Assembly (NCBI GenBank): GCA_026391945.1
Contig: JAPLDA010000075.1
Location: 1 to 61,164, forward strand
DNA length: 61,164 bases
Direction of reading: 5' to 3'
Origin: Bacteroidota bacterium
GTDB taxonomy: Bacteria > Bacteroidota > Bacteroidia > AKYH767-A > 2013-40CM-41-45
This document shows positions 1-61,164 of this stretch, piece by piece. The notes below the pieces were generated by a model that did not search any database, had not been told where the DNA came from, and saw only the letters and a list, made by a program, of their open reading frames with translations. Within the stretch, counting starts at the first letter, position 1. Each line of letters opens with the position of its first letter. The position numbers were made by a program, and so were the translations under genes.

Positions 1-2666
1 ACATCTTTCAACTTCACAATCCAGTTATCGTAGTAACCAGAGACGTGGCCTGTAAAATCACCGCTGTTGGAATTGCTGAAACCGCCCACTACAACACTTC
101 CATCACTTGAACTACAAACAGCAGCACCAAAATCCTGGTTCGAACCGCCCAATGTTTTTTTCCAAATCAACTTTCCGGCAGCATCCGTTTTCATAATCCA
201 CATATCACCATTGCCGTGCAAGCCATAGGCTGCATCATTACCACCTGTTGAATAAGCTGTTTCACCGGCTGCCACAAACCCACCGTCAGGCATGCTGCGC
301 AATGAATGAAGTTCGCCGTTTCCGTATTTTTTATGCCACACAAAATTTCCGTTGTCATCCAGTTTCTGAATCCAATAACAATCCATATAGTTAATTTCGA
401 AACCGGCCAGGTCACCATCTGTTGAACCGGAGGTGGCACCAACAATAAATCCGCCTCCCGGCAAACTTTCAATGGATGAAACTCTGTCATATGACGATCC
501 TCCATAAATTTTTGTCCATTGTGTATTTCCTGAAGCATCCAGTTTAATAATAATTTCATCCGAATAGCCTCCATGATTTCCGGTACCGATTCCGTCGGAT
601 GAACCTGTATTTCCGGCAACTATATATCCCCCGTCAGGAGTCACATCAACAGCCACTCCTTCGTCGCGACCGCTGCCTGCAAAAGTTCTTTCCCATTCCA
701 TGTTCCCCGCTGAGTCAGTTTTAATCACCCAAATATCAATGGTAGCAAGGTTGTCGGAAAACACGCCTGACTTGAAACCGGCCACAATAAAACCATGGTC
801 GGGGCATTGTTTTATTGCCTCGGCTCTTTCATAAAAATTACTCAATCCATAAAGCTGGTACCACAGGATGTTAAATTGCTGATCTACTTTAATAATACCA
901 AGATCACTGATTCCGCCCATATCCCCGGCAAGTATATAATTCCCATCGCTTGTCTGCTGAAGCGCAAAGATTTCTGTCGTCGGAGGCAACTCTAAAGTTC
1001 CAGGCTGTGTATGCAACGCTACGCTGCCATTGGAGTTTAACTTTGCCAGCCAGGAATAGCCACCGGCAATATAACCACCGTCGGTCGTTTGTTGTATGGC
1101 CTGAATCCGTCCCCAGGCATCGGTAGCCCGAAAGGGAGTCTTCCACTCCACTCCATTTGTAATTCCATTACCGAGATAAGAAACGGTTACGGCCGGTGGA
1201 GACGATGAACATCCTGTATTTCCATCCACTACAACGGAATAGTTTCCTGATGCAGTTGCAACGATGGATTGCGCAGATGAACCATTACTCCACAAATAAG
1301 ATGAACTGGCGGGAGCTGTGAGCGTTACCGTACCGCCGTTACAAAAAGAAAGTGGTCCCGAAGCACTGATTGTACCGGTACTCAATGAATGTATCTCAAT
1401 ATAACCAGCTGAATAACTTTTATAAAACGGATCGGTGGATGCGATTCTGATTGTATAATGCGGGCTTGCCAGAAGGCCCTGCGGAATGGTCACACTCACA
1501 CTGCCCGAGGTTGTGGATGAAACAGAACCGATTACTGTCGAGGGGCCCATGCACCCGGAACTGTCACTCAATTCAATGGAAAAAATATTACCATTGTTGA
1601 ATCCCGAAGCAGTATAAGGAATGTCAAACGTATTGCCCGGGCAAAACGGAGATGAAAAAACAAGGCTGCCTAAATTAAAATCAGTATTGCATTTCCATAC
1701 AGCATCGGTTGATGAACCGGTGGCGACAACAATTGAATTACCAGTTGTAAAAGCAGCCATGCTATTAATCTCATTACTCGGACGAGAGTAAATATAGGTA
1801 TCCACTTCCTTCCATGAATCAGTTCCTAAATCGTATTTATAAATTACGTGGGTAGTGAGTGGTCCACCTGCACAAGTACTCAAAACAACACACCCATTTC
1901 CTGTCTGGCCACCGATCAAATAGGCTTCATTATTAATCACAAGAATTTTAGCAGAAGAGATACCCATATTACAGTGATACCATTCATTTTTTTCAACCCA
2001 GGAATTGGTGCCTGTAGTAAATTCAAATAATCTGTTATGACTATTCACTGTGTTTTCTGTACCACCTAAAATATAAACCTTTCCGAACAATGAAAATGAA
2101 GCTGCATGCCATCTACCCATACCTGCAGGCAATGATGATTTTTGATTCCAGCTATCATTACCGGGATCATATTCCCACATATCTGCCAGGCCGGAACCCG
2201 TTCCTACATATCCTTTCCCATTACAAGACTCTCCAATGGCTGCTACTCTTGCAGTTCCCGGGAAGGATTGTTTCTGAGTCCATGTATTGATATCCGGGTC
2301 GTATTCAAAAAAACTTACTGCATTAACACCATAGCTGGTTTGACCAATTCCGGCATATCCCTTTCCGTAAATCGAAAAACCTACACCATAGGCAAGTCCG
2401 CTCATGGGCAAGGGTGCCTTCGCAATCCAGGTATCAGAAACCGGGTCGTATTCATAAAAGGTATTGTAATAGGTACTACCGTCTTTACCTCCGCCGGCAA
2501 AGCATCGGCTGCCTACCTGGAAACAGAACATGCCTTCACGTGCGCCATCCGGGAAATTATTCAGTTGAGTCCAACTACCATCGGCAAAACTATGATTGAT
2601 CGGTGCAATCATTGCACAAACAACCATGAGAACCTTCCTGAGCAATGCGTGTGTAAATGTTTTCAT
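1..2666 (-). CDS. Secreted Kelch plus beta-propeller-repeat protein, C-terminus beyond the left edge
   Basis: The frame is open from the ATG at 2666 to the window edge (888 codons, no stop), so this is the N-terminal part of a longer gene. The first ~28 residues look like a signal peptide (basic start, hydrophobic MVVCAMIAP, small residues before ADG). Residues ~30-320 hold Kelch-like blades with recurring YDP..DTW motifs. Residues ~340-425 are a beta-sandwich found in Bacteroidota surface proteins, and ~430-500 an Ig-like unit with YLWSNG. From ~505 on there are about seven repeats around DGGYIVAG, which suggest a second propeller. It is probably a T9SS cargo, but the diagnostic C-terminal sorting domain lies outside the window. 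The function is unknown; surface adhesion or binding is only an inference. Confidence 0.85.
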   Translation of the reverse strand, partial: MKTFTHALLRKVLMVVCAMIAPINHSFADGSWTQLNNFPDGAREGMFCFQVGSRCFAGGGKDGSTYYNTFYEYDPVSDTWIAKAPLPMSGLAYGVGFSIYGKGYAGIGQTSYGVNAVSFFEYDPDINTWTQKQSFPGTARVAAIGESCNGKGYVGTGSGLADMWEYDPGNDSWNQKSSLPAGMGRWHAASFSLFGKVYILGGTENTVNSHNRLFEFTTGTNSWVEKNEWYHCNMGISSAKILVINNEAYLIGGQTGNGCVVLSTCAGGPLTTHVIYKYDLGTDSWKEVDTYIYSRPSNEINSMAAFTTGNSIVVATGSSTDAVWKCNTDFNLGSLVFSSPFCPGNTFDIPYTASGFNNGNIFSIELSDSSGCMGPSTVIGSVSSTTSGSVSVTIPQGLLASPHYTIRIASTDPFYKSYSAGYIEIHSLSTGTISASGPLSFCNGGTVTLTAPASSSYLWSNGSSAQSIVATASGNYSVVVDGNTGCSSSPPAVTVSYLGNGITNGVEWKTPFRATDAWGRIQAIQQTTDGGYIAGGYSWLAKLNSNGSVALHTQPGTLELPPTTEIFALQQTSDGNYILAGDMGGISDLGIIKVDQQFNILWYQLYGLSNFYERAEAIKQCPDHGFIVAGFKSGVFSDNLATIDIWVIKTDSAGNMEWERTFAGSGRDEGVAVDVTPDGGYIVAGNTGSSDGIGTGNHGGYSDEIIIKLDASGNTQWTKIYGGSSYDRVSSIESLPGGGFIVGATSGSTDGDLAGFEINYMDCYWIQKLDDNGNFVWHKKYGNGELHSLRSMPDGGFVAAGETAYSTGGNDAAYGLHGNGDMWIMKTDAAGKLIWKKTLGGSNQDFGAAVCSSSDGSVVVGGFSNSNSGDFTGHVSGYYDNWIVKLKD

Positions 2667-3085
2667 ATAGCGTATATATATATATCAATTATATTTAAAA
2701 CAATATGGATCAAAACATATTCAGGAAGCGTCGGATGCGACACGATTCCCGAAGCATCCCCATCATCAATACAATCGCCACATTCAGAGTGACACACGCC
2801 CGCATTCACACACGAATACAAATACCATCCAGGATGGCCTGTGTTATATATGATCATCCGAAAATAAAAAATTTCTCTTATTTGGGCAACAGATATATAT
2901 CAGTAAGAAAAATACGAAAACACATTTTCACGATCATCCGACAACCTGAAAACTTGCCAATTCCTGCCCCGGGTTTATGATGAGCAACGGGGAATTTGAA
3001 TCGGCGCTGGGGACAACACAGGATGATTCCTGGAATAATGGGCTTCTTATCAACAACCCGATGTTCTAAAAATAATCCGCACCAT
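2667..3085. other. Intergenic region without a recognisable gene
   Basis: These ~420 bases separate the divergent Kelch gene and divIC-like gene. The first 40 bases are AT-rich with a TATATATATAT run just upstream of the Kelch ATG, where its promoter should lie. Short open frames exist on both strands but have low-complexity, non-homologous-looking translations. I see no tRNA, no terminator and no repeat shared with the rest of the window. Confidence 0.5.
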
Positions 3086-3118
3086 TTTCTTTATTTCAGT
3101 TTATCCGCCTTACATTTG
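3086..3118 (+). promoter_or_regulatory. Bacteroidota-type promoter of the divIC-like gene
   Basis: A TACATTTG box (3111-3118) matches the -7 consensus TAnnTTTG. A TTTC at 3086-3089 stands in for the -33 TTTG with a 21-base spacer. The ATG follows only five bases after the box, so the transcript would have almost no leader. Confidence 0.55.
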
Positions 3119-3123
3119 ACCAA

Positions 3124-3453
3124 ATGAAGAACCATTTTTTCAATACGATTCCTGAGCCATACCGGAAACTGATCCGGAACAAATACTTCATCACTTTTTT
3201 TTCTTTCCTCATCTGGATGTCATTTTTCGACCGGAACGATTTCATCACACAGCATACCTACCGGCATAAACTCCACGAACTTCAGAAAGAAAGAGATTAC
3301 TACATGAAGGAAGTGGTGACGAACAAAGCCGAAGTGAACGACCTGCTCACGAATCCGAAAAGCCTGGAAAAATTAGCCCGGGAAAAATACCGGATGAAAC
3401 GGGACAATGAGGATGTTTTTGTTATTGTGCAGGAACCGGCGAAGGAAAAATAA
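3124..3453 (+). CDS. Septum formation initiator (DivIC/FtsB family)
   Basis: This 109-residue single-pass membrane protein has a short basic cytoplasmic start, one transmembrane helix at ~19-36 (NKYFITFFSFLIWMSFF) and a periplasmic coiled coil at ~45-80 (HELQKERDYYMKEV). The family's closing block follows (LEKLAREKYRMKR, acidic tail). DivIC/FtsB proteins join FtsL and FtsQ in the divisome and help to activate septal peptidoglycan synthesis. Length and topology are normal for the family. It stands alone, convergent with the mutase gene, 34 bases away. Which family name applies cannot be decided from sequence alone. Confidence 0.88.
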   Translation: MKNHFFNTIPEPYRKLIRNKYFITFFSFLIWMSFFDRNDFITQHTYRHKLHELQKERDYYMKEVVTNKAEVNDLLTNPKSLEKLAREKYRMKRDNEDVFVIVQEPAKEK

Positions 3454-3487
3454 TCCAAAAAATCTTTATGGTCTTCTCATTGAAGTA

Positions 3488-5041
3488 CTACCTGTACTCC
3501 CCGAACACCTTTCTCATCACATCGGAAATCTCCCCGAGCGTAGCGTAGTTTTCCACTGCATCAATGATGCATGGCATGAGGTTACCGGCGCTGCGTGCGG
3601 TTGATTCCAGTTTTGAAAGAGACGAATTCACGTTTAGCGGATCACGGCCGGCTTTCAGTTTGATCAGTTTATCAACCTGCGTTTGCCTGATGGAATCGTT
3701 GACGGTAAAATATTTATCAAAAGGTTTTTCTTCCATCACAAACTTATTCAGCCCGACGATGATGCGTTCATTCTTTTCGATGGATTGCTGGTAATCATAA
3801 GAGGCACGTGCGATTTCATTCTGCATATAACCCGACTCGATGGCATTCACGGCTCCGCCCATGGCATCAATCCGTTCGATATATTCCCATGCTTTCGCTT
3901 CGAGTTCATCGGTGAGCGTTTCCACGAAATACGATCCCGCCAGCGGATCCACGGTATCCGTTACGCCGCTTTCATGTGCAATGACCTGTTGCGTGCGCAA
4001 CGCGATTCGCGCAGCATCTTCAGTAGGCAAGCTGAGTGCTTCATCAAATCCATTCGTATGGAGAGATTGTGTTCCGCCAAGAACGGCCGACAATGCCTGC
4101 AGCGTCACACGGGGAATGTTGTTCAGGGGTTGCTGCGCCGTCAGCGTTGATCCGCCCGTTTGTGTATGAAACCGCAGCATCATGGCGCGGGGATCTTTTG
4201 CCCCGAGATCTTTCATGATCTTCGCCCACATTCTCCGTGCAGCGCGGAACTTCGCCGCTTCCTGGAATAAATTATTATGAGCATTGAAGAAAAAAGACAA
4301 CCGCTTTCCGAATACATCAATATCGAGACCTTTGTCGATGGCAGCTTTTACATACGCTTTGCCGTTTGATAACGTAAAAGCAAGTTCCTGGACGGCCGTC
4401 GATCCAGCCTCACGGATGTGGTACCCGGAAATAGAAATCGTATTCCATTTCGGAATTTCCTTTGCGCAATATTCAAAGATGTCGGTGATGATCCGCATCG
4501 AAGGTTTTGGCGGATAGATGTAGGTTCCGCGTGCAGCATATTCCTTGAGCAAATCATTCTGGATGGTGCCGGAAATTTTTTTTAGATCGGCGCCTTGTTT
4601 TTTCGCGAGCGCAATATAAAAAGCAAGCAGTATGGATGCCGTTGAATTGATGGTCATGGACGTGGTGATATTTTCCAGTTTGATTCCATCAAACAATACT
4701 TCGACATCCTGAAGCGAATCAATGGCAACACCGGCTTTTCCCACTTCTCCTTCCGCCAGCGGATGATCGGAATCGTACCCGATTTGCGTAGGCAGATCAA
4801 AGGCAACCGACAAACCTGTTTGTCCCTGGTTCATCAGGTAATGATACCGCTTGTTCGATTCTTCAGCCGTTGAAAATCCAGCGTACTGACGCATCGTCCA
4901 CAATTTATCCCTGTACATGCCGGGCTGCACTCCGCGTGTAAACGGAAACTCACCGGGCATTTCATTCAATGGTGGATGAGCAGTATATACCTGTTTGATT
5001 TCAATACCGCTCTCGGTGCATATTTTTTTTTCGTCAGACAT
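3488..5041 (-). CDS. Methylmalonyl-CoA mutase family, catalytic (large) chain
   Basis: The 517-residue protein matches the TIM-barrel catalytic part of B12-dependent acyl-CoA mutases ([47 protein letters not shown]). It has no C-terminal cobalamin-binding domain, so a separate small chain is required and is not in this window. The Tyr of GMYRDK, the Arg of ARGTYIYPP and the His of SGYH line up with the Tyr89, Arg207 and His244 of classical methylmalonyl-CoA mutase. This favours methylmalonyl-CoA over isobutyryl-CoA as substrate. The ATG at 5041 was chosen because it gives the usual family length; an ATG at 5086 and a TTG at 5092 are in frame upstream. It follows the small membrane-protein gene by 59 bases, probably in one operon. 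Confidence 0.88.
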
Positions 5042-5100
5042 CTCCTGTAGATTTGAAAATTCAGAATGAAATTTGCCCGCCGGCATTTTCAAAAAATAAT

Positions 5101-5634
5101 TTATCCAAGCAATTGTTTTACTTCCCGTTTCAAAACGTCGATGGCCATTTGCGAAGGAATGCTTTCTTCTTTCATCACCAGTTCAAAGATGGACGAACTC
5201 AACTGGATTCCGTTTGCATTTTGTCCGGCTGTTTCATACGCGCTGTTGATGAGGCGAAGCGTATCTTCTTTCGAATTTTTAACCGCTTCCCAGGCGGCGG
5301 AAGAAATGTAGATCTGCTGGGAAAGGTTGTGTTCAAATTCAGCGCGGATGGTGGCGAGCAGATCTGCATGCAGCTGCGATGCAGAAACCCCGGCCCGGTG
5401 TGTCCTCACCAGCAAACTGTTCGGAGAAATCCGTTCAAGGAAAAGAACGAGCCGTTCGTACGCTTGTAGTTTCAGCGGGAGAGATTCCTTTTGCATCGAA
5501 CGTTTTGCTTCGATCAGCCGTGCCTGGTGATCACGGTCAAGAAAACGTTTCACCACCAGGAGCATCGCTCCCGACACCAGCAAGGCAGGCACAAAATAAA
5601 GCAAGGCATCGGTCCAGTCTTTTGAATTTTCCAT
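5101..5634 (-). CDS. Conserved Bacteroidota membrane-anchored protein
   Basis: The 177-residue protein has one N-terminal transmembrane helix (~residues 9-27, [18 protein letters not shown]), then a charged helical linker and a largely helical cytoplasmic domain. There are no catalytic motifs I recognise. The pairing with a methylmalonyl-CoA mutase chain downstream on the same strand is one I associate with Bacteroidota genomes, so a link to that enzyme or simple co-transcription is possible. The function is unknown; the family may be one of the recently numbered DUFs. Confidence 0.7.
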
Positions 5635-5690
5635 ACATTAATTTTTCAGAATCGGGTTTCTAAATATCGGAATTATTTTGAGTTTGATTT

Positions 5691-6293
5691 TTACCGGACG
5701 TTGCTGACCTCAGCCAGGTATTCAACCAGTTTCTCCAACGCTTTTCCGCGATGGCTTATTTTATTTTTTTCTTCCGGGTTCATCTCTGCAAACGTTTTAC
5801 TATTCCCGGTCGGGATGAAAACAGGATCATAGCCAAACCCGCCATCACCGCCAGGTTCCAATGCAATTGTACCTTCCACCACTCCTTCAACATATTTTCT
5901 TTCTTTACCAATGATCAACGCAATAACCGTTTTGAATCTTGCTTCCCGGCCCTGTACTCCTTTCATTTCAATCAAAACCTTTTCTACATTTTCCCGTTCG
6001 TTGCAGTTCGCCCCGGCAAACCGCGCTGAATAAACACCGGGCCTTCCGTTCAAGGCAACAATTTCAAGCCCGGTATCATCGGCAAAACAATTCCATCCGA
6101 ATTTTTCAAAAACATACGTGGCCTTTTGCATGGCATTGCCTTCCAGTGTTGCCGACGTTTCAGGAAGTTCATCTTCGCAGCCAATATCTTCGAGACTGAG
6201 TACCTCGAAACGGCCGCTTAACATCGAACGGATTTCCTTCAACTTATGCCGGTTGTTGGTGGCAAAAACCAGTTTCGTTGTTTCCGTTGACAT
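5691..6293 (-). CDS. rdgB: XTP/dITP pyrophosphatase (RdgB/HAM1 family)
   Basis: The 200-residue protein opens with the family signature KLVFATNNRHKLKEI. It carries the conserved FADDTGLEIVALNGRPGVYSARFAG block and the closing FAEMNPEEKNKISHRGKAL block that binds the base and phosphates. It hydrolyses non-canonical purine triphosphates (XTP, dITP) to monophosphates and keeps them out of DNA. The length is normal. The gene is divergent from gmd; a TATCTTTG box lies 21 bases upstream of the ATG. Confidence 0.95.
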   Translation of the reverse strand: MSTETTKLVFATNNRHKLKEIRSMLSGRFEVLSLEDIGCEDELPETSATLEGNAMQKATYVFEKFGWNCFADDTGLEIVALNGRPGVYSARFAGANCNERENVEKVLIEMKGVQGREARFKTVIALIIGKERKYVEGVVEGTIALEPGGDGGFGYDPVFIPTGNSKTFAEMNPEEKNKISHRGKALEKLVEYLAEVSNVR

Positions 6294-6314
6294 CCCTTTT
6301 CATGTTTAATGCGG

Positions 6315-6322
6315 CAAAGATA
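6315..6322 (-). promoter_or_regulatory. Predicted -7 box of rdgB
   Basis: On the minus strand this reads TATCTTTG, a perfect match to the Bacteroidota -7 consensus TAnnTTTG, leaving a leader of about 20 bases before the rdgB ATG at 6293. No clear TTTG is visible at the -33 position. Confidence 0.5.
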
Positions 6323-6375
6323 AAAGGATGTTTCAGCATCGACAGCCCTGAAAAAATTTCTTCTGAATTAATTTG

Positions 6376-6383
6376 TACTTTTG
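6376..6383 (+). promoter_or_regulatory. Predicted -7 box of gmd
   Basis: TACTTTTG matches TAnnTTTG and lies 25 bases before the gmd ATG at 6409. The -33 element is weak (TTTC near 6357). This would be the first promoter of the polysaccharide locus. Confidence 0.45.
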
Positions 6384-6408
6384 GATTTTAAAATCATTTC
6401 ATTACACT

Positions 6409-7521
6409 ATGAAAGTTGCTCTCATCACCGGTATCACCGGGCAGGATGGCGCTTACCTCGCCGAGTTCCTGTTGAAAAAGGGATATGCCGTCCACGGCAT
6501 CAAACGGAGAAGTTCTTTGTTCAACACCGACCGTGTGGATCATCTTTACCGCGATCCGCATGAATCGAACGTAAAGTTCACCATGCATTACGGTGATCTG
6601 ACTGATTCCGCGAACATCATCCGGATCATCCAGGAAGTTCAGCCCGATGAAATTTACAACCTCGGCGCCATGAGCCATGTGAAAGTCAGTTTTGAAACTC
6701 CGGAATACACGGCCAACACCGATGCCACCGGCACGCTTCGCATTCTCGAAGCTGTTCGTTTGCTCGGGCTTGTGAAAAAAACAAAAATCTACCAGGCTTC
6801 TTCTTCCGAACTGTACGGACTCGTGCAGGAAGTTCCGCAGTCGGAAAAAACGCCGTTCTACCCGCGTTCTCCTTATGCCGTTGCCAAGTTATATGCTTAC
6901 TGGATCACGGTGAATTACCGGGAAGCATACGACATGTTTGCCGTAAACGGAATTTTATTCAACCATGAATCACCGCTGAGAGGCGAAACATTTGTGTCGA
7001 GGAAAATCACACGTGGCGTGGCACGCATTGTCATGGGATTACAGGATCAGTTGTTCCTCGGAAACCTCGATGCCAAGCGCGATTGGGGACATGCGAAAGA
7101 TTACATCGAAGCGATGTGGCTCATGCTTCAGCAGGATAAGCCGGAAGATTTTGTGATCGCCACCGGAAAAACAACACCGGTGCGTGACTTCCTGAGAATG
7201 GCTTTTGAAGAAGTGGGTGTTGAACTTGAATTCAAAGGGAAAGGTGTGGATGAAAAAGCCTTCGTCAAATCGTGCAGCAATCCGAATTACCAGTTGCCGT
7301 CAGGAAAAAATGTGATGAGCGTAGACTCGAGGTATTTCCGTCCGACGGAAGTGGAACTGCTCATCGGTGATGCCACGAAAGCAAACACTGTGTTGGGATG
7401 GAAGCCGAAGTACGATGTGAAATCGCTCGTGAAAGAAATGATGGAAGCGGATATCGATTTATTCAAACGCGATAAATATCTCAAAGAAGGAGGACATAAA
7501 GTTTTCAATTACCACGAATAA
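6409..7521 (+). CDS. gmd: GDP-mannose 4,6-dehydratase
   Basis: The 370-residue extended short-chain dehydrogenase has a [12 protein letters not shown] nucleotide-binding loop at residues 7-18, the [15 protein letters not shown] substrate block, ASSSELYG and the YAVAK catalytic Tyr-Lys pair. [16 protein letters not shown] is characteristic of Gmd. It converts GDP-D-mannose to GDP-4-keto-6-deoxymannose. The start was moved to the ATG at 6409 because the upstream in-frame codons (from 6373) lie over the promoter and precede the conserved MKVALITG. The following gene, fcl, completes GDP-L-fucose synthesis. Confidence 0.96.
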
Positions 7522-7547
7522 AACACGGGATATTTCTCTTTCATTTA

Positions 7548-8483
7548 ATGAATAAAGATTCAAAAATATTTGTCGCCGGCCATCGAGGAATGGTTGGCTC
7601 TGCGATTGCCAGAAAACTGGAGCAAAACGGGTACAACAACCTGTTGCTGCGCAAATCATCCGAACTCGATTTAAGAAACCAGCAGTCTGTTGAAGATTTT
7701 TTCGCTGCCGAAAAACCTGAATTTGTTTTCCTCGCCGCAGCCAAAGTCGGCGGCATCAATGCAAACAACATGTACAGGGCAGAATTTTTATACGACAACC
7801 TCGCCATCGAGATGAATGTCATCCACAGCGCTTACAGGAATCACGTTCAGAAACTTTTGTTCCTTGGCTCATCCTGCATCTATCCGAAGTTTGCACCTCA
7901 GCCCCTGAAAGAGGAATCGTTGCTGTCGGGGTTTCTCGAAAGCACCAATGAACCGTATGCCATTGCAAAAATTGCCGGCATCAAGTTGTGTGAATCATAC
8001 CGCCGCCAGTACCAATGCAATTTTATTTCCGCCATGCCGACTAATTTGTATGGCCCGAACGACAACTACGACCTGGAAAATTCCCATGTACTGCCGGCGC
8101 TGATCCGGAAATTTCATGAAGCAAAAATCAGCGGGAAAAAAGAAGTGGAAGTCTGGGGCAGCGGGAAGCCGTTGCGGGAATTTTTACATGTGGACGATTT
8201 GGCGGAAGCCTGTTTTTTTCTGATGCAGCATTACAACGATGAATGTTTTGTCAATGTCGGTTACGGAAGTGATCTAAGCATCCGGGAACTTGCTGAAATC
8301 GTGAAAGACGTGACAGGCTTCGATGGAAAAATTATTTTCAACATCAGTCGTCCCGATGGCACTCCGAAAAAACTGATGGATTCATCCCGCATACTTGGTT
8401 TGGGATGGAAACCGCAGACCGGTTTAAGAGAGGGAATCACCTCCACGTATCAATTTTTCCTGAAGGAAATGAGCATGGTTTAG
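7548..8483 (+). CDS. fcl: GDP-L-fucose synthase
   Basis: The 311-residue epimerase/reductase carries GHRGMVGSA at its N-terminus, [24 protein letters not shown] with the catalytic Tyr and Lys, and [13 protein letters not shown]. All are typical of GDP-4-keto-6-deoxymannose 3,5-epimerase-4-reductase. It uses NADPH to make GDP-L-fucose from the Gmd product. It lies 26 bases after gmd, clearly in the same transcription unit. The length is normal. Confidence 0.95.
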
Positions 8484-8560
8484 TTCAAAACTTTTCCGGC
8501 ATGCAATCGTATGATGTTAAGCGAATCATGTAATATTACAGCTTAACTCAAACACCACGC

Positions 8561-11500
8561 ATGAAGAAAATTATTCCTGCCATATTTTTATTTCTGTTCA
8601 TCGATCATGTTGCTTCTGGACAATGCCCGGTTGCCGGGTTCACCACTTCCGGTTCAACATGTGCAGGCCAGCCGATCAATCTTGCCAACACCAGTTCCGG
8701 GAGCGGACCGATGAGTTACTCCTGGGATTTCTGCATCGGTGACTTCAATACGTTGCCTACTGCAGCCGATGAACCATTGAGTTCAGGCGGACCGACTTCG
8801 ATGAATGTGGTGTTCGACGGAACTGACTGGTACGGATTTGCTTTGGATATCAACACGCACATCCTGCGGTTCGACTTCGGATCATCGTTAAGCAATCCAC
8901 CGACCGGGCCCACCGACCTTGGTAACCCGGGCGGGTTAATCGTCGGCGGAACTTTGTTCAATAAAATATCTTTCCTGCAACAGGCTGGAAACTGGTACGG
9001 AGTATTTGGTGTGAACAAAGGATACCAGATTATCACTCTTGATTTTGGAAGTTCACTGGCCAATGCTACTCCGACGCCTTCCAGTTTTACCGATCCTGCC
9101 ATTCCTGCTTTTCTTGTTTTCCAGGATCTGAAAATTGACAACGACAGTATTTTCCTGGTGGTCGGCAATGATAATTCCGGGCAAATCCTGATGATCAGTT
9201 ACGGGACAAGCATTCTTAACACGCCGACTGCAACCGCTATTTCTCTTCCCGGGTATTCGAACATGGAAGAAGTTGCGTTGGTAAAAAGCTGCAATCAATG
9301 GATGGGTTACGGAGTCTCGTATTCATCAAACACGCTGGTGAAATTTGATTTCGGGAGTTCGCTGAGTAATGCACCGACCTTAACCGATCTCGGAAACCCG
9401 GGCGGATTTTTTTCGCATCCCTACAGCATCGTTCTCGACAACGACGGCATGCAATGGGTTGCCTTTGTTCAGAATTATGTCGGCTCCATCTATAAAGTGA
9501 ACATGGGAAGTTCCATCATCAATCCTGTTCTCAGTGCATCACCGGTAAGTTTGCCGGGGATAAACGGAATGGGTACTTCCATAACCATGGTAAAAGAAAA
9601 CTCTTCCTATTATTTATTTCCTTCCGGTTACAGCGCCGGAAAGTGGGCGAAGATAAAATATGAAAGTCCGTGCAATGCCGTACCGGCCACGAGTTCCGAT
9701 TCACTTCCGGCCAGCGCCGCCTACTCTTCCGCCGGCACTTATTATTTTTCGCTTTCAGCCACCGATATTGCCGGGAACACCGATCATCATTTCGACAGCG
9801 TAACGATTAACTATGCTCCCGTGTCAAATTTCTCCATCACGAATTCCTGCCTCGGCGACGTGAGTATTTTTATTGATTCATCCACCATCTCCAACCCGGG
9901 AACGATCACTTCGTACCACTGGGATTTTGGTGATGCCTCCACCGACAACAGCCAGAACACTTCCCACACCTATGCAACAGCCGGCACGTACCTGGTTTCT
10001 CTCACCACTACGGCGAACAACGGATGCTCGAATACCAAAACCGTTACGCTGAACATCACGCCGAAACCAGTGGCCTTGTTAAGTGTGCCGCCGTCGTGTT
10101 CGTTAACTCCCATTCAGTTCAGCGATCTTTCTACCATTGCATCAGGAGCCATTACCGGCTGGCATTGGGATTTTGGCAATACACAAACCGATACCATTCA
10201 AAACCCGGTTTATTCCTACCCGACAGGCGGAAGTTACCTGATATCCCTGCTCGTTACTTCCGATGCGGGATGTACGGGTTCGACTACTTTTTTACTCGAC
10301 ATCAGTTTTCGTCCTCATTCCGGTTTTGATGCGACCAATACCTGCGTCGGACAAAGTGTTCAGTTTGTTGACCTCACCACCTCGCCTTCACCGATTCAAA
10401 ATTATTCGTGGGATTTCGGCGACAGTTTTACCGATACCATTGCAAACCCTTCGCATACCTATGCATCCGTGGTTACCACTTATTCCGTCAGCTTTATCGT
10501 GACAGCTTTAAACGGTTGTGTGGATACAACAACCCGTGAAATAAAAATCAACAACATACCATCCGCCAGTTTCAATTATGCTCCGTTGAATGTATGTGAA
10601 GGAAACAACGTGGCGTTTACTGATCTCTCTTCAGTGAGCGGGGATACCATCAGCGGCTGGCTCTGGAATTTCGGTGATGCCACCACCGACACCGTTCAGA
10701 ATCCCGTGCATCAGTATTCAACGCCGGGAAATTATACCGTTACTTTGATCGCTTATTCTCCTACCAGCTGCGGAAACAGCACCACCCAGAACTTAAGTGT
10801 CATCCAGAGCCCGGATGCTGCTTTCGGCTCGGTGAATGTCTGCCTCGATTCTGCGATGCAGTTCATTGATCAATCCACCACGCCTTCCGGAAGCTTTGCT
10901 GCCAGCTGGTTTTGGGACTTCGGCGATGCAACGAATGATACCTTGCAAAACCCTACTCACGTTTTCCAGTCATCGGGTGATCATCTTGTAAAACTCACCG
11001 TGACCAGTAATTTCGGCTGTACCAATACGGATTCTGCCATCGTAACCATTCATCCGAAACCTGCTTCTTCGTTTGTAAACGGAATTCCATGCACCATCAA
11101 CAATGTTCAGTTTAACAATACGACCACCATCGACACTCCTTCCACCATCATCAGTTACCAGTGGAATTTCGGAAACCCTACATCAGGAAGCAACTCATCC
11201 ATACTTGCCAACCCGATTCATTTGTATGATACGACAGGCAATTTCGTAGTGAGCCTGATTACCACTTCTGATTTCGGATGCATGGATACGGCTTTCACCG
11301 TACTCAGTGTTCTCCAGGCATCGCATGCCGATTTTCAATATGCTCCTACCTGCTACGGCGACCTGGTGCATCTTGTAAACCTCTCTTCACCGTTCGGGCT
11401 GGATTCTGCGTGGGCATGGAACTTCGATGACAACACCGGTCTCAACCCGCTTGAAAATCCTTCCCACTTTTACGCGTTTCCGCAGACGTACCATGTAACA

Positions 11501-12634
11501 CTTACGGTATATGCTTCCACGGGCTGCGTTACATCCGTAACCAAACCGGTTACCGTAAGCCCGATACCAACCGCTGCATTCGTACATTCTCCGGCCTGCA
11601 TCAACACCACGTATCATTTTCTTGACAGCAGTTACGTTGCATCAGGAAGCATCATTGCATGGAAGTGGAATTTCGCCGGACTGGATTCTTCCAATCTTCA
11701 GAACCCGGTGTTTACTTTTCCTGACACAGGCAGCTACCTCATCCGTCTTACCGTTACCTCCGACATCGGATGTAAAAACACGCTGACCCGGTTAATTCAT
11801 GTGTATCCTTTGCCGGTGGCGAACTTCAGTTTTTCTCCGCAGTACGGAAATCCTCCGCTCACTGTCAGTTTCACCAACCTCACTTCGGGAGGAAGCACGT
11901 ACCAATGGAATTTCGGTGACAGTTCAGCCATCAGCACACAAACAAATCCTCAGCATTTGTATACCGATACGAACCTCTTCGCCATTCAACTGATCGCTGT
12001 GAGCCAGTACGGATGCAAAGACACGATTGAAAAAAGTATTTACGTGATCAAGCCTGTTCTGGATCTTGCCGTCACCAATGCATCATTCACTGTCCAGGAT
12101 AATCATCTCCAGGTTACCGTTGACCTGGCGAACCTGGGAACCCGGTCTATCCATAATTTCAAAATCGAAGCACACATTGAAGGCGGAACGGCCATCCAGG
12201 AATCGTATGTGCAAACGCTGAACAACGGGTACTCAGGACAACTGCTTTTATTTTCCAAACTGGATCTTGGCTCCGGGCAAGCGAGGTACTTTTGTGTAAG
12301 CGCTGTGGATCCGAACGGTTCGACGGATGATGTACCAACGAACAACGAAGTTTGTAAAAGCCTGACGAAAGAATTTTCCGTCGTCAATCCTTACCCGAAC
12401 CCGTTTAACGACCAGGTGATGATCCAACTGGTGCTTCCTTACAAAGACCAGTTAAGCGTTGAACTCATCGACATGAACGGCAAGAGCATTCCTGTCTTTG
12501 CAGGCGAGGGACATGAAGGGCTGAACCAGATTGCCGTTGACCTGGGCTCACTGGCCAACGCCGCCTATGCTCTCCGCATCCGGTTCCGTGAATCGGAGGT
12601 GATCAAGACCATTGTGAAAATGAAAAAGAAATAA
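8561..12634 (+). CDS. Large PKD-repeat surface protein with a nested propeller and T9SS type A sorting domain
   Basis: The 1357-residue secreted protein starts with a signal peptide (1-20, MKKIIPAIFLFLFIDHVASG). A first PKD domain begins at ~23 (YSWDF) but is interrupted by six propeller-like blades with FDFGSSL..N.PT motifs (~75-375). It resumes at ~390 (YSSAGTYYFSLSATD). Nine intact PKD domains with W(D/N)FG..Y.V.L patterns follow to ~1165. A CARDB-like sandwich (~1168-1270) and a C-terminal sorting domain (YPNPFNDQV... to KMKKK) complete it. The C-terminal domain sends it through the T9SS for surface attachment. It sits inside the polysaccharide locus, 78 bases after fcl, and is followed by a strong terminator. 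It has no enzymatic motif; adhesion or scaffolding is inferred. Confidence 0.92.
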   Translation: MKKIIPAIFLFLFIDHVASGQCPVAGFTTSGSTCAGQPINLANTSSGSGPMSYSWDFCIGDFNTLPTAADEPLSSGGPTSMNVVFDGTDWYGFALDINTHILRFDFGSSLSNPPTGPTDLGNPGGLIVGGTLFNKISFLQQAGNWYGVFGVNKGYQIITLDFGSSLANATPTPSSFTDPAIPAFLVFQDLKIDNDSIFLVVGNDNSGQILMISYGTSILNTPTATAISLPGYSNMEEVALVKSCNQWMGYGVSYSSNTLVKFDFGSSLSNAPTLTDLGNPGGFFSHPYSIVLDNDGMQWVAFVQNYVGSIYKVNMGSSIINPVLSASPVSLPGINGMGTSITMVKENSSYYLFPSGYSAGKWAKIKYESPCNAVPATSSDSLPASAAYSSAGTYYFSLSATDIAGNTDHHFDSVTINYAPVSNFSITNSCLGDVSIFIDSSTISNPGTITSYHWDFGDASTDNSQNTSHTYATAGTYLVSLTTTANNGCSNTKTVTLNITPKPVALLSVPPSCSLTPIQFSDLSTIASGAITGWHWDFGNTQTDTIQNPVYSYPTGGSYLISLLVTSDAGCTGSTTFLLDISFRPHSGFDATNTCVGQSVQFVDLTTSPSPIQNYSWDFGDSFTDTIANPSHTYASVVTTYSVSFIVTALNGCVDTTTREIKINNIPSASFNYAPLNVCEGNNVAFTDLSSVSGDTISGWLWNFGDATTDTVQNPVHQYSTPGNYTVTLIAYSPTSCGNSTTQNLSVIQSPDAAFGSVNVCLDSAMQFIDQSTTPSGSFAASWFWDFGDATNDTLQNPTHVFQSSGDHLVKLTVTSNFGCTNTDSAIVTIHPKPASSFVNGIPCTINNVQFNNTTTIDTPSTIISYQWNFGNPTSGSNSSILANPIHLYDTTGNFVVSLITTSDFGCMDTAFTVLSVLQASHADFQYAPTCYGDLVHLVNLSSPFGLDSAWAWNFDDNTGLNPLENPSHFYAFPQTYHVTLTVYASTGCVTSVTKPVTVSPIPTAAFVHSPACINTTYHFLDSSYVASGSIIAWKWNFAGLDSSNLQNPVFTFPDTGSYLIRLTVTSDIGCKNTLTRLIHVYPLPVANFSFSPQYGNPPLTVSFTNLTSGGSTYQWNFGDSSAISTQTNPQHLYTDTNLFAIQLIAVSQYGCKDTIEKSIYVIKPVLDLAVTNASFTVQDNHLQVTVDLANLGTRSIHNFKIEAHIEGGTAIQESYVQTLNNGYSGQLLLFSKLDLGSGQARYFCVSAVDPNGSTDDVPTNNEVCKSLTKEFSVVNPYPNPFNDQVMIQLVLPYKDQLSVELIDMNGKSIPVFAGEGHEGLNQIAVDLGSLANAAYALRIRFRESEVIKTIVKMKKK

Positions 12635-12655
12635 TGTGAAATTCTTTTTTCACGG

Positions 12656-12684
12656 AAAGGCTTCTTCACCGGAAGCCTTTTTTT
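12656..12684 (+). terminator. Rho-independent terminator after the PKD gene
   Basis: A perfect 9-bp stem, AAAGGCTTC (12656-12664) against GAAGCCTTT (12672-12680), encloses a 7-base loop and runs into a tract of seven Ts. It lies 22 bases after the stop codon and would separate gmd-fcl-PKD from the export genes downstream. Confidence 0.9.
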
Positions 12685-12757
12685 ATTTACGCGGAATTTT
12701 CCGGAGATTTTTTAACAATAATATTCCTACTTTCGAAAAATAATTTTCATACCGATT

Positions 12758-13528
12758 ATGTGGCATATTTACAGGATCCTGATTAAACTTTTTGGCAAGA
12801 AGAAAGTGCTCGACTGGTTTAACCGGAGGAGTTACAGGAAGAGAATCGCTGCTTCGAAAGCACATCAACTGCAGATGGAACTTGAATTTGGTTTTCATCC
12901 CCAGCCGGAGTGGACGAATCATTATTTTGATTCCGTTTACCAATGGCGTGAGACGCGCATTCCTTATTGGGTTGAACGCGGCGTGTTCAGCCTGCTTGCC
13001 ATGGAACAAAACTGCAACGTGCTTGAATTGTGCAGCGGTGATGGTTTCAACTCCTATCATTTTTATTCCATCCGGGCTTCACAGGTTACCAGTGTTGACT
13101 TTGATCCGAATGCCATTCATCATGCGAAGAAATACAACCAGGCGCCGAATGTAACTTTTCAATTGGCTGATATCCGGACTGAAATGCCCGTCGGTACTTT
13201 TGACAATGTTGTATGGGATGCCGCCATCGAACATTTCACACCGGAAGAAATCCATTCCATTCTCAGCGGGATAAAATCACGGCTGAAACCCGGCGGAGTT
13301 TTAAGTGGCTACACGCTGAAAGAGGAAGCCCCGGAAAAAAAAGCACATCATCTCCATGAGTATGAGTTCAAATCGCCGGATGATCTGAAAAATTTCTTTA
13401 CTCCCTACTTCAAACACGTGACGGTATTTGAAACCCTCTACCCTACCCGCCACAACCTTTATTTTTATGCTTCCGACGGTGAAATTCCATTTGGAAAAAA
13501 CTGGAAGCATGCCGTACACGCTGAGTAA
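12758..13528 (+). CDS. Class I SAM-dependent methyltransferase
   Basis: The 256-residue protein has a Rossmann-fold methyltransferase core. Motif I is NVLELCSGDGFNSYHF (~residues 86-101), the acidic ribose-binding residue is in VTSVDFDPNAIHHAKK, and motif IV is FDNVVWDAAIEHF. The C-terminal part follows the pattern LKPGGVLSGYTL. A TACTTTCG box at 12728-12735 may be its promoter. Its place before the exporter suggests methylation of a sugar or glycan end, but the substrate cannot be read from sequence. Confidence 0.85.
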   Translation: MWHIYRILIKLFGKKKVLDWFNRRSYRKRIAASKAHQLQMELEFGFHPQPEWTNHYFDSVYQWRETRIPYWVERGVFSLLAMEQNCNVLELCSGDGFNSYHFYSIRASQVTSVDFDPNAIHHAKKYNQAPNVTFQLADIRTEMPVGTFDNVVWDAAIEHFTPEEIHSILSGIKSRLKPGGVLSGYTLKEEAPEKKAHHLHEYEFKSPDDLKNFFTPYFKHVTVFETLYPTRHNLYFYASDGEIPFGKNWKHAVHAE

Positions 13529-13595
13529 AAGCGAAACCATTTCCATCCTTTTTATTCTTACTTTAGCAACCTGTCACAGGGCATAATCATCATTC

Positions 13596-14417
13596 ATGGA
13601 ATACGAAATAAAACCTTCAGGAAAATTCAACCTGAACCTCCGGGAACTTTGGGATTACCGTGAGCTGTTCTATTTCTTCACCTGGCGCGACATTAAAATC
13701 AAGTACAAGCAAACGGCGCTGGGCGTGGTGTGGGCAGTTCTACAGCCGTTCCTGATGATGGTGGTGTTCACCGTTTTTTTCGGCCAGGCACTTGGCATCA
13801 AAAACAGCATGAGCAACATTCCGTATCCTGTTTTTGTTTATTCGGGGCTGATGCTCTGGAACGTTTTCTCGAACGGGTTGTCGGGCGCTGCCAACAGCAT
13901 GGTGAGCAATGCCAACATCATCAAGAAAATTTATTTCCCGCGACTCATCATTCCTGTTTCGGCGATTCTTGTCCCGCTGTTTGATTTCATCATGGTGCTC
14001 ATCATCTATGTTGCATTGCTCATCTATTATCATTTCAGCATTCGCTGGAGTTTCGTCCTGTACCTGCCGGCAGGTTTGTTCATCACGCTGCTCACCACGT
14101 TTGGCCTGGGATCGTTCATCGCTGCACTGAATGTAAAATACCGCGACTTCAAATACGTGGTTCCGTTTTTAATCCAGTTGCTTTTGTTCCTGACTCCTGT
14201 GATCTATCCTGTATCGATCCTTTCGCAGGAATGGATGAAAACTATTTTATCACTGAACCCGATGGCTGGTGCGATTGACCTGGTGCGGTCATCCATTACT
14301 GGAACTGAAATGGATGGTCCGTTATTCCTCACCAGTTGCTTCAGTTCTGTTTTTATCTTCTTTGTTGGCCTGTATTATTTCAGGAGAACAGAATATTATT
14401 TTGCCGATCTTGCCTGA
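13596..14417 (+). CDS. Polysaccharide ABC exporter, membrane subunit (Wzm-like)
   Basis: The 273-residue ABC-2 type permease has the family opening LRELWDYRELFYFFTWRDIK followed by YKQTALGVVWAVLQPF and about six transmembrane helices. FLTPVIYPVSIL and NPMAGAIDLVRSS are the typical last periplasmic and membrane blocks. With the ATPase next to it, it moves a lipid-linked polysaccharide across the inner membrane. It lies four bases from the ATPase gene. A TACTTTAG box at 13559-13566 is a possible promoter. The call of O-antigen-type export rests on the Wzt-like ATPase and the surrounding glycosyltransferases. Confidence 0.93.
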   Translation: MEYEIKPSGKFNLNLRELWDYRELFYFFTWRDIKIKYKQTALGVVWAVLQPFLMMVVFTVFFGQALGIKNSMSNIPYPVFVYSGLMLWNVFSNGLSGAANSMVSNANIIKKIYFPRLIIPVSAILVPLFDFIMVLIIYVALLIYYHFSIRWSFVLYLPAGLFITLLTTFGLGSFIAALNVKYRDFKYVVPFLIQLLLFLTPVIYPVSILSQEWMKTILSLNPMAGAIDLVRSSITGTEMDGPLFLTSCFSSVFIFFVGLYYFRRTEYYFADLA

Positions 14418-14420
14418 ACG

Positions 14421-15644
14421 ATGAAACCGATTCTCGAAATTCAGAACATTTCAAAAAAGTTCAGAATCCATCACGAGCACCAGCCTTACCTGAGCATGCG
14501 TGACCGGATCTCATCGCTGTTTCAGAATAAATCGAAACGTGATGATGAAGATTTCTGGGCATTGAAAAACATCAGCTTCAGCGTGAACCCGGGAGAATCC
14601 ATCGGCATCATCGGGAAAAACGGCGCCGGCAAATCAACTTTGCTGAAAATACTTTCCAGGATCACTCCTCCCACCGGCGGGAAAATTATTTCACGCGGAA
14701 GAATTGCCAGTTTGCTGGAAGTTGGAACCGGCTTTCATGCCGAACTCTCCGGGAAAGAAAATGTTTTTCTCAACGGATCCATTCTCGGGATGAAACGGAA
14801 AGAGATCGAAAAAAAATTTGATGAGATTGTTGACTTTTCAGGCGTCGAAAAATTTCTTGACACTCCGTTAAAACATTATTCAAGCGGGATGCAGCTTCGC
14901 CTGGCCTTTGCCGTCGCGGCTTTCCTCGAACCTGAAATCCTGATCATCGATGAAGTCCTCGCTGTCGGTGATGCCGAGTTCCAGAAAAAATGCATCGGGA
15001 AAATGGATGAGATCAGTAAGAATGAAGGCCGGACGGTGCTGTTTGTGAGCCACAACATGGGAGCCATCCGCAATCTTTGCAGCCGTGCCATGTACCTGAA
15101 AAAAGGTGAATTTAGTTTTTCGGGCCACCCGGATGAGACGATCGAAAAATACCTCGACGAATCGGTGCTGCCATCCGAACACAAAAGAAATCACATTGAA
15201 TCGAAAAACGGAAGCTTCACTTTACGCCTTCCTTACTGGGTGGATGAGGAAGGCAACCCGGTGACGGTGTATAATTATGGCAGCAATTACCGGCTCCGTT
15301 TTGAATTTGATTTTCACAGGCAGGTCAAAATGGTGAACCCGGGTTTCGCCGTACTCAACAGGGATGGTTCCCGGATTTTCACCTCTCACCTCATTGATGA
15401 TCAGCGATGCGAAATTCCGAAAGATGTGATGGGAAGAGTGGTGATTGATACCGATTTGAAAATTCCGGAACTGGAACCGGGAAGATACCAGGTGATTTTC
15501 GGCGTTGCCGATGAACATAATTATGCACACATCAGTGCCAACGAAGAAACGGAAGTGGTGCTCGAAATTGCCACGACGAACAAAATAAAAGACGGCGCCA
15601 AAGGACTCCTGTGGCATACCAGCGAATGGCATGTGCAGGGATAA
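14421..15644 (+). CDS. Polysaccharide ABC exporter, ATPase with C-terminal glycan-binding domain (Wzt-like)
   Basis: The 407-residue protein has an ABC ATPase domain (1-~245): Walker A GIIGKNGAGKSTLLK, signature HYSSGMQLRLAFAVA, Walker B EILIIDEVLAVGD and the switch VSHNMGAIRNLC. Residues ~260-400 are a beta-rich extension of the Wzt_C kind. In known O-antigen exporters that domain recognises the modified non-reducing end of the finished glycan before export. The extension therefore fits a chain capped by methylation or a similar mark, and methyltransferase genes lie on both sides. It forms one unit with the permease. Confidence 0.94.
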   Translation: MKPILEIQNISKKFRIHHEHQPYLSMRDRISSLFQNKSKRDDEDFWALKNISFSVNPGESIGIIGKNGAGKSTLLKILSRITPPTGGKIISRGRIASLLEVGTGFHAELSGKENVFLNGSILGMKRKEIEKKFDEIVDFSGVEKFLDTPLKHYSSGMQLRLAFAVAAFLEPEILIIDEVLAVGDAEFQKKCIGKMDEISKNEGRTVLFVSHNMGAIRNLCSRAMYLKKGEFSFSGHPDETIEKYLDESVLPSEHKRNHIESKNGSFTLRLPYWVDEEGNPVTVYNYGSNYRLRFEFDFHRQVKMVNPGFAVLNRDGSRIFTSHLIDDQRCEIPKDVMGRVVIDTDLKIPELEPGRYQVIFGVADEHNYAHISANEETEVVLEIATTNKIKDGAKGLLWHTSEWHVQG

Positions 15645-15653
15645 AATTTCTCC

Positions 15654-16481
15654 ATGGAAAAAATTTCATTCTTCAGAAAAGCCTGGTATAAATTCGGATT
15701 GAACACACTCGGAAAGTTCATCGGGAACGACAAGCCGTCGCTGCATTATTTGCTTGGCTTCGTCCTGAAAAAACAAACCGCTGAATATTATGATGAAGTG
15801 TTTATCCGGAGGTACCTGCACATTGAAAAGTCGGTCGGTATCATCAACAGGTATTTTCCAAAGCCTGAAAAAGAAGATGTGATCCTCGATATCGGAGGGG
15901 GAACCGGCGCTACGGCATCCATTTTCGCAAAAGAATTTCCGTCGGTCAGCGTACTCGTTTTTGAACCGCAGGATGCCGCACGAAAAGAAATCATGGAATC
16001 CACTTCTGCATTAACCAATGTACAGGTGATGGCAAAAGCGCTGGGGAATGAAAACAAAAAACAACTATTGATCATCGGAAAAAATTCCGGCGTGTCATCT
16101 TTCCTGAAGTTCACACCGGATTATGAAAGCCAGCATTTCAGGGACAACATGGAATCAACCGGCGAACAGGAAACGGAAATGGCGCGACTGGATGATCTGC
16201 AACTCGCCTTCAACAAAATTCTCATCATGAAAATTGATGTTCAGGGATTTGAACTGGAAGTGCTGAAAGGCGCTGCTGAGGCTCTGAAGCGGACTATTCT
16301 TGTTATTTTGGAAGTAAACAATCATTCGTATTACGACCATGCTCCGAAATATTTTGAGGCCGATGAGTATATGAGAAGCATTCACTTCAGCCTGTTTGAT
16401 TTGCTGCCATCCACGCGCGATCATCTGAAACTGAAAGAATGGGATGCCATTTATGTGAACAGGAATTTTTTGAAAGACTGA
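15654..16481 (+). CDS. FkbM-family methyltransferase
   Basis: The 275-residue protein shows the FkbM pattern: VILDIGGGTGATASIFAKEFP (motif I, ~residue 80), the acidic residue in VLVFEPQDAARKEI, a mid-domain SSFLKF segment and ILIMKIDVQGFELEVLKGA near residue 190. Family members mostly O-methylate sugars or polyketides. It lies nine bases after the ATPase gene and seven before a glycosyltransferase, so it belongs to the export operon. It could supply the end-cap read by the Wzt extension (inference). Confidence 0.9.
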   Translation: MEKISFFRKAWYKFGLNTLGKFIGNDKPSLHYLLGFVLKKQTAEYYDEVFIRRYLHIEKSVGIINRYFPKPEKEDVILDIGGGTGATASIFAKEFPSVSVLVFEPQDAARKEIMESTSALTNVQVMAKALGNENKKQLLIIGKNSGVSSFLKFTPDYESQHFRDNMESTGEQETEMARLDDLQLAFNKILIMKIDVQGFELEVLKGAAEALKRTILVILEVNNHSYYDHAPKYFEADEYMRSIHFSLFDLLPSTRDHLKLKEWDAIYVNRNFLKD

Positions 16482-16487
16482 ACCGGC

Positions 16488-17516
16488 ATGAACGAAAATT
16501 TATTGATCAGCATTCTTGTACCGAGCTACCGGCAGGGAAATTATATTGAGCATACCATCCTCAGCGTCCTTCACCAGTCGTATGCGAATTGGGAAATGAT
16601 TATCCAGGACTCCTGTTCTCCTGACCAGACTGCAGGCATATGCAAACGTTACGCTCACCGGGAATCGAGGATAAAATTTTTTTCTGAAAAAGACAACGGC
16701 TTTGCTGATGCCGTGAACCGCGCGCTGATGAAATCGAAAGGAACCATTGCCATCATCCTGAACTCCGATGATTTTTTATCACACCGTGATGTTTTGAAAC
16801 AGGCATCAAAACACTGGAATGAGATGCCGAGATTGAATCTGCTGACGGCAGTGAGCACCCTGGTGGATGATCAACTCACTGAAATTATGTACGACCCGTA
16901 CCAGCTCAGCGAAAACCGGTTCATTGCTTCGCTCGATATCTTCCGGCTGCAAACCATCTTCCCTCAGAGCTCTACTTTTTTCTCCATCACCCGTGCGAAA
17001 GAAATCGGAATGCTGAACACCAACACCGACATGGTGGCTGATACCGAATTCTGGATCCGCCTGGCGAATTACAAACCACATCATGAAAAGCAGGCTTACA
17101 TTTTCAATGAATCCTGGAGTTGCGTCACCATTCACGATCAGCAGCGTGGAGCCGATTCTGCGAAGTTCATGTCAGGCCGCGCGCACATGTTTGTTGAATT
17201 CGTGAAAGACGAACGCCTTGATGTAAGCATCGGCATGAGGAAAAAATCCGCGCTATCATTTGTGGTGGATGCATGGGAATATTTTACCGCGCACGGACTG
17301 GACACACAGGAAATAGAATTCCTCTACCATGAACTGGAAGGCCGTTCGATACCAGTGAAGAAAAAAATAAAGAAACTGCTGGCGAAAAATAAATGGATCC
17401 GCAGGCAGCTGTTTACTGAAATTCCGGGCAACAGCTCCATGAGTTTCCTTTCTTTCCCGAGGGGAAAACCGATGACGTGGTTCCGTGAATACGCGGTGAG
17501 CAGGACGGATTCATGA
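16488..17516 (+). CDS. Family 2 glycosyltransferase
   Basis: The 342-residue protein has an N-terminal GT-A domain: ISILVPSYRQGNYIEHTILSV, the nucleotide-binding acidic residue in MIIQDSCSPD, and FADAVNRALMKSKG. NSDD (~residue 92) is the metal-binding DxD equivalent. The remaining ~120 residues are helical and basic. It would transfer one sugar to the growing lipid-linked glycan in the cytoplasm. The donor and linkage cannot be predicted. Confidence 0.9.
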   Translation: MNENLLISILVPSYRQGNYIEHTILSVLHQSYANWEMIIQDSCSPDQTAGICKRYAHRESRIKFFSEKDNGFADAVNRALMKSKGTIAIILNSDDFLSHRDVLKQASKHWNEMPRLNLLTAVSTLVDDQLTEIMYDPYQLSENRFIASLDIFRLQTIFPQSSTFFSITRAKEIGMLNTNTDMVADTEFWIRLANYKPHHEKQAYIFNESWSCVTIHDQQRGADSAKFMSGRAHMFVEFVKDERLDVSIGMRKKSALSFVVDAWEYFTAHGLDTQEIEFLYHELEGRSIPVKKKIKKLLAKNKWIRRQLFTEIPGNSSMSFLSFPRGKPMTWFREYAVSRTDS

Positions 17517-17550
17517 AACCACATCATTCCTCTCGGCATGGAGAACCCTG

Positions 17551-18438
17551 ATGATTCTACATGACAGGATCAATTCATCAGAAAAAAAATTACATCACGT
17601 GAGCAGCATAAAAAAAATCCTTCTTCCTTTTATCCCGCCGGTTCTTGTTTCCGCAGGGAAACAACTCCTGTTCAACAAAGGAAATGAAAACAGGTTTACA
17701 GGGAATTACCCGGGCTGGCAAGAAGCACTGGCCGATTCCAAAGGATACAACGAAAACCTGATCCTTGAAAAAGTAAAACAGTCGCTACTACTGGTCAAAG
17801 AAGGAAAAGCCGCCTTCGAACGTGACTCTGTTGTTTTTTACCGCACCGAATACAACTGGCCGCTTCTTGCTTCGCTGTTCAGGATCGCTGCCATGAATTC
17901 AAACCGGCTGCATGTACTTGACTTCGGAGGATCGCTGGGCTCCACGTATTATCAGCATAAAAAAATTCTTTCTTCGCTTGCCTCACTGAAATGGAGCATC
18001 GTGGAGCAGGAAAATTTCGTGGACTGCGGAAAAAAAAATTTTGAAGATAAATCACTGAAGTTCTATCACTCGCCCGATGAATGCCTGGGAACAGGAAAAC
18101 CGGATGTTGTTTTGTTCTCCTCTGTGTTGCAATACCTGCCGGATCCGGAATCCGTTATAAAAAAAATAATGCATGCGGGAATCCATCACATCCTCATCGA
18201 CAAAACGGTGGTTCACCACTGGCCGGAGGAAAAAATCATGGTCCAGCATGTTCCGGCAAACATTTACGAGGCCTCCTACCCTGTTCGTTTTCTGAACGAA
18301 GAAAAACTGGTTTCCCTGCTGCAGCCATCCTACCGTTTGGTGGCCGACTTCGACTATCCGCATGAATTTAATTCTGCCGTACTGAAACTGGGAGCAAGCT
18401 ACAAGGGTTATGTTTTTGAGAGGGAAAAACGGTCATAA
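17551..18438 (+). CDS. Putative methyltransferase, TIGR04325 type
   Basis: The 295-residue protein has VLDFGGSLGSTYYQHKKIL (~residue 125) as its SAM-binding loop, followed by WSIVEQENFVDCGKKNF and VLFSSVLQYLPDPESVIKKI. I recognise this combination from the TIGR04325 putative methyltransferases of surface-polysaccharide loci. It is the third methyltransferase of the cluster. It is 34 bases after the preceding glycosyltransferase and seems to end the first export transcription unit, since a strong promoter follows. Confidence 0.82.
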   Translation: MILHDRINSSEKKLHHVSSIKKILLPFIPPVLVSAGKQLLFNKGNENRFTGNYPGWQEALADSKGYNENLILEKVKQSLLLVKEGKAAFERDSVVFYRTEYNWPLLASLFRIAAMNSNRLHVLDFGGSLGSTYYQHKKILSSLASLKWSIVEQENFVDCGKKNFEDKSLKFYHSPDECLGTGKPDVVLFSSVLQYLPDPESVIKKIMHAGIHHILIDKTVVHHWPEEKIMVQHVPANIYEASYPVRFLNEEKLVSLLQPSYRLVADFDYPHEFNSAVLKLGASYKGYVFEREKRS

Positions 18439-18454
18439 TTTTATCTCCTGTCGC

Positions 18455-18486
18455 TTTGAAAGAGCCTCTTTAATTCAATATCTTTG
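18455..18486 (+). promoter_or_regulatory. Consensus Bacteroidota promoter inside the glycan locus
   Basis: TTTG at 18455-18458, a 20-base spacer and TATCTTTG at 18479-18486 give an exact match to the TTTG-N19-21-TAnnTTTG consensus. It would drive the genes from 18535 onward, with a leader of about 45 bases. Confidence 0.75.
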
Positions 18487-18534
18487 GTTCGTCATCCCTG
18501 CTGCTTCTTTCAATTTAGAACGACCGGATCGTTT

Positions 18535-19533
18535 ATGAATATTAACTACTGTACTCTTTTTGATTCCAATTATTTGTCGAGGGCAATTGCCATGTACCAG
18601 TCGCTGCGGAAAAACGTACAGGAATTCCATCTTTATATTTTTGCTTTTGATGACGCCGCTTTGAATTTTCTTGAAAAACTTCAGCTTCCTTTCACCACCA
18701 CCATTTCGTTGAAAGAGTTTGAAGATGCTGAACTCCTGGAGATCAAAAAAACCAGGACGAATACAGAATATTGCTGGACCTGCACGCCCTCGATCATCCT
18801 CTATTCCATTCAGCATTTCCAGTTGAAAAGTTGCACGTACATTGATGCTGACCTGGTTTTTTATTCCAACCCGAAGGAACTGATTGATGAACTCGGGGAG
18901 GATTCCATTCTTCTCACCGAGCATCACTACTCCCTTCAATATGATCTCACCGCTAAAAGCGGGAAGTATTGTGTGCAGTTCATGACTTTTAAAAATGATG
19001 ATACCGGAATGAAAGCGCTCACCTGGTGGAGAAATGCCTGCAACGAATGGTGTTACCAGCGCGTGGAAGAAGGAAAATTCGGTGACCAGAAATACCTGGA
19101 TGACTGGACGACGCGGTTTGAAAAAGTTCATGTCCTGCAAAACATCGGCGGCGGCGTGGCGCCCTGGAACATACAGCAGTACGACCTCGTCAGGGAGAAG
19201 AATGATTTTTATATCATTGAAAAATCAAATCAGAAAAAATGGAAAATGATTTTCTATCATTTTCACGGAGTAACCATTACGGAAGAGGTCTACACCTGGT
19301 TCGACATCGTGCTGTTCAGAAAAAGAAAACTGGTGTATACCCAATATGAAATGCCGGAATTGTTCAGCAGGATGATTTATGAACCGTACCTTTCCACCTT
19401 ACTTCAGATCGGGAACAAGCTCAGGTATTATGGAATGAAAATTAATTACCACGCCGTCACCGAACGAAGAAGAAATATTGAAAACAGGATTCACCGGTTC
19501 TTTACCGGTAAAACAGCGGAAGCAAATTCCTGA
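18535..19533 (+). CDS. GT-A-type glycosyltransferase (family 8-like)
   Basis: The 332-residue protein begins with NYCTLFDSNYLSRAIAMYQSL, the usual opening of GT8-like nucleotide-sugar transferases. It has CTYIDADLVFYSNP (~residue 100) as the metal-binding DxD, and a later FGDQKYLDDW segment with the conserved DQ. The ATG at 18535 was chosen because the preceding 17 in-frame codons overlap the promoter leader. It heads the second half of the locus, 25 bases before the fdtA-like gene. The sugar is unknown. Confidence 0.85.
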   Translation: MNINYCTLFDSNYLSRAIAMYQSLRKNVQEFHLYIFAFDDAALNFLEKLQLPFTTTISLKEFEDAELLEIKKTRTNTEYCWTCTPSIILYSIQHFQLKSCTYIDADLVFYSNPKELIDELGEDSILLTEHHYSLQYDLTAKSGKYCVQFMTFKNDDTGMKALTWWRNACNEWCYQRVEEGKFGDQKYLDDWTTRFEKVHVLQNIGGGVAPWNIQQYDLVREKNDFYIIEKSNQKKWKMIFYHFHGVTITEEVYTWFDIVLFRKRKLVYTQYEMPELFSRMIYEPYLSTLLQIGNKLRYYGMKINYHAVTERRRNIENRIHRFFTGKTAEANS

Positions 19534-19558
19534 TTGAATCTGAAAAAGAAAAAAAACT

Positions 19559-19927
19559 GTGGCATCCATCATTGAACTGAAAACATTTTCACAAGACAGG
19601 GGCAATCTCACGGTCCTTGAAAAATCAATACCGTTCGACATCAAACGGGTATTTTACATTTACCATGTTGACCATTCGGTTAGAGGAAAACACCGGCATC
19701 ATAAAACGAGGCAGGCCGCTATTTGCATCAGCGGGAGCTGCACGATCTACAGCACGAATGGAAAAACGGAAGAGACGTTCGTGATGGACAGGCCCGACAA
19801 ATGTCTTTTGCTGGAGCCGGAGGACTGGCACAGCATGTACAATTTTTCCCCGGACGCCATTTTACTGGTGCTGGCTTCGGAATACTTCAACCAGGACGAT
19901 TACATTTATGAGGAATATAAAAAATGA
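19559..19927 (+). CDS. dTDP-4-keto-6-deoxyhexose 3,4-ketoisomerase (FdtA/QdtA/WxcM-like cupin)
   Basis: The 122-residue cupin has RVFYIYHVDHSVRGKHRHHKTRQ and ISGSCTIYSTNGKTEET, with an HxxxxxxHRHH-type cluster as in FdtA and QdtA. These enzymes move the keto group from C4 to C3 of dTDP-4-keto-6-deoxyglucose, ready for amination. The start is GTG. The stop codon overlaps the ATG of the next gene (ATGA), so translation is probably coupled. Whether the product is the galacto (FdtA) or gluco (QdtA) isomer cannot be decided here. Confidence 0.88.
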   Translation: MASIIELKTFSQDRGNLTVLEKSIPFDIKRVFYIYHVDHSVRGKHRHHKTRQAAICISGSCTIYSTNGKTEETFVMDRPDKCLLLEPEDWHSMYNFSPDAILLVLASEYFNQDDYIYEEYKK

Positions 19928-21018
19928 TAGAATACGAAAACCTCTTTCTTTCCAACAGGGAATTTACCGAAGAGCTTCAGCAATCTTTTGAGCAGACGCT
20001 GAAGAGCGGATGGTTTATTCTTGGAAACAAAGTAAAAGAATTTGAAAAAGAATTTGCCCTGTATTGCGGAAGCAGGCATTGCGTTGGAGTTGCATCCGGT
20101 CTCGATGCGTTGTTCCTTTCGCTGAAAGCCTGTTCGTTTAAACCGGGCGATGAAGTAATCGTTCCATCCAACACCTACATTGCCACCATCCTTGCTGTAC
20201 TGAATGCCGGACTGAAACCGGTGATGGCTGAACCCGATATCCGCACTTACAACATCGATCCGGAGAAAATCCGTGAGCAGATCACTGCGAAAACCGTGGC
20301 CATCATGCCGGTTCATCTCTACGGAAAATTGTGCGACATGGAAAGCATCATGGAGATTGCCAGGGAAAACAACCTGGTGGTCATTGAAGATTGTGCACAG
20401 GCTCATGGCGCTGCGTACAAAGGGAAAAGAGCCGGCACGTTCGGCACGTTCGGTGCCTTCAGTTATTACCCGACCAAAAACCTGGGAGCGTTGGGTGATG
20501 CAGGCTCCATCACCACCGACGATGAAACCCTGCTGACCAACCTTCACCGGTTACGCAACTATGGATCTGATGTTAAATACTACAATGAAATCATCGGCTA
20601 CAATTCCAGGCTCGATGAAATCCAGGCAGCATTTTTATCAGTGAAACTAAAGAAACTCGACCGCATCAATGAACACAAAAGAAAACTGGCAAAACTTTAC
20701 AGTGAAAACCTGAAAGATGATTTCATCAAACCGCATCACGACGAAAACTACTACGACGTCTTTCATATTTATGCCATCCGTCATGAGAAAAGAGATGAGC
20801 TGAAAAAATACCTTCTCGATAACGGAATCAAAACGGATATTCATTACCCGGTCGCTCCGCATCAACAACATGCCATGAAAGAAATTTTCAAAGGCATCCC
20901 GTGCCCGCTGTCAGAACAATTGCACGCCTCCATCCTCAGCCTTCCCATCTCGTATTTTCACACGGAAGAAGATGTAAACCGGGTGATCGCCGTGATGAAT
21001 AAATTTGAACTGCATTAA
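19924..21018 (+). CDS. PLP-dependent sugar aminotransferase (DegT/DnrJ/EryC1, FdtB/QdtB-like)
   Basis: The 364-residue protein contains GVASGLDALFLSLKAC, the glycine-rich cofactor region, VVIEDCAQAHGA with the pyridine-contacting Asp, and SYYPTKNLGALGDAG, whose Lys forms the Schiff base. It would aminate dTDP-3-keto-6-deoxyhexose from the overlapping ketoisomerase to give dTDP-3-amino-3,6-dideoxyhexose (Fuc3N or Qui3N). An acetyltransferase for N-acetylation and the rmlA/rmlB genes for the precursor are not in this window. The length is normal. Confidence 0.92.
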   Translation: MIEYENLFLSNREFTEELQQSFEQTLKSGWFILGNKVKEFEKEFALYCGSRHCVGVASGLDALFLSLKACSFKPGDEVIVPSNTYIATILAVLNAGLKPVMAEPDIRTYNIDPEKIREQITAKTVAIMPVHLYGKLCDMESIMEIARENNLVVIEDCAQAHGAAYKGKRAGTFGTFGAFSYYPTKNLGALGDAGSITTDDETLLTNLHRLRNYGSDVKYYNEIIGYNSRLDEIQAAFLSVKLKKLDRINEHKRKLAKLYSENLKDDFIKPHHDENYYDVFHIYAIRHEKRDELKKYLLDNGIKTDIHYPVAPHQQHAMKEIFKGIPCPLSEQLHASILSLPISYFHTEEDVNRVIAVMNKFELH

Positions 21019-21026
21019 CCGGTTGA

Positions 21027-21947
21027 ATGTACACTCCTGCCCCGATTGCATTATTCGTTTACAACCGACCGGCTCATACCAGGCGGCTTTTGATAAGCCT
21101 TCGAAGGAACAGGTTAAGCGATCAATCCGCCCTGTTCGTTTTTTCCGACGGCCCTAAACCGAATGCAACGGCTGACGACCTCAGCAAAATTGCAGCGGTG
21201 AAAAAAATTATTTCAGAAGAAAAATGGTGCAGAGAAGTGACCCTGGTGGAAGGCCACAGAAATGCCGGCCTCGCCGATTCCATTGTATCCGGCACAACGG
21301 AAATAATAAACCGCTTCGGAAAAATCATCGTGCTGGAAGATGATCTTGAACTGGCCCCCGGCTTCCTCGAATACATGAATGAGGCGCTGGAAATTTACCG
21401 GGAGGAAAAAAAAGTCATGCATGTTTCAGGATACATGTATCCCGTGAAACAAAAACTGCCTTCTTTATTTTTTGTGAACACGACATCGTGCTGGGGCTGG
21501 GCTACCTGGAAACGCGCATGGGATCATTATGATCCGTCTGCCCCGGGGCTTCTATCGAAGATTCATGCATCCGGCCGGTTGAAGGAATATACCTTCAATA
21601 ACACGACATCCTTTTTAGAACAACTGGAGATGAACGCATCCGGAAAACTCAATACCTGGGCGATCAAATGGAATGCAAGCGTCTTTCTCCAGAACGGGTA
21701 TTGCCTGCATCCTTATCCAAGCCTTGCGAGGAATACAGGCAACGACGGGACCGGCACGCACGGAAGTGTCGTATTGTTTAACGAACAAAAAATAACGGAC
21801 CGGATTCCCGTGGTGAAAATACCCATTGAAGAATTTGCTGAGGCCAGGAAAGCCATCGAACACTTTTACAGGAAACTGAATGCACCGGAAAACCTGTTCA
21901 GGAAAATAAAAAATAAATTGGTGCGGATGTTCCTCCACAGGCCATGA
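21027..21947 (+). CDS. Glycosyltransferase with GNT-I-like GT-A fold
   Basis: The 306-residue protein opens with APIALFVYNRPAHTRRLL. It has ALFVFSDGPKPNA and GKIIVLEDDLELAPGFLEYM, in which EDD is the metal site, and later SCWGWATWKRAWDHYD. These are hallmarks of the glycosyltransferases related to GNT-I found in polysaccharide loci. The stop overlaps the next ATG by four bases. The donor is unknown. Confidence 0.84.
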   Translation: MYTPAPIALFVYNRPAHTRRLLISLRRNRLSDQSALFVFSDGPKPNATADDLSKIAAVKKIISEEKWCREVTLVEGHRNAGLADSIVSGTTEIINRFGKIIVLEDDLELAPGFLEYMNEALEIYREEKKVMHVSGYMYPVKQKLPSLFFVNTTSCWGWATWKRAWDHYDPSAPGLLSKIHASGRLKEYTFNNTTSFLEQLEMNASGKLNTWAIKWNASVFLQNGYCLHPYPSLARNTGNDGTGTHGSVVLFNEQKITDRIPVVKIPIEEFAEARKAIEHFYRKLNAPENLFRKIKNKLVRMFLHRP

Positions 21948-23218
21948 GCAGTTTAAAAATCCTTCACATCAATACGCTCGACAGCCAGGGCGGAGCCTCA
22001 CAGGTTGCCATGGACCTCATACACAATATGGAGGAAGAAAGCCATCTGCTGGTGATGATCAAGTCGGCGCAAAACGAACGCGTGCTGAAATTAAAACGTA
22101 ATTTCCTGGACCTTGTCTTTGCCGTCTTTGACAAAATTTCCTGGAAACTTGGAAAACGTAAATCACTCCGGGCTTTTCTCAGTTTGGACAACAGTTTTAA
22201 TTTCACTTACCAGAAATTAAAAAAACTGAAACAGTACCGGGAAGCCGACATCATTCACCTGCATAATATCCACGGAGGCTATTTTGATTTCAAGGCACTT
22301 TTACTGGTTGCAAAAGAAAAACAAATTGTCTGGACGCTCCACGACATGTGGGCCATCACCGGCGGCGAAGCATACACCTTTGAAAATGAAAATTACAAAA
22401 AAGGAGTCGGCTACACGCCTTACATCCGGTACTACCCGTTGCTGAACCCGGTGATTGACAGGAGGCAGCACTTTCTTGAAAAGAAAAAAAAAATTTATTC
22501 ACAACTCCGCAACCTCACGTTTGTTCCGGTAAGCAAGTGGCTGGAAAAATGTTTCCGCGAAGCATACGTCTACAACCCCTTTATCCACCTTCACCGGATC
22601 GAGAACGGGATCGACATATCCATATTCACGAATCAACAACTGAGAACCTGGAAGAAACCGCGGATCCTGTTTTTCAATTTTGACAACCCGTTTAAGGGCA
22701 GTTATTTATTCACCAATATCCTTGAACAGATCGGCAGTGAGTTTGACCTCTACATCGTCGGCGACAAACTGAATACGGGGACAACACAGGTTCATTTTCA
22801 ATACATCCACAGCAGGCAAATGCTTAGCGATGTGTACAATCACACCGACATACTTATCTTTCCATCCCTCGCCGAAAATTTCCCGCTCACCGTTCTTGAA
22901 GCCATGGCATGCGGTGTTTGTGTAATCGGTTCGGATACCGGCGGAATTCCGGAAATTCTGGACAATACCTGCGGGTATCTTTTCAAAAACAACAGCCAGG
23001 AAGACTTGAAATCGAAAATCACTGATGCGTTGCTCTCCATTGAGAATACCAGGAAGAAAGGAGAGCTTGCGGAAAAACGGGTTCAACAACAGTTTACCTT
23101 GAAAAAAAACTGCCGCGAATACTCCACATTATATCGTGATCTGTTGAAATATGAAAACTGGAATTTTGACGAGCGGGAGACCGGCAAATCCATCAACGTC
23201 GCTGACTTTTTTGAATGA
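21944..23218 (+). CDS. Family 4 glycosyltransferase
   Basis: The 424-residue GT-B enzyme has an N-terminal LHINTLDSQGGASQVAMDL and ADIIHLHNIHGGYFDF. Its C-terminal donor-binding half contains FPSLAENFPLTVLEAMACG, with the retaining-enzyme E-x7-E motif, followed by VIGSDTGGIPEI. It overlaps the preceding glycosyltransferase gene by four bases, which suggests coupled translation. A 112-base gap without features follows. Confidence 0.93.
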   Translation: MSSLKILHINTLDSQGGASQVAMDLIHNMEEESHLLVMIKSAQNERVLKLKRNFLDLVFAVFDKISWKLGKRKSLRAFLSLDNSFNFTYQKLKKLKQYREADIIHLHNIHGGYFDFKALLLVAKEKQIVWTLHDMWAITGGEAYTFENENYKKGVGYTPYIRYYPLLNPVIDRRQHFLEKKKKIYSQLRNLTFVPVSKWLEKCFREAYVYNPFIHLHRIENGIDISIFTNQQLRTWKKPRILFFNFDNPFKGSYLFTNILEQIGSEFDLYIVGDKLNTGTTQVHFQYIHSRQMLSDVYNHTDILIFPSLAENFPLTVLEAMACGVCVIGSDTGGIPEILDNTCGYLFKNNSQEDLKSKITDALLSIENTRKKGELAEKRVQQQFTLKKNCREYSTLYRDLLKYENWNFDERETGKSINVADFFE

Positions 23219-23330
23219 CATTCATGAACGATAAAACACCTTTCGCAAATATTTTTTTTCATCTGCTGGCGGAGAATCAATCCGTGCATGCCCATGTAAA
23301 AAACATAACACATCCTACTTCACCGGCCGC

Positions 23331-24320
23331 ATGAACCATCCGAAGATCAGCATCATCACGCCGTCATTCAACCAGGGAAAATTCCTGGAAGAAACCATCG
23401 TCTCGGTGATCGGCCAGGATTACCCCAACCTGGAATACATCGTCATCGATGGCGGAAGCACGGATCAATCGGTTGAAATCATACGGAAGTATGAACGTCG
23501 ACTGCAGTACTGGACCAGCGAAAAAGACAACGGCCAGAGCGAAGCCATCAATAAAGGATTGCGCATGTGCACGGGCGACATTATTACCTGGCTGAACAGC
23601 GACGATCTGTTTACTCCCGGTGCGTTGCGAAGAGCTGCTGACTGTTTTCAAAAAAATCCGGATGCACAACTCATTCACGGCAGGACCATCCTGTTCGGTG
23701 ACATCAAAAAGGAAATCACGAAAGGCGCTGACGACGCTGATCTTGATGTGAGATATTTCTCTTCGATTCCGTTCCCGCAACCTTCCTCCTTCTTTACCAG
23801 GAAAGTTTTGTCGGAGCAGGGTTTGCTGGATGAACAGCTTCACTATGGAATGGATTTCGATTACCTCATCCGCATTGCACTGAATTACCGGATTGCAAAA
23901 ACAGAAGAAATTTTTTCGAAGTACCGCATGCATGCTCACAGCAAATCCGTGAGCAGCAGCAGGAACTTTGCCGTTGACTGGGCTAAAGTCTTCGGTAAAT
24001 TCCTGAATACATTTGATACCAAACGCGCCTGGATCACAGTACTGAAACAAGCGGGGATCGTGGAGGAAACAAACGGCTCTTACTCTTCCGGCAAAATTTT
24101 TCCGGATGCCGTATTGAAAAAAATTGTCATGTATTTTTTAGAGCACCAGCTTTACATATATTACGAGTTGCTGGACATGCAAAGGGTGAAACTGATCAGC
24201 GGGCTGATCCGGGAAAACGATCCTGAATTTTTCAGGGAAAGAAAACTTCAGAAAATCGCCGGCAGGAGTTCGATGCTGAGTCCCGGGATCATCCGGTTAT
24301 TGCGTAAATTTTCGAGATGA
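23331..24320 (+). CDS. Family 2 glycosyltransferase
   Basis: The 329-residue protein has a compact GT-A domain: ISIITPSFNQGKFLEETIVSV, IVIDGGSTDQSVEII and WTSEKDNGQSEAINKG. WLNSDD (~residue 90) is the metal-binding site. A second half rich in charged helices follows. The sequence type is close to the WcaA-like transferases of exopolysaccharide clusters. It resembles the product of the gene at 16488 in the EKDNG segment, but the tails differ. Confidence 0.92.
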   Translation: MNHPKISIITPSFNQGKFLEETIVSVIGQDYPNLEYIVIDGGSTDQSVEIIRKYERRLQYWTSEKDNGQSEAINKGLRMCTGDIITWLNSDDLFTPGALRRAADCFQKNPDAQLIHGRTILFGDIKKEITKGADDADLDVRYFSSIPFPQPSSFFTRKVLSEQGLLDEQLHYGMDFDYLIRIALNYRIAKTEEIFSKYRMHAHSKSVSSSRNFAVDWAKVFGKFLNTFDTKRAWITVLKQAGIVEETNGSYSSGKIFPDAVLKKIVMYFLEHQLYIYYELLDMQRVKLISGLIRENDPEFFRERKLQKIAGRSSMLSPGIIRLLRKFSR

Positions 24321-24368
24321 TGAATGCTTTGTTTTATCTTGCAGAAAATTCCATCAACCGAAATCAGG

Positions 24369-25265
24369 ATGCCATTCTTTAGTATCGTAATCCCGGCTTA
24401 TAACCGCGAAGCCATGATCGCGGACACGCTGAATTCAGTGCTGTCGCAAGCTTTCACCGGTTTTGAAGTGATCGTGGTGGATGACGGTAGTACTGATCAT
24501 ACGCGTCAGGTTCTAAAAGAAAAATTCGGAACGGAACCTAAAATCAAAATCATCCTTCAGGAGAACATGGAGCGCGGTGCGGCGAGAAATAACGGTTTCA
24601 GAAATTCTTCCGGCGAGTACGTGGTGTTTTTTGATTCCGATGACCTGATGCATGCAGATCATCTCGAAACACTTCACCGGGGAATTACACAAAATCAATT
24701 TCCTGATTTCATCGCAACAAAATTTGTTCTCAGGCGGGAGAACAGGATCATCCATTCTGATCTGGCAAACCTAACTTCCGGGACTTATGATTACCGGCTT
24801 TTCCTGAACGGAAACCCGCTGGCCTGCAACATCTGTGTGAAACGAAAAAATCCCGGGCTGCTGCTGTTTGAAGAAGACCGCAGGTATGCCATCAAGGAAG
24901 ACTGGATGTTCCTGCTTCAGAATCTCCGTCATACTAAAATGTTTCTCATTGATAAAGTGACCATCACGATGACGGATCATGAAAACCGATCGATGCGGAC
25001 TGATCAGGAGCAAATCATACAGAAAACTTTTTTATCGGCGGAATGGATAAAGAAAAATGTTCCGTTAAACAGGCATGAGCTCCGCTTGCTTCACGCCCAT
25101 GCAAATTATTTCTCTGCCATACATAGTTATATTGATGCCCGGAGAATGAAAGCGCTTGAATACCTTTGGCGCGCCGTCCGCCTGAACGGGCTGAAAAAAA
25201 AATACATCCTCCTTGCGATGAAGATACTGCCCGGAAAAAAAATGATCAATAAAATTTTCGCTTGA
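24369..25265 (+). CDS. Family 2 glycosyltransferase
   Basis: The 298-residue protein begins MPFFSIVIPAYNREAMIADT and carries VIVVDDGSTDHTRQVL, RGAARNNGFRNSSGEYVVF and DSDD (~residue 95), the canonical GT2 set. The ATG at 24369 was preferred to one 15 codons upstream because conserved sequence begins there. Its last four bases overlap the TTG start of the next gene. Confidence 0.92.
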   Translation: MPFFSIVIPAYNREAMIADTLNSVLSQAFTGFEVIVVDDGSTDHTRQVLKEKFGTEPKIKIILQENMERGAARNNGFRNSSGEYVVFFDSDDLMHADHLETLHRGITQNQFPDFIATKFVLRRENRIIHSDLANLTSGTYDYRLFLNGNPLACNICVKRKNPGLLLFEEDRRYAIKEDWMFLLQNLRHTKMFLIDKVTITMTDHENRSMRTDQEQIIQKTFLSAEWIKKNVPLNRHELRLLHAHANYFSAIHSYIDARRMKALEYLWRAVRLNGLKKKYILLAMKILPGKKMINKIFA

Positions 25266-26488
25266 GCAAACGGAAAAACATACTGGTGATTACGTACTGG
25301 AGTTACAGCGATGCACTCATCCAGGCTTACACGCTTCCCTACCTCGCCATGATCAAGGATCAACTTCCTGAAGGAAGCTGGATTTACCTGGTGACCTTTG
25401 AACAGAAAAAATTAAAACTTTCTGTCAACAAACGCGAGCAGGCCAGGCAAAAACTAAAGCTGCAGGGAATCAAATGGGTGGCGTACAACTATTATAGTTT
25501 TGGGCTGGCTGCCTTTTTCAGCTGGCTGTGGATCGGGCTTGACCTGGTGAGGATGACTTTTGTTCACCGCCTGCGTTTCATTCATGCCTGGTGTACCACG
25601 GCGGGATCCATCGGGTACCTGCTTTCGAAACTCACCGGCAGGCCTTTGATCATCGACAGCTACGAACCGCATGCAGAAGCCATGGTAGAAAACGGCACAT
25701 GGAAAAAAAACAGTTTGCAGTTCAGGTTACTTTTCAATCTTGAAAAAAGACTGACCCATCATGCGAAAGTGATCATTTCAGCAACGGAAAGCATGCGCGG
25801 GTATGCGAAACAAAAATACGATGCGGAGATCGAACGTTTTTATGTGAAGCCTGCCTGTGTGGACCCTGATTTTTTTTTAAGTTACCATAAGAAAAACAGG
25901 GAACTGTCGCGGCAACTGAAATTTGAAAATAAAATCGTGTGCGTGTATGCCGGTAAGTTCGGCGGCATTTATCTCACGGATGAAGTGTTCCGTTTTTTCC
26001 GTGTTGCAAGTGCGTATTGGGGTGACCGGTTCAGGGTGCTTCTTCTTACCAATCACCCGGTGGAAGAGTTGAAAAGACTTGCCGACAAAAATCAATTTGA
26101 CTTCAGCAAGGTGACGGTGAAATTTGTAGCTCATGCAGATGTTCCCGACTACATGGGACTTGGGGATTTTGCCATCACGCCTGTGAAACCGATTCCTTCG
26201 AAACGGCATTGCACTCCCATCAAAGACGGAGAATATTGGGCACTTGGATTGCCCGTGGTGATCACAAAAAATATTTCTGATGATTCAGACATCATCCGCG
26301 AATTTAAAATCGGAGCCGTCATTGAAGAATTGAATGAGAGCGGATACCTGGATGCCGTCAAAAAAATTGATTCCATTCTGAACGAAACGAATCATAACGA
26401 CACCGTAAAAAGAATTCAGAAGATTGCACACCAGTACCGCGACCTTGATATGGCTCGGAACATCTATCGGAATATTTATTCCGGATGA
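25262..26488 (+). CDS. GT-B glycosyltransferase
   Basis: The 408-residue protein has ILVITYWSYSDALIQAYTLPY at the N-terminus and a hydrophobic membrane-associated stretch (~70-100, FGLAAFFSWLWIGLDLVRM). The donor half contains CVYAGKFGGIYL, GDFAITPVKPIPSKRHCTP and IKDGEYWALGLPVVIT. The last is where group 1 transferases place their E-x7-E; here the spacing is altered. The start is a TTG overlapping the upstream stop. It is the last plus-strand gene of this run. Confidence 0.82.
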   Translation: MSKRKNILVITYWSYSDALIQAYTLPYLAMIKDQLPEGSWIYLVTFEQKKLKLSVNKREQARQKLKLQGIKWVAYNYYSFGLAAFFSWLWIGLDLVRMTFVHRLRFIHAWCTTAGSIGYLLSKLTGRPLIIDSYEPHAEAMVENGTWKKNSLQFRLLFNLEKRLTHHAKVIISATESMRGYAKQKYDAEIERFYVKPACVDPDFFLSYHKKNRELSRQLKFENKIVCVYAGKFGGIYLTDEVFRFFRVASAYWGDRFRVLLLTNHPVEELKRLADKNQFDFSKVTVKFVAHADVPDYMGLGDFAITPVKPIPSKRHCTPIKDGEYWALGLPVVITKNISDDSDIIREFKIGAVIEELNESGYLDAVKKIDSILNETNHNDTVKRIQKIAHQYRDLDMARNIYRNIYSG

Positions 26489-26505
26489 AGTACCCCGGAG
26501 AGGAT

Positions 26506-27876
26506 TTATTTGCCTGCTGACAGGAGCGCGTCCCCTTCTTCCTTCTTCTTAGCGTTTTTCTTTTCCTGGTAATAATAATTCGTGATGAGAAGGCTGACCA
26601 CAAAAAACGGAATCGCCGGTATCTTATACCGCACCAGCGAACCAAAATTGGACGTCGTAAGCCCGACTGAAAAGGCAAAGAAAAAACTGAATGAGACGCT
26701 GAAAAAAAGAATGTGATTCTTAAACAGCAGCCTGAAGAAGTTGATCACTTTAAGTTTCAGGAGAAGGTAAATGCTGAACAGAAGGATGACGAAATTTTCC
26801 AGTCCCGACACAATCATTCCCGGGTTATACGATTCCCACAAATACGGTCTGAACAAAGCCGAAATGATGGCTATCGGTGCTTTGCTGATGATATCGCTGA
26901 TGGTGGCATCGTATTCCCCGATGTCGAACGATGCTCCCTGGTAAATGTCCCTCTTGAGATCCTGCTGCGTGGAAACCGCTTTGGTGAGTACATTATCGAG
27001 CGCATATTCACCGAGCACATCACCCATGTTTTTCAAAAAAAGATACCCGGCAAACAAGGCCAGGAAAATGAGCGCCGGCGTGATTGCCGAGCGAATCACT
27101 TTGTTGCGGAATCGTTCCAGTTCATATCCTGCAAACCAGATCAGCGTTCCCGGCATCAACGCAAAAAAGATGTACGGTTTAACTTTAATCAGGATCCAGG
27201 AAGCAAGAATCATGTGAATGATGTTAGCCAGGTACCCTTCTTTCAACCTGATGATGCGATAAAAAGAAGAGGTGAAAATAGCAACTGCGGAAAGTGTCAG
27301 CGTATCCTTTAACAGTCCAGAACCCCAGAAGACAACCGAAGGAACAAACAGGATGGCGAATGCCAGCTCCTTCTCCATCGTCGGAAATTCGGTGATGAAC
27401 ATTTTATAGAGTCGCCAGATCGCAAAAAAAGACAACAGGGCAAGCAACATGGTTTGCCCGATGAAACTGTTGAATGTAAGCAGTGAAAGCGGCCAAGTGA
27501 TCTTGTCAACATAGATAGCATGTTTATCATAGCTAAAAACAGGATAATCCGTGTCTTCATCAAATGAAAGTAAAATCTCGTTATCCATCGGGTAAACCGA
27601 AAACCGGATGGCTGCTGACGGGTCTTTCAGGAACAAACGGGTCACCGTTACATTATCATGATAATACGTGGTGGTATCACCGCCGCCGTAATAAAACACA
27701 TACACAAAGCAAACAGCAATTCCACCGATGACCTTAACAAACAAACCGGATATGTAATACTTGTAATAGGGCTCCTTGTCGATGTGCCGGTACTTGATAC
27801 TACGCGCCACGATGTAAAACAAAATAAAAAGTATCGGCGCAACAATCAGGTCAATGATGGAAAGATTCTGAATCAT
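26506..27876 (-). CDS. Multipass membrane protein of the polysaccharide locus
   Basis: The 456-residue protein has about ten hydrophobic helices, starting at ~8-26 (IDLIVAPILFILFYIVA). GGGDTTTYY (~residue 64) sits in the first large extracytoplasmic loop, and there is a basic tail (EKKNAKKKEE). The acidic loop motif and topology recall GT-C transferases or O-antigen polymerases, but no family signature is decisive. It faces against the neighbouring transferases and is convergent with the upstream gene. A processive ABC-exported glycan does not need Wzy, so a membrane glycosyltransferase is the more likely role (inference). Confidence 0.65.
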   Translation of the reverse strand: MIQNLSIIDLIVAPILFILFYIVARSIKYRHIDKEPYYKYYISGLFVKVIGGIAVCFVYVFYYGGGDTTTYYHDNVTVTRLFLKDPSAAIRFSVYPMDNEILLSFDEDTDYPVFSYDKHAIYVDKITWPLSLLTFNSFIGQTMLLALLSFFAIWRLYKMFITEFPTMEKELAFAILFVPSVVFWGSGLLKDTLTLSAVAIFTSSFYRIIRLKEGYLANIIHMILASWILIKVKPYIFFALMPGTLIWFAGYELERFRNKVIRSAITPALIFLALFAGYLFLKNMGDVLGEYALDNVLTKAVSTQQDLKRDIYQGASFDIGEYDATISDIISKAPIAIISALFRPYLWESYNPGMIVSGLENFVILLFSIYLLLKLKVINFFRLLFKNHILFFSVSFSFFFAFSVGLTTSNFGSLVRYKIPAIPFFVVSLLITNYYYQEKKNAKKKEEGDALLSAGK

Positions 27877-28001
27877 TCATTCAACAATTTAACAGCCGTT
27901 TACGCCTATTCACCTGAATTTTGTTCGTGAGCGAATTAGTTGTTCAAAAGAACAAAAATAAATTCTATTTTTCGGAATTAAGTGAACACTCCCGGGATAA
28001 C

Positions 28002-29255
28002 ATGAAAATTCTCTTTCTTACCTATGATGGTTTGTCAGATCCGCTCGGACAATCGCAGATTTTGCCGTATTTCCTCGGGCTTGCAAGGTATGGCCATGAA
28101 ATCACCATTGTGAGTTCTGAAAAAAAGCAGAACGAAATGCTGATTGAATCCATCCGGGAAGAACTGAACCGCAACCAAATCCGGTGGATCAACATCATGT
28201 ACACGAAGAGTCCGCCCATCCTGTCGAGCATCTATGATATTCTGAAAATGAAAAGAATCTGTGACCGCCTGTGCAGGAGCATTCCATTCGACCTGGTGCA
28301 TTGCAGAAGTTCCATCACGTCACTGATCGGGTTGCACCTGAAAAAAAAATGGGGACTGCGTTTCATCTTTGACATGAGAGGATTTTATGCTGATGAAAGG
28401 ATTGACGGCGGAATGTGGAACCAGGAGAACATCATCTATAAAATCATCTACCGCTATTTCAAAAAAAAGGAAACAGCGTTCCTGTCAAAAGCAGATTACA
28501 CCATCTGTCTCACCGAAAATGCAAAGCAGGAAATTCATTCGTGGAAAAGCATACCGAACCAGCCCATTCCCATCAAAGTGATTCCATGTTGCGCCGACTC
28601 CGATTTATTCAACGCGAAAAACATTCCGGATGAAACGAGGGAAAGATTCAGGATGGAACTTCATCTCGACAAAGATGACTTTGTGTTGTCCTACATCGGG
28701 GCTCTTGGCACATGGTACATGCCGGATGAGATGCTCGATTTCTTTAAACGCTTGCTGATCAGGAAACCCGGGGCGAAGTTTCTTTTCATTACGCATGAAG
28801 ATCCAAAACTGATTCTCGGAAAAGCGGGAGCCAAACATATCCCACCTGAAAAGATCATCATTTACAAAGCCAAACACAACGACGTGCCGGCACTGCTGTC
28901 ACTTTCACAGGTATCCATTTTTTTTATCAAACCACTTTATTCGAAGAAGGCATCATCACCGGTAAAACAAGGCGAGATCATGAGCATGGGCATTCCGATC
29001 ATTTGCAATTCGAATGTCGGTGACACGGATAAAATTATCCGGACCTCTGAAAGCGGATCCATTGTCAGAAATTTTGCCAACGATGATTATGATTTCGTGG
29101 TGGAAGAACTACCACGCCTGCTCGCTTTACCGAAAGACAAAATCAGGAATTCGGCGATAGCGTATTTTTCCCTTCAACGCGGCATCGAAAAATACAACGA
29201 TGCTTACAACAGCCTGCACCCGGTCATGCATGATGGTACGATTCATTCCGGATGA
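28002..29255 (+). CDS. Family 4 glycosyltransferase
   Basis: The 417-residue GT-B protein starts MKILFLTYDGLSDPLGQSQI. It shows DLVHCRSSITSLIGLHLK and RFIFDMRGFYADERIDGG in the acceptor half, and SYIGALGTWYMPDEMLDF with SPVKQGEIMSMGIPIICNS in the donor half. The ATG at 28002 was chosen; an earlier in-frame start at 27921 adds 27 poorly conserved residues. Its 3' end overlaps the 3' end of rlmH on the other strand by 32 bases. Confidence 0.9.
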   Translation: MKILFLTYDGLSDPLGQSQILPYFLGLARYGHEITIVSSEKKQNEMLIESIREELNRNQIRWINIMYTKSPPILSSIYDILKMKRICDRLCRSIPFDLVHCRSSITSLIGLHLKKKWGLRFIFDMRGFYADERIDGGMWNQENIIYKIIYRYFKKKETAFLSKADYTICLTENAKQEIHSWKSIPNQPIPIKVIPCCADSDLFNAKNIPDETRERFRMELHLDKDDFVLSYIGALGTWYMPDEMLDFFKRLLIRKPGAKFLFITHEDPKLILGKAGAKHIPPEKIIIYKAKHNDVPALLSLSQVSIFFIKPLYSKKASSPVKQGEIMSMGIPIICNSNVGDTDKIIRTSESGSIVRNFANDDYDFVVEELPRLLALPKDKIRNSAIAYFSLQRGIEKYNDAYNSLHPVMHDGTIHSG

Positions 29256-29691
29256 TCGTCATGGCACGGTACACCTGCTCCAGCAAAAAAATGCGGATCA
29301 TCTGGTGAGTCATGGTAAACTTTGAAAATGACAGAACCAGGTTGGCCCGTTTCGCCACCTCTTCTGAAACGCCGAAGGCTCCGCCAACCATAAAAACAAT
29401 TCTGGAAGTTCCGTTCACCATGGCCTTGTTCATGAAAGACGACAACTGCATGGAGCTGAATTCCTTTCCCTTTTCATCCAGCAACACTACGAAATCGCGT
29501 TCCGTAATTTTTTTCAGGATCACCGCTGATTCCTTTTTTATAAAAACTTCACGGCTTCCCGTTACGCCCGCAGCGGGAACCACCGTGATGTCGGAAGGCA
29601 AATAATGATTCAGTCTTTTGAGATAAACACGGTTGCCTTCTTCGATGTATTTCTCTGAAGTTTTGCCGACAAATAAAAAATTCAATTTCAT
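29224..29691 (-). CDS. rlmH: 23S rRNA (pseudouridine1915-N3)-methyltransferase
   Basis: The 155-residue SPOUT-class enzyme has DFVVLLDEKGKEFSSMQLSS, the knot-forming IVFMVGGAFGVSEEV and the C-terminal SKFTMTHQMIRIFLLEQVYRA. It ends in the universally conserved region near NESYHHA. It methylates pseudouridine 1915 in helix 69 of 23S rRNA. This is a housekeeping gene embedded in the glycan locus, which suggests that the transferases around it accumulated beside a fixed site. Confidence 0.96.
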   Translation of the reverse strand: MKLNFLFVGKTSEKYIEEGNRVYLKRLNHYLPSDITVVPAAGVTGSREVFIKKESAVILKKITERDFVVLLDEKGKEFSSMQLSSFMNKAMVNGTSRIVFMVGGAFGVSEEVAKRANLVLSFSKFTMTHQMIRIFLLEQVYRAMTIIRNESYHHA

Positions 29692-29826
29692 GCCCGGAAC
29701 ATTTGCGACGAAGGTAAATGAAATTTTGCCGGCAGGGATCCACTCTCCTCTGCAACAACCTTCAAATTTATTTTTTTATCCTTGTTTAATCGCCGTGTAA
29801 ATGTATTTTTACACCATCCCTTCATC

Positions 29827-30759
29827 ATGAATCCAAAAGTCTCCATCGTCGTTCCTTTGTATAACGAGGAACAGGTATTTGAAAAACTGATCAGCCGCCT
29901 CAAAGAGGTGGTGCGGACATCCGCTTTCGAAATCGAAATTGTTTTGGTGGACGATGGCAGCCGCGATACCACGGCAAAACTTATCGAGACCACAGCCGAA
30001 TCGGATTCACATTTCACCGGCGTGGTCTTGTCGAGAAATCATGGTCACCAGCTGGCGGTTTCAGCCGGGCTGAGCGTGGCAAAAGGAACGGAAGCCGTGA
30101 TGATCATTGATGGTGACCTGCAGGATCCGCCCGAACTGGTTCTTGATTTTTATTCAAAGCTGAAGGAAGGATATGATGTCATTTATGCAATCCGGAAAAA
30201 CCGGAAAGAATCGCCGCTGAAAAAATTTGCCTACTGGTGTTATTATCGTTTGCAGCAAAAAGTTTCGAACATCAAAATCCCGCTCGACTCCGGGGATTTT
30301 TCGATGATCAGCAGAAGAGTCGCCGATTACATCAATCAAATGCCTGAGCAAAGCCGCTATTTACGCGGCATGCGTTCATGGGTCGGATTTAAACAATTCG
30401 GATATGCATACAATCGTGATGCGCGTGCAACGGGTGAAACAAAATACAGCCTGAAGAAACTTTTCTCACTGGCCTTCGACGGAATTTTCAATTTCAGTGA
30501 CTTTCCTGTTCGCTTCATCACGCGGCTGGGCATTTACACCATCGTACTTTCACTGGTTTACATCAGCTACATACTCATCCGGAAATTTTTTTTCGGCGAT
30601 GTCCCGCAAGGCTTCACCACCCTCATCATCGCCATTTGTCTTTTCAGCGGAGTTCAATTGATTTCAATTGGATTGATCGGGGAATATGTACTGCGTATTT
30701 ACAACCAGGTAAGAAACCGCCCGTTGTTTGTGATCGACAAAATCATTTCTAAAAAATAA
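29827..30759 (+). CDS. Polyprenyl-phosphate glycosyltransferase (DPM1/GtrB-like)
   Basis: The 310-residue protein combines a GT2 domain (VSIVVPLYNEEQVFEKL, IVLVDDGSRDTT, IIDGDLQDPPEL) with two C-terminal transmembrane helices (~234-255 and ~265-290). SRYLRGMRSWVGF and GETKYSLKKL are family signatures. It makes a polyprenyl-phosphate-linked sugar used as donor on the periplasmic side. The nearby GT-C enzyme at 30789-32219 is a natural user of such a donor. The ATG at 29827 was chosen over one 15 codons upstream. Confidence 0.92.
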   Translation: MNPKVSIVVPLYNEEQVFEKLISRLKEVVRTSAFEIEIVLVDDGSRDTTAKLIETTAESDSHFTGVVLSRNHGHQLAVSAGLSVAKGTEAVMIIDGDLQDPPELVLDFYSKLKEGYDVIYAIRKNRKESPLKKFAYWCYYRLQQKVSNIKIPLDSGDFSMISRRVADYINQMPEQSRYLRGMRSWVGFKQFGYAYNRDARATGETKYSLKKLFSLAFDGIFNFSDFPVRFITRLGIYTIVLSLVYISYILIRKFFFGDVPQGFTTLIIAICLFSGVQLISIGLIGEYVLRIYNQVRNRPLFVIDKIISKK

Positions 30760-30788
30760 CCTGCCGGGAGTTTTACCGAATGAATACT

Positions 30789-32219
30789 TTATGCTGATGG
30801 CGATTGAATTTTTTTCGACCTGCTAAATCTTCGCATGAACTCATGAATTCCAAATGCAGCAGGAATCAGCAGCAGGATGTCGGCGTGAAGAAAATACCTG
30901 ATTTCAATATTCCTGAGTTGAGCCCCGGTGCCGGCACAAATAGCAGCATACACGAAAATGAAATAGACGAAGATGATCAGTCCCCACGCTTTACCGGCGC
31001 GATCGGACCTGAACAAAAAGTAACATCCTGCCAGGCCGATGAGAATAAGCAACGTCCTGTAAATAAAAAGCAGGGAAGCCATCTTCCTGGCGGCTGTTGC
31101 ATGATCATTCAGCGTCGTTTTGAAAACTGCTTTCTGAAAATTCTGAAGAGGCACGGTTACCCAAAAATGAAATGCATTATTTTTTATCTGCTCATTCCGC
31201 AACTCATCAAACAACTGTTTGATTTCATCGTTGCAGTTCGGATCAGAAAATTTTTCTTTCCAGTATCCCGTCCAGGCACTGAAACCGCTTCCGCAGTTTT
31301 TCGATAAGTACACGGCGCGGTTTAATTTAATGGAATCGTCTTTTTCAAGATAAGAGGCACGCGGCCATGTCACTTCCCGGTTTTTGATGATGTCGGAAAA
31401 TTGCGGTTCCCACTCCCCTTTCACCGAATAAACATATTGCATGAAAGCCATGACATCCTTGTCGTAGTTGGCAAATCCGCCGAGATCCTGAGTTAAAATA
31501 ATTTTATGCTGGCTGACATAATTCCGAATCGGCCATGGAGAATAACTCAGCAGGAAAAACACAGCGAAGACCGTGGCTCTTTTCAGGATACCCTTCTTCC
31601 TGTTTTTTATTAGCAGCCAAACGCCCAGAACCGGCACCAGCAGGATCACCTGTGGACGAAACAAGACAGCCAGCCCGATCAAAAATCCGCTGAAGGCATC
31701 GCTGTATTTTTTTTCTTCACATAAAAAAAAGTAGATGCCGGAAAGTAAAATAAAAATACTCATGTATTCGGAATAGGAAACAGGAGTCCAGACGATGATG
31801 AAAGGATAAGTTGCGTATAACAGGGCAAGAATTGCTGCAGTTTTTTTATCGGAAAATATCCGCTCTCCTATCTTGTACACGAGAACGATACCGAAGAAGT
31901 CAAGAACAGATTGAAACCACCCGATTACGGGATAAGCGGCTTCCCAGCTCTGGCCGGCGAGAAAATAAAAGATGCCCATGAAAAAACTGTAACCCGGCAT
32001 CCGGCCGAAATACCCGAATTCACTGGATGGGTTTACCGTATAGGTACCGGTTTTCCAAAGGTTCTCAAAACATCGTGTCCAGGCAGTGGTATCACCGGAT
32101 ACAAAAATATTTTCGCGGTCGAAATAAAATTTTGCCACCACTAAAATAAAAATAATCCTCAATGCCAGCCCGGCACCTGCAATCATCAAGACTTTCTGAA
32201 CGGATTTCCTTTTTATCAT
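30789..32219 (-). CDS. GT-C membrane glycosyltransferase (family 39-like)
   Basis: The 476-residue protein has about eleven transmembrane helices. The first periplasmic loop contains the catalytic-type acidic residue (VSGDTTAWTRCFENLW, ~residue 42), followed by GRMPGYSFFMGIFYFLAG. Such enzymes use polyprenyl-phosphate sugars to glycosylate proteins or lipids outside the cytoplasmic membrane. It is convergent with the DPM1-like gene, 29 bases apart. The acceptor is not known; Bacteroidota O-glycosylation of exported proteins is one possibility. Confidence 0.82.
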   Translation of the reverse strand: MIKRKSVQKVLMIAGAGLALRIIFILVVAKFYFDRENIFVSGDTTAWTRCFENLWKTGTYTVNPSSEFGYFGRMPGYSFFMGIFYFLAGQSWEAAYPVIGWFQSVLDFFGIVLVYKIGERIFSDKKTAAILALLYATYPFIIVWTPVSYSEYMSIFILLSGIYFFLCEEKKYSDAFSGFLIGLAVLFRPQVILLVPVLGVWLLIKNRKKGILKRATVFAVFFLLSYSPWPIRNYVSQHKIILTQDLGGFANYDKDVMAFMQYVYSVKGEWEPQFSDIIKNREVTWPRASYLEKDDSIKLNRAVYLSKNCGSGFSAWTGYWKEKFSDPNCNDEIKQLFDELRNEQIKNNAFHFWVTVPLQNFQKAVFKTTLNDHATAARKMASLLFIYRTLLILIGLAGCYFLFRSDRAGKAWGLIIFVYFIFVYAAICAGTGAQLRNIEIRYFLHADILLLIPAAFGIHEFMRRFSRSKKIQSPSA

Positions 32220-32393
32220 TCCGGAATTTTCAGTGATTTTTTTTTACCCGGGCAAGTTAATATTTTTAAACTGCTTACCGAATGAGAATTCTTCCGTTTT
32301 ACTTTCAGCAAATAGCAGATTTTCTTTACCTTCGGCCTCCGGCAAAACAGGTTCATGGCTTGATATTTGAACCGTTGCCCCAAATTATTTTCG

Positions 32394-32780
32394 ATGAAAG
32401 CCCTCCGGATCTTTATCTTTCTGCTGCTGGTCTCCGGATCATTAAAAGCCCTGGATATTTATGATGAAATTGCCAACGCCATCCGCTCCGGCGATTCCAG
32501 GCAAATTGCACTTTACTTCAACAGCAGCGTTGACCTCACGATCCTGAACCAGGAAGATGTGTACAGCAAAGCGCAGGCGGAACTGATCGTCAAAGATTTT
32601 CTCACCAAAAACCCTCCGAAATCTTTTGTGCTGGTACACAAAGGATCATCCAAAGAAGGAATCCTCTATGCCATCGGAAACCTCGTGTCAGCAAGCGGAA
32701 AAACCTTCCGCACTTCTTTTTTTGTGAGGATGAATTCAGGAAAATACCTCTTGCAGGAAATACGGTTCGAAACCGAGTAA
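32394..32780 (+). CDS. DUF4783 periplasmic protein (NTF2-like)
   Basis: The 128-residue protein has a signal peptide (1-18, MKALRIFIFLLLVSGSLKA) and a small domain with DIYDEIANAIRSGDSRQIA, YFNSSVDL and YSKAQAELIVKDFLTKNPP. This pattern is that of the DUF4783 family, found widely in Bacteroidota beside nadC, as here. The fold is expected to be NTF2-like; the function is unknown. The ATG at 32394 was chosen because it begins the signal peptide. A strong terminator follows the stop codon. Confidence 0.85.
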   Translation: MKALRIFIFLLLVSGSLKALDIYDEIANAIRSGDSRQIALYFNSSVDLTILNQEDVYSKAQAELIVKDFLTKNPPKSFVLVHKGSSKEGILYAIGNLVSASGKTFRTSFFVRMNSGKYLLQEIRFETE

Positions 32781-32798
32781 GCCAATAATTTTCGTGTT

Positions 32799-32839
32799 GA
32801 AAACACTGTCGGCATCAAGCGGCAGTGTTTTCTTTTTTT
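32799..32839 (+). terminator. Rho-independent terminator between DUF4783 gene and nadC
   Basis: GAAAACACTG (32799-32808) pairs perfectly with CAGTGTTTTC (32823-32832), followed by seven Ts. The 14-base loop is larger than usual. Its position shows that an in-frame start at 32794 for nadC cannot be the true one. Confidence 0.85.
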
Positions 32840-32863
32840 CAATGAATTACAAACCTATCTTTG
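32833..32863 (+). promoter_or_regulatory. Promoter of nadC
   Basis: TATCTTTG at 32856-32863 is a perfect -7 box, and the T-tract of the preceding terminator supplies a TTTT at about -33 with a 19-base spacer. The ATG codons at 32869 and 32872 follow within 5-8 bases, so the mRNA is probably leaderless or nearly so. Confidence 0.6.
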
Positions 32864-32871
32864 CCAGGATG

Positions 32872-33732
32872 ATGAACGAATTTGAATTTTCCGGGATGAC
32901 CATAGCGGGCCTTATCGAAGCCGCGCTGAAAGAAGATGTTGGCGACGGCGACCATACTTCACTTGCCTGTATTGATGAGCAGGCGAAAGGAAAGGCCATC
33001 GTAAAAATAAAAGAGAGCGGTGTGCTTGCAGGCATGGAGCCCGCCGCGGAAATACTGAAACAGGTGGATCCTTCCATTCACTATCGTATCCTCATCAGCG
33101 ACGGAACGAATGTGCATCCCGGCGATGTTGCCATCGAGCTGGAAGGCAACATACCATCCATCCTGAAAGCAGAACGGTTACTTTTAAACTGCATGCAGCG
33201 GATGAGCGGCATTGCTACCGCCACACGGAAAATCGTTGATAAAATTTCCGGCACCCACACAAAAATTCTCGACACCAGGAAAACGACGCCGAACTTCCGC
33301 ATGTTTGAAAAACGTGCCGTTCAGATCGGCGGAGGTTTCAACCACCGTTTCGGATTGTTCGACATGATCCTGATCAAAGACAACCACGTTGATGCCTGCG
33401 GCGGCATCACCCAAGCCATCAAAAAAGCAAATGCATACCTGGAAAAAAACAGGAAGCAACTGAAAATCGAAATCGAAACACGAAGCCTGGAGGAAGTTCG
33501 TGAAGTTTTGGAATGCGGCGGAGTTCATCGAATCATGCTCGATAATTTCACACCTGCTTTGCTGAAAGAAGCCGTGACATTGATTCATGGAAGGTTTGAA
33601 ACCGAAGCGTCGGGAGGCATCACGGAAGACAACATCCTGGCTTATGCCCAGACCGGCGTTGATTTCATCTCGGTGGGCGCACTCACCCACTCGTATAAAA
33701 GTCTTGACATCAGTTTAAAAATAGTCCGTTAA
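32872..33732 (+). CDS. nadC: Nicotinate-nucleotide pyrophosphorylase (quinolinate phosphoribosyltransferase)
   Basis: The 286-residue enzyme has EDVGDGDHTS near the N-terminus, the substrate-binding ERLLLNCMQRMSGIAT, ILDTRKTTPNFRMFEKRAVQIGGG split around residues 135-155, and IKDNHVDACGG. The C-terminal part has EASGGITEDN. It converts quinolinate and PRPP to nicotinate mononucleotide in de novo NAD synthesis. The start at 32872 is set by the promoter and terminator just upstream; the adjacent ATG at 32869 is equally possible. Confidence 0.96.
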   Translation: MNEFEFSGMTIAGLIEAALKEDVGDGDHTSLACIDEQAKGKAIVKIKESGVLAGMEPAAEILKQVDPSIHYRILISDGTNVHPGDVAIELEGNIPSILKAERLLLNCMQRMSGIATATRKIVDKISGTHTKILDTRKTTPNFRMFEKRAVQIGGGFNHRFGLFDMILIKDNHVDACGGITQAIKKANAYLEKNRKQLKIEIETRSLEEVREVLECGGVHRIMLDNFTPALLKEAVTLIHGRFETEASGGITEDNILAYAQTGVDFISVGALTHSYKSLDISLKIVR

Positions 33733-33742
33733 TTCCAATCCT

Positions 33743-34696
33743 TTGAAAAGGCGAAATACATTTGTAAGAAGGACACTGAGGACGCTTGTCTTTTCCACAC
33801 CCATCCGCTCATTGATCAGTTACAGCAAACGGGTGGCGTTGCCGGGATTCGACCACATGCCGATTTACGATGTGGCGGATTTCTTTTTTACCGGCATACA
33901 ACGCGGCGCCATTAAGACAAGAGCGAGCTCGCTTGCTTTCAGTTTTTTCCTGGCACTTTTTCCCGCCATCATTTTCCTGTTTTCACTCATCCCGTATGTT
34001 CCAGTTGATAATTTCCAGGATCAATTACTCGAACTGATCAAAAATCTTCTTCCTACCAATGCGTATGAAGCCACGCGTGCCACCATCGAAGACATCATCA
34101 AGCATCAACGTGGAGGATTGTTATCGGTTGGTTTTTTTCTCGCCCTCTATTTTACCAGCAATGGTTTCATGGCGCTGATGAAGGGATTCAACACGTCGTA
34201 CCATGTAAGCGAAAGCCGTAAACCGTGGCAGCGAAGGCGTGCAGCACTCGTGTTGACTTTCATTTTATCCGTGTTGCTGATCATCGCCACCGTGCTGATC
34301 ATCTTCGGGGAAATCGCAACCAAATACCTCGTTCATCATCACATCCTGAAAACAAAAACACAGGTGGGATTCCTGCTGGTGAGTAAATGGATGGTGGTGA
34401 TGGCGTTGTTTTTCTTCGCCATTTCATTTCTCTACTACTATGCGCCTTCGGTAAAAAAAAGATGGAGGTTCATTTCTGCGGGCTCCACTTTTGCAACGGT
34501 GATGAGCCTTCTTTCTTCGGTGGGGTTTGCTTACTTCGTCAACAACTTCGGACAATACAATAAACTGTACGGATCGATCGGAACGCTGATCGTGATCATG
34601 CTCTGGATTTATTTCATCTCATTGATCCTGATTCTTGGCTTCGAGCTAAATGCCAGTATTGAAAATGCAAAGAAGCAGGTAAGGAAAGTTTTTTAA
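33743..34696 (+). CDS. YihY/BrkB-family inner membrane protein
   Basis: The 317-residue protein has about six transmembrane helices. It shows RASSLAFSFFLALFPAIIF at the first helix, GLLSVGFFLALYFTSNGFMALMKGFN in the middle and LYGSIGTLIVIMLWIYF near the end, all typical of the family. The start is a TTG at 33743 with no ATG before the conserved region. The biochemical role is not established; older 'ribonuclease BN' labels for the family are wrong. It follows nadC by 10 bases and is probably co-transcribed. Confidence 0.88.
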   Translation: MKRRNTFVRRTLRTLVFSTPIRSLISYSKRVALPGFDHMPIYDVADFFFTGIQRGAIKTRASSLAFSFFLALFPAIIFLFSLIPYVPVDNFQDQLLELIKNLLPTNAYEATRATIEDIIKHQRGGLLSVGFFLALYFTSNGFMALMKGFNTSYHVSESRKPWQRRRAALVLTFILSVLLIIATVLIIFGEIATKYLVHHHILKTKTQVGFLLVSKWMVVMALFFFAISFLYYYAPSVKKRWRFISAGSTFATVMSLLSSVGFAYFVNNFGQYNKLYGSIGTLIVIMLWIYFISLILILGFELNASIENAKKQVRKVF

Positions 34697-34713
34697 TTTT
34701 TTTCCGGTTGAAT

Positions 34714-35637
34714 CTACTCGCCGTAAATTTTTATTCCGTAATCATCATCCGAAGTCTTCCATCCGCGGTACATTCCTTCCGAATTAAAAACCAATTCAAT
34801 GTTCCCGGCAGCGTCGAGTGCAATCAGCCCGCCTTCTCCTCCTGATTTTTTCAGCTTGTCGAACACGACGAAATCACAGGCCTGTTTCAACGTAAGCCCT
34901 TTGTATTCCATGAGGCATGAAATGTCGTAGGCAACCACGGCACGCATAAAATATTCACCGTGGCCTGTACATGAAACTGCGCAGGTTTTGTTGTTGGCAT
35001 AGGTTCCGGCACCGATCACAGGGCTGTCGCCGATCCTGCCAAACCGTTTGTTCGTCATACCTCCGGTGGAAGTTGCTGCAGCAAGATCGCCATGACAATC
35101 CAGGGCAACGGCGCCTACCGTTCCGAATTTTTTTGCAGCATGATCGAGCATAGTCTTTTCGGAATCACGGATTTCAATCCACTGATCATACCGGTGCTGA
35201 TCGAAAAAATACGCGTCCTCTTCAAACCCGATGTGCATCCGCCGTGCAAATTCTTCTGCGCCATCAGCACAGAGCATTACGTACTCCGACTCTTCCATCA
35301 CCGCTCTTGCAAGCTGAACAGGATTGCGCACATTCCGGATGCCGGCCACACTACCCGCTTTCTGGTTTCTCCCTTCCATGATGGAAGCATCCATCTCATG
35401 CTTTCCGAGGTTGGTGAACACCGATCCTTTGCCAGCATTAAAAAACGGAGAGTCTTCGAGCTCCATCACCGCTGCTTCAACAGCTTCCAGCGATGTTCCG
35501 CCTTCAAGCAAAATCTCGTAGGCAACACTGATGGCGGTATCAAGTGCATTCAGGTAATGAACTTCTTTTTCCGGAGTCATCGTAGACTTTAAAATGGTTC
35601 CGGCTCCTCCGTGAATGGCAATGGCTATCGGTTTCAT
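34714..35637 (-). CDS. Isoaspartyl peptidase / plant-type L-asparaginase
   Basis: The 307-residue Ntn-hydrolase precursor begins KPIAIAIHGGAG and has SPFFNAGKGSVFTNLG. The autocleavage site is in KKFGTVGAVALD, where the Thr becomes the N-terminal nucleophile. RIGDSPVIGAGTYA and SCTGHGEYFMR are the substrate-site motifs. It removes isoaspartyl residues from damaged peptides and can hydrolyse asparagine. The start at 35637 was chosen; 16 further codons upstream are in frame but precede the conserved start. Confidence 0.94.
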   Translation of the reverse strand: MKPIAIAIHGGAGTILKSTMTPEKEVHYLNALDTAISVAYEILLEGGTSLEAVEAAVMELEDSPFFNAGKGSVFTNLGKHEMDASIMEGRNQKAGSVAGIRNVRNPVQLARAVMEESEYVMLCADGAEEFARRMHIGFEEDAYFFDQHRYDQWIEIRDSEKTMLDHAAKKFGTVGAVALDCHGDLAAATSTGGMTNKRFGRIGDSPVIGAGTYANNKTCAVSCTGHGEYFMRAVVAYDISCLMEYKGLTLKQACDFVVFDKLKKSGGEGGLIALDAAGNIELVFNSEGMYRGWKTSDDDYGIKIYGE

Positions 35638-35734
35638 AAAATGTGATATTTTTTTATGCAAAGAAAAGAAAATAGAACGATTCATACCCCCGCGAAGGCT
35701 GATTGGATAATTTACTATTGAGCAATGGTATCAT

Positions 35735-38560
35735 TTACCTGTGACAGATTTCTGAGTAAGGACAATACGTGCAGTGATTCTCATCATCAGTCTGTGAAAA
35801 CGGTTTGCCGGTATCAAACAACCCACTGACCAAATCCACTAACTGTTTTTCAAACTGACGAAACTGGCCGGCGGTGATGATGCTGTCGTCGTTGATGAAC
35901 CTGATTCCGTCAGAAAGATTTTTCACCGCTATCAGCCCTGCCTTCAGGTTTGTCACCTGCGACTGCTTCCAGTACAGGTACGCATAAAAGTAGGTCTGGA
36001 AATGTTCTTTGAATTTCGGTTCAATGAAAATTTCCTCCATCGATGAAGGCTTGCCGGGTTCCAGCCTGCCTGTTTTGTAATCGATGATCCTCGTGATGCC
36101 GCGGGCTTCATCCACACGGTCGATGATACCATATAGCAGCACGGAACGGTCATTGGAAACCTGGATGGGTTGGAAAAAATCTTTTTCGAGAAAACGGATC
36201 AGCAGCGGCGCTTCTACCCGGTCGGATTTCAAAATCTTCTGTACCAGTTCCACGATGATGTTCCGCATCAGGATGTTCTTCCCTTCCGGTTCATGGCCAT
36301 TTTTGAATTGCTCTGAAATCGATTGGTCGACAACAGCAGGAATTTTTTTCTCCAGCTGCTGAAAAACGGAATCCGAAAGGTTCGTTTGTTCACCGTACAA
36401 CAACTGCATGGCGCGGTGAAATATTTTTCCAAAAACAGCGGCTTCAATATGTTCCTCAACTTCTTCCTGTTCTTTTATCCTTGCCACATACCGGAAATAA
36501 AATTTCAGCGGACAGGTGATGTAGCTGATGAGCGCTGATGCTGAAATCCTCGGAGAATAGTCAAGCGGGCGCCCGTCCTGCAGGTTGTACCGTCCGAGTT
36601 CTGACATCACGTCCTTTGTTTTTTCAATGACAATCGGAAGTGTCGTGGTTTTTACAAAACCCGTCACCGCCGTTTCATGCTGAAGATGAATGGTGCCGGG
36701 ATATTTTTTCTTCAGTTCATGTTCAAGCTGCAGGATGTATCTCGATTTCTCTCCGGCGGTAATGCTTTTCGTTTCCGTATTGTACAACAGGAAAATATTT
36801 TTAGCCCGCTGGAGCAACCGGTAAAAATGGTAGGATGAAACGGCATGTTGTTCTTCAAATGTCTGCAGGTTAAAAGCTTTTCGGATGTTGTACGGAATAA
36901 AGGAAGCGTTGGAAGAAGAAGAAGGAAGTGTGTCTTCATTCACCGACAGGATGAAGAGGTTTTCAAAATCCAATAAACGTGTTTCGAGAAAACCCATCAC
37001 CTGCAACCCTTTCAGCGGCTCGCCTGAGAAGGGAATCCGTGAAGAGTAAATAATTTCTTTGTAGAGATTCCAGAATGTATCAAGGGAAAGTTCGGTGGCA
37101 TTCTGTTTCACCACATCTTCGAGGCGTTTCAGCTGAACATAACAATGATAAACATATTCCGATTCGATTTCATGCATCCGGAATTCCTTTTCCCTGATGC
37201 TCTCAACCACATGAAGCAGCAGGGTTCTGAAATAAATAAACATATCGTCCGGATTTTTTATCTCACGGAAAACATCACGGAATAAAGCCGGTGCATCGGG
37301 CAGGTTGAGTTTCTCCAGCGGAATCTGTATCCATACTTGTTCATCCTGCATCATTTTCATCCAGCGGCGGATGTATTCGCCTTCCGCCTGCTGGATAGAC
37401 GTATGATGAAGAATGTTCATCACATGCTTGTAATAAAAACCAACGGATCCGTCCTTTTTTCTCCTCACATTTTTTTGCAGCAGGATCAGCGATTCAAAAA
37501 GTGTGAACAAAGGAGTCGCCGCAAGAGGATATCCCATCGTTACGTTAAACGCATCGATGTTTTCCGGCAATGAATACAGCACGGGAAACAACAGGTTCTC
37601 ATCCGGCAAAACAACAGCCGTTTGTTCCGGTGAAAAATTTTCATGACCTGATAATTCACTGAGCAGGTTTCCGGCAAGCTTCGCCTGTCCTACCTGCAGC
37701 GGGACACCAATGACACGAATATTTTTTTCGATGGATTCAAAATTTTTCTGCTTCCATTTGAAACCCGGTTTCAGCAACGGATTATTCCTCAGGAATGTGC
37801 CGGCTTCCTGTTTAAAATCATCGAAGTAATACGCATCGGCATCCCAGAAAATTTCAGCGCAACCACTGCCGATGAAATGCTGAATGATGTTCTCTTCGGA
37901 TTTCGACAGCGCATAAAATCCTGCGAAAATTATTTTCCTTATTCCGGGTTGAAGTTTCAGTTCGTCCGGGTGTTCAGCAACATGGCGATAGGCAAGTCCT
38001 TCGTAAGCCCATTTTTTTTCTTCCAGCCTCTTCCGGAAGTCCTGGTAAATGGCTCCAAGGTGCTGCCAGTTGGCGAGAAATTCATTGCGGAGTTTGCCGG
38101 GTTCTTTATTGAAAAATGTTTTCCAGAAAGATCGTATGCGTTCAAGATCTTCTTCTGCCAGTTCGAAATTTGAATCAATCTCCTTCTCATCTTTTATGTA
38201 AGCAAACAATTGCTTTGCCTCGGTAAGATTCCTGTCCACTTCATCAAAATCCTTCAGCAGCATTTCACCCCATGGATAATATTTTTCAAAGGATTCGGCA
38301 GGAAAATATTTTTTATAGACGTCAAACAATTCGAACATCAGCGCAAGCTGATCCGGTATGATGAACGTCGAATAACTCCGGATAAAATCCTGGATGGAAA
38401 AAATTATGGGCGACCATTGCGGCGAGTCAATTTTGGATGAGAGGTGTTTCTTAAAGAATAGTCCGGCTCTCCGTGTCGGGAAAACGATGCACAGCCCTGA
38501 AACATCCTCTTTGTGATGAAGCAAGACCTCTTCTGCGAGCTGGTTAAGAAACGATTCCAT
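35735..38560 (-). CDS. AddB-like PD-(D/E)XK nuclease with Fe-S cysteines
   Basis: The 941-residue protein has an inactivated-helicase-like N-terminal half (FPTRRAGLFFKKHL, QDFIRSYSTFIIPDQ). The C-terminal RecB-type nuclease shows SASALISYITCPLKFYFRY, FGKIFHRAMQ and the catalytic GIIDRVD...IIDYKTG. One Cys before the nuclease (ITCPL) and three after it (CTYCPYSEIC) form the four-cysteine set that binds a 4Fe-4S cluster in AddB. It should act with an AddA-type helicase-nuclease in double-strand break repair; such a gene starts at 58841. The ATG at 38560 is preferred over an upstream TTG at 38587. Confidence 0.88.
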   Translation of the reverse strand: MESFLNQLAEEVLLHHKEDVSGLCIVFPTRRAGLFFKKHLSSKIDSPQWSPIIFSIQDFIRSYSTFIIPDQLALMFELFDVYKKYFPAESFEKYYPWGEMLLKDFDEVDRNLTEAKQLFAYIKDEKEIDSNFELAEEDLERIRSFWKTFFNKEPGKLRNEFLANWQHLGAIYQDFRKRLEEKKWAYEGLAYRHVAEHPDELKLQPGIRKIIFAGFYALSKSEENIIQHFIGSGCAEIFWDADAYYFDDFKQEAGTFLRNNPLLKPGFKWKQKNFESIEKNIRVIGVPLQVGQAKLAGNLLSELSGHENFSPEQTAVVLPDENLLFPVLYSLPENIDAFNVTMGYPLAATPLFTLFESLILLQKNVRRKKDGSVGFYYKHVMNILHHTSIQQAEGEYIRRWMKMMQDEQVWIQIPLEKLNLPDAPALFRDVFREIKNPDDMFIYFRTLLLHVVESIREKEFRMHEIESEYVYHCYVQLKRLEDVVKQNATELSLDTFWNLYKEIIYSSRIPFSGEPLKGLQVMGFLETRLLDFENLFILSVNEDTLPSSSSNASFIPYNIRKAFNLQTFEEQHAVSSYHFYRLLQRAKNIFLLYNTETKSITAGEKSRYILQLEHELKKKYPGTIHLQHETAVTGFVKTTTLPIVIEKTKDVMSELGRYNLQDGRPLDYSPRISASALISYITCPLKFYFRYVARIKEQEEVEEHIEAAVFGKIFHRAMQLLYGEQTNLSDSVFQQLEKKIPAVVDQSISEQFKNGHEPEGKNILMRNIIVELVQKILKSDRVEAPLLIRFLEKDFFQPIQVSNDRSVLLYGIIDRVDEARGITRIIDYKTGRLEPGKPSSMEEIFIEPKFKEHFQTYFYAYLYWKQSQVTNLKAGLIAVKNLSDGIRFINDDSIITAGQFRQFEKQLVDLVSGLFDTGKPFSQTDDENHCTYCPYSEICHR

Positions 38561-38647
38561 GGAAATACCGGGAAAACGGGAATGCAATATCAGAATATTT
38601 TGATACCATACGAAAGCTGATTAACTTAGCGTAATTAATAAACGAAG

Positions 38648-41600
38648 GTGAATAAAAAAATCAGTATCACCCTGCTGGTCATGATCCTGTTTTTAGGCTC
38701 GTTCAAAAATCTCTTTGCACTTGCCGGGGAAAAATCACCTCCTGTTTCATTTCCTTCCAATGTTCATTTCATTGAAAACAAAAAACAATGGGAGAACTTC
38801 ATCCGTTATGAAGCGGATTTCAAAGGCGGAAAACTTTTTCTCGAAGACAACCGGTTCACCTATCTTTTCTATCATCCGGACGACATACAGGCCATTCATC
38901 CACACCAGGGTAAAGCGACAGACAAGATCAGGCTGCATGCCATCCGGGTTCATCCTTCCGGCGGAAATCCACATCCGGAGATCAGGGCAGACGATCCAGC
39001 CAATTATTTCAACAATTATTTTATCGGCAGCGATTCTTCGAAATGGGCGCACGATGTAAAATTATTTTCTTCCGTCACCTATCAAAACATGTATCCCGGA
39101 ATTGATATGAAATTTTACAGCAACCGGGCAGATATCAAATACGATATCATCGTTCATTCAGGAGGCAATGCTGATGAAGTGAAACTTAAGTACGAGGGCG
39201 TGGATGACCTCTCGATACAAGATGGTGCTTTGCAGATGAAATTATCGGTGGGAACGATCGTGGAACAAAAACCTTACGCTTACCAGTTGATCAACGGAAA
39301 TAAAAATGAAATTGAATGCCGTTTTGTTCTGAAAAAAAATAAAGTCGGTTTTTATTTTCCGCATGGATACAATCAATCACTTCCACTCATCATCGACCCG
39401 GTTCTTATCTTTTCAAGCTTCACCGGATCAACTGCCGACAACTGGGGATTTACGGCTACCTATGATGCAGCAGGAAATGCCTATGGTGGTGGAAATGTGA
39501 ATGCCCCCGGGTATCCTGCTACCTTAGGCGCCTATGACCTGAGTTATAACGGCGGCGGAGCCGGAGGCAATGGATGGGATTGCGACATGGCCATTGCAAA
39601 ATTCAATGCAACGGGAACCTCGCTGTTGTATGCGACGTACCTCGGCGGAGCCGACAATGAACAACCGCAAAGCCTCATCGTAGACGGCAATGACAACCTC
39701 GTGATTTTCGGAATTTCTTTCTCTTCTAACTACCCGGTCACCGCAGGAGCATACCAGCCAACCAATCAGGGAAACGGCGACATGGTGATATCAAAATTAA
39801 GTTCGACAGGAAATACGTTAATTGCTTCTACTTTTATTGGAGGAAACGCTGAAGACGGCATCAACATCAACTCTTCCTTTTTTACCGGGGGAAGCCTGAA
39901 ATACAATTACGGTGATGAAGCACGCGGGGAAATCATTGCTGATGCCAACAACAACTACATCATCGGCAGTTGTACCAAATCAACAAACTTTCCTGTAACC
40001 GGCGGTGTGTTACAACCGGCATTCGGAGGAGGAATGCAGGACGGCATCCTGTTTCAAATCAATTCCTCTCTCACCGCGCTGAACTGGAGTACGTTTATTG
40101 GCGGCAGCAACGACGATGCTGTGTACGATTGCACGTTCGACAACAACGGAGATCTTTTTATTGCCGGAGGAACCAACAGCACCAATTTTCCAACAACAGC
40201 CGGAGTGTTGCATACCTCTTACCAGGGCGGACTGGCAGATGGTTTCATTGCTCACATCAACAGCGGCGGAAATATCATCATCGCATCCACTTACATCGGC
40301 ACTCCTTCGTACGACCAGACTTATTTTGTAGAACTGGATTACAGCGGAAATGTTTATACCACCGGGCAAACAGAAGGAGTTTATCCCGTAACAGCGGGGG
40401 TTTATTCAAACCCCGGCAGCAGCCAGTTCATTCACAAGATGGATCCCGGACTCACCACCACTTTTTATTCCACTGTGTTTGGAACCGGCACCAACATTCC
40501 AAACCTCTCCCCGACTGCATTCCTTGTCGACACCTGTGAGAATGTGTATGTCGCCGGCTGGGGCCGTTGCATTTCTGTTGGAACTTCCGGCGATGTTTTC
40601 GGCATGCCTGTTACACCGAATGCTTTTCAATCAACCACCGACGGCTGTGATTTTTATTTTTTTGTGTTGAATCATGATGCTTCATCGCTGCTGTATGCCA
40701 CCTTCTTCGGAGGAAACATCAGTCATGAACATGTGGATGGAGGAACCAGCAGGTTCAATAAAAACGGAGTCATCTACGAATCGGTATGTGCCGGTTGCGG
40801 CGGGAACAGTGATTTTCCAACCACTCCGGGTGTCGTATCGAATGTCAACAACAGCAACAACTGCAACAACGGAGTGATCAAATTGGAATTCGACCTTGCA
40901 CGAACGGTATCAAGCATCACCACTTCTCCTTCGTACGGATGCGTTCCGTTTACGCTTACGTTCGTAAACAACAGCGTCAACGCCAGTTCTTTCATCTGGG
41001 ATTTCGATGATGGTTCACCCATCAGCAACCTGATCACTCCCACTCATACTTTTTCTGATACCGGCGTATTTCATGTCATGCTGGTGGCCATCAACAATTC
41101 GAGCTGCAACCAGAACGATACTTCATTCGCCGACATCATTGTGCACGGACCCAACCCGGTGGTTGCATCGTATGTTCTCCTGCAGAACTCTCCGTGCGAT
41201 ACGGTGGCCAACGCTATATTCACAGGAATCGGCGGAGATCTTTACCAATGGAATTTCGGCGACGGTTATATGACAACAGGAACGAGCGTTTCCCATGTAT
41301 ATGCTGATACCGGGACGTTCATCATTACGTTGATTGTGACGGATACATTTTGCATGGCAACGGCCGATACCACTTCTCAGCCGGTCACATTCCATTCGCA
41401 GGCACGTGCCAATGTAACGGTAACTGGTGCTGTAAGCGGATGCGCGCCGTTCCCGGTGACATTCAATAATGCGAGTACGTTATCCGGAAATCATTTTTGG
41501 AATTTTGCTGACGGCAGTCCGCCTGACACCAACATGAACCCGGTTCACACTTTTAATTTTCCCGGCGTCTTCGATGTCACGTTCATCGTAACGGATCCGT

Positions 41601-42667
41601 ATTCATGCAATGGTTCCGACACGGCTCATGTGCTGATCACCGTTCCTGTTTCCATTCCTTTCATCCCTTCCTTCACACTCACTCCAAGTCCGGCCTGCGA
41701 CACGCTGAGAGCAAGCGTACACTACGACGGATCCGGAGGTCACATCTATCACTGGCTTTTCGGTGACGGGCAACAGGCTTATGGAACGGATGCCACGCAT
41801 TATTATGCCGCAACCGGGAATTACAACGTGGTGCTGATTGCTGAAGATACCGTATGCGATCTTATTGATACAGTCAGCCATCCTGTTTCATTCCGTCCTT
41901 TCGTTGCGGCAGGAGTGAATACGCACCAGGTGAATTCAGGATGTGTTCCGCAATCCGTTGACCTAAGCAATTCGTTTCCGAGTATCGGGAATTATCATTG
42001 GTACCTCGGCGATGGAACAGCATACACCGGTCCTTCGGTGCATCACACGTATACCGATACCGGAAGTTATACCATTCTTTTAATCGTTGAAGACACCGCT
42101 TCATGCAACCTGAGCGATACATCCTTTTTTACCTTCACCGTATTTCCTGATCCGGTAGCCGGCTTCGTTTATGATCAGCAGGTTTTGTATTTCATAAAAA
42201 ATGATATTCGTTTTTATGACCGGAGTTATGGTGCTGAGACCTATCGTTGGGATTTCGGTGACGGAACATCTGCAACCGATTCCGTTGCAACACACCAGTT
42301 CGCCGAAGGCGGGACCTTTGATGTTTGCCTGACCGTCACCAGCAGCCATGGCTGCATTGACTCAACCTGTTCGCCGCTGGAACTTTTGAATTCAGAAATG
42401 ATTTATGCACCCAATGCATTTACGCCGAACGACGATGGCGTGAACGACGCATTCCGGATCCGGTCATTTGGATTGACCGATCTCGAAGTGATGATTTTCA
42501 ACCGCTGGGGAGAAAAAATTTATGAATATCATTCCGTAGATGGATCCTGGAATGGTATCTATAAAGGGAAACCGGTTGAAGAAGATGTCTATATCTGGCG
42601 TTTAAAAGCGAAAGGAATCGTTCACGATGAAATCATCCGTTATGGAAGAGTGAGCGTGGTGAGATAA
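38648..42667 (+). CDS. Large PKD and SBBP-repeat protein with gliding-motility-type (T9SS type B) C-terminal domain
   Basis: The 1339-residue secreted protein starts with GTG and has a signal peptide (~1-26). Residues ~36-255 form the N-terminal domain common to SBBP proteins (VHFIENKKQWENF, YPGIDMKFYSN). Residues ~255-740 hold beta-propeller repeats with YLGG/FIGG and FPVT.G motifs. Five or six PKD domains (~745-1240, WDFDDGSP, WNFGDGY) follow. It ends with APNAFTPNDDGVNDAFRI, FNRWGEKIYE and DGSWNG, the gliding-motility-associated sorting domain. Proteins with this ending are T9SS cargo of type B. It is divergent from the AddB-like gene. An adhesin role is inferred only from domain content. 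Confidence 0.92.
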   Translation: MNKKISITLLVMILFLGSFKNLFALAGEKSPPVSFPSNVHFIENKKQWENFIRYEADFKGGKLFLEDNRFTYLFYHPDDIQAIHPHQGKATDKIRLHAIRVHPSGGNPHPEIRADDPANYFNNYFIGSDSSKWAHDVKLFSSVTYQNMYPGIDMKFYSNRADIKYDIIVHSGGNADEVKLKYEGVDDLSIQDGALQMKLSVGTIVEQKPYAYQLINGNKNEIECRFVLKKNKVGFYFPHGYNQSLPLIIDPVLIFSSFTGSTADNWGFTATYDAAGNAYGGGNVNAPGYPATLGAYDLSYNGGGAGGNGWDCDMAIAKFNATGTSLLYATYLGGADNEQPQSLIVDGNDNLVIFGISFSSNYPVTAGAYQPTNQGNGDMVISKLSSTGNTLIASTFIGGNAEDGININSSFFTGGSLKYNYGDEARGEIIADANNNYIIGSCTKSTNFPVTGGVLQPAFGGGMQDGILFQINSSLTALNWSTFIGGSNDDAVYDCTFDNNGDLFIAGGTNSTNFPTTAGVLHTSYQGGLADGFIAHINSGGNIIIASTYIGTPSYDQTYFVELDYSGNVYTTGQTEGVYPVTAGVYSNPGSSQFIHKMDPGLTTTFYSTVFGTGTNIPNLSPTAFLVDTCENVYVAGWGRCISVGTSGDVFGMPVTPNAFQSTTDGCDFYFFVLNHDASSLLYATFFGGNISHEHVDGGTSRFNKNGVIYESVCAGCGGNSDFPTTPGVVSNVNNSNNCNNGVIKLEFDLARTVSSITTSPSYGCVPFTLTFVNNSVNASSFIWDFDDGSPISNLITPTHTFSDTGVFHVMLVAINNSSCNQNDTSFADIIVHGPNPVVASYVLLQNSPCDTVANAIFTGIGGDLYQWNFGDGYMTTGTSVSHVYADTGTFIITLIVTDTFCMATADTTSQPVTFHSQARANVTVTGAVSGCAPFPVTFNNASTLSGNHFWNFADGSPPDTNMNPVHTFNFPGVFDVTFIVTDPYSCNGSDTAHVLITVPVSIPFIPSFTLTPSPACDTLRASVHYDGSGGHIYHWLFGDGQQAYGTDATHYYAATGNYNVVLIAEDTVCDLIDTVSHPVSFRPFVAAGVNTHQVNSGCVPQSVDLSNSFPSIGNYHWYLGDGTAYTGPSVHHTYTDTGSYTILLIVEDTASCNLSDTSFFTFTVFPDPVAGFVYDQQVLYFIKNDIRFYDRSYGAETYRWDFGDGTSATDSVATHQFAEGGTFDVCLTVTSSHGCIDSTCSPLELLNSEMIYAPNAFTPNDDGVNDAFRIRSFGLTDLEVMIFNRWGEKIYEYHSVDGSWNGIYKGKPVEEDVYIWRLKAKGIVHDEIIRYGRVSVVR

Positions 42668-42693
42668 TCAGAACGCAAACCAAAATTATTCTG

Positions 42694-45369
42694 TTATTGA
42701 TTTCCTTTCCTGATCAGTATTTTATTCTTCTCCGAATCTTCCCCTGAAACAATGGAAACGATATAAAAACTTTCCTCGTGAAACTCTGAGGGCAGGATGT
42801 CCAGGCTCATCTCCTTGTTATCAGGCGACAGTTTCAACACAAATGGCACCTCTTTTCCCATCACATCCTGAACGATCACCTTCACATCATACATGCTTTC
42901 ACCGCTCCTGCTGATATAGATGAAATCACCATCGGCAGGGTTCGGAAATATTTTATAGAGTTTCCGCATGGGTTTTATAAAGACATGCACCGGTTCTGAA
43001 AAAGTAAATTCACCATCGTCATTCTCCTGTTTTAAACGGTAGTAAGAATCCCCGGTTAACGGCTGATCATCCGTGGCCTCGTAGTAAAGCATGACACTGC
43101 TGTTTCCCGCACCGTCGACATACACTACCGAATCGTAATGAATGGCATCTGCTGATCGTTCGATGACAAAATAATCATTGCTGATTTCAGAAGCGGTAGC
43201 CCATTCGCAGACAACCTTCTCTCCTGATTTTTTTGCGCTGAAGCTCACCAGTTCAACCGGCAGCGGTGCAGGAGGAAAACCGAGAGCGAATTTTGTTTTG
43301 AACACATTGATCGACCCCGAGGTAATGCTTCCTGTATAATCGGCTGTTCCATTGCCGCCGAGATCAAGCCAGTTTGAATTCCCGTCATCATGCACCACAC
43401 CAACACTCATCCTGTCAACCACGCTGTCGTCAAGATCATAATAAAGCTGAATGGTTGCATTGGAAAAATTCGCCACATTCTGTCTCGTAAAATTCCAGTA
43501 ACGAACGGATGAAACTTTGTCGATGGAAGGCGGCAGATGATATCCCAATGCTGCTGCTGAGGAATCCATCACTTCACCCATATACGTAACAGAAACACCG
43601 TTGGAGTGGTTGATATTCAAAACAGCCGGCCGGTATGAAACAGCGGTTCCGATCGGAAATATTTTTGTTTTCAGGGCGGCGGATGCAACGGTGTGTTTCA
43701 TGGGCCCGACCACATACGAACTGACTGAACCGATGGTGGCATTGGCATTTGCGGTACAGGTAAGCATGTTGGCAGAAGAAGTAACCAGTTTTCCGGAATT
43801 CATCGTGAGTAATCTCGAAACACGTTCCTGGTTTTCCAGCGTCACATCGGCGGTGGAATTCATGAAGAGCCTGTAGAATGTTGTGATGGAACTGCCGCCG
43901 ATGGCCTGTGCTGAACTCCCGGTAAACGTGACTGTTCCAGTACGTGCAGAAAAAATTCCATTGTTGTAAAACGCATGCACTTCATCGCCGGTGGAAGTGA
44001 GTGTCATGTTTTTTGAATCTCCGCTCACACCGGAAATGGATCGTATATCAAATGTTTTGTTGGTATCGATGTACAGGCTGAGCAATTGAAAATCGTTCGT
44101 AGCATTTTTTACAGGCCTCAATGAAATCGCTGCAGAAGCAAGTCCTGTGATTTTAAAATTCGGCTGTACGACGGAAGGAAATACCATGAAGTCGAAAACA
44201 GTTCCGGAAGGAGTTGCACTGTCACCGAACTGAACGGTTCCTCCTGTTGTGTTCACGATCCCGTTGTTTCCGCAGATTCCCCAGTCGACATTGGTGGCTC
44301 CGATGTTGTTATGTTTTTCGATGATGATTTTTCCGCCGCTCATCTCAAAAATACTTCCTGCAAGATCATTCTGGTAAAAAACACCCTGGGAGGTTCCTGA
44401 AGTGCCGGTGTTCAGAAAAATAATTCCGCCACTCATCTTAAAACTGAACGGGTCAGCGAGGTTATTATAGATTCCGCCAAATACTTTCAGCATGCCGTCA
44501 CTCACCTCGAGATAAGGAACAAATGCAGCCGGCTGACGGTAAATCAAACCATTGTTTCCCGTTGTACTTCCGGCATTCACCGAACCTCCGTTCACCATCA
44601 GCGAACCTTCAAGATACAATGTGTTGCTGTTTGCAGCAAACCATACCAAACCCTGCGGAACCTTGAACACGACATTTTCCGGAATCACAAAATTCGAATT
44701 CGGATTCACGGAATAACTGCTGCTGTTTTGATGAATGTATGTTCCGGATGTGGTGACCAGCGTAACAATGGCCGCTTCGAAAGTGGCCGATTGAATTTCA
44801 AGCGAGTCATCAGAAAAAAATTTATTCATGGTCACATTTCTCAATGACCATGATCCGCTGCCTGATACCACGCTGTTGGTTGAATTATTAAAAACAATAT
44901 TCACCCGGTCGTTGATATCGTAAACAAGATCCACTACCCCGTCGTTCACCAGGTCTCCTCCTATTCTGAGTGTATGAGTCCGGGCGTTGTTGCTGTTGTA
45001 ATATAGTTTAGCACCGTTGTAAACATGAATGTCATTGCTCACGGTAAGAGTAAAATTTGCCGTGCTTCCGAACTGCAGCGTCCCCGATGTTCCCTGGCCG
45101 ATGTTGATCACGGAACAAGCGCTGCTGGTATTGACGAATACAGTCATCCCATCGGCGATATTTACCGTATCGCCGGCAACCGGGTGGCCTGCTGCTGCCG
45201 GACCGCCATAGGCAACGGTTGACCAGGAATTGTTATTACTCCAGTTGACGCCACTGTTGCGGGAATAGTAAGTGGTTGCCTGAGCATGCATGATGGACAG
45301 AAAGATGAATGCCATGAAGTACTTTTTCCATCCAACACACAAACCGTTTATGTTTCTGTTAGTAGTCAT
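42694..45369 (-). CDS. Secreted beta-helix-like protein with T9SS type A sorting domain
   Basis: The 891-residue protein has a signal peptide ending near HAQA (residue ~31). It begins TTYYSRNSGVNWSNNNSWST, the opening of many Bacteroidota envelope proteins. Serine-, glycine- and asparagine-rich repeats with GGSV, GGII, GGT turns through ~500 suggest a beta-helix. LPVELVSFSAKKSG..VVCEWATASE (~690-715) and a C-terminal IFPNPADGDFIY domain direct T9SS export. There are no enzyme motifs. It is convergent with the preceding T9SS gene, 26 bases apart, so two cargo genes are neighbours. Confidence 0.9.
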   Translation of the reverse strand: MTTNRNINGLCVGWKKYFMAFIFLSIMHAQATTYYSRNSGVNWSNNNSWSTVAYGGPAAAGHPVAGDTVNIADGMTVFVNTSSACSVINIGQGTSGTLQFGSTANFTLTVSNDIHVYNGAKLYYNSNNARTHTLRIGGDLVNDGVVDLVYDINDRVNIVFNNSTNSVVSGSGSWSLRNVTMNKFFSDDSLEIQSATFEAAIVTLVTTSGTYIHQNSSSYSVNPNSNFVIPENVVFKVPQGLVWFAANSNTLYLEGSLMVNGGSVNAGSTTGNNGLIYRQPAAFVPYLEVSDGMLKVFGGIYNNLADPFSFKMSGGIIFLNTGTSGTSQGVFYQNDLAGSIFEMSGGKIIIEKHNNIGATNVDWGICGNNGIVNTTGGTVQFGDSATPSGTVFDFMVFPSVVQPNFKITGLASAAISLRPVKNATNDFQLLSLYIDTNKTFDIRSISGVSGDSKNMTLTSTGDEVHAFYNNGIFSARTGTVTFTGSSAQAIGGSSITTFYRLFMNSTADVTLENQERVSRLLTMNSGKLVTSSANMLTCTANANATIGSVSSYVVGPMKHTVASAALKTKIFPIGTAVSYRPAVLNINHSNGVSVTYMGEVMDSSAAALGYHLPPSIDKVSSVRYWNFTRQNVANFSNATIQLYYDLDDSVVDRMSVGVVHDDGNSNWLDLGGNGTADYTGSITSGSINVFKTKFALGFPPAPLPVELVSFSAKKSGEKVVCEWATASEISNDYFVIERSADAIHYDSVVYVDGAGNSSVMLYYEATDDQPLTGDSYYRLKQENDDGEFTFSEPVHVFIKPMRKLYKIFPNPADGDFIYISRSGESMYDVKVIVQDVMGKEVPFVLKLSPDNKEMSLDILPSEFHEESFYIVSIVSGEDSEKNKILIRKGNQ

Positions 45370-45740
45370 CGCGTTTCTTTTTTCTTCCTTCCTGCGTCTG
45401 GATCGCCCGGCTTTTTCCCGGGAAGTATTCGTGATGTGCTACAAGCAACGATTGGTAACAGCAAAGATCATCGTTATCCATCAGGGTTTCCTTCACAATG
45501 GAAACAGGATTACAGTTGTAAGGTCGGCGGCCTTTGATCGGATGAGGAGGTTACAAAATGAATGGATATCCCCTGCAACCGGACAATGCCGGGAAAAAAT
45601 TTCTCTTTCCACAGCCCGGAAAAGTGTAAGAACGGCGCCATGGATGATGAAAGTGACTTCATAAAGTCAACAAGAAGTATTATTATCCGTTAAATTTTGT
45701 TTTCACCATGACATCATTTTACGGCGCCTTCAATTTATTT
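45370..45740. other. Intergenic region between divergent secreted-protein genes
   Basis: These ~370 bases separate the T9SS gene and the porin gene. A minus-strand GATCTTTG near 45464-45471 could be part of the promoter of the T9SS gene. CCCGG and CCGGG around 45405-45420 form a weak hairpin. A plus-strand open frame runs through it from inside the T9SS gene, but its translation has no credible features. Otherwise nothing is visible. Confidence 0.4.
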
Positions 45741-45748
45741 TACATTTG
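45741..45748 (+). promoter_or_regulatory. Predicted -7 box of the porin gene
   Basis: TACATTTG matches TAnnTTTG, 11 bases before the ATG at 45760. The -33 element would be the TTTT at 45717-45720, at a 20-base spacer. Confidence 0.5.
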
Positions 45749-45759
45749 TCACTGATATC

Positions 45760-47691
45760 ATGAACCACCCCGCTTTGAATAAATTTCTTTTCATCCAATT
45801 TATTTCTTTTACATGCCTGGCCATGAAAGTGCTGGCTGCACCTGCTGACAGCTCTGTGAAAGAAGTTCAGATTCCGACGGTTCTGAAATACATTCATGAA
45901 CATGATTTCACTGCACAGGATGTCCGATTCCATTTGCTTGATACCACGCTCAATGATCTTGAAGTCATCAACCCGGCTTACCGGGAACATTTTAACTTCC
46001 TCGCCAATACCGGAAGCGCCGCACAGCCGCAGGTGTACAATTTGAAACCAGTTACTTTTACAGATGGCGGCATGCACCTCTACGACCTGTATCTTTTCAG
46101 TTCAAAAAAAATACGCTACTACAAAACCAATAAAGCCTTCACCGAACTCAATTACCATTTAGCCGGAGGAAAAGAGCAGCAACTGGATGTGTCCCTAACA
46201 GAAAACATTTTAAAAAACTGGAACGTCGGTTTTAATTTTAACCGCTTTGGCTCGACCGGCTTTTTAAGAAACGGCACCACCTACCATTCTGATTTTGATT
46301 TGTACACCTGGATTCATTCGGCCAATGAACGTTACAACCTGTTCGCATCGGCGATTTGGAATACCATCGAAAATAAAATGAACGGCGGACTGAACAGCGA
46401 TTCCATTTATGATGGAAGTTCTATCAGCAACCTCGCCTTGCAGGGCTTGCTCATCAACCTGGCGGATGCCGAACATCATTTCCGGAACCATGAATTTTCG
46501 CTCCGGCAGTTCTATGACCTTGGATCTTCCACCGAAGAAAAAATATCCGATTCACTTTCCAGGTTTCATTTCAAACCAACGTTCAGAATCGAACATTCCA
46601 TCAGCCTGGAAACACGTTCGCTCACTTACCTCGACGGAAACCCCGGAACATTTTACAGGAATTCATTCTTCAGTTCTTCCTCGCTCGACTCGCTGCATTA
46701 CGATGACTTACGGAACCGGTTAACGTTGTTGACACTGGGAAATAAAAAAGATTCCGGCGACAGTTTACGCAGCATGTATTATTCATTCGGAGTGGAACAT
46801 CAGTGGCTGAGGTATTATCAATCAGCAGAAACAGCAGGACAACTGCAGGATACTATTGTAACCAACACCAGGTTTTTTGCCGGTGCAGAAAACAGGCAGG
46901 ATGAAAATCATTTGCATGTGGCCGCAAATGGCGACTATGTTTTTGCAGGAGCCAACAAAGGAGATTATTCCGGTACGCTGTCTGCTGAAACTCCCGTTCA
47001 CCATTCCGGAAAAATTGAATTGTCCGGGAAGATCGCTCTCCTGTCGCCGGATTACGCTTACCAGCGGTATTATTCCAATCATTTTGTATGGGAAAATAAT
47101 TTTGAAAAGAGTTTGCTGAAGAATGTTTCCTTGTGTTACTCCTTTTCAAAAATACATTTGTCGGCCGGGGCAGAAATGTTTTTGATATCAAATTTCATTT
47201 ACCTGGACTCGACGGCCGTTCCCGTTCAAAACCAGTCGGAAACAAAAATCATCAGGGCTTTCCTCAATAAAAATTTTACAGTTGGGAAATTTCATCTCAA
47301 CAATTCATTCATTCTGCAAAAGACACATAACGAAGAGGCTTTACACCTTCCACTCCTCGTTTCCACGCAGTCGCTGTTTTTCGAATCGTTCCTTTACAAG
47401 AAAGCATTGCTGCTGAGAACCGGTTTTGATCTGCGGTTTAACTCTGCTTATTATGCAGATGCATTCATGCCATCAACCGGATTTTTTTACTGGCAGAACG
47501 TAAAAAAAACCGGTGGATATGCACTGGTAGATTTTTTTGTTGACTTCCGCATCAAGACGGCCAAAATTTTTATCAAGTTTGAAAACACCGGTGACAACCT
47601 CTTCAACAAAGGATATTACCTCACTCCTCATTATGCGATGCAGGGAATGACTTTGCAATTCGGGTTAAGCTGGAGATTTTTTGATCAATAG
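45760..47691 (+). CDS. Putative outer-membrane porin
   Basis: The 643-residue protein has a signal peptide (~1-27, ending KVLAAPAD) and many amphipathic beta-strand segments of alternating hydrophobic residues. Conserved blocks are YLFSSKKIRYYKTNKAFTEL and GGKEQQLDVSLTENILKNW. It ends with an aromatic outer-membrane-barrel terminus (FGLSWRFFDQ). This matches the Bacteroidota 'putative porin' family. The transported solute is unknown. A short box promoter precedes it, and a repeat-rich stretch follows. Confidence 0.85.
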   Translation: MNHPALNKFLFIQFISFTCLAMKVLAAPADSSVKEVQIPTVLKYIHEHDFTAQDVRFHLLDTTLNDLEVINPAYREHFNFLANTGSAAQPQVYNLKPVTFTDGGMHLYDLYLFSSKKIRYYKTNKAFTELNYHLAGGKEQQLDVSLTENILKNWNVGFNFNRFGSTGFLRNGTTYHSDFDLYTWIHSANERYNLFASAIWNTIENKMNGGLNSDSIYDGSSISNLALQGLLINLADAEHHFRNHEFSLRQFYDLGSSTEEKISDSLSRFHFKPTFRIEHSISLETRSLTYLDGNPGTFYRNSFFSSSSLDSLHYDDLRNRLTLLTLGNKKDSGDSLRSMYYSFGVEHQWLRYYQSAETAGQLQDTIVTNTRFFAGAENRQDENHLHVAANGDYVFAGANKGDYSGTLSAETPVHHSGKIELSGKIALLSPDYAYQRYYSNHFVWENNFEKSLLKNVSLCYSFSKIHLSAGAEMFLISNFIYLDSTAVPVQNQSETKIIRAFLNKNFTVGKFHLNNSFILQKTHNEEALHLPLLVSTQSLFFESFLYKKALLLRTGFDLRFNSAYYADAFMPSTGFFYWQNVKKTGGYALVDFFVDFRIKTAKIFIKFENTGDNLFNKGYYLTPHYAMQGMTLQFGLSWRFFDQ

Positions 47692-47720
47692 AAAAATTCA
47701 ACCAGAGAATTATTCAAAAA

Positions 47721-47885
47721 ATTTATTTCACGCAAAGGCGCAGAGTTCAATACTTAATCCTGAATTCTGAATTCCTCATTCTTCCTTAGAAAATTATTTC
47801 ACGCAGGGGACGCAGGGAAGCAGAGGGCGCAGAGTTCATTACTCAATCCTCAATCCTCAATCCTCAATTCTGAATTCTGAATTCC
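47721..47885. repeat. Intergenic repeat, two degenerate copies with heptamer tandem
   Basis: Copy A (47721-47775) and copy B (47792-47885) share TTATTTCACGCA, GGCGCAGAGTTCA and CTGAATTCTGAATTCC in the same order. Copy B carries four tandem CTCAATC/T heptamers (47842-47869). Both lie between the convergent porin and secreted-protein genes. They look like a dispersed intergenic repeat family, not a gene. Confidence 0.75.
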
Positions 47886-47894
47886 AAACCAATA

Positions 47895-49154
47895 TTACGT
47901 TTTCTGTTTTTTCTTTTTTGCCGCAGGAAATAAAATGTTGTTCAGGATCAGGCGGTAGCCGGGAGAGTTTGGATGCAAAGCAAGGTCCGTTGGGGGATCT
48001 CCCACCTGGTGCTGGTAATCTTCCGGGTCGTGACCTGAATAAAAAGTCCAGGTTCCCTTTCCGAATTCACCATGGATGTAGCGGGCTTCATCAACGGCTT
48101 TGTTATCACCCATCACCAGCACTTCCGATTTTACAAATTTCTTTTTAAAGGCTGTCGTTTGTCCCATGAAACCTTTGATCACCTGCTCATGATCCTGACA
48201 AAGCATGGTTGGAACAGGATCCCACTTGGCAGAGAATTCAAAGAGTGTAAAGAAATCTTCGTTGCGGTTGATCCTTCTTTCCGGCGGCTCATTGTCGATA
48301 TCAGAAAACTCATAGATGTTCGGATTGGTGACAAGAGAAAAGTTTTTGAATGCAATGCACTTTGAATAATCGAGTTTGGAATTCTGCTGCGGATCAGCCG
48401 GATCACCATCAAACATCGTTTCACAGATGTCGACGCCATCAGCGGCAAGTGCGATATCATAACTATCGGTTGCCGAACACATGGCAAAGAGGAAACCACC
48501 GCCAGCGGTGAAGTCGCGGATTTTTTTTGCAACGGCGAGTTTCATCATGGAAACTTTTTTGAACCCAAGTTTTTGAGCGGTCTCTTCCTGCAACCGAACA
48601 TCTTCCTGGTACCAGGCAGCATTGCGGAATGTATACCAGAACCGTCCGTACTGTCCGGTGAAATCTTCGTGGTGAAGATGAAGCCAGTCGTACTTCGGGA
48701 GAATGCCTGACATCACTTCTTCATCATACACCACCTCATAAGGAATTTCGGCATACGTTAAAGCAAGAGTAACGGCATCGTCCCACGGCCTTTTATTCTT
48801 TGGTGAATACACGGCGATCTTCGGAGCTTTCTCGAGGCGTACCACATCCATGTTCACTTCCGGGTTGGATATCTCAGTAAGAATCGCTGTTCGCTGCACA
48901 TCGGCAATTACCTCATAGGTAACTCCGCGGATGGCACATTCTTTTTCGAACAACGGAACATCGAGCAGCATGAAACTTCCTCCTTTGTAATTGAGAAGCC
49001 ACTCGACAGGAATATCCTGCAGCAAAGCATAGTAGGCTATGCCATAGGCTTTCAGGTGATTCTTCTGGCCATCATCCATTTTGATGAGGATGTAGGCAGC
49101 CTGCATCTGTGCTGATGCCAGCAGGAAAACAAAAATGAAAATTATTTTTTTCAT
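47895..49154 (-). CDS. Conserved Bacteroidota secreted protein, function unknown
   Basis: The 419-residue protein has a signal peptide (1-20, IIFIFVFLLASAQMQAA) and an alpha/beta domain with KIAVYSPKNKRPWDDAVTLAL, YDWLHLHHEDFTGQYGRFW and FTAGGGFLFAMCSATDSYD. The last segment recalls a class I glutamine-amidotransferase-like fold. Homologues are often called 'asparagine synthetase B', but no AsnB motif is present. A poly-lysine tail ends the protein. The ATG at 49154 was chosen because it starts the signal peptide; a TACTTTTG box on the minus strand lies nine bases before it. Confidence 0.75.
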   Translation of the reverse strand: MKKIIFIFVFLLASAQMQAAYILIKMDDGQKNHLKAYGIAYYALLQDIPVEWLLNYKGGSFMLLDVPLFEKECAIRGVTYEVIADVQRTAILTEISNPEVNMDVVRLEKAPKIAVYSPKNKRPWDDAVTLALTYAEIPYEVVYDEEVMSGILPKYDWLHLHHEDFTGQYGRFWYTFRNAAWYQEDVRLQEETAQKLGFKKVSMMKLAVAKKIRDFTAGGGFLFAMCSATDSYDIALAADGVDICETMFDGDPADPQQNSKLDYSKCIAFKNFSLVTNPNIYEFSDIDNEPPERRINRNEDFFTLFEFSAKWDPVPTMLCQDHEQVIKGFMGQTTAFKKKFVKSEVLVMGDNKAVDEARYIHGEFGKGTWTFYSGHDPEDYQHQVGDPPTDLALHPNSPGYRLILNNILFPAAKKKKQKT

Positions 49155-49163
49155 GGTCAACTG

Positions 49164-49171
49164 CAAAAGTA
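49164..49171 (-). promoter_or_regulatory. Predicted -7 box of the conserved secreted protein gene
   Basis: On the minus strand this reads TACTTTTG, matching TAnnTTTG, nine bases upstream of the ATG at 49154. A -33 element is not clear. Confidence 0.45.
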
Positions 49172-49254
49172 ACAAAGGTTAAGATGCGGGTACGGAACGG
49201 GCTTAAAAATTTAATTCCATCAGGCGACTGTTCTGATGATGGAGAACCTTTCGT

Positions 49255-49704
49255 CTATTTACTCTCCAATTTATCCAGGAGGAGTGATAATTCTTTCGTC
49301 GTAATCGTTCGATGGATTTTTTTTGCCTTAAGTCCTTCGATCAGTTGCTGATCACCTGTCCATAGTTTGGCTTTCAGATGTTTCGACAAGGCGACAAAAG
49401 GAGTATCATTCATATCAATTTTAGTAAGAAGGATTTCTGTTTCGGAAACAATCCTGCCGGGAATAAGCTTTTCATTAATAAAAGTAATATGTTCAGTTAC
49501 CAACGATTCGAGTTCAGCAATTTCATTTACAGAAAGCCCGGTTTTGTTTTGAAGCTTTTTTCGATGCTTCAATAGTTCCACTCTTAAAAATTCGCAGGTA
49601 TAAAATTCGAAATGATTTTTGGAGTTCATCAGAATTTTTCCAATCCGGCTGGATGAATTGAGAATGGCACTGAAAACGATATTCGTGTCAACAACAATTT
49701 TCAC
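49255..49704 (-). CDS. PIN-domain ribonuclease toxin
   Basis: The 149-residue protein begins KIVVDTNIVFSAIL with the first catalytic Asp, has an acidic residue in the CEFLRVELLKH helix, and KIDMNDTPFVALSKHL followed by LWTGDQQLIEGL. Together these supply the acidic quartet of PIN nucleases. As part of a two-gene module it is probably a VapC-like RNase that targets RNA. Its ATG overlaps the stop codon of the antitoxin gene (four bases), so the two proteins are made together. This is the first gene of the accessory island. Confidence 0.85.
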   Translation of the reverse strand: MKIVVDTNIVFSAILNSSSRIGKILMNSKNHFEFYTCEFLRVELLKHRKKLQNKTGLSVNEIAELESLVTEHITFINEKLIPGRIVSETEILLTKIDMNDTPFVALSKHLKAKLWTGDQQLIEGLKAKKIHRTITTKELSLLLDKLESK

Positions 49705-49904
49705 CTAATGAATTTCTTGCGATTTTTAATCCACCATTTCTTATTGACTTCGTCTGCCAGTTTATCCACTTCTTTTTGAGAAACCTTAAACCCGGATGTT
49801 AATTCTTTGTAACGGGCATAATTTAAAAAGTCCTGCAAGTCATCAGTATTCACTGATGCAGGTAACCGGATGATGACCTCCCTACTGGTTCTTTCAATTA
49901 ACAT
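49701..49904 (-). CDS. Antitoxin partner of the PIN-domain toxin
   Basis: The 67-residue protein starts MLIERTSREVIIRLPASVN, a short beta-rich DNA-binding-type segment. A helical middle (DDLQDFLNYARYKELTSG) and a charged C-terminal tail ending in NRKKFIR follow, likely to wrap the toxin. I cannot assign an antitoxin superfamily with certainty. Overlap with the toxin gene and the small size support the pairing. A TATCTTTG box lies 18 bases upstream on the minus strand. Confidence 0.75.
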   Translation of the reverse strand: MLIERTSREVIIRLPASVNTDDLQDFLNYARYKELTSGFKVSQKEVDKLADEVNKKWWIKNRKKFIR

Positions 49905-49922
49905 TTTTTTTCCTATTTATTT

Positions 49923-49930
49923 CAAAGATA
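49923..49930 (-). promoter_or_regulatory. Predicted -7 box of the PIN toxin-antitoxin module
   Basis: The minus strand reads TATCTTTG, a perfect -7 box, leaving an 18-base leader before the antitoxin ATG at 49904. Confidence 0.5.
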
Positions 49931-50004
49931 AGAAAAAATAATGTCATTGACATACCAACTGCTAAAGGTTCAGGAATTAAATGAAATAATTCCGGTTTTA
50001 TTTT

Positions 50005-50589
50005 TCACCCGATCAACGCAAACCGTTCCTTTACGAGCGTATCGGATTTTTTTGACATCAATTTCCTGCCGTCGTATTCGATCCCCGACAGTACGGTAAA
50101 TTGCAACTCCTCGTTCACCTTCACTTGTTTCAAAAAGAATTGCAATTGTTCGAGTGAAAACTTTCCGGTTTCAAATTCAAAACCTGCAATCGTTCCGATT
50201 TCCTTTTCTACGATGATTAAGCTTTTCCCAGGCCGGGAATCATTTTCTTCTTTTAAAACAGACGAACGGTACAGCGGAAACAGTACATTCTCATTCAGCA
50301 GTTCCCTGAAAATTATTTTTTTCTTTTGCTTGTTGTTGATGCGTATTTCAACCAGGCTCTGGTAATGATTCATCAAACCGGAAACATGGAAGACGTTTCC
50401 CAATTCCTGCCACGACTTAAATTCACTCACATGATTGGCGCTGAAAAAAGAAGTGTCGAAGAAAGCTTCATGCAGAGGTGTCCTTATTCTTTGCGCCGCA
50501 AGATGAAATTTTTCCCAAACCGGTTCGTCAAACCTTCCTTTAACAAGACGGCAACCGATTCCAAAATAATTGATCCTGATTTTTTCCAA
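50005..50589 (-). CDS. Hypothetical protein of the accessory island
   Basis: The 194-residue soluble protein has no signal peptide or membrane segment. It starts MEKIRINYFGIGCRLVKGRFDE, has a helical mid-part (WEKFHLAAQRIRTPLHEAFF) and a beta-rich second half. It ends with a patch around YDGRKLMSKKSDTLVKERF. I do not recognise the family. It lies between two toxin-antitoxin-like modules, next to imperfect palindromes. It might be cargo of the same mobile region. Confidence 0.6.
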   Translation of the reverse strand: MEKIRINYFGIGCRLVKGRFDEPVWEKFHLAAQRIRTPLHEAFFDTSFFSANHVSEFKSWQELGNVFHVSGLMNHYQSLVEIRINNKQKKKIIFRELLNENVLFPLYRSSVLKEENDSRPGKSLIIVEKEIGTIAGFEFETGKFSLEQLQFFLKQVKVNEELQFTVLSGIEYDGRKLMSKKSDTLVKERFALIG

Positions 50590-50637
50590 TGGCGATTCAA
50601 AACGATTATTTGCTGACGGTCTTGTTCATTTTCTTCT

Positions 50638-50747
50638 GCAACGATGAGTTGTCGCTAGCTTTCACACAAGCCGGCGTATTAAAGCTACAACCAGCGGGGG
50701 GCACGCCTGTAACGATGAAATGCCGCTTGACTTGTTAGTATGTTAGC
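50638..50747. repeat. Imperfect palindromes and direct repeat, attC-like appearance
   Basis: TGCAACGATGAGTTGTCGC (50638-50656) recurs as TGTAACGATGAAATGCCGC (50708-50726) with 15 of 19 positions equal. Between them GTTGTCGCTAGCTTT can fold with AAAGCTACAAC. CAGCGG (50692-50697) can pair with CCGCTTG (50723-50729). GTTAGTA and GTTAGCC follow. The layout recalls integron attC sites, but no site matches the full consensus. Confidence 0.4.
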
Positions 50748-50757
50748 CTTATCTTTG
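50727..50757 (+). promoter_or_regulatory. Promoter of the 61-residue Fic-motif protein
   Basis: TTG (50727-50729), a 20-base spacer and TATCTTTG (50750-50757) give a good Bacteroidota promoter. The ATG is at 50765, seven bases after the box, so the transcript should have little or no leader. Confidence 0.6.
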
Positions 50758-50764
50758 GCTTCTA

Positions 50765-50950
50765 ATGAGTTTCTTCGATAAATATCCTAAACTTAAAGAA
50801 AGACAGTTTTTAGTGGAATTAATGGTGAAAACCGTTTATTCGACTATGGCTTTGGAAAACCAAACGGTTGAGCAATCGATGGTCAAGGATATTGTTTTAT
50901 CTGTTATTAGAGAACAAGAATCACATAACAGTAAGCTCTCGTTCAATTAA
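50765..50950 (+). CDS. Small Fic-inhibitor-like antitoxin (VbhA-type motif)
   Basis: The 61-residue protein is predicted all-helical. At residues 27-32 it has TMALEN, which fits the Fic inhibitory-helix motif [S/T]xxxE[G/N]. The helix TVEQSMVKDIVLSVIREQE follows, the same order as in the antitoxin VbhA. In class I Fic systems such a separate protein inserts the Glu into the Fic active site and blocks ATP binding. The Fic gene next door lacks an obvious inhibitory motif of its own. The two genes are tail-to-tail and overlap by 30 bases. The assignment is inference from the motif and context; a strong promoter supports expression. Confidence 0.7.
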   Translation: MSFFDKYPKLKERQFLVELMVKTVYSTMALENQTVEQSMVKDIVLSVIREQESHNSKLSFN

Positions 50951-51505
50951 TACTTTGAGAGAATCTATATTTCCTTTGTCCGCCTGACGTAATGCGTCAA
51001 TGTATTTGCTTCTGGATTCGCCTTCTCGGAAATAAAGTTCCAGCGGTTGGTAACCGAACTTTAAAGCCATTAAGTTCATTACGAGCCTTCCTGTTCTTCC
51101 ATTACCATTATTGAATGGATGAATTCGGACAAATTCATAATGACCGTATGCTAACGTCTGAATATGATCGGGTTTGGTTTTAGCATGAGAAACTTTGTAA
51201 TTGAGCTCATCAAAATACTGGTACATTAGATTTGGAATTTGAGAAGGCACTGGTGGTTCAATTTGTCCAACAGTAACAATGGTTGTTCTCCATTTTCCTG
51301 CCCAGTCGTAAAGTTCTCCGAAAGCAATTTTATGGATTTGTAAAACTAAGGAAGAAGTGAGTTCAATATTCTCGTCAAGATTAAAAATGTGAAATTCAGC
51401 ATTAGCAATACCCTTCGCTTCAAGCTGATTAATTTTGTCTTTATCAGTGAGCCCAAGAAGATTGTCTTCAGGTGAAGGTGTCCAACTTGTATTTTCATTT
51501 GTCAT
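50921..51505 (-). CDS. Fic-domain protein
   Basis: The 194-residue protein has the Fic core: ELTSSLVLQIHKIAFGELYDWAGKWRTT and the active-site loop HPFNNGNGRTGR (~residues 134-145). The loop matches HxFx(D/E)GNGRxxR except that the acidic metal ligand is Asn. TVGQIEPPV corresponds to the flap that binds the target. Fic enzymes transfer AMP or other phosphate-containing groups to proteins. The architecture resembles 'mobile mystery protein B'. No [S/T]xxxE[G/N] motif is visible at either end, so inhibition must come from outside. No -7 box is clear upstream of its ATG. Confidence 0.88.
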   Translation of the reverse strand: MTNENTSWTPSPEDNLLGLTDKDKINQLEAKGIANAEFHIFNLDENIELTSSLVLQIHKIAFGELYDWAGKWRTTIVTVGQIEPPVPSQIPNLMYQYFDELNYKVSHAKTKPDHIQTLAYGHYEFVRIHPFNNGNGRTGRLVMNLMALKFGYQPLELYFREGESRSKYIDALRQADKGNIDSLKVLIERELTVM

Positions 51506-51592
51506 TTGCTGAATCGTTTATTTGCCTTTCTGCTAACGCACAAGAAACTAAAGAAGTAAACTTTTGAAGGGTTAGAAAGCACGACTGTCCAC

Positions 51593-51654
51593 GCAAAAAG
51601 CTTGCGCCATTAAACTCTCTACTATTCCGTTTTCCTCAGGCGCAAGCTTTTTGC
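51593..51654. repeat. Perfect 16-bp inverted repeat with 30-base loop
   Basis: GCAAAAAGCTTGCGCC (51593-51608) is the exact reverse complement of GGCGCAAGCTTTTTGC (51639-51654). It lies between the Fic and HsdR-like genes, beyond the 3' end of the latter. It may act as a bidirectional terminator, although no T-tract follows directly, or as the end of a small mobile unit. Confidence 0.85.
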
Positions 51655-51741
51655 AAAACGCAGGATGCTTATTACTTGCACAAACTTAACCAACGTAAAC
51701 TGCTCTTCAAAAAATTATTGCTTTTTAATGTTACGCGAAGT

Positions 51742-52812
51742 TTACGCTTTACTCTCGATCTGCACTGTTATTTTTTCATTGAGTGCTTTTGAAATTTTTT
51801 CTAAATAATCTTTTTTCAATTGAGTTCCATGATTTATATTTATATAATAGGGTGTCCCCGAAAACTGTTTATATTTTTTCTTTACTCCGACATTGAATGG
51901 CTTATCTGAGATCAAAGGTGCACCACTGATTACTGGTAGTTTTCTAACTCTGTCAATACCAAATTCTCGGATTGACTCAATAAATGTATCTATTGCTTTA
52001 TTCTCATTAATTATTTTCCCATTTGGAAAAATCACTTTAAGAATTGTGTGTTCTGCTCTCGCATTATCTCCAGTAGAAACATCGGACTTAGAATTATCTT
52101 CGTATTGATCTTCTTCAACTTCTTTGATGTCGTTATTTTCATTTAGAGAATTTACTACAAAATCGTCAGTCGGTCTGAAACCGCAATATTTTTCAGTTTC
52201 GTCAGACAATAACTGAATAAAGTCAACAGAAGGTTTAGCCAATAAATTTTTCCATACGACAGGAAAGGATTCATTTATTGCGATTTGTTTTTTCTGTCCT
52301 TGTAAAGAATCTTCTGCGGACCGAAGAGCATTACCGTTCTCGGTATTCTCCTTGGAAAGAAAACAAATTAATTTTTCAGATATTTCATCTGAATTTTGAA
52401 TTTTCAAATCAATCGTGAAAAATTTTCTCTGCTTCCAATCACCTTCTTTTAAAGGTATATAAAACCACCAAGTCAGACCATTAGTTAAAATTGCAAGAGG
52501 AACTCCTGAGCTAAATGAATAAGTTAATAATTGTTCCTGGTGTTTTTGTTTATCGAGATCTTCTTCCTTAATTCGTTTTACTTCAATAAATACTTTATTC
52601 GAATTTTTTATTCGCAAAGCATAATCTACTCGTTTTTGCATGCTATCATCAATAAAATATTCAGGAAATATTTCGTCACGATTAAAAATATCCCACCCGA
52701 GAATTGAAAGTATTTTCAAAACAATCGTTTGTTTAGTTGCTTGCTCGTCAAATTGAGATATGTCCTTTATCTCCTTTATCGTTTCAATAGCTGAATTTAA
52801 TTTTTGTTTCAT
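51742..52812 (-). CDS. Orphan type I restriction HsdR-N-domain nuclease
   Basis: Residues ~1-150 of this 356-residue protein match the HsdR N-terminal nuclease fold. They hold KQTIVLKILSILGWDIF, the catalytic RVDYAL Asp, IEVKRI (ExK) and QLLTYSFSSGVPLAILTNG. There is no helicase, HsdM or HsdS gene nearby. A linker rich in Asp, Glu and Asn (~225-255) leads to a C-terminal domain (~260-356) with FIESIREFGIDRVRKLPVI and YYININHGTQLKKDYLEKI that I do not recognise by name. The gene is visibly richer in A+T than its neighbours, a sign of transfer. A defence role is possible but unproven. Confidence 0.8.
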   Translation of the reverse strand: MKQKLNSAIETIKEIKDISQFDEQATKQTIVLKILSILGWDIFNRDEIFPEYFIDDSMQKRVDYALRIKNSNKVFIEVKRIKEEDLDKQKHQEQLLTYSFSSGVPLAILTNGLTWWFYIPLKEGDWKQRKFFTIDLKIQNSDEISEKLICFLSKENTENGNALRSAEDSLQGQKKQIAINESFPVVWKNLLAKPSVDFIQLLSDETEKYCGFRPTDDFVVNSLNENNDIKEVEEDQYEDNSKSDVSTGDNARAEHTILKVIFPNGKIINENKAIDTFIESIREFGIDRVRKLPVISGAPLISDKPFNVGVKKKYKQFSGTPYYININHGTQLKKDYLEKISKALNEKITVQIESKA

Positions 52813-52993
52813 CTGTTTATTATTTTTGTTGACTGTTAATTTAAATTTCGCATAACTACCGAACTAAATCCCCACCCTAAAAGTAACCAAAAAAGAAATC
52901 CAATTCCCGCCAACAGGAAAAATCAACAACTCCATTCGATTTCGTAATCGTACAGGTTTGAAAAATTGATTTTAAAGAATTGTAAACGCTGAT

Positions 52994-54541
52994 TTAAAAA
53001 GGACTCGGTTCTTCATCCGTCATGTCGTTCATCCTCGAGCCGACAATGATGCGGTTGGCCTGGTAATCCACGATGGAGCCGCTTGGCGTTTCAGCAGGCG
53101 AATCGCTGTATTCGAGATCGGTGAACTTGGCAAGACGATCGATGAACTTCAGCTTCACCGTTTCCAGCGCGCCGTTCCGGTGTTTCGCAATGATGATTTC
53201 TGCCACACCTCTTGTCGGCTGGTTGTCTTCATCCACGTCGATCTTGTAATATTCCGGTCGGTAAATAAAAAGTACCATGTCGGAATCCTGTTCAATGGCG
53301 CCGGACTCACGGAGATCAGAAAGCTGCGGACGCTTGATGCCGCCGCGTGTTTCAACAGCACGGCTCAACTGCGAAAGGGCGATGATCGGAACATTCAGTT
53401 CTTTCGCAATAGCTTTGAGTGAACGCGAGATGGAACTGATCTCCTGTTCACGGTTGCCCGATTTGGCATCCACGTCCGAACGCATAAGCTGAAGGTAATC
53501 CACGATGATGAGCTGGATGTCGTGCTGAATTTTTAATCTCCTGCATTTCGAACGAAGGTCGAAGATGGAAAGCGCCGGCGTATCATCAATGAACAACGGA
53601 GCTTCCGAAAGCATGCCGGTCATCGAAACAAGCTGCTGCCACTCGATGGCATTCAGTTGTCCTTTTTTCAGCTTCTCGGCCGGGATGCCGGTTTCAGAGG
53701 CAATCATCCGCTGCACCAACTGAACCGATGACATTTCAAGAGAGAAAAAAGCAATCGGCTTCTTAAACTGAACGGCTGCATTTCTCGCCAGCGACAATAC
53801 GAACGCTGTTTTTCCCATGCCGGGACGGGCGGCCACGACAATGAGATCGGATTTCTGCCAGCCCGAAGTCACCGTATCCATCGACGTGAAACCGGATGGA
53901 ACTCCCGTTATACCACTTCCAAGTTTCCTCGCCGCTTCAATTTGTTTGTAGGCTTCACTCACCATGGAACCCATGTCCAGGTAATTTTTTTTGATGTTGC
54001 CCTGCGCAACTTCGAAAAGATTTTTCTCCGCGCGGTCGAGCAGCGTGAAAATATCGGAAGTGTCTTCGTAAGCATCCCGGATCGTCTCGGAAGAGATGCG
54101 GATTAACTCGCGCTGAATGTGCTTTTGAAGGATGATGCGCGAATGAAACTCGATGTTCGCCGCCGAGGCTACGCGGCTCGTCAGTTGCGTGATCATGAAG
54201 GGACCGCCAACGATGTCGAGTTCACCGCTTTTCTTCAGTTCATTGGTGACGGTGAGGATATCAATCGGTTCTGATTTTTCGAACAGCCTCCGGATCGACT
54301 GGAAAATCATCCGGTGCGCATCTTTATAGAAAGCTTCCGGACGGAGAATATCAATGACGGAAGTGAGCGCATCTTTCTCCAGCATCAGCGCACCGAGAAC
54401 AGCTTCTTCGAGATCCAGCGCCTGCGGCGGAAGTTTCCCGAATGTATTCAGCGCCTGCGACGGGTACGTTGCTTTGCCTGTGATTTTTCTTCGTGTCGAA
54501 GTTGCTTCACCTGTGTGAACCGGTTCTCCTGCTTCTACCAT
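52994..54541 (-). CDS. dnaB: Replicative DNA helicase
   Basis: The 515-residue protein has the DnaB N-terminal domain (PPQALDLEEAVLGALMLEKDAL, ~residues 38-60) and a RecA-like motor. Walker A is AARPGMGKTAFVLSLARNA, Walker B is LIIVDYLQLMRS, and the C-terminal signature is QLSDLRESGAIEQDSD. It unwinds the replication fork. The first ~35 residues are a variable extension. On the minus strand TATATTTG stands four bases before the ATG, so the mRNA may be leaderless. It borders the accessory island. Confidence 0.97.
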   Translation of the reverse strand: MVEAGEPVHTGEATSTRRKITGKATYPSQALNTFGKLPPQALDLEEAVLGALMLEKDALTSVIDILRPEAFYKDAHRMIFQSIRRLFEKSEPIDILTVTNELKKSGELDIVGGPFMITQLTSRVASAANIEFHSRIILQKHIQRELIRISSETIRDAYEDTSDIFTLLDRAEKNLFEVAQGNIKKNYLDMGSMVSEAYKQIEAARKLGSGITGVPSGFTSMDTVTSGWQKSDLIVVAARPGMGKTAFVLSLARNAAVQFKKPIAFFSLEMSSVQLVQRMIASETGIPAEKLKKGQLNAIEWQQLVSMTGMLSEAPLFIDDTPALSIFDLRSKCRRLKIQHDIQLIIVDYLQLMRSDVDAKSGNREQEISSISRSLKAIAKELNVPIIALSQLSRAVETRGGIKRPQLSDLRESGAIEQDSDMVLFIYRPEYYKIDVDEDNQPTRGVAEIIIAKHRNGALETVKLKFIDRLAKFTDLEYSDSPAETPSGSIVDYQANRIIVGSRMNDMTDEEPSPF

Positions 54542-54545
54542 AAAC

Positions 54546-54553
54546 CAAATATA
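54546..54553 (-). promoter_or_regulatory. Predicted -7 box of dnaB
   Basis: The minus strand reads TATATTTG, matching TAnnTTTG, with only GTTT between it and the dnaB ATG. No good TTTG was found at -33. Confidence 0.45.
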
Positions 54554-54658
54554 ATGAATGAAACGATCGTTTGCTGACGAATCAGAAAAAATATTTCATG
54601 AATGTGATGGATATTTATTTTTTTGAAAGGGATGCGAAACTAAAGAAATCTTCATCGC

Positions 54659-54692
54659 TTTGATGCGTTGTTGAAAACTAATTTTACTTTTG
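54659..54692 (+). promoter_or_regulatory. Promoter of the lipoprotein gene
   Basis: TTTG at 54659-54662 and TACTTTTG at 54685-54692 are separated by 22 bases, close to the consensus. A leader of about 80 bases precedes the ATG at 54774. Confidence 0.5.
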
Positions 54693-54773
54693 TTACAGCA
54701 GGTTTTTTTTGGAAAATTTTGAGCGGGCACCGTTCATTTCAGTATCCATTCATATCATTTGATCAGATAAAAA

Positions 54774-56075
54774 ATGAAAAAGATTTTTATTTACGTGATG
54801 GCCTGCTTCTCAATTCTAATTTCCTGTCTTTCATCCTGTAAGAAAGAACAAACATCAAAACCTTCCATTCAAATCACGGCTCCGGCGCCGGGACAGTCAT
54901 TCAGGGTGGGCGACACCATTCTTATTTCAGCGCAAATCAGCCATGATAAAAACATCCAATCGGCATCGGCCAGGCTGTTGAATTCAAATTACATTCCGGT
55001 GGAGCCAGATCAGAATATTTCCGTTTCAGGAACTCATCCTGTCGTACACTTTTTATATGCCGTGGATGATCATTTCCTGGCAACAGGCAATTATTACATC
55101 GAAGTATCCGCATCCGACGGAACGGAGACAACCAATGAGTTTGTCAGCATCCACATCACAGAGTTACCCAAACTGCGTGAAGGAGTTTTCATCCTGCGCG
55201 CCGCCGGCAATTTTTCATTCAACATCGATAAAGCCGATTCACTCCACAACACGGTGCCGGCTATCCAGGTCAGCGGCGATTATTCAGGTGCATGCGTTTA
55301 TTCTGTTAACCATGAACTTTTTACCATAGGAAAGACAACAGGAGCTTTCAATGGTTTTGATCTTCAAACAAACACACTGTTGTTCAGTCACCCGGCCACT
55401 TCCACCATATTCCCGACGTTCCGGAATCTTTATTTTGCTGAGGACATCATTTTTGTTTCTTATGATGACGGAAACATCAAAGGGTACGATAAAACAGGTG
55501 CGCAGGTTTATGCCGTGCAGCAGCAAGGATATTTTATCCCGGGTGTTCTTTTTAAAAACAACCTGTATGTTTTTGCTGAACTGTACTACCCGGCTTTTCA
55601 TCAAAACAAAATGGGTGTTTTTTATTTAGTATCCGGAGCCGGGAAACAGGAATCGCCTGTGACTATCAATTTAGCCAACATGTATGCACCGGATCAAAAT
55701 CACCTGTTGCTTTTCGGAAATGATTCATCATCGGCGCAGGGCAAAATCAGCCTTTACACCATTACAGGAAACGGAAGCAACGATCTGCACTCCATTCCTT
55801 CCGGGTATTTGCATTCCGCCGTACAGGTTGATAGCGATCATTATTTCATTTCGCATGCCGGCGGAATCTACCTCTACGATTATTCGATGAACAGCCTTAC
55901 GCCGTACGTAACCGGTTCACCGGTTTATTCCATGGAATATGATGATGTGAACCTTGAATTGTTTGCTGCTTCCGGTAACCACGTGAACGTGTATGATGTG
56001 ACTACGGGTTTGCAGAAATACGTCATCACAAGCCCCGACTCTGTGATGGATGTCAAACTGCTTTTCAATAAATAG
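54774..56075 (+). CDS. Lipoprotein with Ig-like domain and propeller-like region
   Basis: The 433-residue protein has a lipoprotein signal peptide with the lipobox LSSC (Cys at ~22) followed by KKE. Residues ~32-130 form an Ig-like sandwich (PSIQITAPAPGQSFRVGDTI, ASDGTETTNEF). The remainder (~140-433) consists of blade-like repeats (VNHELFTIGKTTGAFNGFDL, YSMEYDDVNLELFAASGNHV) that suggest a beta-propeller. It is probably attached to the outer or inner membrane facing the periplasm or the cell surface. There are no catalytic motifs. It stands alone between dnaB (divergent) and the deaminase (convergent). Confidence 0.75.
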   Translation: MKKIFIYVMACFSILISCLSSCKKEQTSKPSIQITAPAPGQSFRVGDTILISAQISHDKNIQSASARLLNSNYIPVEPDQNISVSGTHPVVHFLYAVDDHFLATGNYYIEVSASDGTETTNEFVSIHITELPKLREGVFILRAAGNFSFNIDKADSLHNTVPAIQVSGDYSGACVYSVNHELFTIGKTTGAFNGFDLQTNTLLFSHPATSTIFPTFRNLYFAEDIIFVSYDDGNIKGYDKTGAQVYAVQQQGYFIPGVLFKNNLYVFAELYYPAFHQNKMGVFYLVSGAGKQESPVTINLANMYAPDQNHLLLFGNDSSSAQGKISLYTITGNGSNDLHSIPSGYLHSAVQVDSDHYFISHAGGIYLYDYSMNSLTPYVTGSPVYSMEYDDVNLELFAASGNHVNVYDVTTGLQKYVITSPDSVMDVKLLFNK

Positions 56076-56157
56076 AACTGGTTGATTTTTTTAGACGCCA
56101 TCTCAAAAAACCACAACCCGGATAGCCGGGAGAAACACGCGGCAGCACGAAAAAAAA

Positions 56158-56631
56158 TTAATAACTGATTTTGTCTGATTTCCTCTCCCACTCCCTGAAC
56201 GCTTCGATGGCTTCATCGTGCAGGATTTGTTCTACGGGAATTTTCCTGTCGGGCAAAGAGGCCTTGATCTCTTCATAAATAAAAGCGTCGTCGAAATTAA
56301 TTTTGGCAGCGTCCTCTTTGGTGTTTGCAAAATAAATTTTATCCGGCCTCGCCCAGTAAATCGCTGAAAGGCACATCGGGCAAGGTTCGCAGCTGGTATA
56401 GATCTCGCAGCCGGCCAGTTGAAAATCGTTCAGCGCTTTGCATGCTTCACGAATCGCCACCACTTCGGCATGTGCTGTCGGGTCGTTGGTGGAGACGACC
56501 TTGTTAAATCCATGAGCAATGATTTTTCCGTCTTTCACAACCACGCAGCCAAACGGTCCGCCGGTATTGCTTCGCATCGTCTCAAAAGAAAGACGAATGG
56601 CTTCTCTCATAAAAAACCGGCTATCATTCAT
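56158..56631 (-). CDS. Nucleoside/guanine deaminase (cytidine deaminase-like fold)
   Basis: The 157-residue zinc enzyme has THAE-type [14 protein letters not shown] (His ligand and catalytic Glu) and [14 protein letters not shown] (two Cys ligands). [16 protein letters not shown] is the N-terminal motif of the guanine-deaminase subgroup. The C-terminal tail continues to [11 protein letters not shown], longer than in TadA. The ATG at 56631 lies inside the end of accA (8-base overlap), so translation is probably coupled. It most likely deaminates guanine or a related base; TadA-type tRNA editing is less likely. Confidence 0.88.
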
Positions 56632-57616
56632 TGACGACAGATGCCTGGAAACTGGTAACCTCTTTCTCCACCACCACACCCATCCGGCAGAACTTATCGA
56701 TTCTCTTTTTTACGAGGGAAGATTTTTCTTCTTTGGATAACTCCGACAAGTGACCGATGATTTCATTTTTCACAATGCCGTACATCAGTTCCGGGAATGT
56801 ATGTGCTCCTCCCACCGGTTCACGGACGATTCCGTCGATCAGGTTTTGCTTCAGCATGTCTTCGGCGGTGAGTTTAAGAACTTCAGCAGCCTTTTCTTTA
56901 TAATCCCAGCTTCTCCATAAAATAGAAGAACAGGATTCGGGTGAGATCACGGAGTACCACGTATTTTCAAGCATCAGCACTTTATCGCCGATTCCGATTC
57001 CAAGAGCTCCGCCTGAAGCGCCTTCGCCGATGATGATGCAGATGATGGGAACACGGAGTCGTGCCATCTCAAAAAGATTTCTTGCAATGGCTTCACCTTG
57101 TCCGCGCTCTTCTGCCTCGAGTCCGGGATAGGCACCGGGAGTGTCGATGAGCGTAACGACAGGCTTGTTGAATTTCTCGGCAAGTTTCATCAGCCGCAGT
57201 GCTTTCCGGTAGCCTTCCGGGTTCGCCATTCCGAAATTCCGGTATTGCCGGAGTTTGGTGGTATTCCCTTTCTGCTGTGCGATGAACATAACCGTCCGGC
57301 CGTCAACGCTTCCGAATCCGCCGATGATGGCTTTGTCGTCGCTCACGGTACGGTCGCCGAACAGTTCGACGAAATTTCCATCCGTCATCGACTGGATATA
57401 ACTCAGTGAATACGGCCTGTCCTGGTGCCGCGACAGTTGTACGCGTTGCCAGGCCGTGAGATTGCCATAGATTTTTTTACGTGTTTCTTCCAGCCTCTTT
57501 TCAAGCTCCGCCACCGTATTACTGACGTCTATTTTACTCTTTTCGCCAATTTGTTTTTGTTTTTCGATCTGATCAATCAGGTCTTCAATGGGCCTTTCAA
57601 AGTCGAGATAGGTCAT
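56624..57616 (-). CDS. accA: Acetyl-CoA carboxylase carboxyltransferase subunit alpha
   Basis: The 330-residue protein has the N-terminal helical region ([18 protein letters not shown]), [33 protein letters not shown] and the crotonase-fold core ([36 protein letters not shown]). With AccD it transfers carboxyl from biotin to acetyl-CoA, the first step of fatty acid synthesis. The length is normal. It leads a two-gene unit with the overlapping deaminase gene. Confidence 0.97.
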
Positions 57617-57827
57617 GGTCTGTTGTTAAAAGATGATGCAAGATAAGATTGAATATCGTTCCGGCAAAATCGGATCGGAATTCATACAATTTTTTTTTAC
57701 TGTGAAGGAAGAAAAATCGCTGTGCTTTCTCGGTGCCCGTGGTGAATTATTGAATCAACAAGCCTACGAATTGAGAATTAATTTATTCTTACTAATTCGA
57801 CAAGAATGACTAAAAAAATAAAAATCC

Positions 57828-57859
57828 TTTCATTCGCTTCCCATAAATTAAATATCTTG
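57828..57859 (+). promoter_or_regulatory. Promoter of ispE
   Basis: TTTC (57828-57831), a 21-base spacer and TATCTTG (57853-57859) resemble the Bacteroidota promoter. The ATG at 57864 comes four bases after the box, so the message is probably leaderless. Confidence 0.45.
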
Positions 57860-57863
57860 CATC

Positions 57864-58685
57864 ATGATTTCTTTTCCGAATGCAAAAATCAATTTAGGGC
57901 TTCATGTTCTGGGTAAAAGAGAGGATGGTTTTCATGATATTGAAACGGTTTTTTATCCCGTGGAATGGAGCGATGCTCTTGAAATTGTTCCGGATCCGGA
58001 TGCGAAAACTAACGTACAGTTCAGAAATACCGGTATAAAAATTTACAGCAAGGACCAGCAGAACCTGTGCATCAAAGCATATCACCTGCTTGCTGCATCC
58101 CATGACTTGCCTCCTGTAAAAATGCATCTGCATAAATCCATTCCCGTTGGTGCCGGCCTTGGCGGCGGCTCATCCGATGCGGCGTTTGTGCTGATGATGC
58201 TGAATAAAATCTTCGGCCTGAAACTGAATGACGAACAGTTGCAGAAATTTGCTTCTTCACTGGGAAGCGACTGCGCTTTTTTCATTCGCAACAAACCCTG
58301 CTTTGCTTCCGGAAAAGGAGATCAACTCGAAGAAATACGCGTGGACCTGAAAAATTATTTCATCATCCTGGTGAAACCAAAAGTCCGCGTGAGTACGGCC
58401 GATGCCTACCGCGGTGTAATTCCCTCGAAACCCGCCGCCTCATTGAAAGAACTGATCAGGCTGCCGGTTTCAAAATGGAAAGATGCCGTTCAGAATGATT
58501 TCGAGAAAACCATTTTTGAAAAGTTCACCATCATCAAAAACATCAAAGCAAAAATGTATAAGTACGGAGCCGTGTATGCATCCATGAGCGGCAGCGGCTC
58601 TTCCGTTTTCGGAATCTTCACGGAAGAAAAAAACCTTCGCCACTCGTTCAGGAACTGCCAGGTGTGGAACGGATTCCTGAAATAA
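57864..58685 (+). CDS. ispE: 4-diphosphocytidyl-2-C-methyl-D-erythritol kinase
   Basis: The 273-residue GHMP kinase begins FPNAKINLGLHVLGKREDGFHD with the catalytic region. It has the ATP loop PVGAGLGGGSSDAAF (~residues 93-107), GSDCAFFIRNKPCFASGKGD and the C-terminal SMSGSGSSVFGIF. It phosphorylates CDP-methylerythritol in the MEP isoprenoid pathway. The length is normal. The stop codon is followed at once by the tandem repeat block. Confidence 0.96.
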   Translation: MISFPNAKINLGLHVLGKREDGFHDIETVFYPVEWSDALEIVPDPDAKTNVQFRNTGIKIYSKDQQNLCIKAYHLLAASHDLPPVKMHLHKSIPVGAGLGGGSSDAAFVLMMLNKIFGLKLNDEQLQKFASSLGSDCAFFIRNKPCFASGKGDQLEEIRVDLKNYFIILVKPKVRVSTADAYRGVIPSKPAASLKELIRLPVSKWKDAVQNDFEKTIFEKFTIIKNIKAKMYKYGAVYASMSGSGSSVFGIFTEEKNLRHSFRNCQVWNGFLK

Positions 58686-58686
58686 C

Positions 58687-58758
58687 CCCTCGACGTTGCT
58701 CGGGGCTAATCCCTCGACGTTGCTCGGGGCTAATCCCTCGACGTTGCCCGGGGTAAAT
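58687..58758. repeat. Three tandem 24-base GC-rich repeats
   Basis: Units begin at 58687, 58711 and 58735 with CCCTCGACGTTGC. The first two units are identical and the third differs at three or four positions. Each unit can fold, CCC..CGA against TCG.GGG. The block starts one base after the ispE stop codon. Confidence 0.92.
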
Positions 58759-58770
58759 TCGACTTAATGA

Positions 58771-58802
58771 TTTCAGTGCGCCGCCTGCGGCGACTTCTGA
58801 AA
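58771..58802. repeat. REP-like palindrome
   Basis: TTTCAG (58771-58776) pairs with CTGAAA (58797-58802), and the inner CGCCGC pairs with GCGGCG around a tiny centre. The structure follows the tandem repeats by 12 bases and precedes the helicase ATG by 38. It could stop or slow transcription from ispE. Confidence 0.8.
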
Positions 58803-58840
58803 CCATAGTTTCATTAATAAAACAGACTGCCACCCGTACC

Positions 58841-61164
58841 ATGAACGCATTGAAAATATACAAGTCTTCCGCCGGTTCGGGTAAAACGTACACCCTCGTG
58901 AACGAATACCTGCGGATCGTCCTGAAACAACCGGAAGATTACAAACACATCCTCGCCATCACCTTCACCAACAAGGCGACGGAAGAAATGAAAAACAGGA
59001 TCGTGGAAAACCTCGTGGAGCTGGGAGAAGGGAAAAACGAAAAACTAAAAACGGATTTACAAAAAGAACTTCCCGGCGTGAAGATCGCGGAACGTGCCAG
59101 GAAAGTCCTGGAGCTGATCCTGCACGACTACAGCGGGTTCTCGGTATGCACCATCGACAGTTTTTTTCAGAAGGTGATGCGGGCACTGGCCAGGGAAATT
59201 CATCTGCCGCTGCGTTTTGAACTGGAGATGCGGAAGGATGAAGTGATTGAAGCCATCACTGAAAAATTATTGAACGACGTCGGGAAAGACGCCGAACTTA
59301 CCGGCTGGCTCAGCGAACTGGTGTTGCGGAAGCTGGATGATGAAAAAAGCTGGAGCATCGAAGGCGACATCCGTTTCATGGCAGACCAGTTGTTCAAAGA
59401 AAAAAAAATTGACGATGAAACGCTGACGCGCGACAAAATCAAGCACGTCATGAAGCAACTGAATGAATTCAAAAAAACTTTTGAAACCACCATGAGCCGG
59501 TTTGGGGAAGCGGCCGTGAGCATCATCGAAAAAAACGGGTTCAGCGCCGCCGACTTCACTCAAAAGGAAAGAGGTGTGGCGGGATATTTTTACAAAATCA
59601 GGAACAGGCTCGACAGCGAAAAATACAATCCGAACACGCATGTTCAGAAAGCACTGGAATCGGCGGAGGACTGGGTTTCCAAAACTTCTCCGAAGAAAAA
59701 AGAAATCATGCGGCTGGTGGAAAACGAACTGATGGATCTTCTCCGTCAAACCATTACCTACAGGAACGGCGAATTCCGGCGCTACAACGGCTGCATCGAA
59801 GTACTCAAAAAAATATACGTACTCGGAATCGTAAACGATCTTCAGAAAAAACTCGGCGAATACTGCGAAGAAAAAAACACGGTCATGATTTCCGACACAC
59901 CGAAAATTTTAAATTCATTCATCTCCGCCGACGATGCTCCGTTCATCTTTGAAAAAACCGGGAACCGTTACAAACATTTTTTGGTCGATGAATTCCAGGA
60001 CACCTCCGACCTGCAATGGAAAAACCTGCTGCCACTGATCATCAATTCGCTCGGCAGCGGAAACTTCTGCATGGTGGTGGGCGATGCCAAACAATCCATT
60101 TACCGGTGGCGCGGAGGAAACATGAACCTGCTGGCACGCGACCTGAAAAACGACCTGGAACAATTCGGCCCGATGATCACCGAACATACGCTCGGCACCA
60201 ATTACAGGAGTAAGAGAGTGATCGTGGAATTCAACAATTCTTTTTTCAGTAAAGTTCCGGAAGTCATCAACCATGAACTGGAAACCGGTGAGGACTCCTT
60301 GCTTCACCTGGTCTATTCACCGGAACTGAAACAGGAATTTGCAGAAAAAAATAATTCCGGCGGAACTGTCGACATGCGTTTTTTCAGTGACGACAAGGAA
60401 GGCGAATGTGAAGAGCCGCTGAAATGGAAACAAAAATCGCTGGACAAAATGCTGGAAGTCATTCATGATTTATTCAGCAGGAATTATTCACTGCGCGACA
60501 TCGCCATCCTCGTGAGAAAAAATCACGAAGGCAATGAAGTCGCCGATTTCCTTTTCGACCATGGCATCACCAAAATACTTTCACCGGATTCACTGCTCCT
60601 CTCCCGATCCCCGGTGGTGCAATTCCTGGTGAACACCTTCCGGTTTCTCGCTGACAACAACAACCAGGTTGCCCGGAGCGAAGTGTTGTATTATTTTTCC
60701 GTTTATCTTTCCAGTGAACCTGTGCAGGATCTGCACCCGGTATTTTCCGACATCCGTTCGCTTCAGTCGAAAAGAAAAAAAACGACTTCATCACACACTC
60801 TCTTTGATATAAAAAATTTCGATGACACTGCTTTCAACAGGATTCTTCCCCGTGATTTCACCAACCACCTGCTCTACCTGGGCAAACTCCCGGTGTATGA
60901 ACTGAGTGAACAGCTGGTGCGGATATTCGGTTTGAATCATCAGCCGGATGCTTACATCCAGCGGTTCCAGGATCTTGTACTTGAGTACGCGGCAAAAAAT
61001 AATTCCAGCCTCACCGGATTTCTCGAGTGGTGGGATGAGAGTGATTCTGTGAAAAACTGTTCCGTCACCATTCCCGAAAACGAAGATGCCATCCGCATCA
61101 TGACGGTTCACAAATCAAAAGGGCTGCAGTTCCCGGTGGTCATCATGCCGTTTGCCGACTGGAA
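58841..61164 (+). CDS. AddA/RecB-like UvrD-family helicase-nuclease, C-terminus beyond the right edge
   Basis: The open frame runs from the ATG at 58841 to the window end (774 codons, no stop). Motif I is YKSSAGSGKTYTL (7-19), Ia is LAITFTNKATEEMK, II is FLVDEFQDTSDLQW (~383-396), III is VVGDAKQSIYRWRGG. The last motif seen is IMTVHKSKGLQFPVVIMPF. The C-terminal nuclease domain, expected in AddA, lies outside the window. It should form a double-strand-break-processing complex with the AddB-like protein encoded at 35735-38560. Repeats precede it and no promoter box is obvious. Confidence 0.92.
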   Translation, partial: MNALKIYKSSAGSGKTYTLVNEYLRIVLKQPEDYKHILAITFTNKATEEMKNRIVENLVELGEGKNEKLKTDLQKELPGVKIAERARKVLELILHDYSGFSVCTIDSFFQKVMRALAREIHLPLRFELEMRKDEVIEAITEKLLNDVGKDAELTGWLSELVLRKLDDEKSWSIEGDIRFMADQLFKEKKIDDETLTRDKIKHVMKQLNEFKKTFETTMSRFGEAAVSIIEKNGFSAADFTQKERGVAGYFYKIRNRLDSEKYNPNTHVQKALESAEDWVSKTSPKKKEIMRLVENELMDLLRQTITYRNGEFRRYNGCIEVLKKIYVLGIVNDLQKKLGEYCEEKNTVMISDTPKILNSFISADDAPFIFEKTGNRYKHFLVDEFQDTSDLQWKNLLPLIINSLGSGNFCMVVGDAKQSIYRWRGGNMNLLARDLKNDLEQFGPMITEHTLGTNYRSKRVIVEFNNSFFSKVPEVINHELETGEDSLLHLVYSPELKQEFAEKNNSGGTVDMRFFSDDKEGECEEPLKWKQKSLDKMLEVIHDLFSRNYSLRDIAILVRKNHEGNEVADFLFDHGITKILSPDSLLLSRSPVVQFLVNTFRFLADNNNQVARSEVLYYFSVYLSSEPVQDLHPVFSDIRSLQSKRKKTTSSHTLFDIKNFDDTAFNRILPRDFTNHLLYLGKLPVYELSEQLVRIFGLNHQPDAYIQRFQDLVLEYAAKNNSSLTGFLEWWDESDSVKNCSVTIPENEDAIRIMTVHKSKGLQFPVVIMPFADW

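Follow-up and report, generated by a model that had tools for sequence, protein, structure and literature searches.

A conserved convergent gene pair of Bacteroidota resembling a FICD-type Fic protein divided into a proposed toxin and a proposed small inhibitor

In a 61,164-nucleotide contig of a Bacteroidota bacterium (JAPLDA010000075.1; this whole stretch of DNA is called the window), a gene for a 194-residue Fic protein and a gene for a 61-residue protein face each other and overlap at their 3′ ends. The two genes are very probably a type II toxin-inhibitor module, in which the small protein would block the Fic ATP site via Glu31 and a FICD-type Fic would have been cut in two. Directly observed as the basis of this reading were both ORFs, their co-occurrence, their convergent order, the motif, selection, and the loss of the toxin before the inhibitor. 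The features of the locus are as follows.

50765..50950, plus strand: ATG ORF of the 61-aa small protein, the proposed Fic inhibitor (antitoxin); 21 homologues aligned with it, purifying selection, AF2 two-helix model
50921..51505, minus strand: ATG ORF of the 194-aa Fic-domain protein, the proposed toxin; Pfam Fic, PADLOC, and FICD/VbhT structural matches
50921..50950, both strands: tail-to-tail CDS overlap of 30 nt, both stop codons included
50843..50860, plus strand: TMALEN, the putative inhibitory motif, residues 27-32; the Glu31 codon is 50855-50857
51086..51121, minus strand: FIC motif HPFNNGNGRTGR, residues 129-140, with Asn where Asp/Glu is usual
50727..50757, plus strand: Bacteroidota-type promoter-like site of the small gene (TTG, 20 nt, TATCTTTG); a consensus match only

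An earlier note on this DNA had described the convergent genes with a 30-base 3′ overlap, the TMALEN sequence fitting [S/T]xxxE[G/N] in the small protein, and the lack of such a motif in the Fic protein itself. The ORF coordinates and a motif scan agree with all three. The motif is also lacking in 16 of the 17 relatives of the window Fic (17/18 convergent Fics including the window), and the sole match, TPSPEG in locus L006, contains two prolines.

Is the pair kept in other genomes? The searches comprised an order-level search of 42 genomes, which gave two further small proteins, a class survey of about 395 genomes, a phylum survey of 395 genomes, one named genome scan, and plasmid searches. 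By profile searches, 18 loci with an intact pair were found in total (the window, L006 which equals L020, L019, L009-L012, L014 which equals L018, L015, L016, L038-L040, and L056-L060). They are distributed over at least nine Bacteroidota GTDB families (f1, f5, f8, f10, f18, f49, f53, f86, and f88), of which f86 and f88 are outside the class of the window, and some are on plasmids of Hymenobacter sp. DG01, Hymenobacter sp. BRD128, and Pontibacter kalidii. The earlier note had staked its proposal on conserved co-occurrence and had suggested a genome search for other tail-to-tail pairs. The search gave 17 such pairs beyond the window across Bacteroidota, and both the co-occurrence and the tail-to-tail orientation hold in 18/18 intact loci. 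The CDSs overlap in 17 of the 18 pairs (4-117 nt), by 39 nt in seven loci and by 30, 36, 32, 29, 26, 14, 4, 117, 96, and 117 nt in the others, and one locus has a 3-nt gap. All three overlap phases occur. Thus, the convergent orientation is kept, but the exact length of 30 nt is not; the 30-nt overlap as a fixed conserved element was rejected because its length and phase vary among loci. The 3′ ends, which set the overlap, are certain, while the starts of L059 and L060 and some Fic starts are uncertain.

In the class survey, all eight matches of the Fic profile at 278 bits or more have a convergent small gene; the next matches are a contig-end fragment (L074) at 146 bits and then sequences at 114 bits or less. 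No intact Fic of the convergent clade without the small gene was seen among the surveyed loci. Three loci (L008, L013, and L054) have an intact small gene and a Fic gene whose catalytic part is deleted; in L008 and L013, what remains of the Fic still has the C-terminal end, which lies under the small gene and next to it. One further locus (L061/L064) has a broken small gene only. Loss of the toxin while the antidote persists is expected of toxin-antitoxin pairs. The pairwise identities of the small protein and of the Fic protein correlate with r=0.95 over the 18 loci, which is expected of genes inherited together and is by itself no proof of contact. The flanking genes differ between lineages, so that the pair behaves as a unit. 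The pairing of the small gene and the Fic gene is not chance.

The motif by itself is weak evidence, since the chance of finding [S/T]xxxE[G/N] in a random 61-mer was estimated to be roughly 5%. It was found, however, that Leu10, Met28, Glu31, and Gln33 are invariant across 22 small proteins (the window and 21 homologues), and the dN/dS of the small ORF is about 0.02-0.12 (non-overlapping part; five close relatives). Thus, the motif is more than chance. At the position following Glu31, N, G, D, E, T, and A all occur; [S/T]xxxE[G/N] is therefore not strict at its end. In an AF2 model (pLDDT 88), the small protein consists of two helices, 13-30 and 37-58, and Glu31 would therefore cap the first helix. 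SRRLEG of EcFicA has been described as capping the first helix likewise (PMC5033356).

The small protein alone has no Pfam, PADLOC, or significant PDB match, and a fold search with its short helical model gave unspecific helical matches only. The single sequence gave one family hint only, to the mobile mystery protein A C-terminus (E=0.009). When the 22-sequence profile was compared with 177,635 PDB sequences, the top match was Caenorhabditis elegans FIC-1 (E=0.031, 44 positions), whose stretch VYHTVAIEGNTLSL is aligned to VystMaLEnQtVsr of the profile so that the Glu31 column falls on the inhibitory Glu274. PDB entry 5jj7 (title E274G) has Gly under Glu31 and scores 11.9 bits instead of 17.4. 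The E-value is marginal by itself; what gives it weight is that the top match is a Fic protein, aligned at its inhibitory Glu. The matches of the profile to 2r5x and G092 were set aside as chance. With hhalign, the small protein was matched to the C-terminus of mobile mystery protein A at a probability of 88.7% (E=2.6e-6), the same motif being aligned. The earlier note had likened the small protein to VbhA. The alignment of the motif Glu with a known inhibitory Glu favors this as far as an inhibitor is concerned, but kinship with VbhA was rejected: none of the 22 small proteins matches VbhA (PF18495), and the hhalign probability is 0.1. The resemblance is rather to mobile mystery protein A and, more weakly, to the FICD helix.

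The assignment of the 194-aa protein to Fic is firm (Pfam PF02661, E=6.5e-21; PADLOC PDC-S04, 148 bits), and its best PDB sequence match is FICD (E=1e-18). FICD is also the best structural match of its AF2 model (pLDDT 75), with a Z of about 17 over FICD residues 234-425, followed by VbhT at a Z of 15.7. Residue 234 of FICD is the inhibitory Glu of the human protein. The window Fic thus corresponds to FICD from the end of the inhibitory helix onward. Judging from this model and the profile alignments, the small protein looks like the piece that is missing from the window Fic relative to FICD, and the two proteins together resemble a class II Fic of the FICD type that has been split. The dN/dS of the Fic gene is about 0.05-0.26 among five close relatives; for the small ORF and the Fic gene alike, the upper values come from one near-identical pair with very few changes. 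In a tree of 47 sequences, the convergent Fics and mobile mystery B proteins lie on one side, and the VbhT-type and HPFREGNGR Fics lie apart from them. The branch by which mobile mystery B joins is long. The hypothesis that the convergent Fics arose once is not rejected (p-AU 0.23), long branches limiting the inference.

The FIC motif of the window Fic departs from the canonical HxFx(D/E)GNGRxxR by Asn at the D/E position, the remaining positions being kept. Hx[F/Y]xN[G/T]NGRxxR was found in 18/18 convergent Fics (Tyr in one) and HxFxNGNGRxxR in all 18 mobile mystery B proteins that were read, while four VbhT-type Fics used as controls have HPFR[D/E]GNGR. AMPylation by the convergent Fics is not to be taken for granted, because the usual acidic residue is lacking; from the motif, their chemistry may be either AMPylation or deAMPylation. 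It is conceivable that the complex is the enzyme itself: the Fic protein, with Asn at the site of the Mg-binding Asp/Glu, would be a poor AMPylase, and together with Glu31 it would act mainly as a deAMPylase or another transferase. The consistent Asn points in this direction, and so does Fic-1-AntF, where E139, the equivalent of the Asn position, is required for AMPylation and not for deAMPylation, and AntF E28 is required for both inhibition and deAMPylation (PMC13327609). On the other hand, the His, the GNGR, and the second Arg of the FIC motif are kept. The FIC-motif Arg residues of Fic-1 are AMPylation-specific (PMC13327609), and their retention suggests that the protein is still a transferase. 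A Fic gene that decays beside an intact inhibitor also fits a toxic enzyme better. I therefore regard an enzymatic complex as rather unlikely, and the toxin-inhibitor module remains the preferred reading.

Since the genes lie on opposite strands, each needs its own promoter. In the window, the small gene has a −7 box, TAnnTTTG, at 50750-50757, with a predicted 5′ leader of about 3 nt. The box starts 14-17 nt before the small-gene ATG in the window, L006, L019, L010, L012, L014, and L015, and also in L008 and L013 beside the broken Fic gene. Before the fic ATG, it starts exactly 12 nt upstream in L006, L019, L010, L012, L016, and L038, and 13-14 nt upstream in L015 and L039; the window fic has no TAnnTTTG box before its own start. 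These boxes are consensus matches and not mapped starts, the background rate in the window being 2 in 46 ORFs. In flavobacteria, the −7 box occupies positions −12 to −5 relative to the start of transcription (PMC9723704), and a box 12 nt before the ATG therefore predicts that those fic mRNAs begin at the A of the ATG. Leaderless mRNAs make up 5.5% in flavobacteria (PMC9723704), and 5′ leaders of less than 10 nt about 3.7% in Bacteroides (PMC7366714). Thus, the toxin mRNA is predicted to be leaderless in several loci and would probably be weakly translated.

Antisense pairing of the mRNA 3′ ends is geometrically possible, and it may have a regulatory effect. An extra RNA layer would then lie on top of the protein inhibition: the convergent, nearly leaderless mRNAs would pair at their 3′ ends and limit each other in a type I-like manner. 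The universal convergent order and the overlap in 17/18 pairs, most often of 39 nt, are consistent with such a layer. There is no room between the stop codons, so the terminators would be inside the opposite gene and the transcripts would overlap further. The unconserved length and phase of the overlap and the locus with a gap speak against it, and a terminator search in the overlap gave a single weak terminator-like site, at chance level. Such RNA control is a minority possibility in my estimation. That the small ORF is unrelated or spurious and just lies on the far side of the Fic gene is very improbable and already contradicted: the short motif and the lack of database matches for the small protein alone would allow it, but the pairing kept in at least nine families with differing flanks, the strong purifying selection, the correlated divergence, and the motif match to mobile mystery A and FICD would not.

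As to the mechanism of the toxin-inhibitor module, I infer a physical complex of the two proteins, inhibition, and toxicity. The small protein, as the inhibitory piece of a FICD-type (class II) Fic, would insert the end of its first helix into the ATP site of the catalytic piece and sequester it. The partner of Glu31 there would be Arg140, the second Arg of the FIC motif, in the manner of the inhibitory Glu in VbhA/VbhT, EcFicA/EcFicT, and FICD. Operon coupling may be replaced by weak translation of a leaderless toxin mRNA together with a separate promoter for the inhibitor, and the two mRNAs would end in complementary sequence.

Beside the Fic gene of the window lies a gene whose stand-alone product has the N-terminal domain of type I restriction R proteins (HSDR_N; 51742-52812, minus strand). 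On the other side, the stretch 49255-49904 (minus strand) has a PIN_2-domain gene that is overlapped by 4 nt by a 67-aa gene directly upstream; these are an ordinary VapBC-like pair adjoining the Fic module. The genome of the window (G000) has two more, distant Fic proteins in 380- and 447-residue frames (L002 on contig C65 and L003 on contig C4). In Pontibacter kalidii plasmid pls1 (L040:1-8292), the convergent genes have on one side an ATP-dependent endonuclease/helicase pair, annotated as Gabija-like, and on the other a type IIG-like methylase. Solo homologues of the inhibitor were also found and add to the case for a toxin-inhibitor module. In a Hymenobacter canadensis plasmid (L041:4001-4168, plus strand), such a gene has no Fic gene beside it, and its 3′ end overlaps a co-directional AlbA_2/ATP-binding gene, which is split in two frames, by 4 nt. 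A phage-like contig, IMGVR_UViG_2834249703_000001 (L065:3001-3159, plus strand), has a 52-aa homologue and no Fic gene; the homologue lies directly before Sf6-type small and large terminase genes. It is possible that this solo inhibitor is a phage counter to the Fic module. The Fic profile found nothing in the viral contigs searched, and the small protein found nothing in the phage records searched. From the Pontibacter neighbors and the phage-like solo inhibitor, a defence role of the module is plausible. A bolder view would combine all of this into an inverted Fic toxin-inhibitor branch, in which FICD is split across strands, the mRNAs are leaderless and overlap at their 3′ ends, the Fic without the acidic metal ligand is an in-complex deAMPylase or another AMP/nucleotide enzyme, and phages disarm it by a solo inhibitor. 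I consider this whole combination distinctly unlikely.

Searches for type II toxin-antitoxin pairs usually look for neighbors on the same strand, and such scans would miss a conserved convergent family. The family links mobile mystery proteins A and B, which had long lacked an explanation, to Fic inhibition, and it offers for study a FICD-like enzyme that is split by nature. It also opens to direct test the questions of whether a protein antitoxin is supplemented by RNA control through 3′-end overlap and whether Fics with HxFxNGNGR perform AMPylation at all.

How does the pair compare with known systems? Class I Fic antitoxins are encoded upstream in an operon (PMC5033356, PMC3667792, PMC5651007, PMC13327609). 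The earlier note had stated this arrangement correctly, as confirmed by these papers and by VbhA-type control loci; the control loci and the mobile mystery A/B loci examined all have the antitoxin, or protein A, upstream on the same strand. In the open-access literature, the searches turned up no description of a convergent Fic antitoxin. EcSofic-AS1 is one precedent for a downstream Fic antitoxin (PMC12249575): its short antitoxin gene lies downstream of the Fic gene, the text not stating strand or overlap. Unlike the window Fic, EcSofic belongs to class II, is longer, and has a C-terminal domain; AS1 has 47 residues. Class I FicTA (VbhTA, EcFicTA, and Fic-1-AntF) resembles the window in having a separate small helical protein with (S/T)xxxE(G/N) ending the first helix, the Glu being invariant and the flanking positions looser in the 22 small proteins, and a stand-alone Fic core without its own motif. 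It differs in the upstream antitoxin, which in the window is downstream, on the opposite strand, and overlapping, in Asp/Glu rather than Asn in the FIC motif, and in VbhA, to which the small protein has no profile similarity.

Mobile mystery A/B (TIGR02612/TIGR02613) shares with the window a Fic with HxFxNGNGRxxR and a protein with MxLE[N/D]Q followed by the same helix. A conserved helix with TMxLE[N/D]Q forms the end of mobile mystery protein A (L023-L034, L062, L063, and L085-L095). By sequence, protein A thus looks like a Fic antitoxin that binds DNA and protein B like the matching Fic toxin, and no paper saying so was found. Unlike the convergent small protein, mobile mystery A has an N-terminal HTH-like region and is encoded upstream on the same strand, whereas the convergent gene is downstream and inverted. 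The window proteins score below the cut-offs of both families (15.8 vs 122.6 bits for TIGR02612 and 78.1 vs 124.4 bits for TIGR02613). FICD/HYPE (class II) is the closest solved structure to the window Fic by sequence and fold, and FICD-type FIC-1 has its inhibitory helix where the small-protein profile lands. Class II Fic proteins carry an N-terminal inhibitory helix in the same chain, and FICD thus unites in one chain a helix and a core that the window encodes as two genes on opposite strands, with the helix on a gene of its own.
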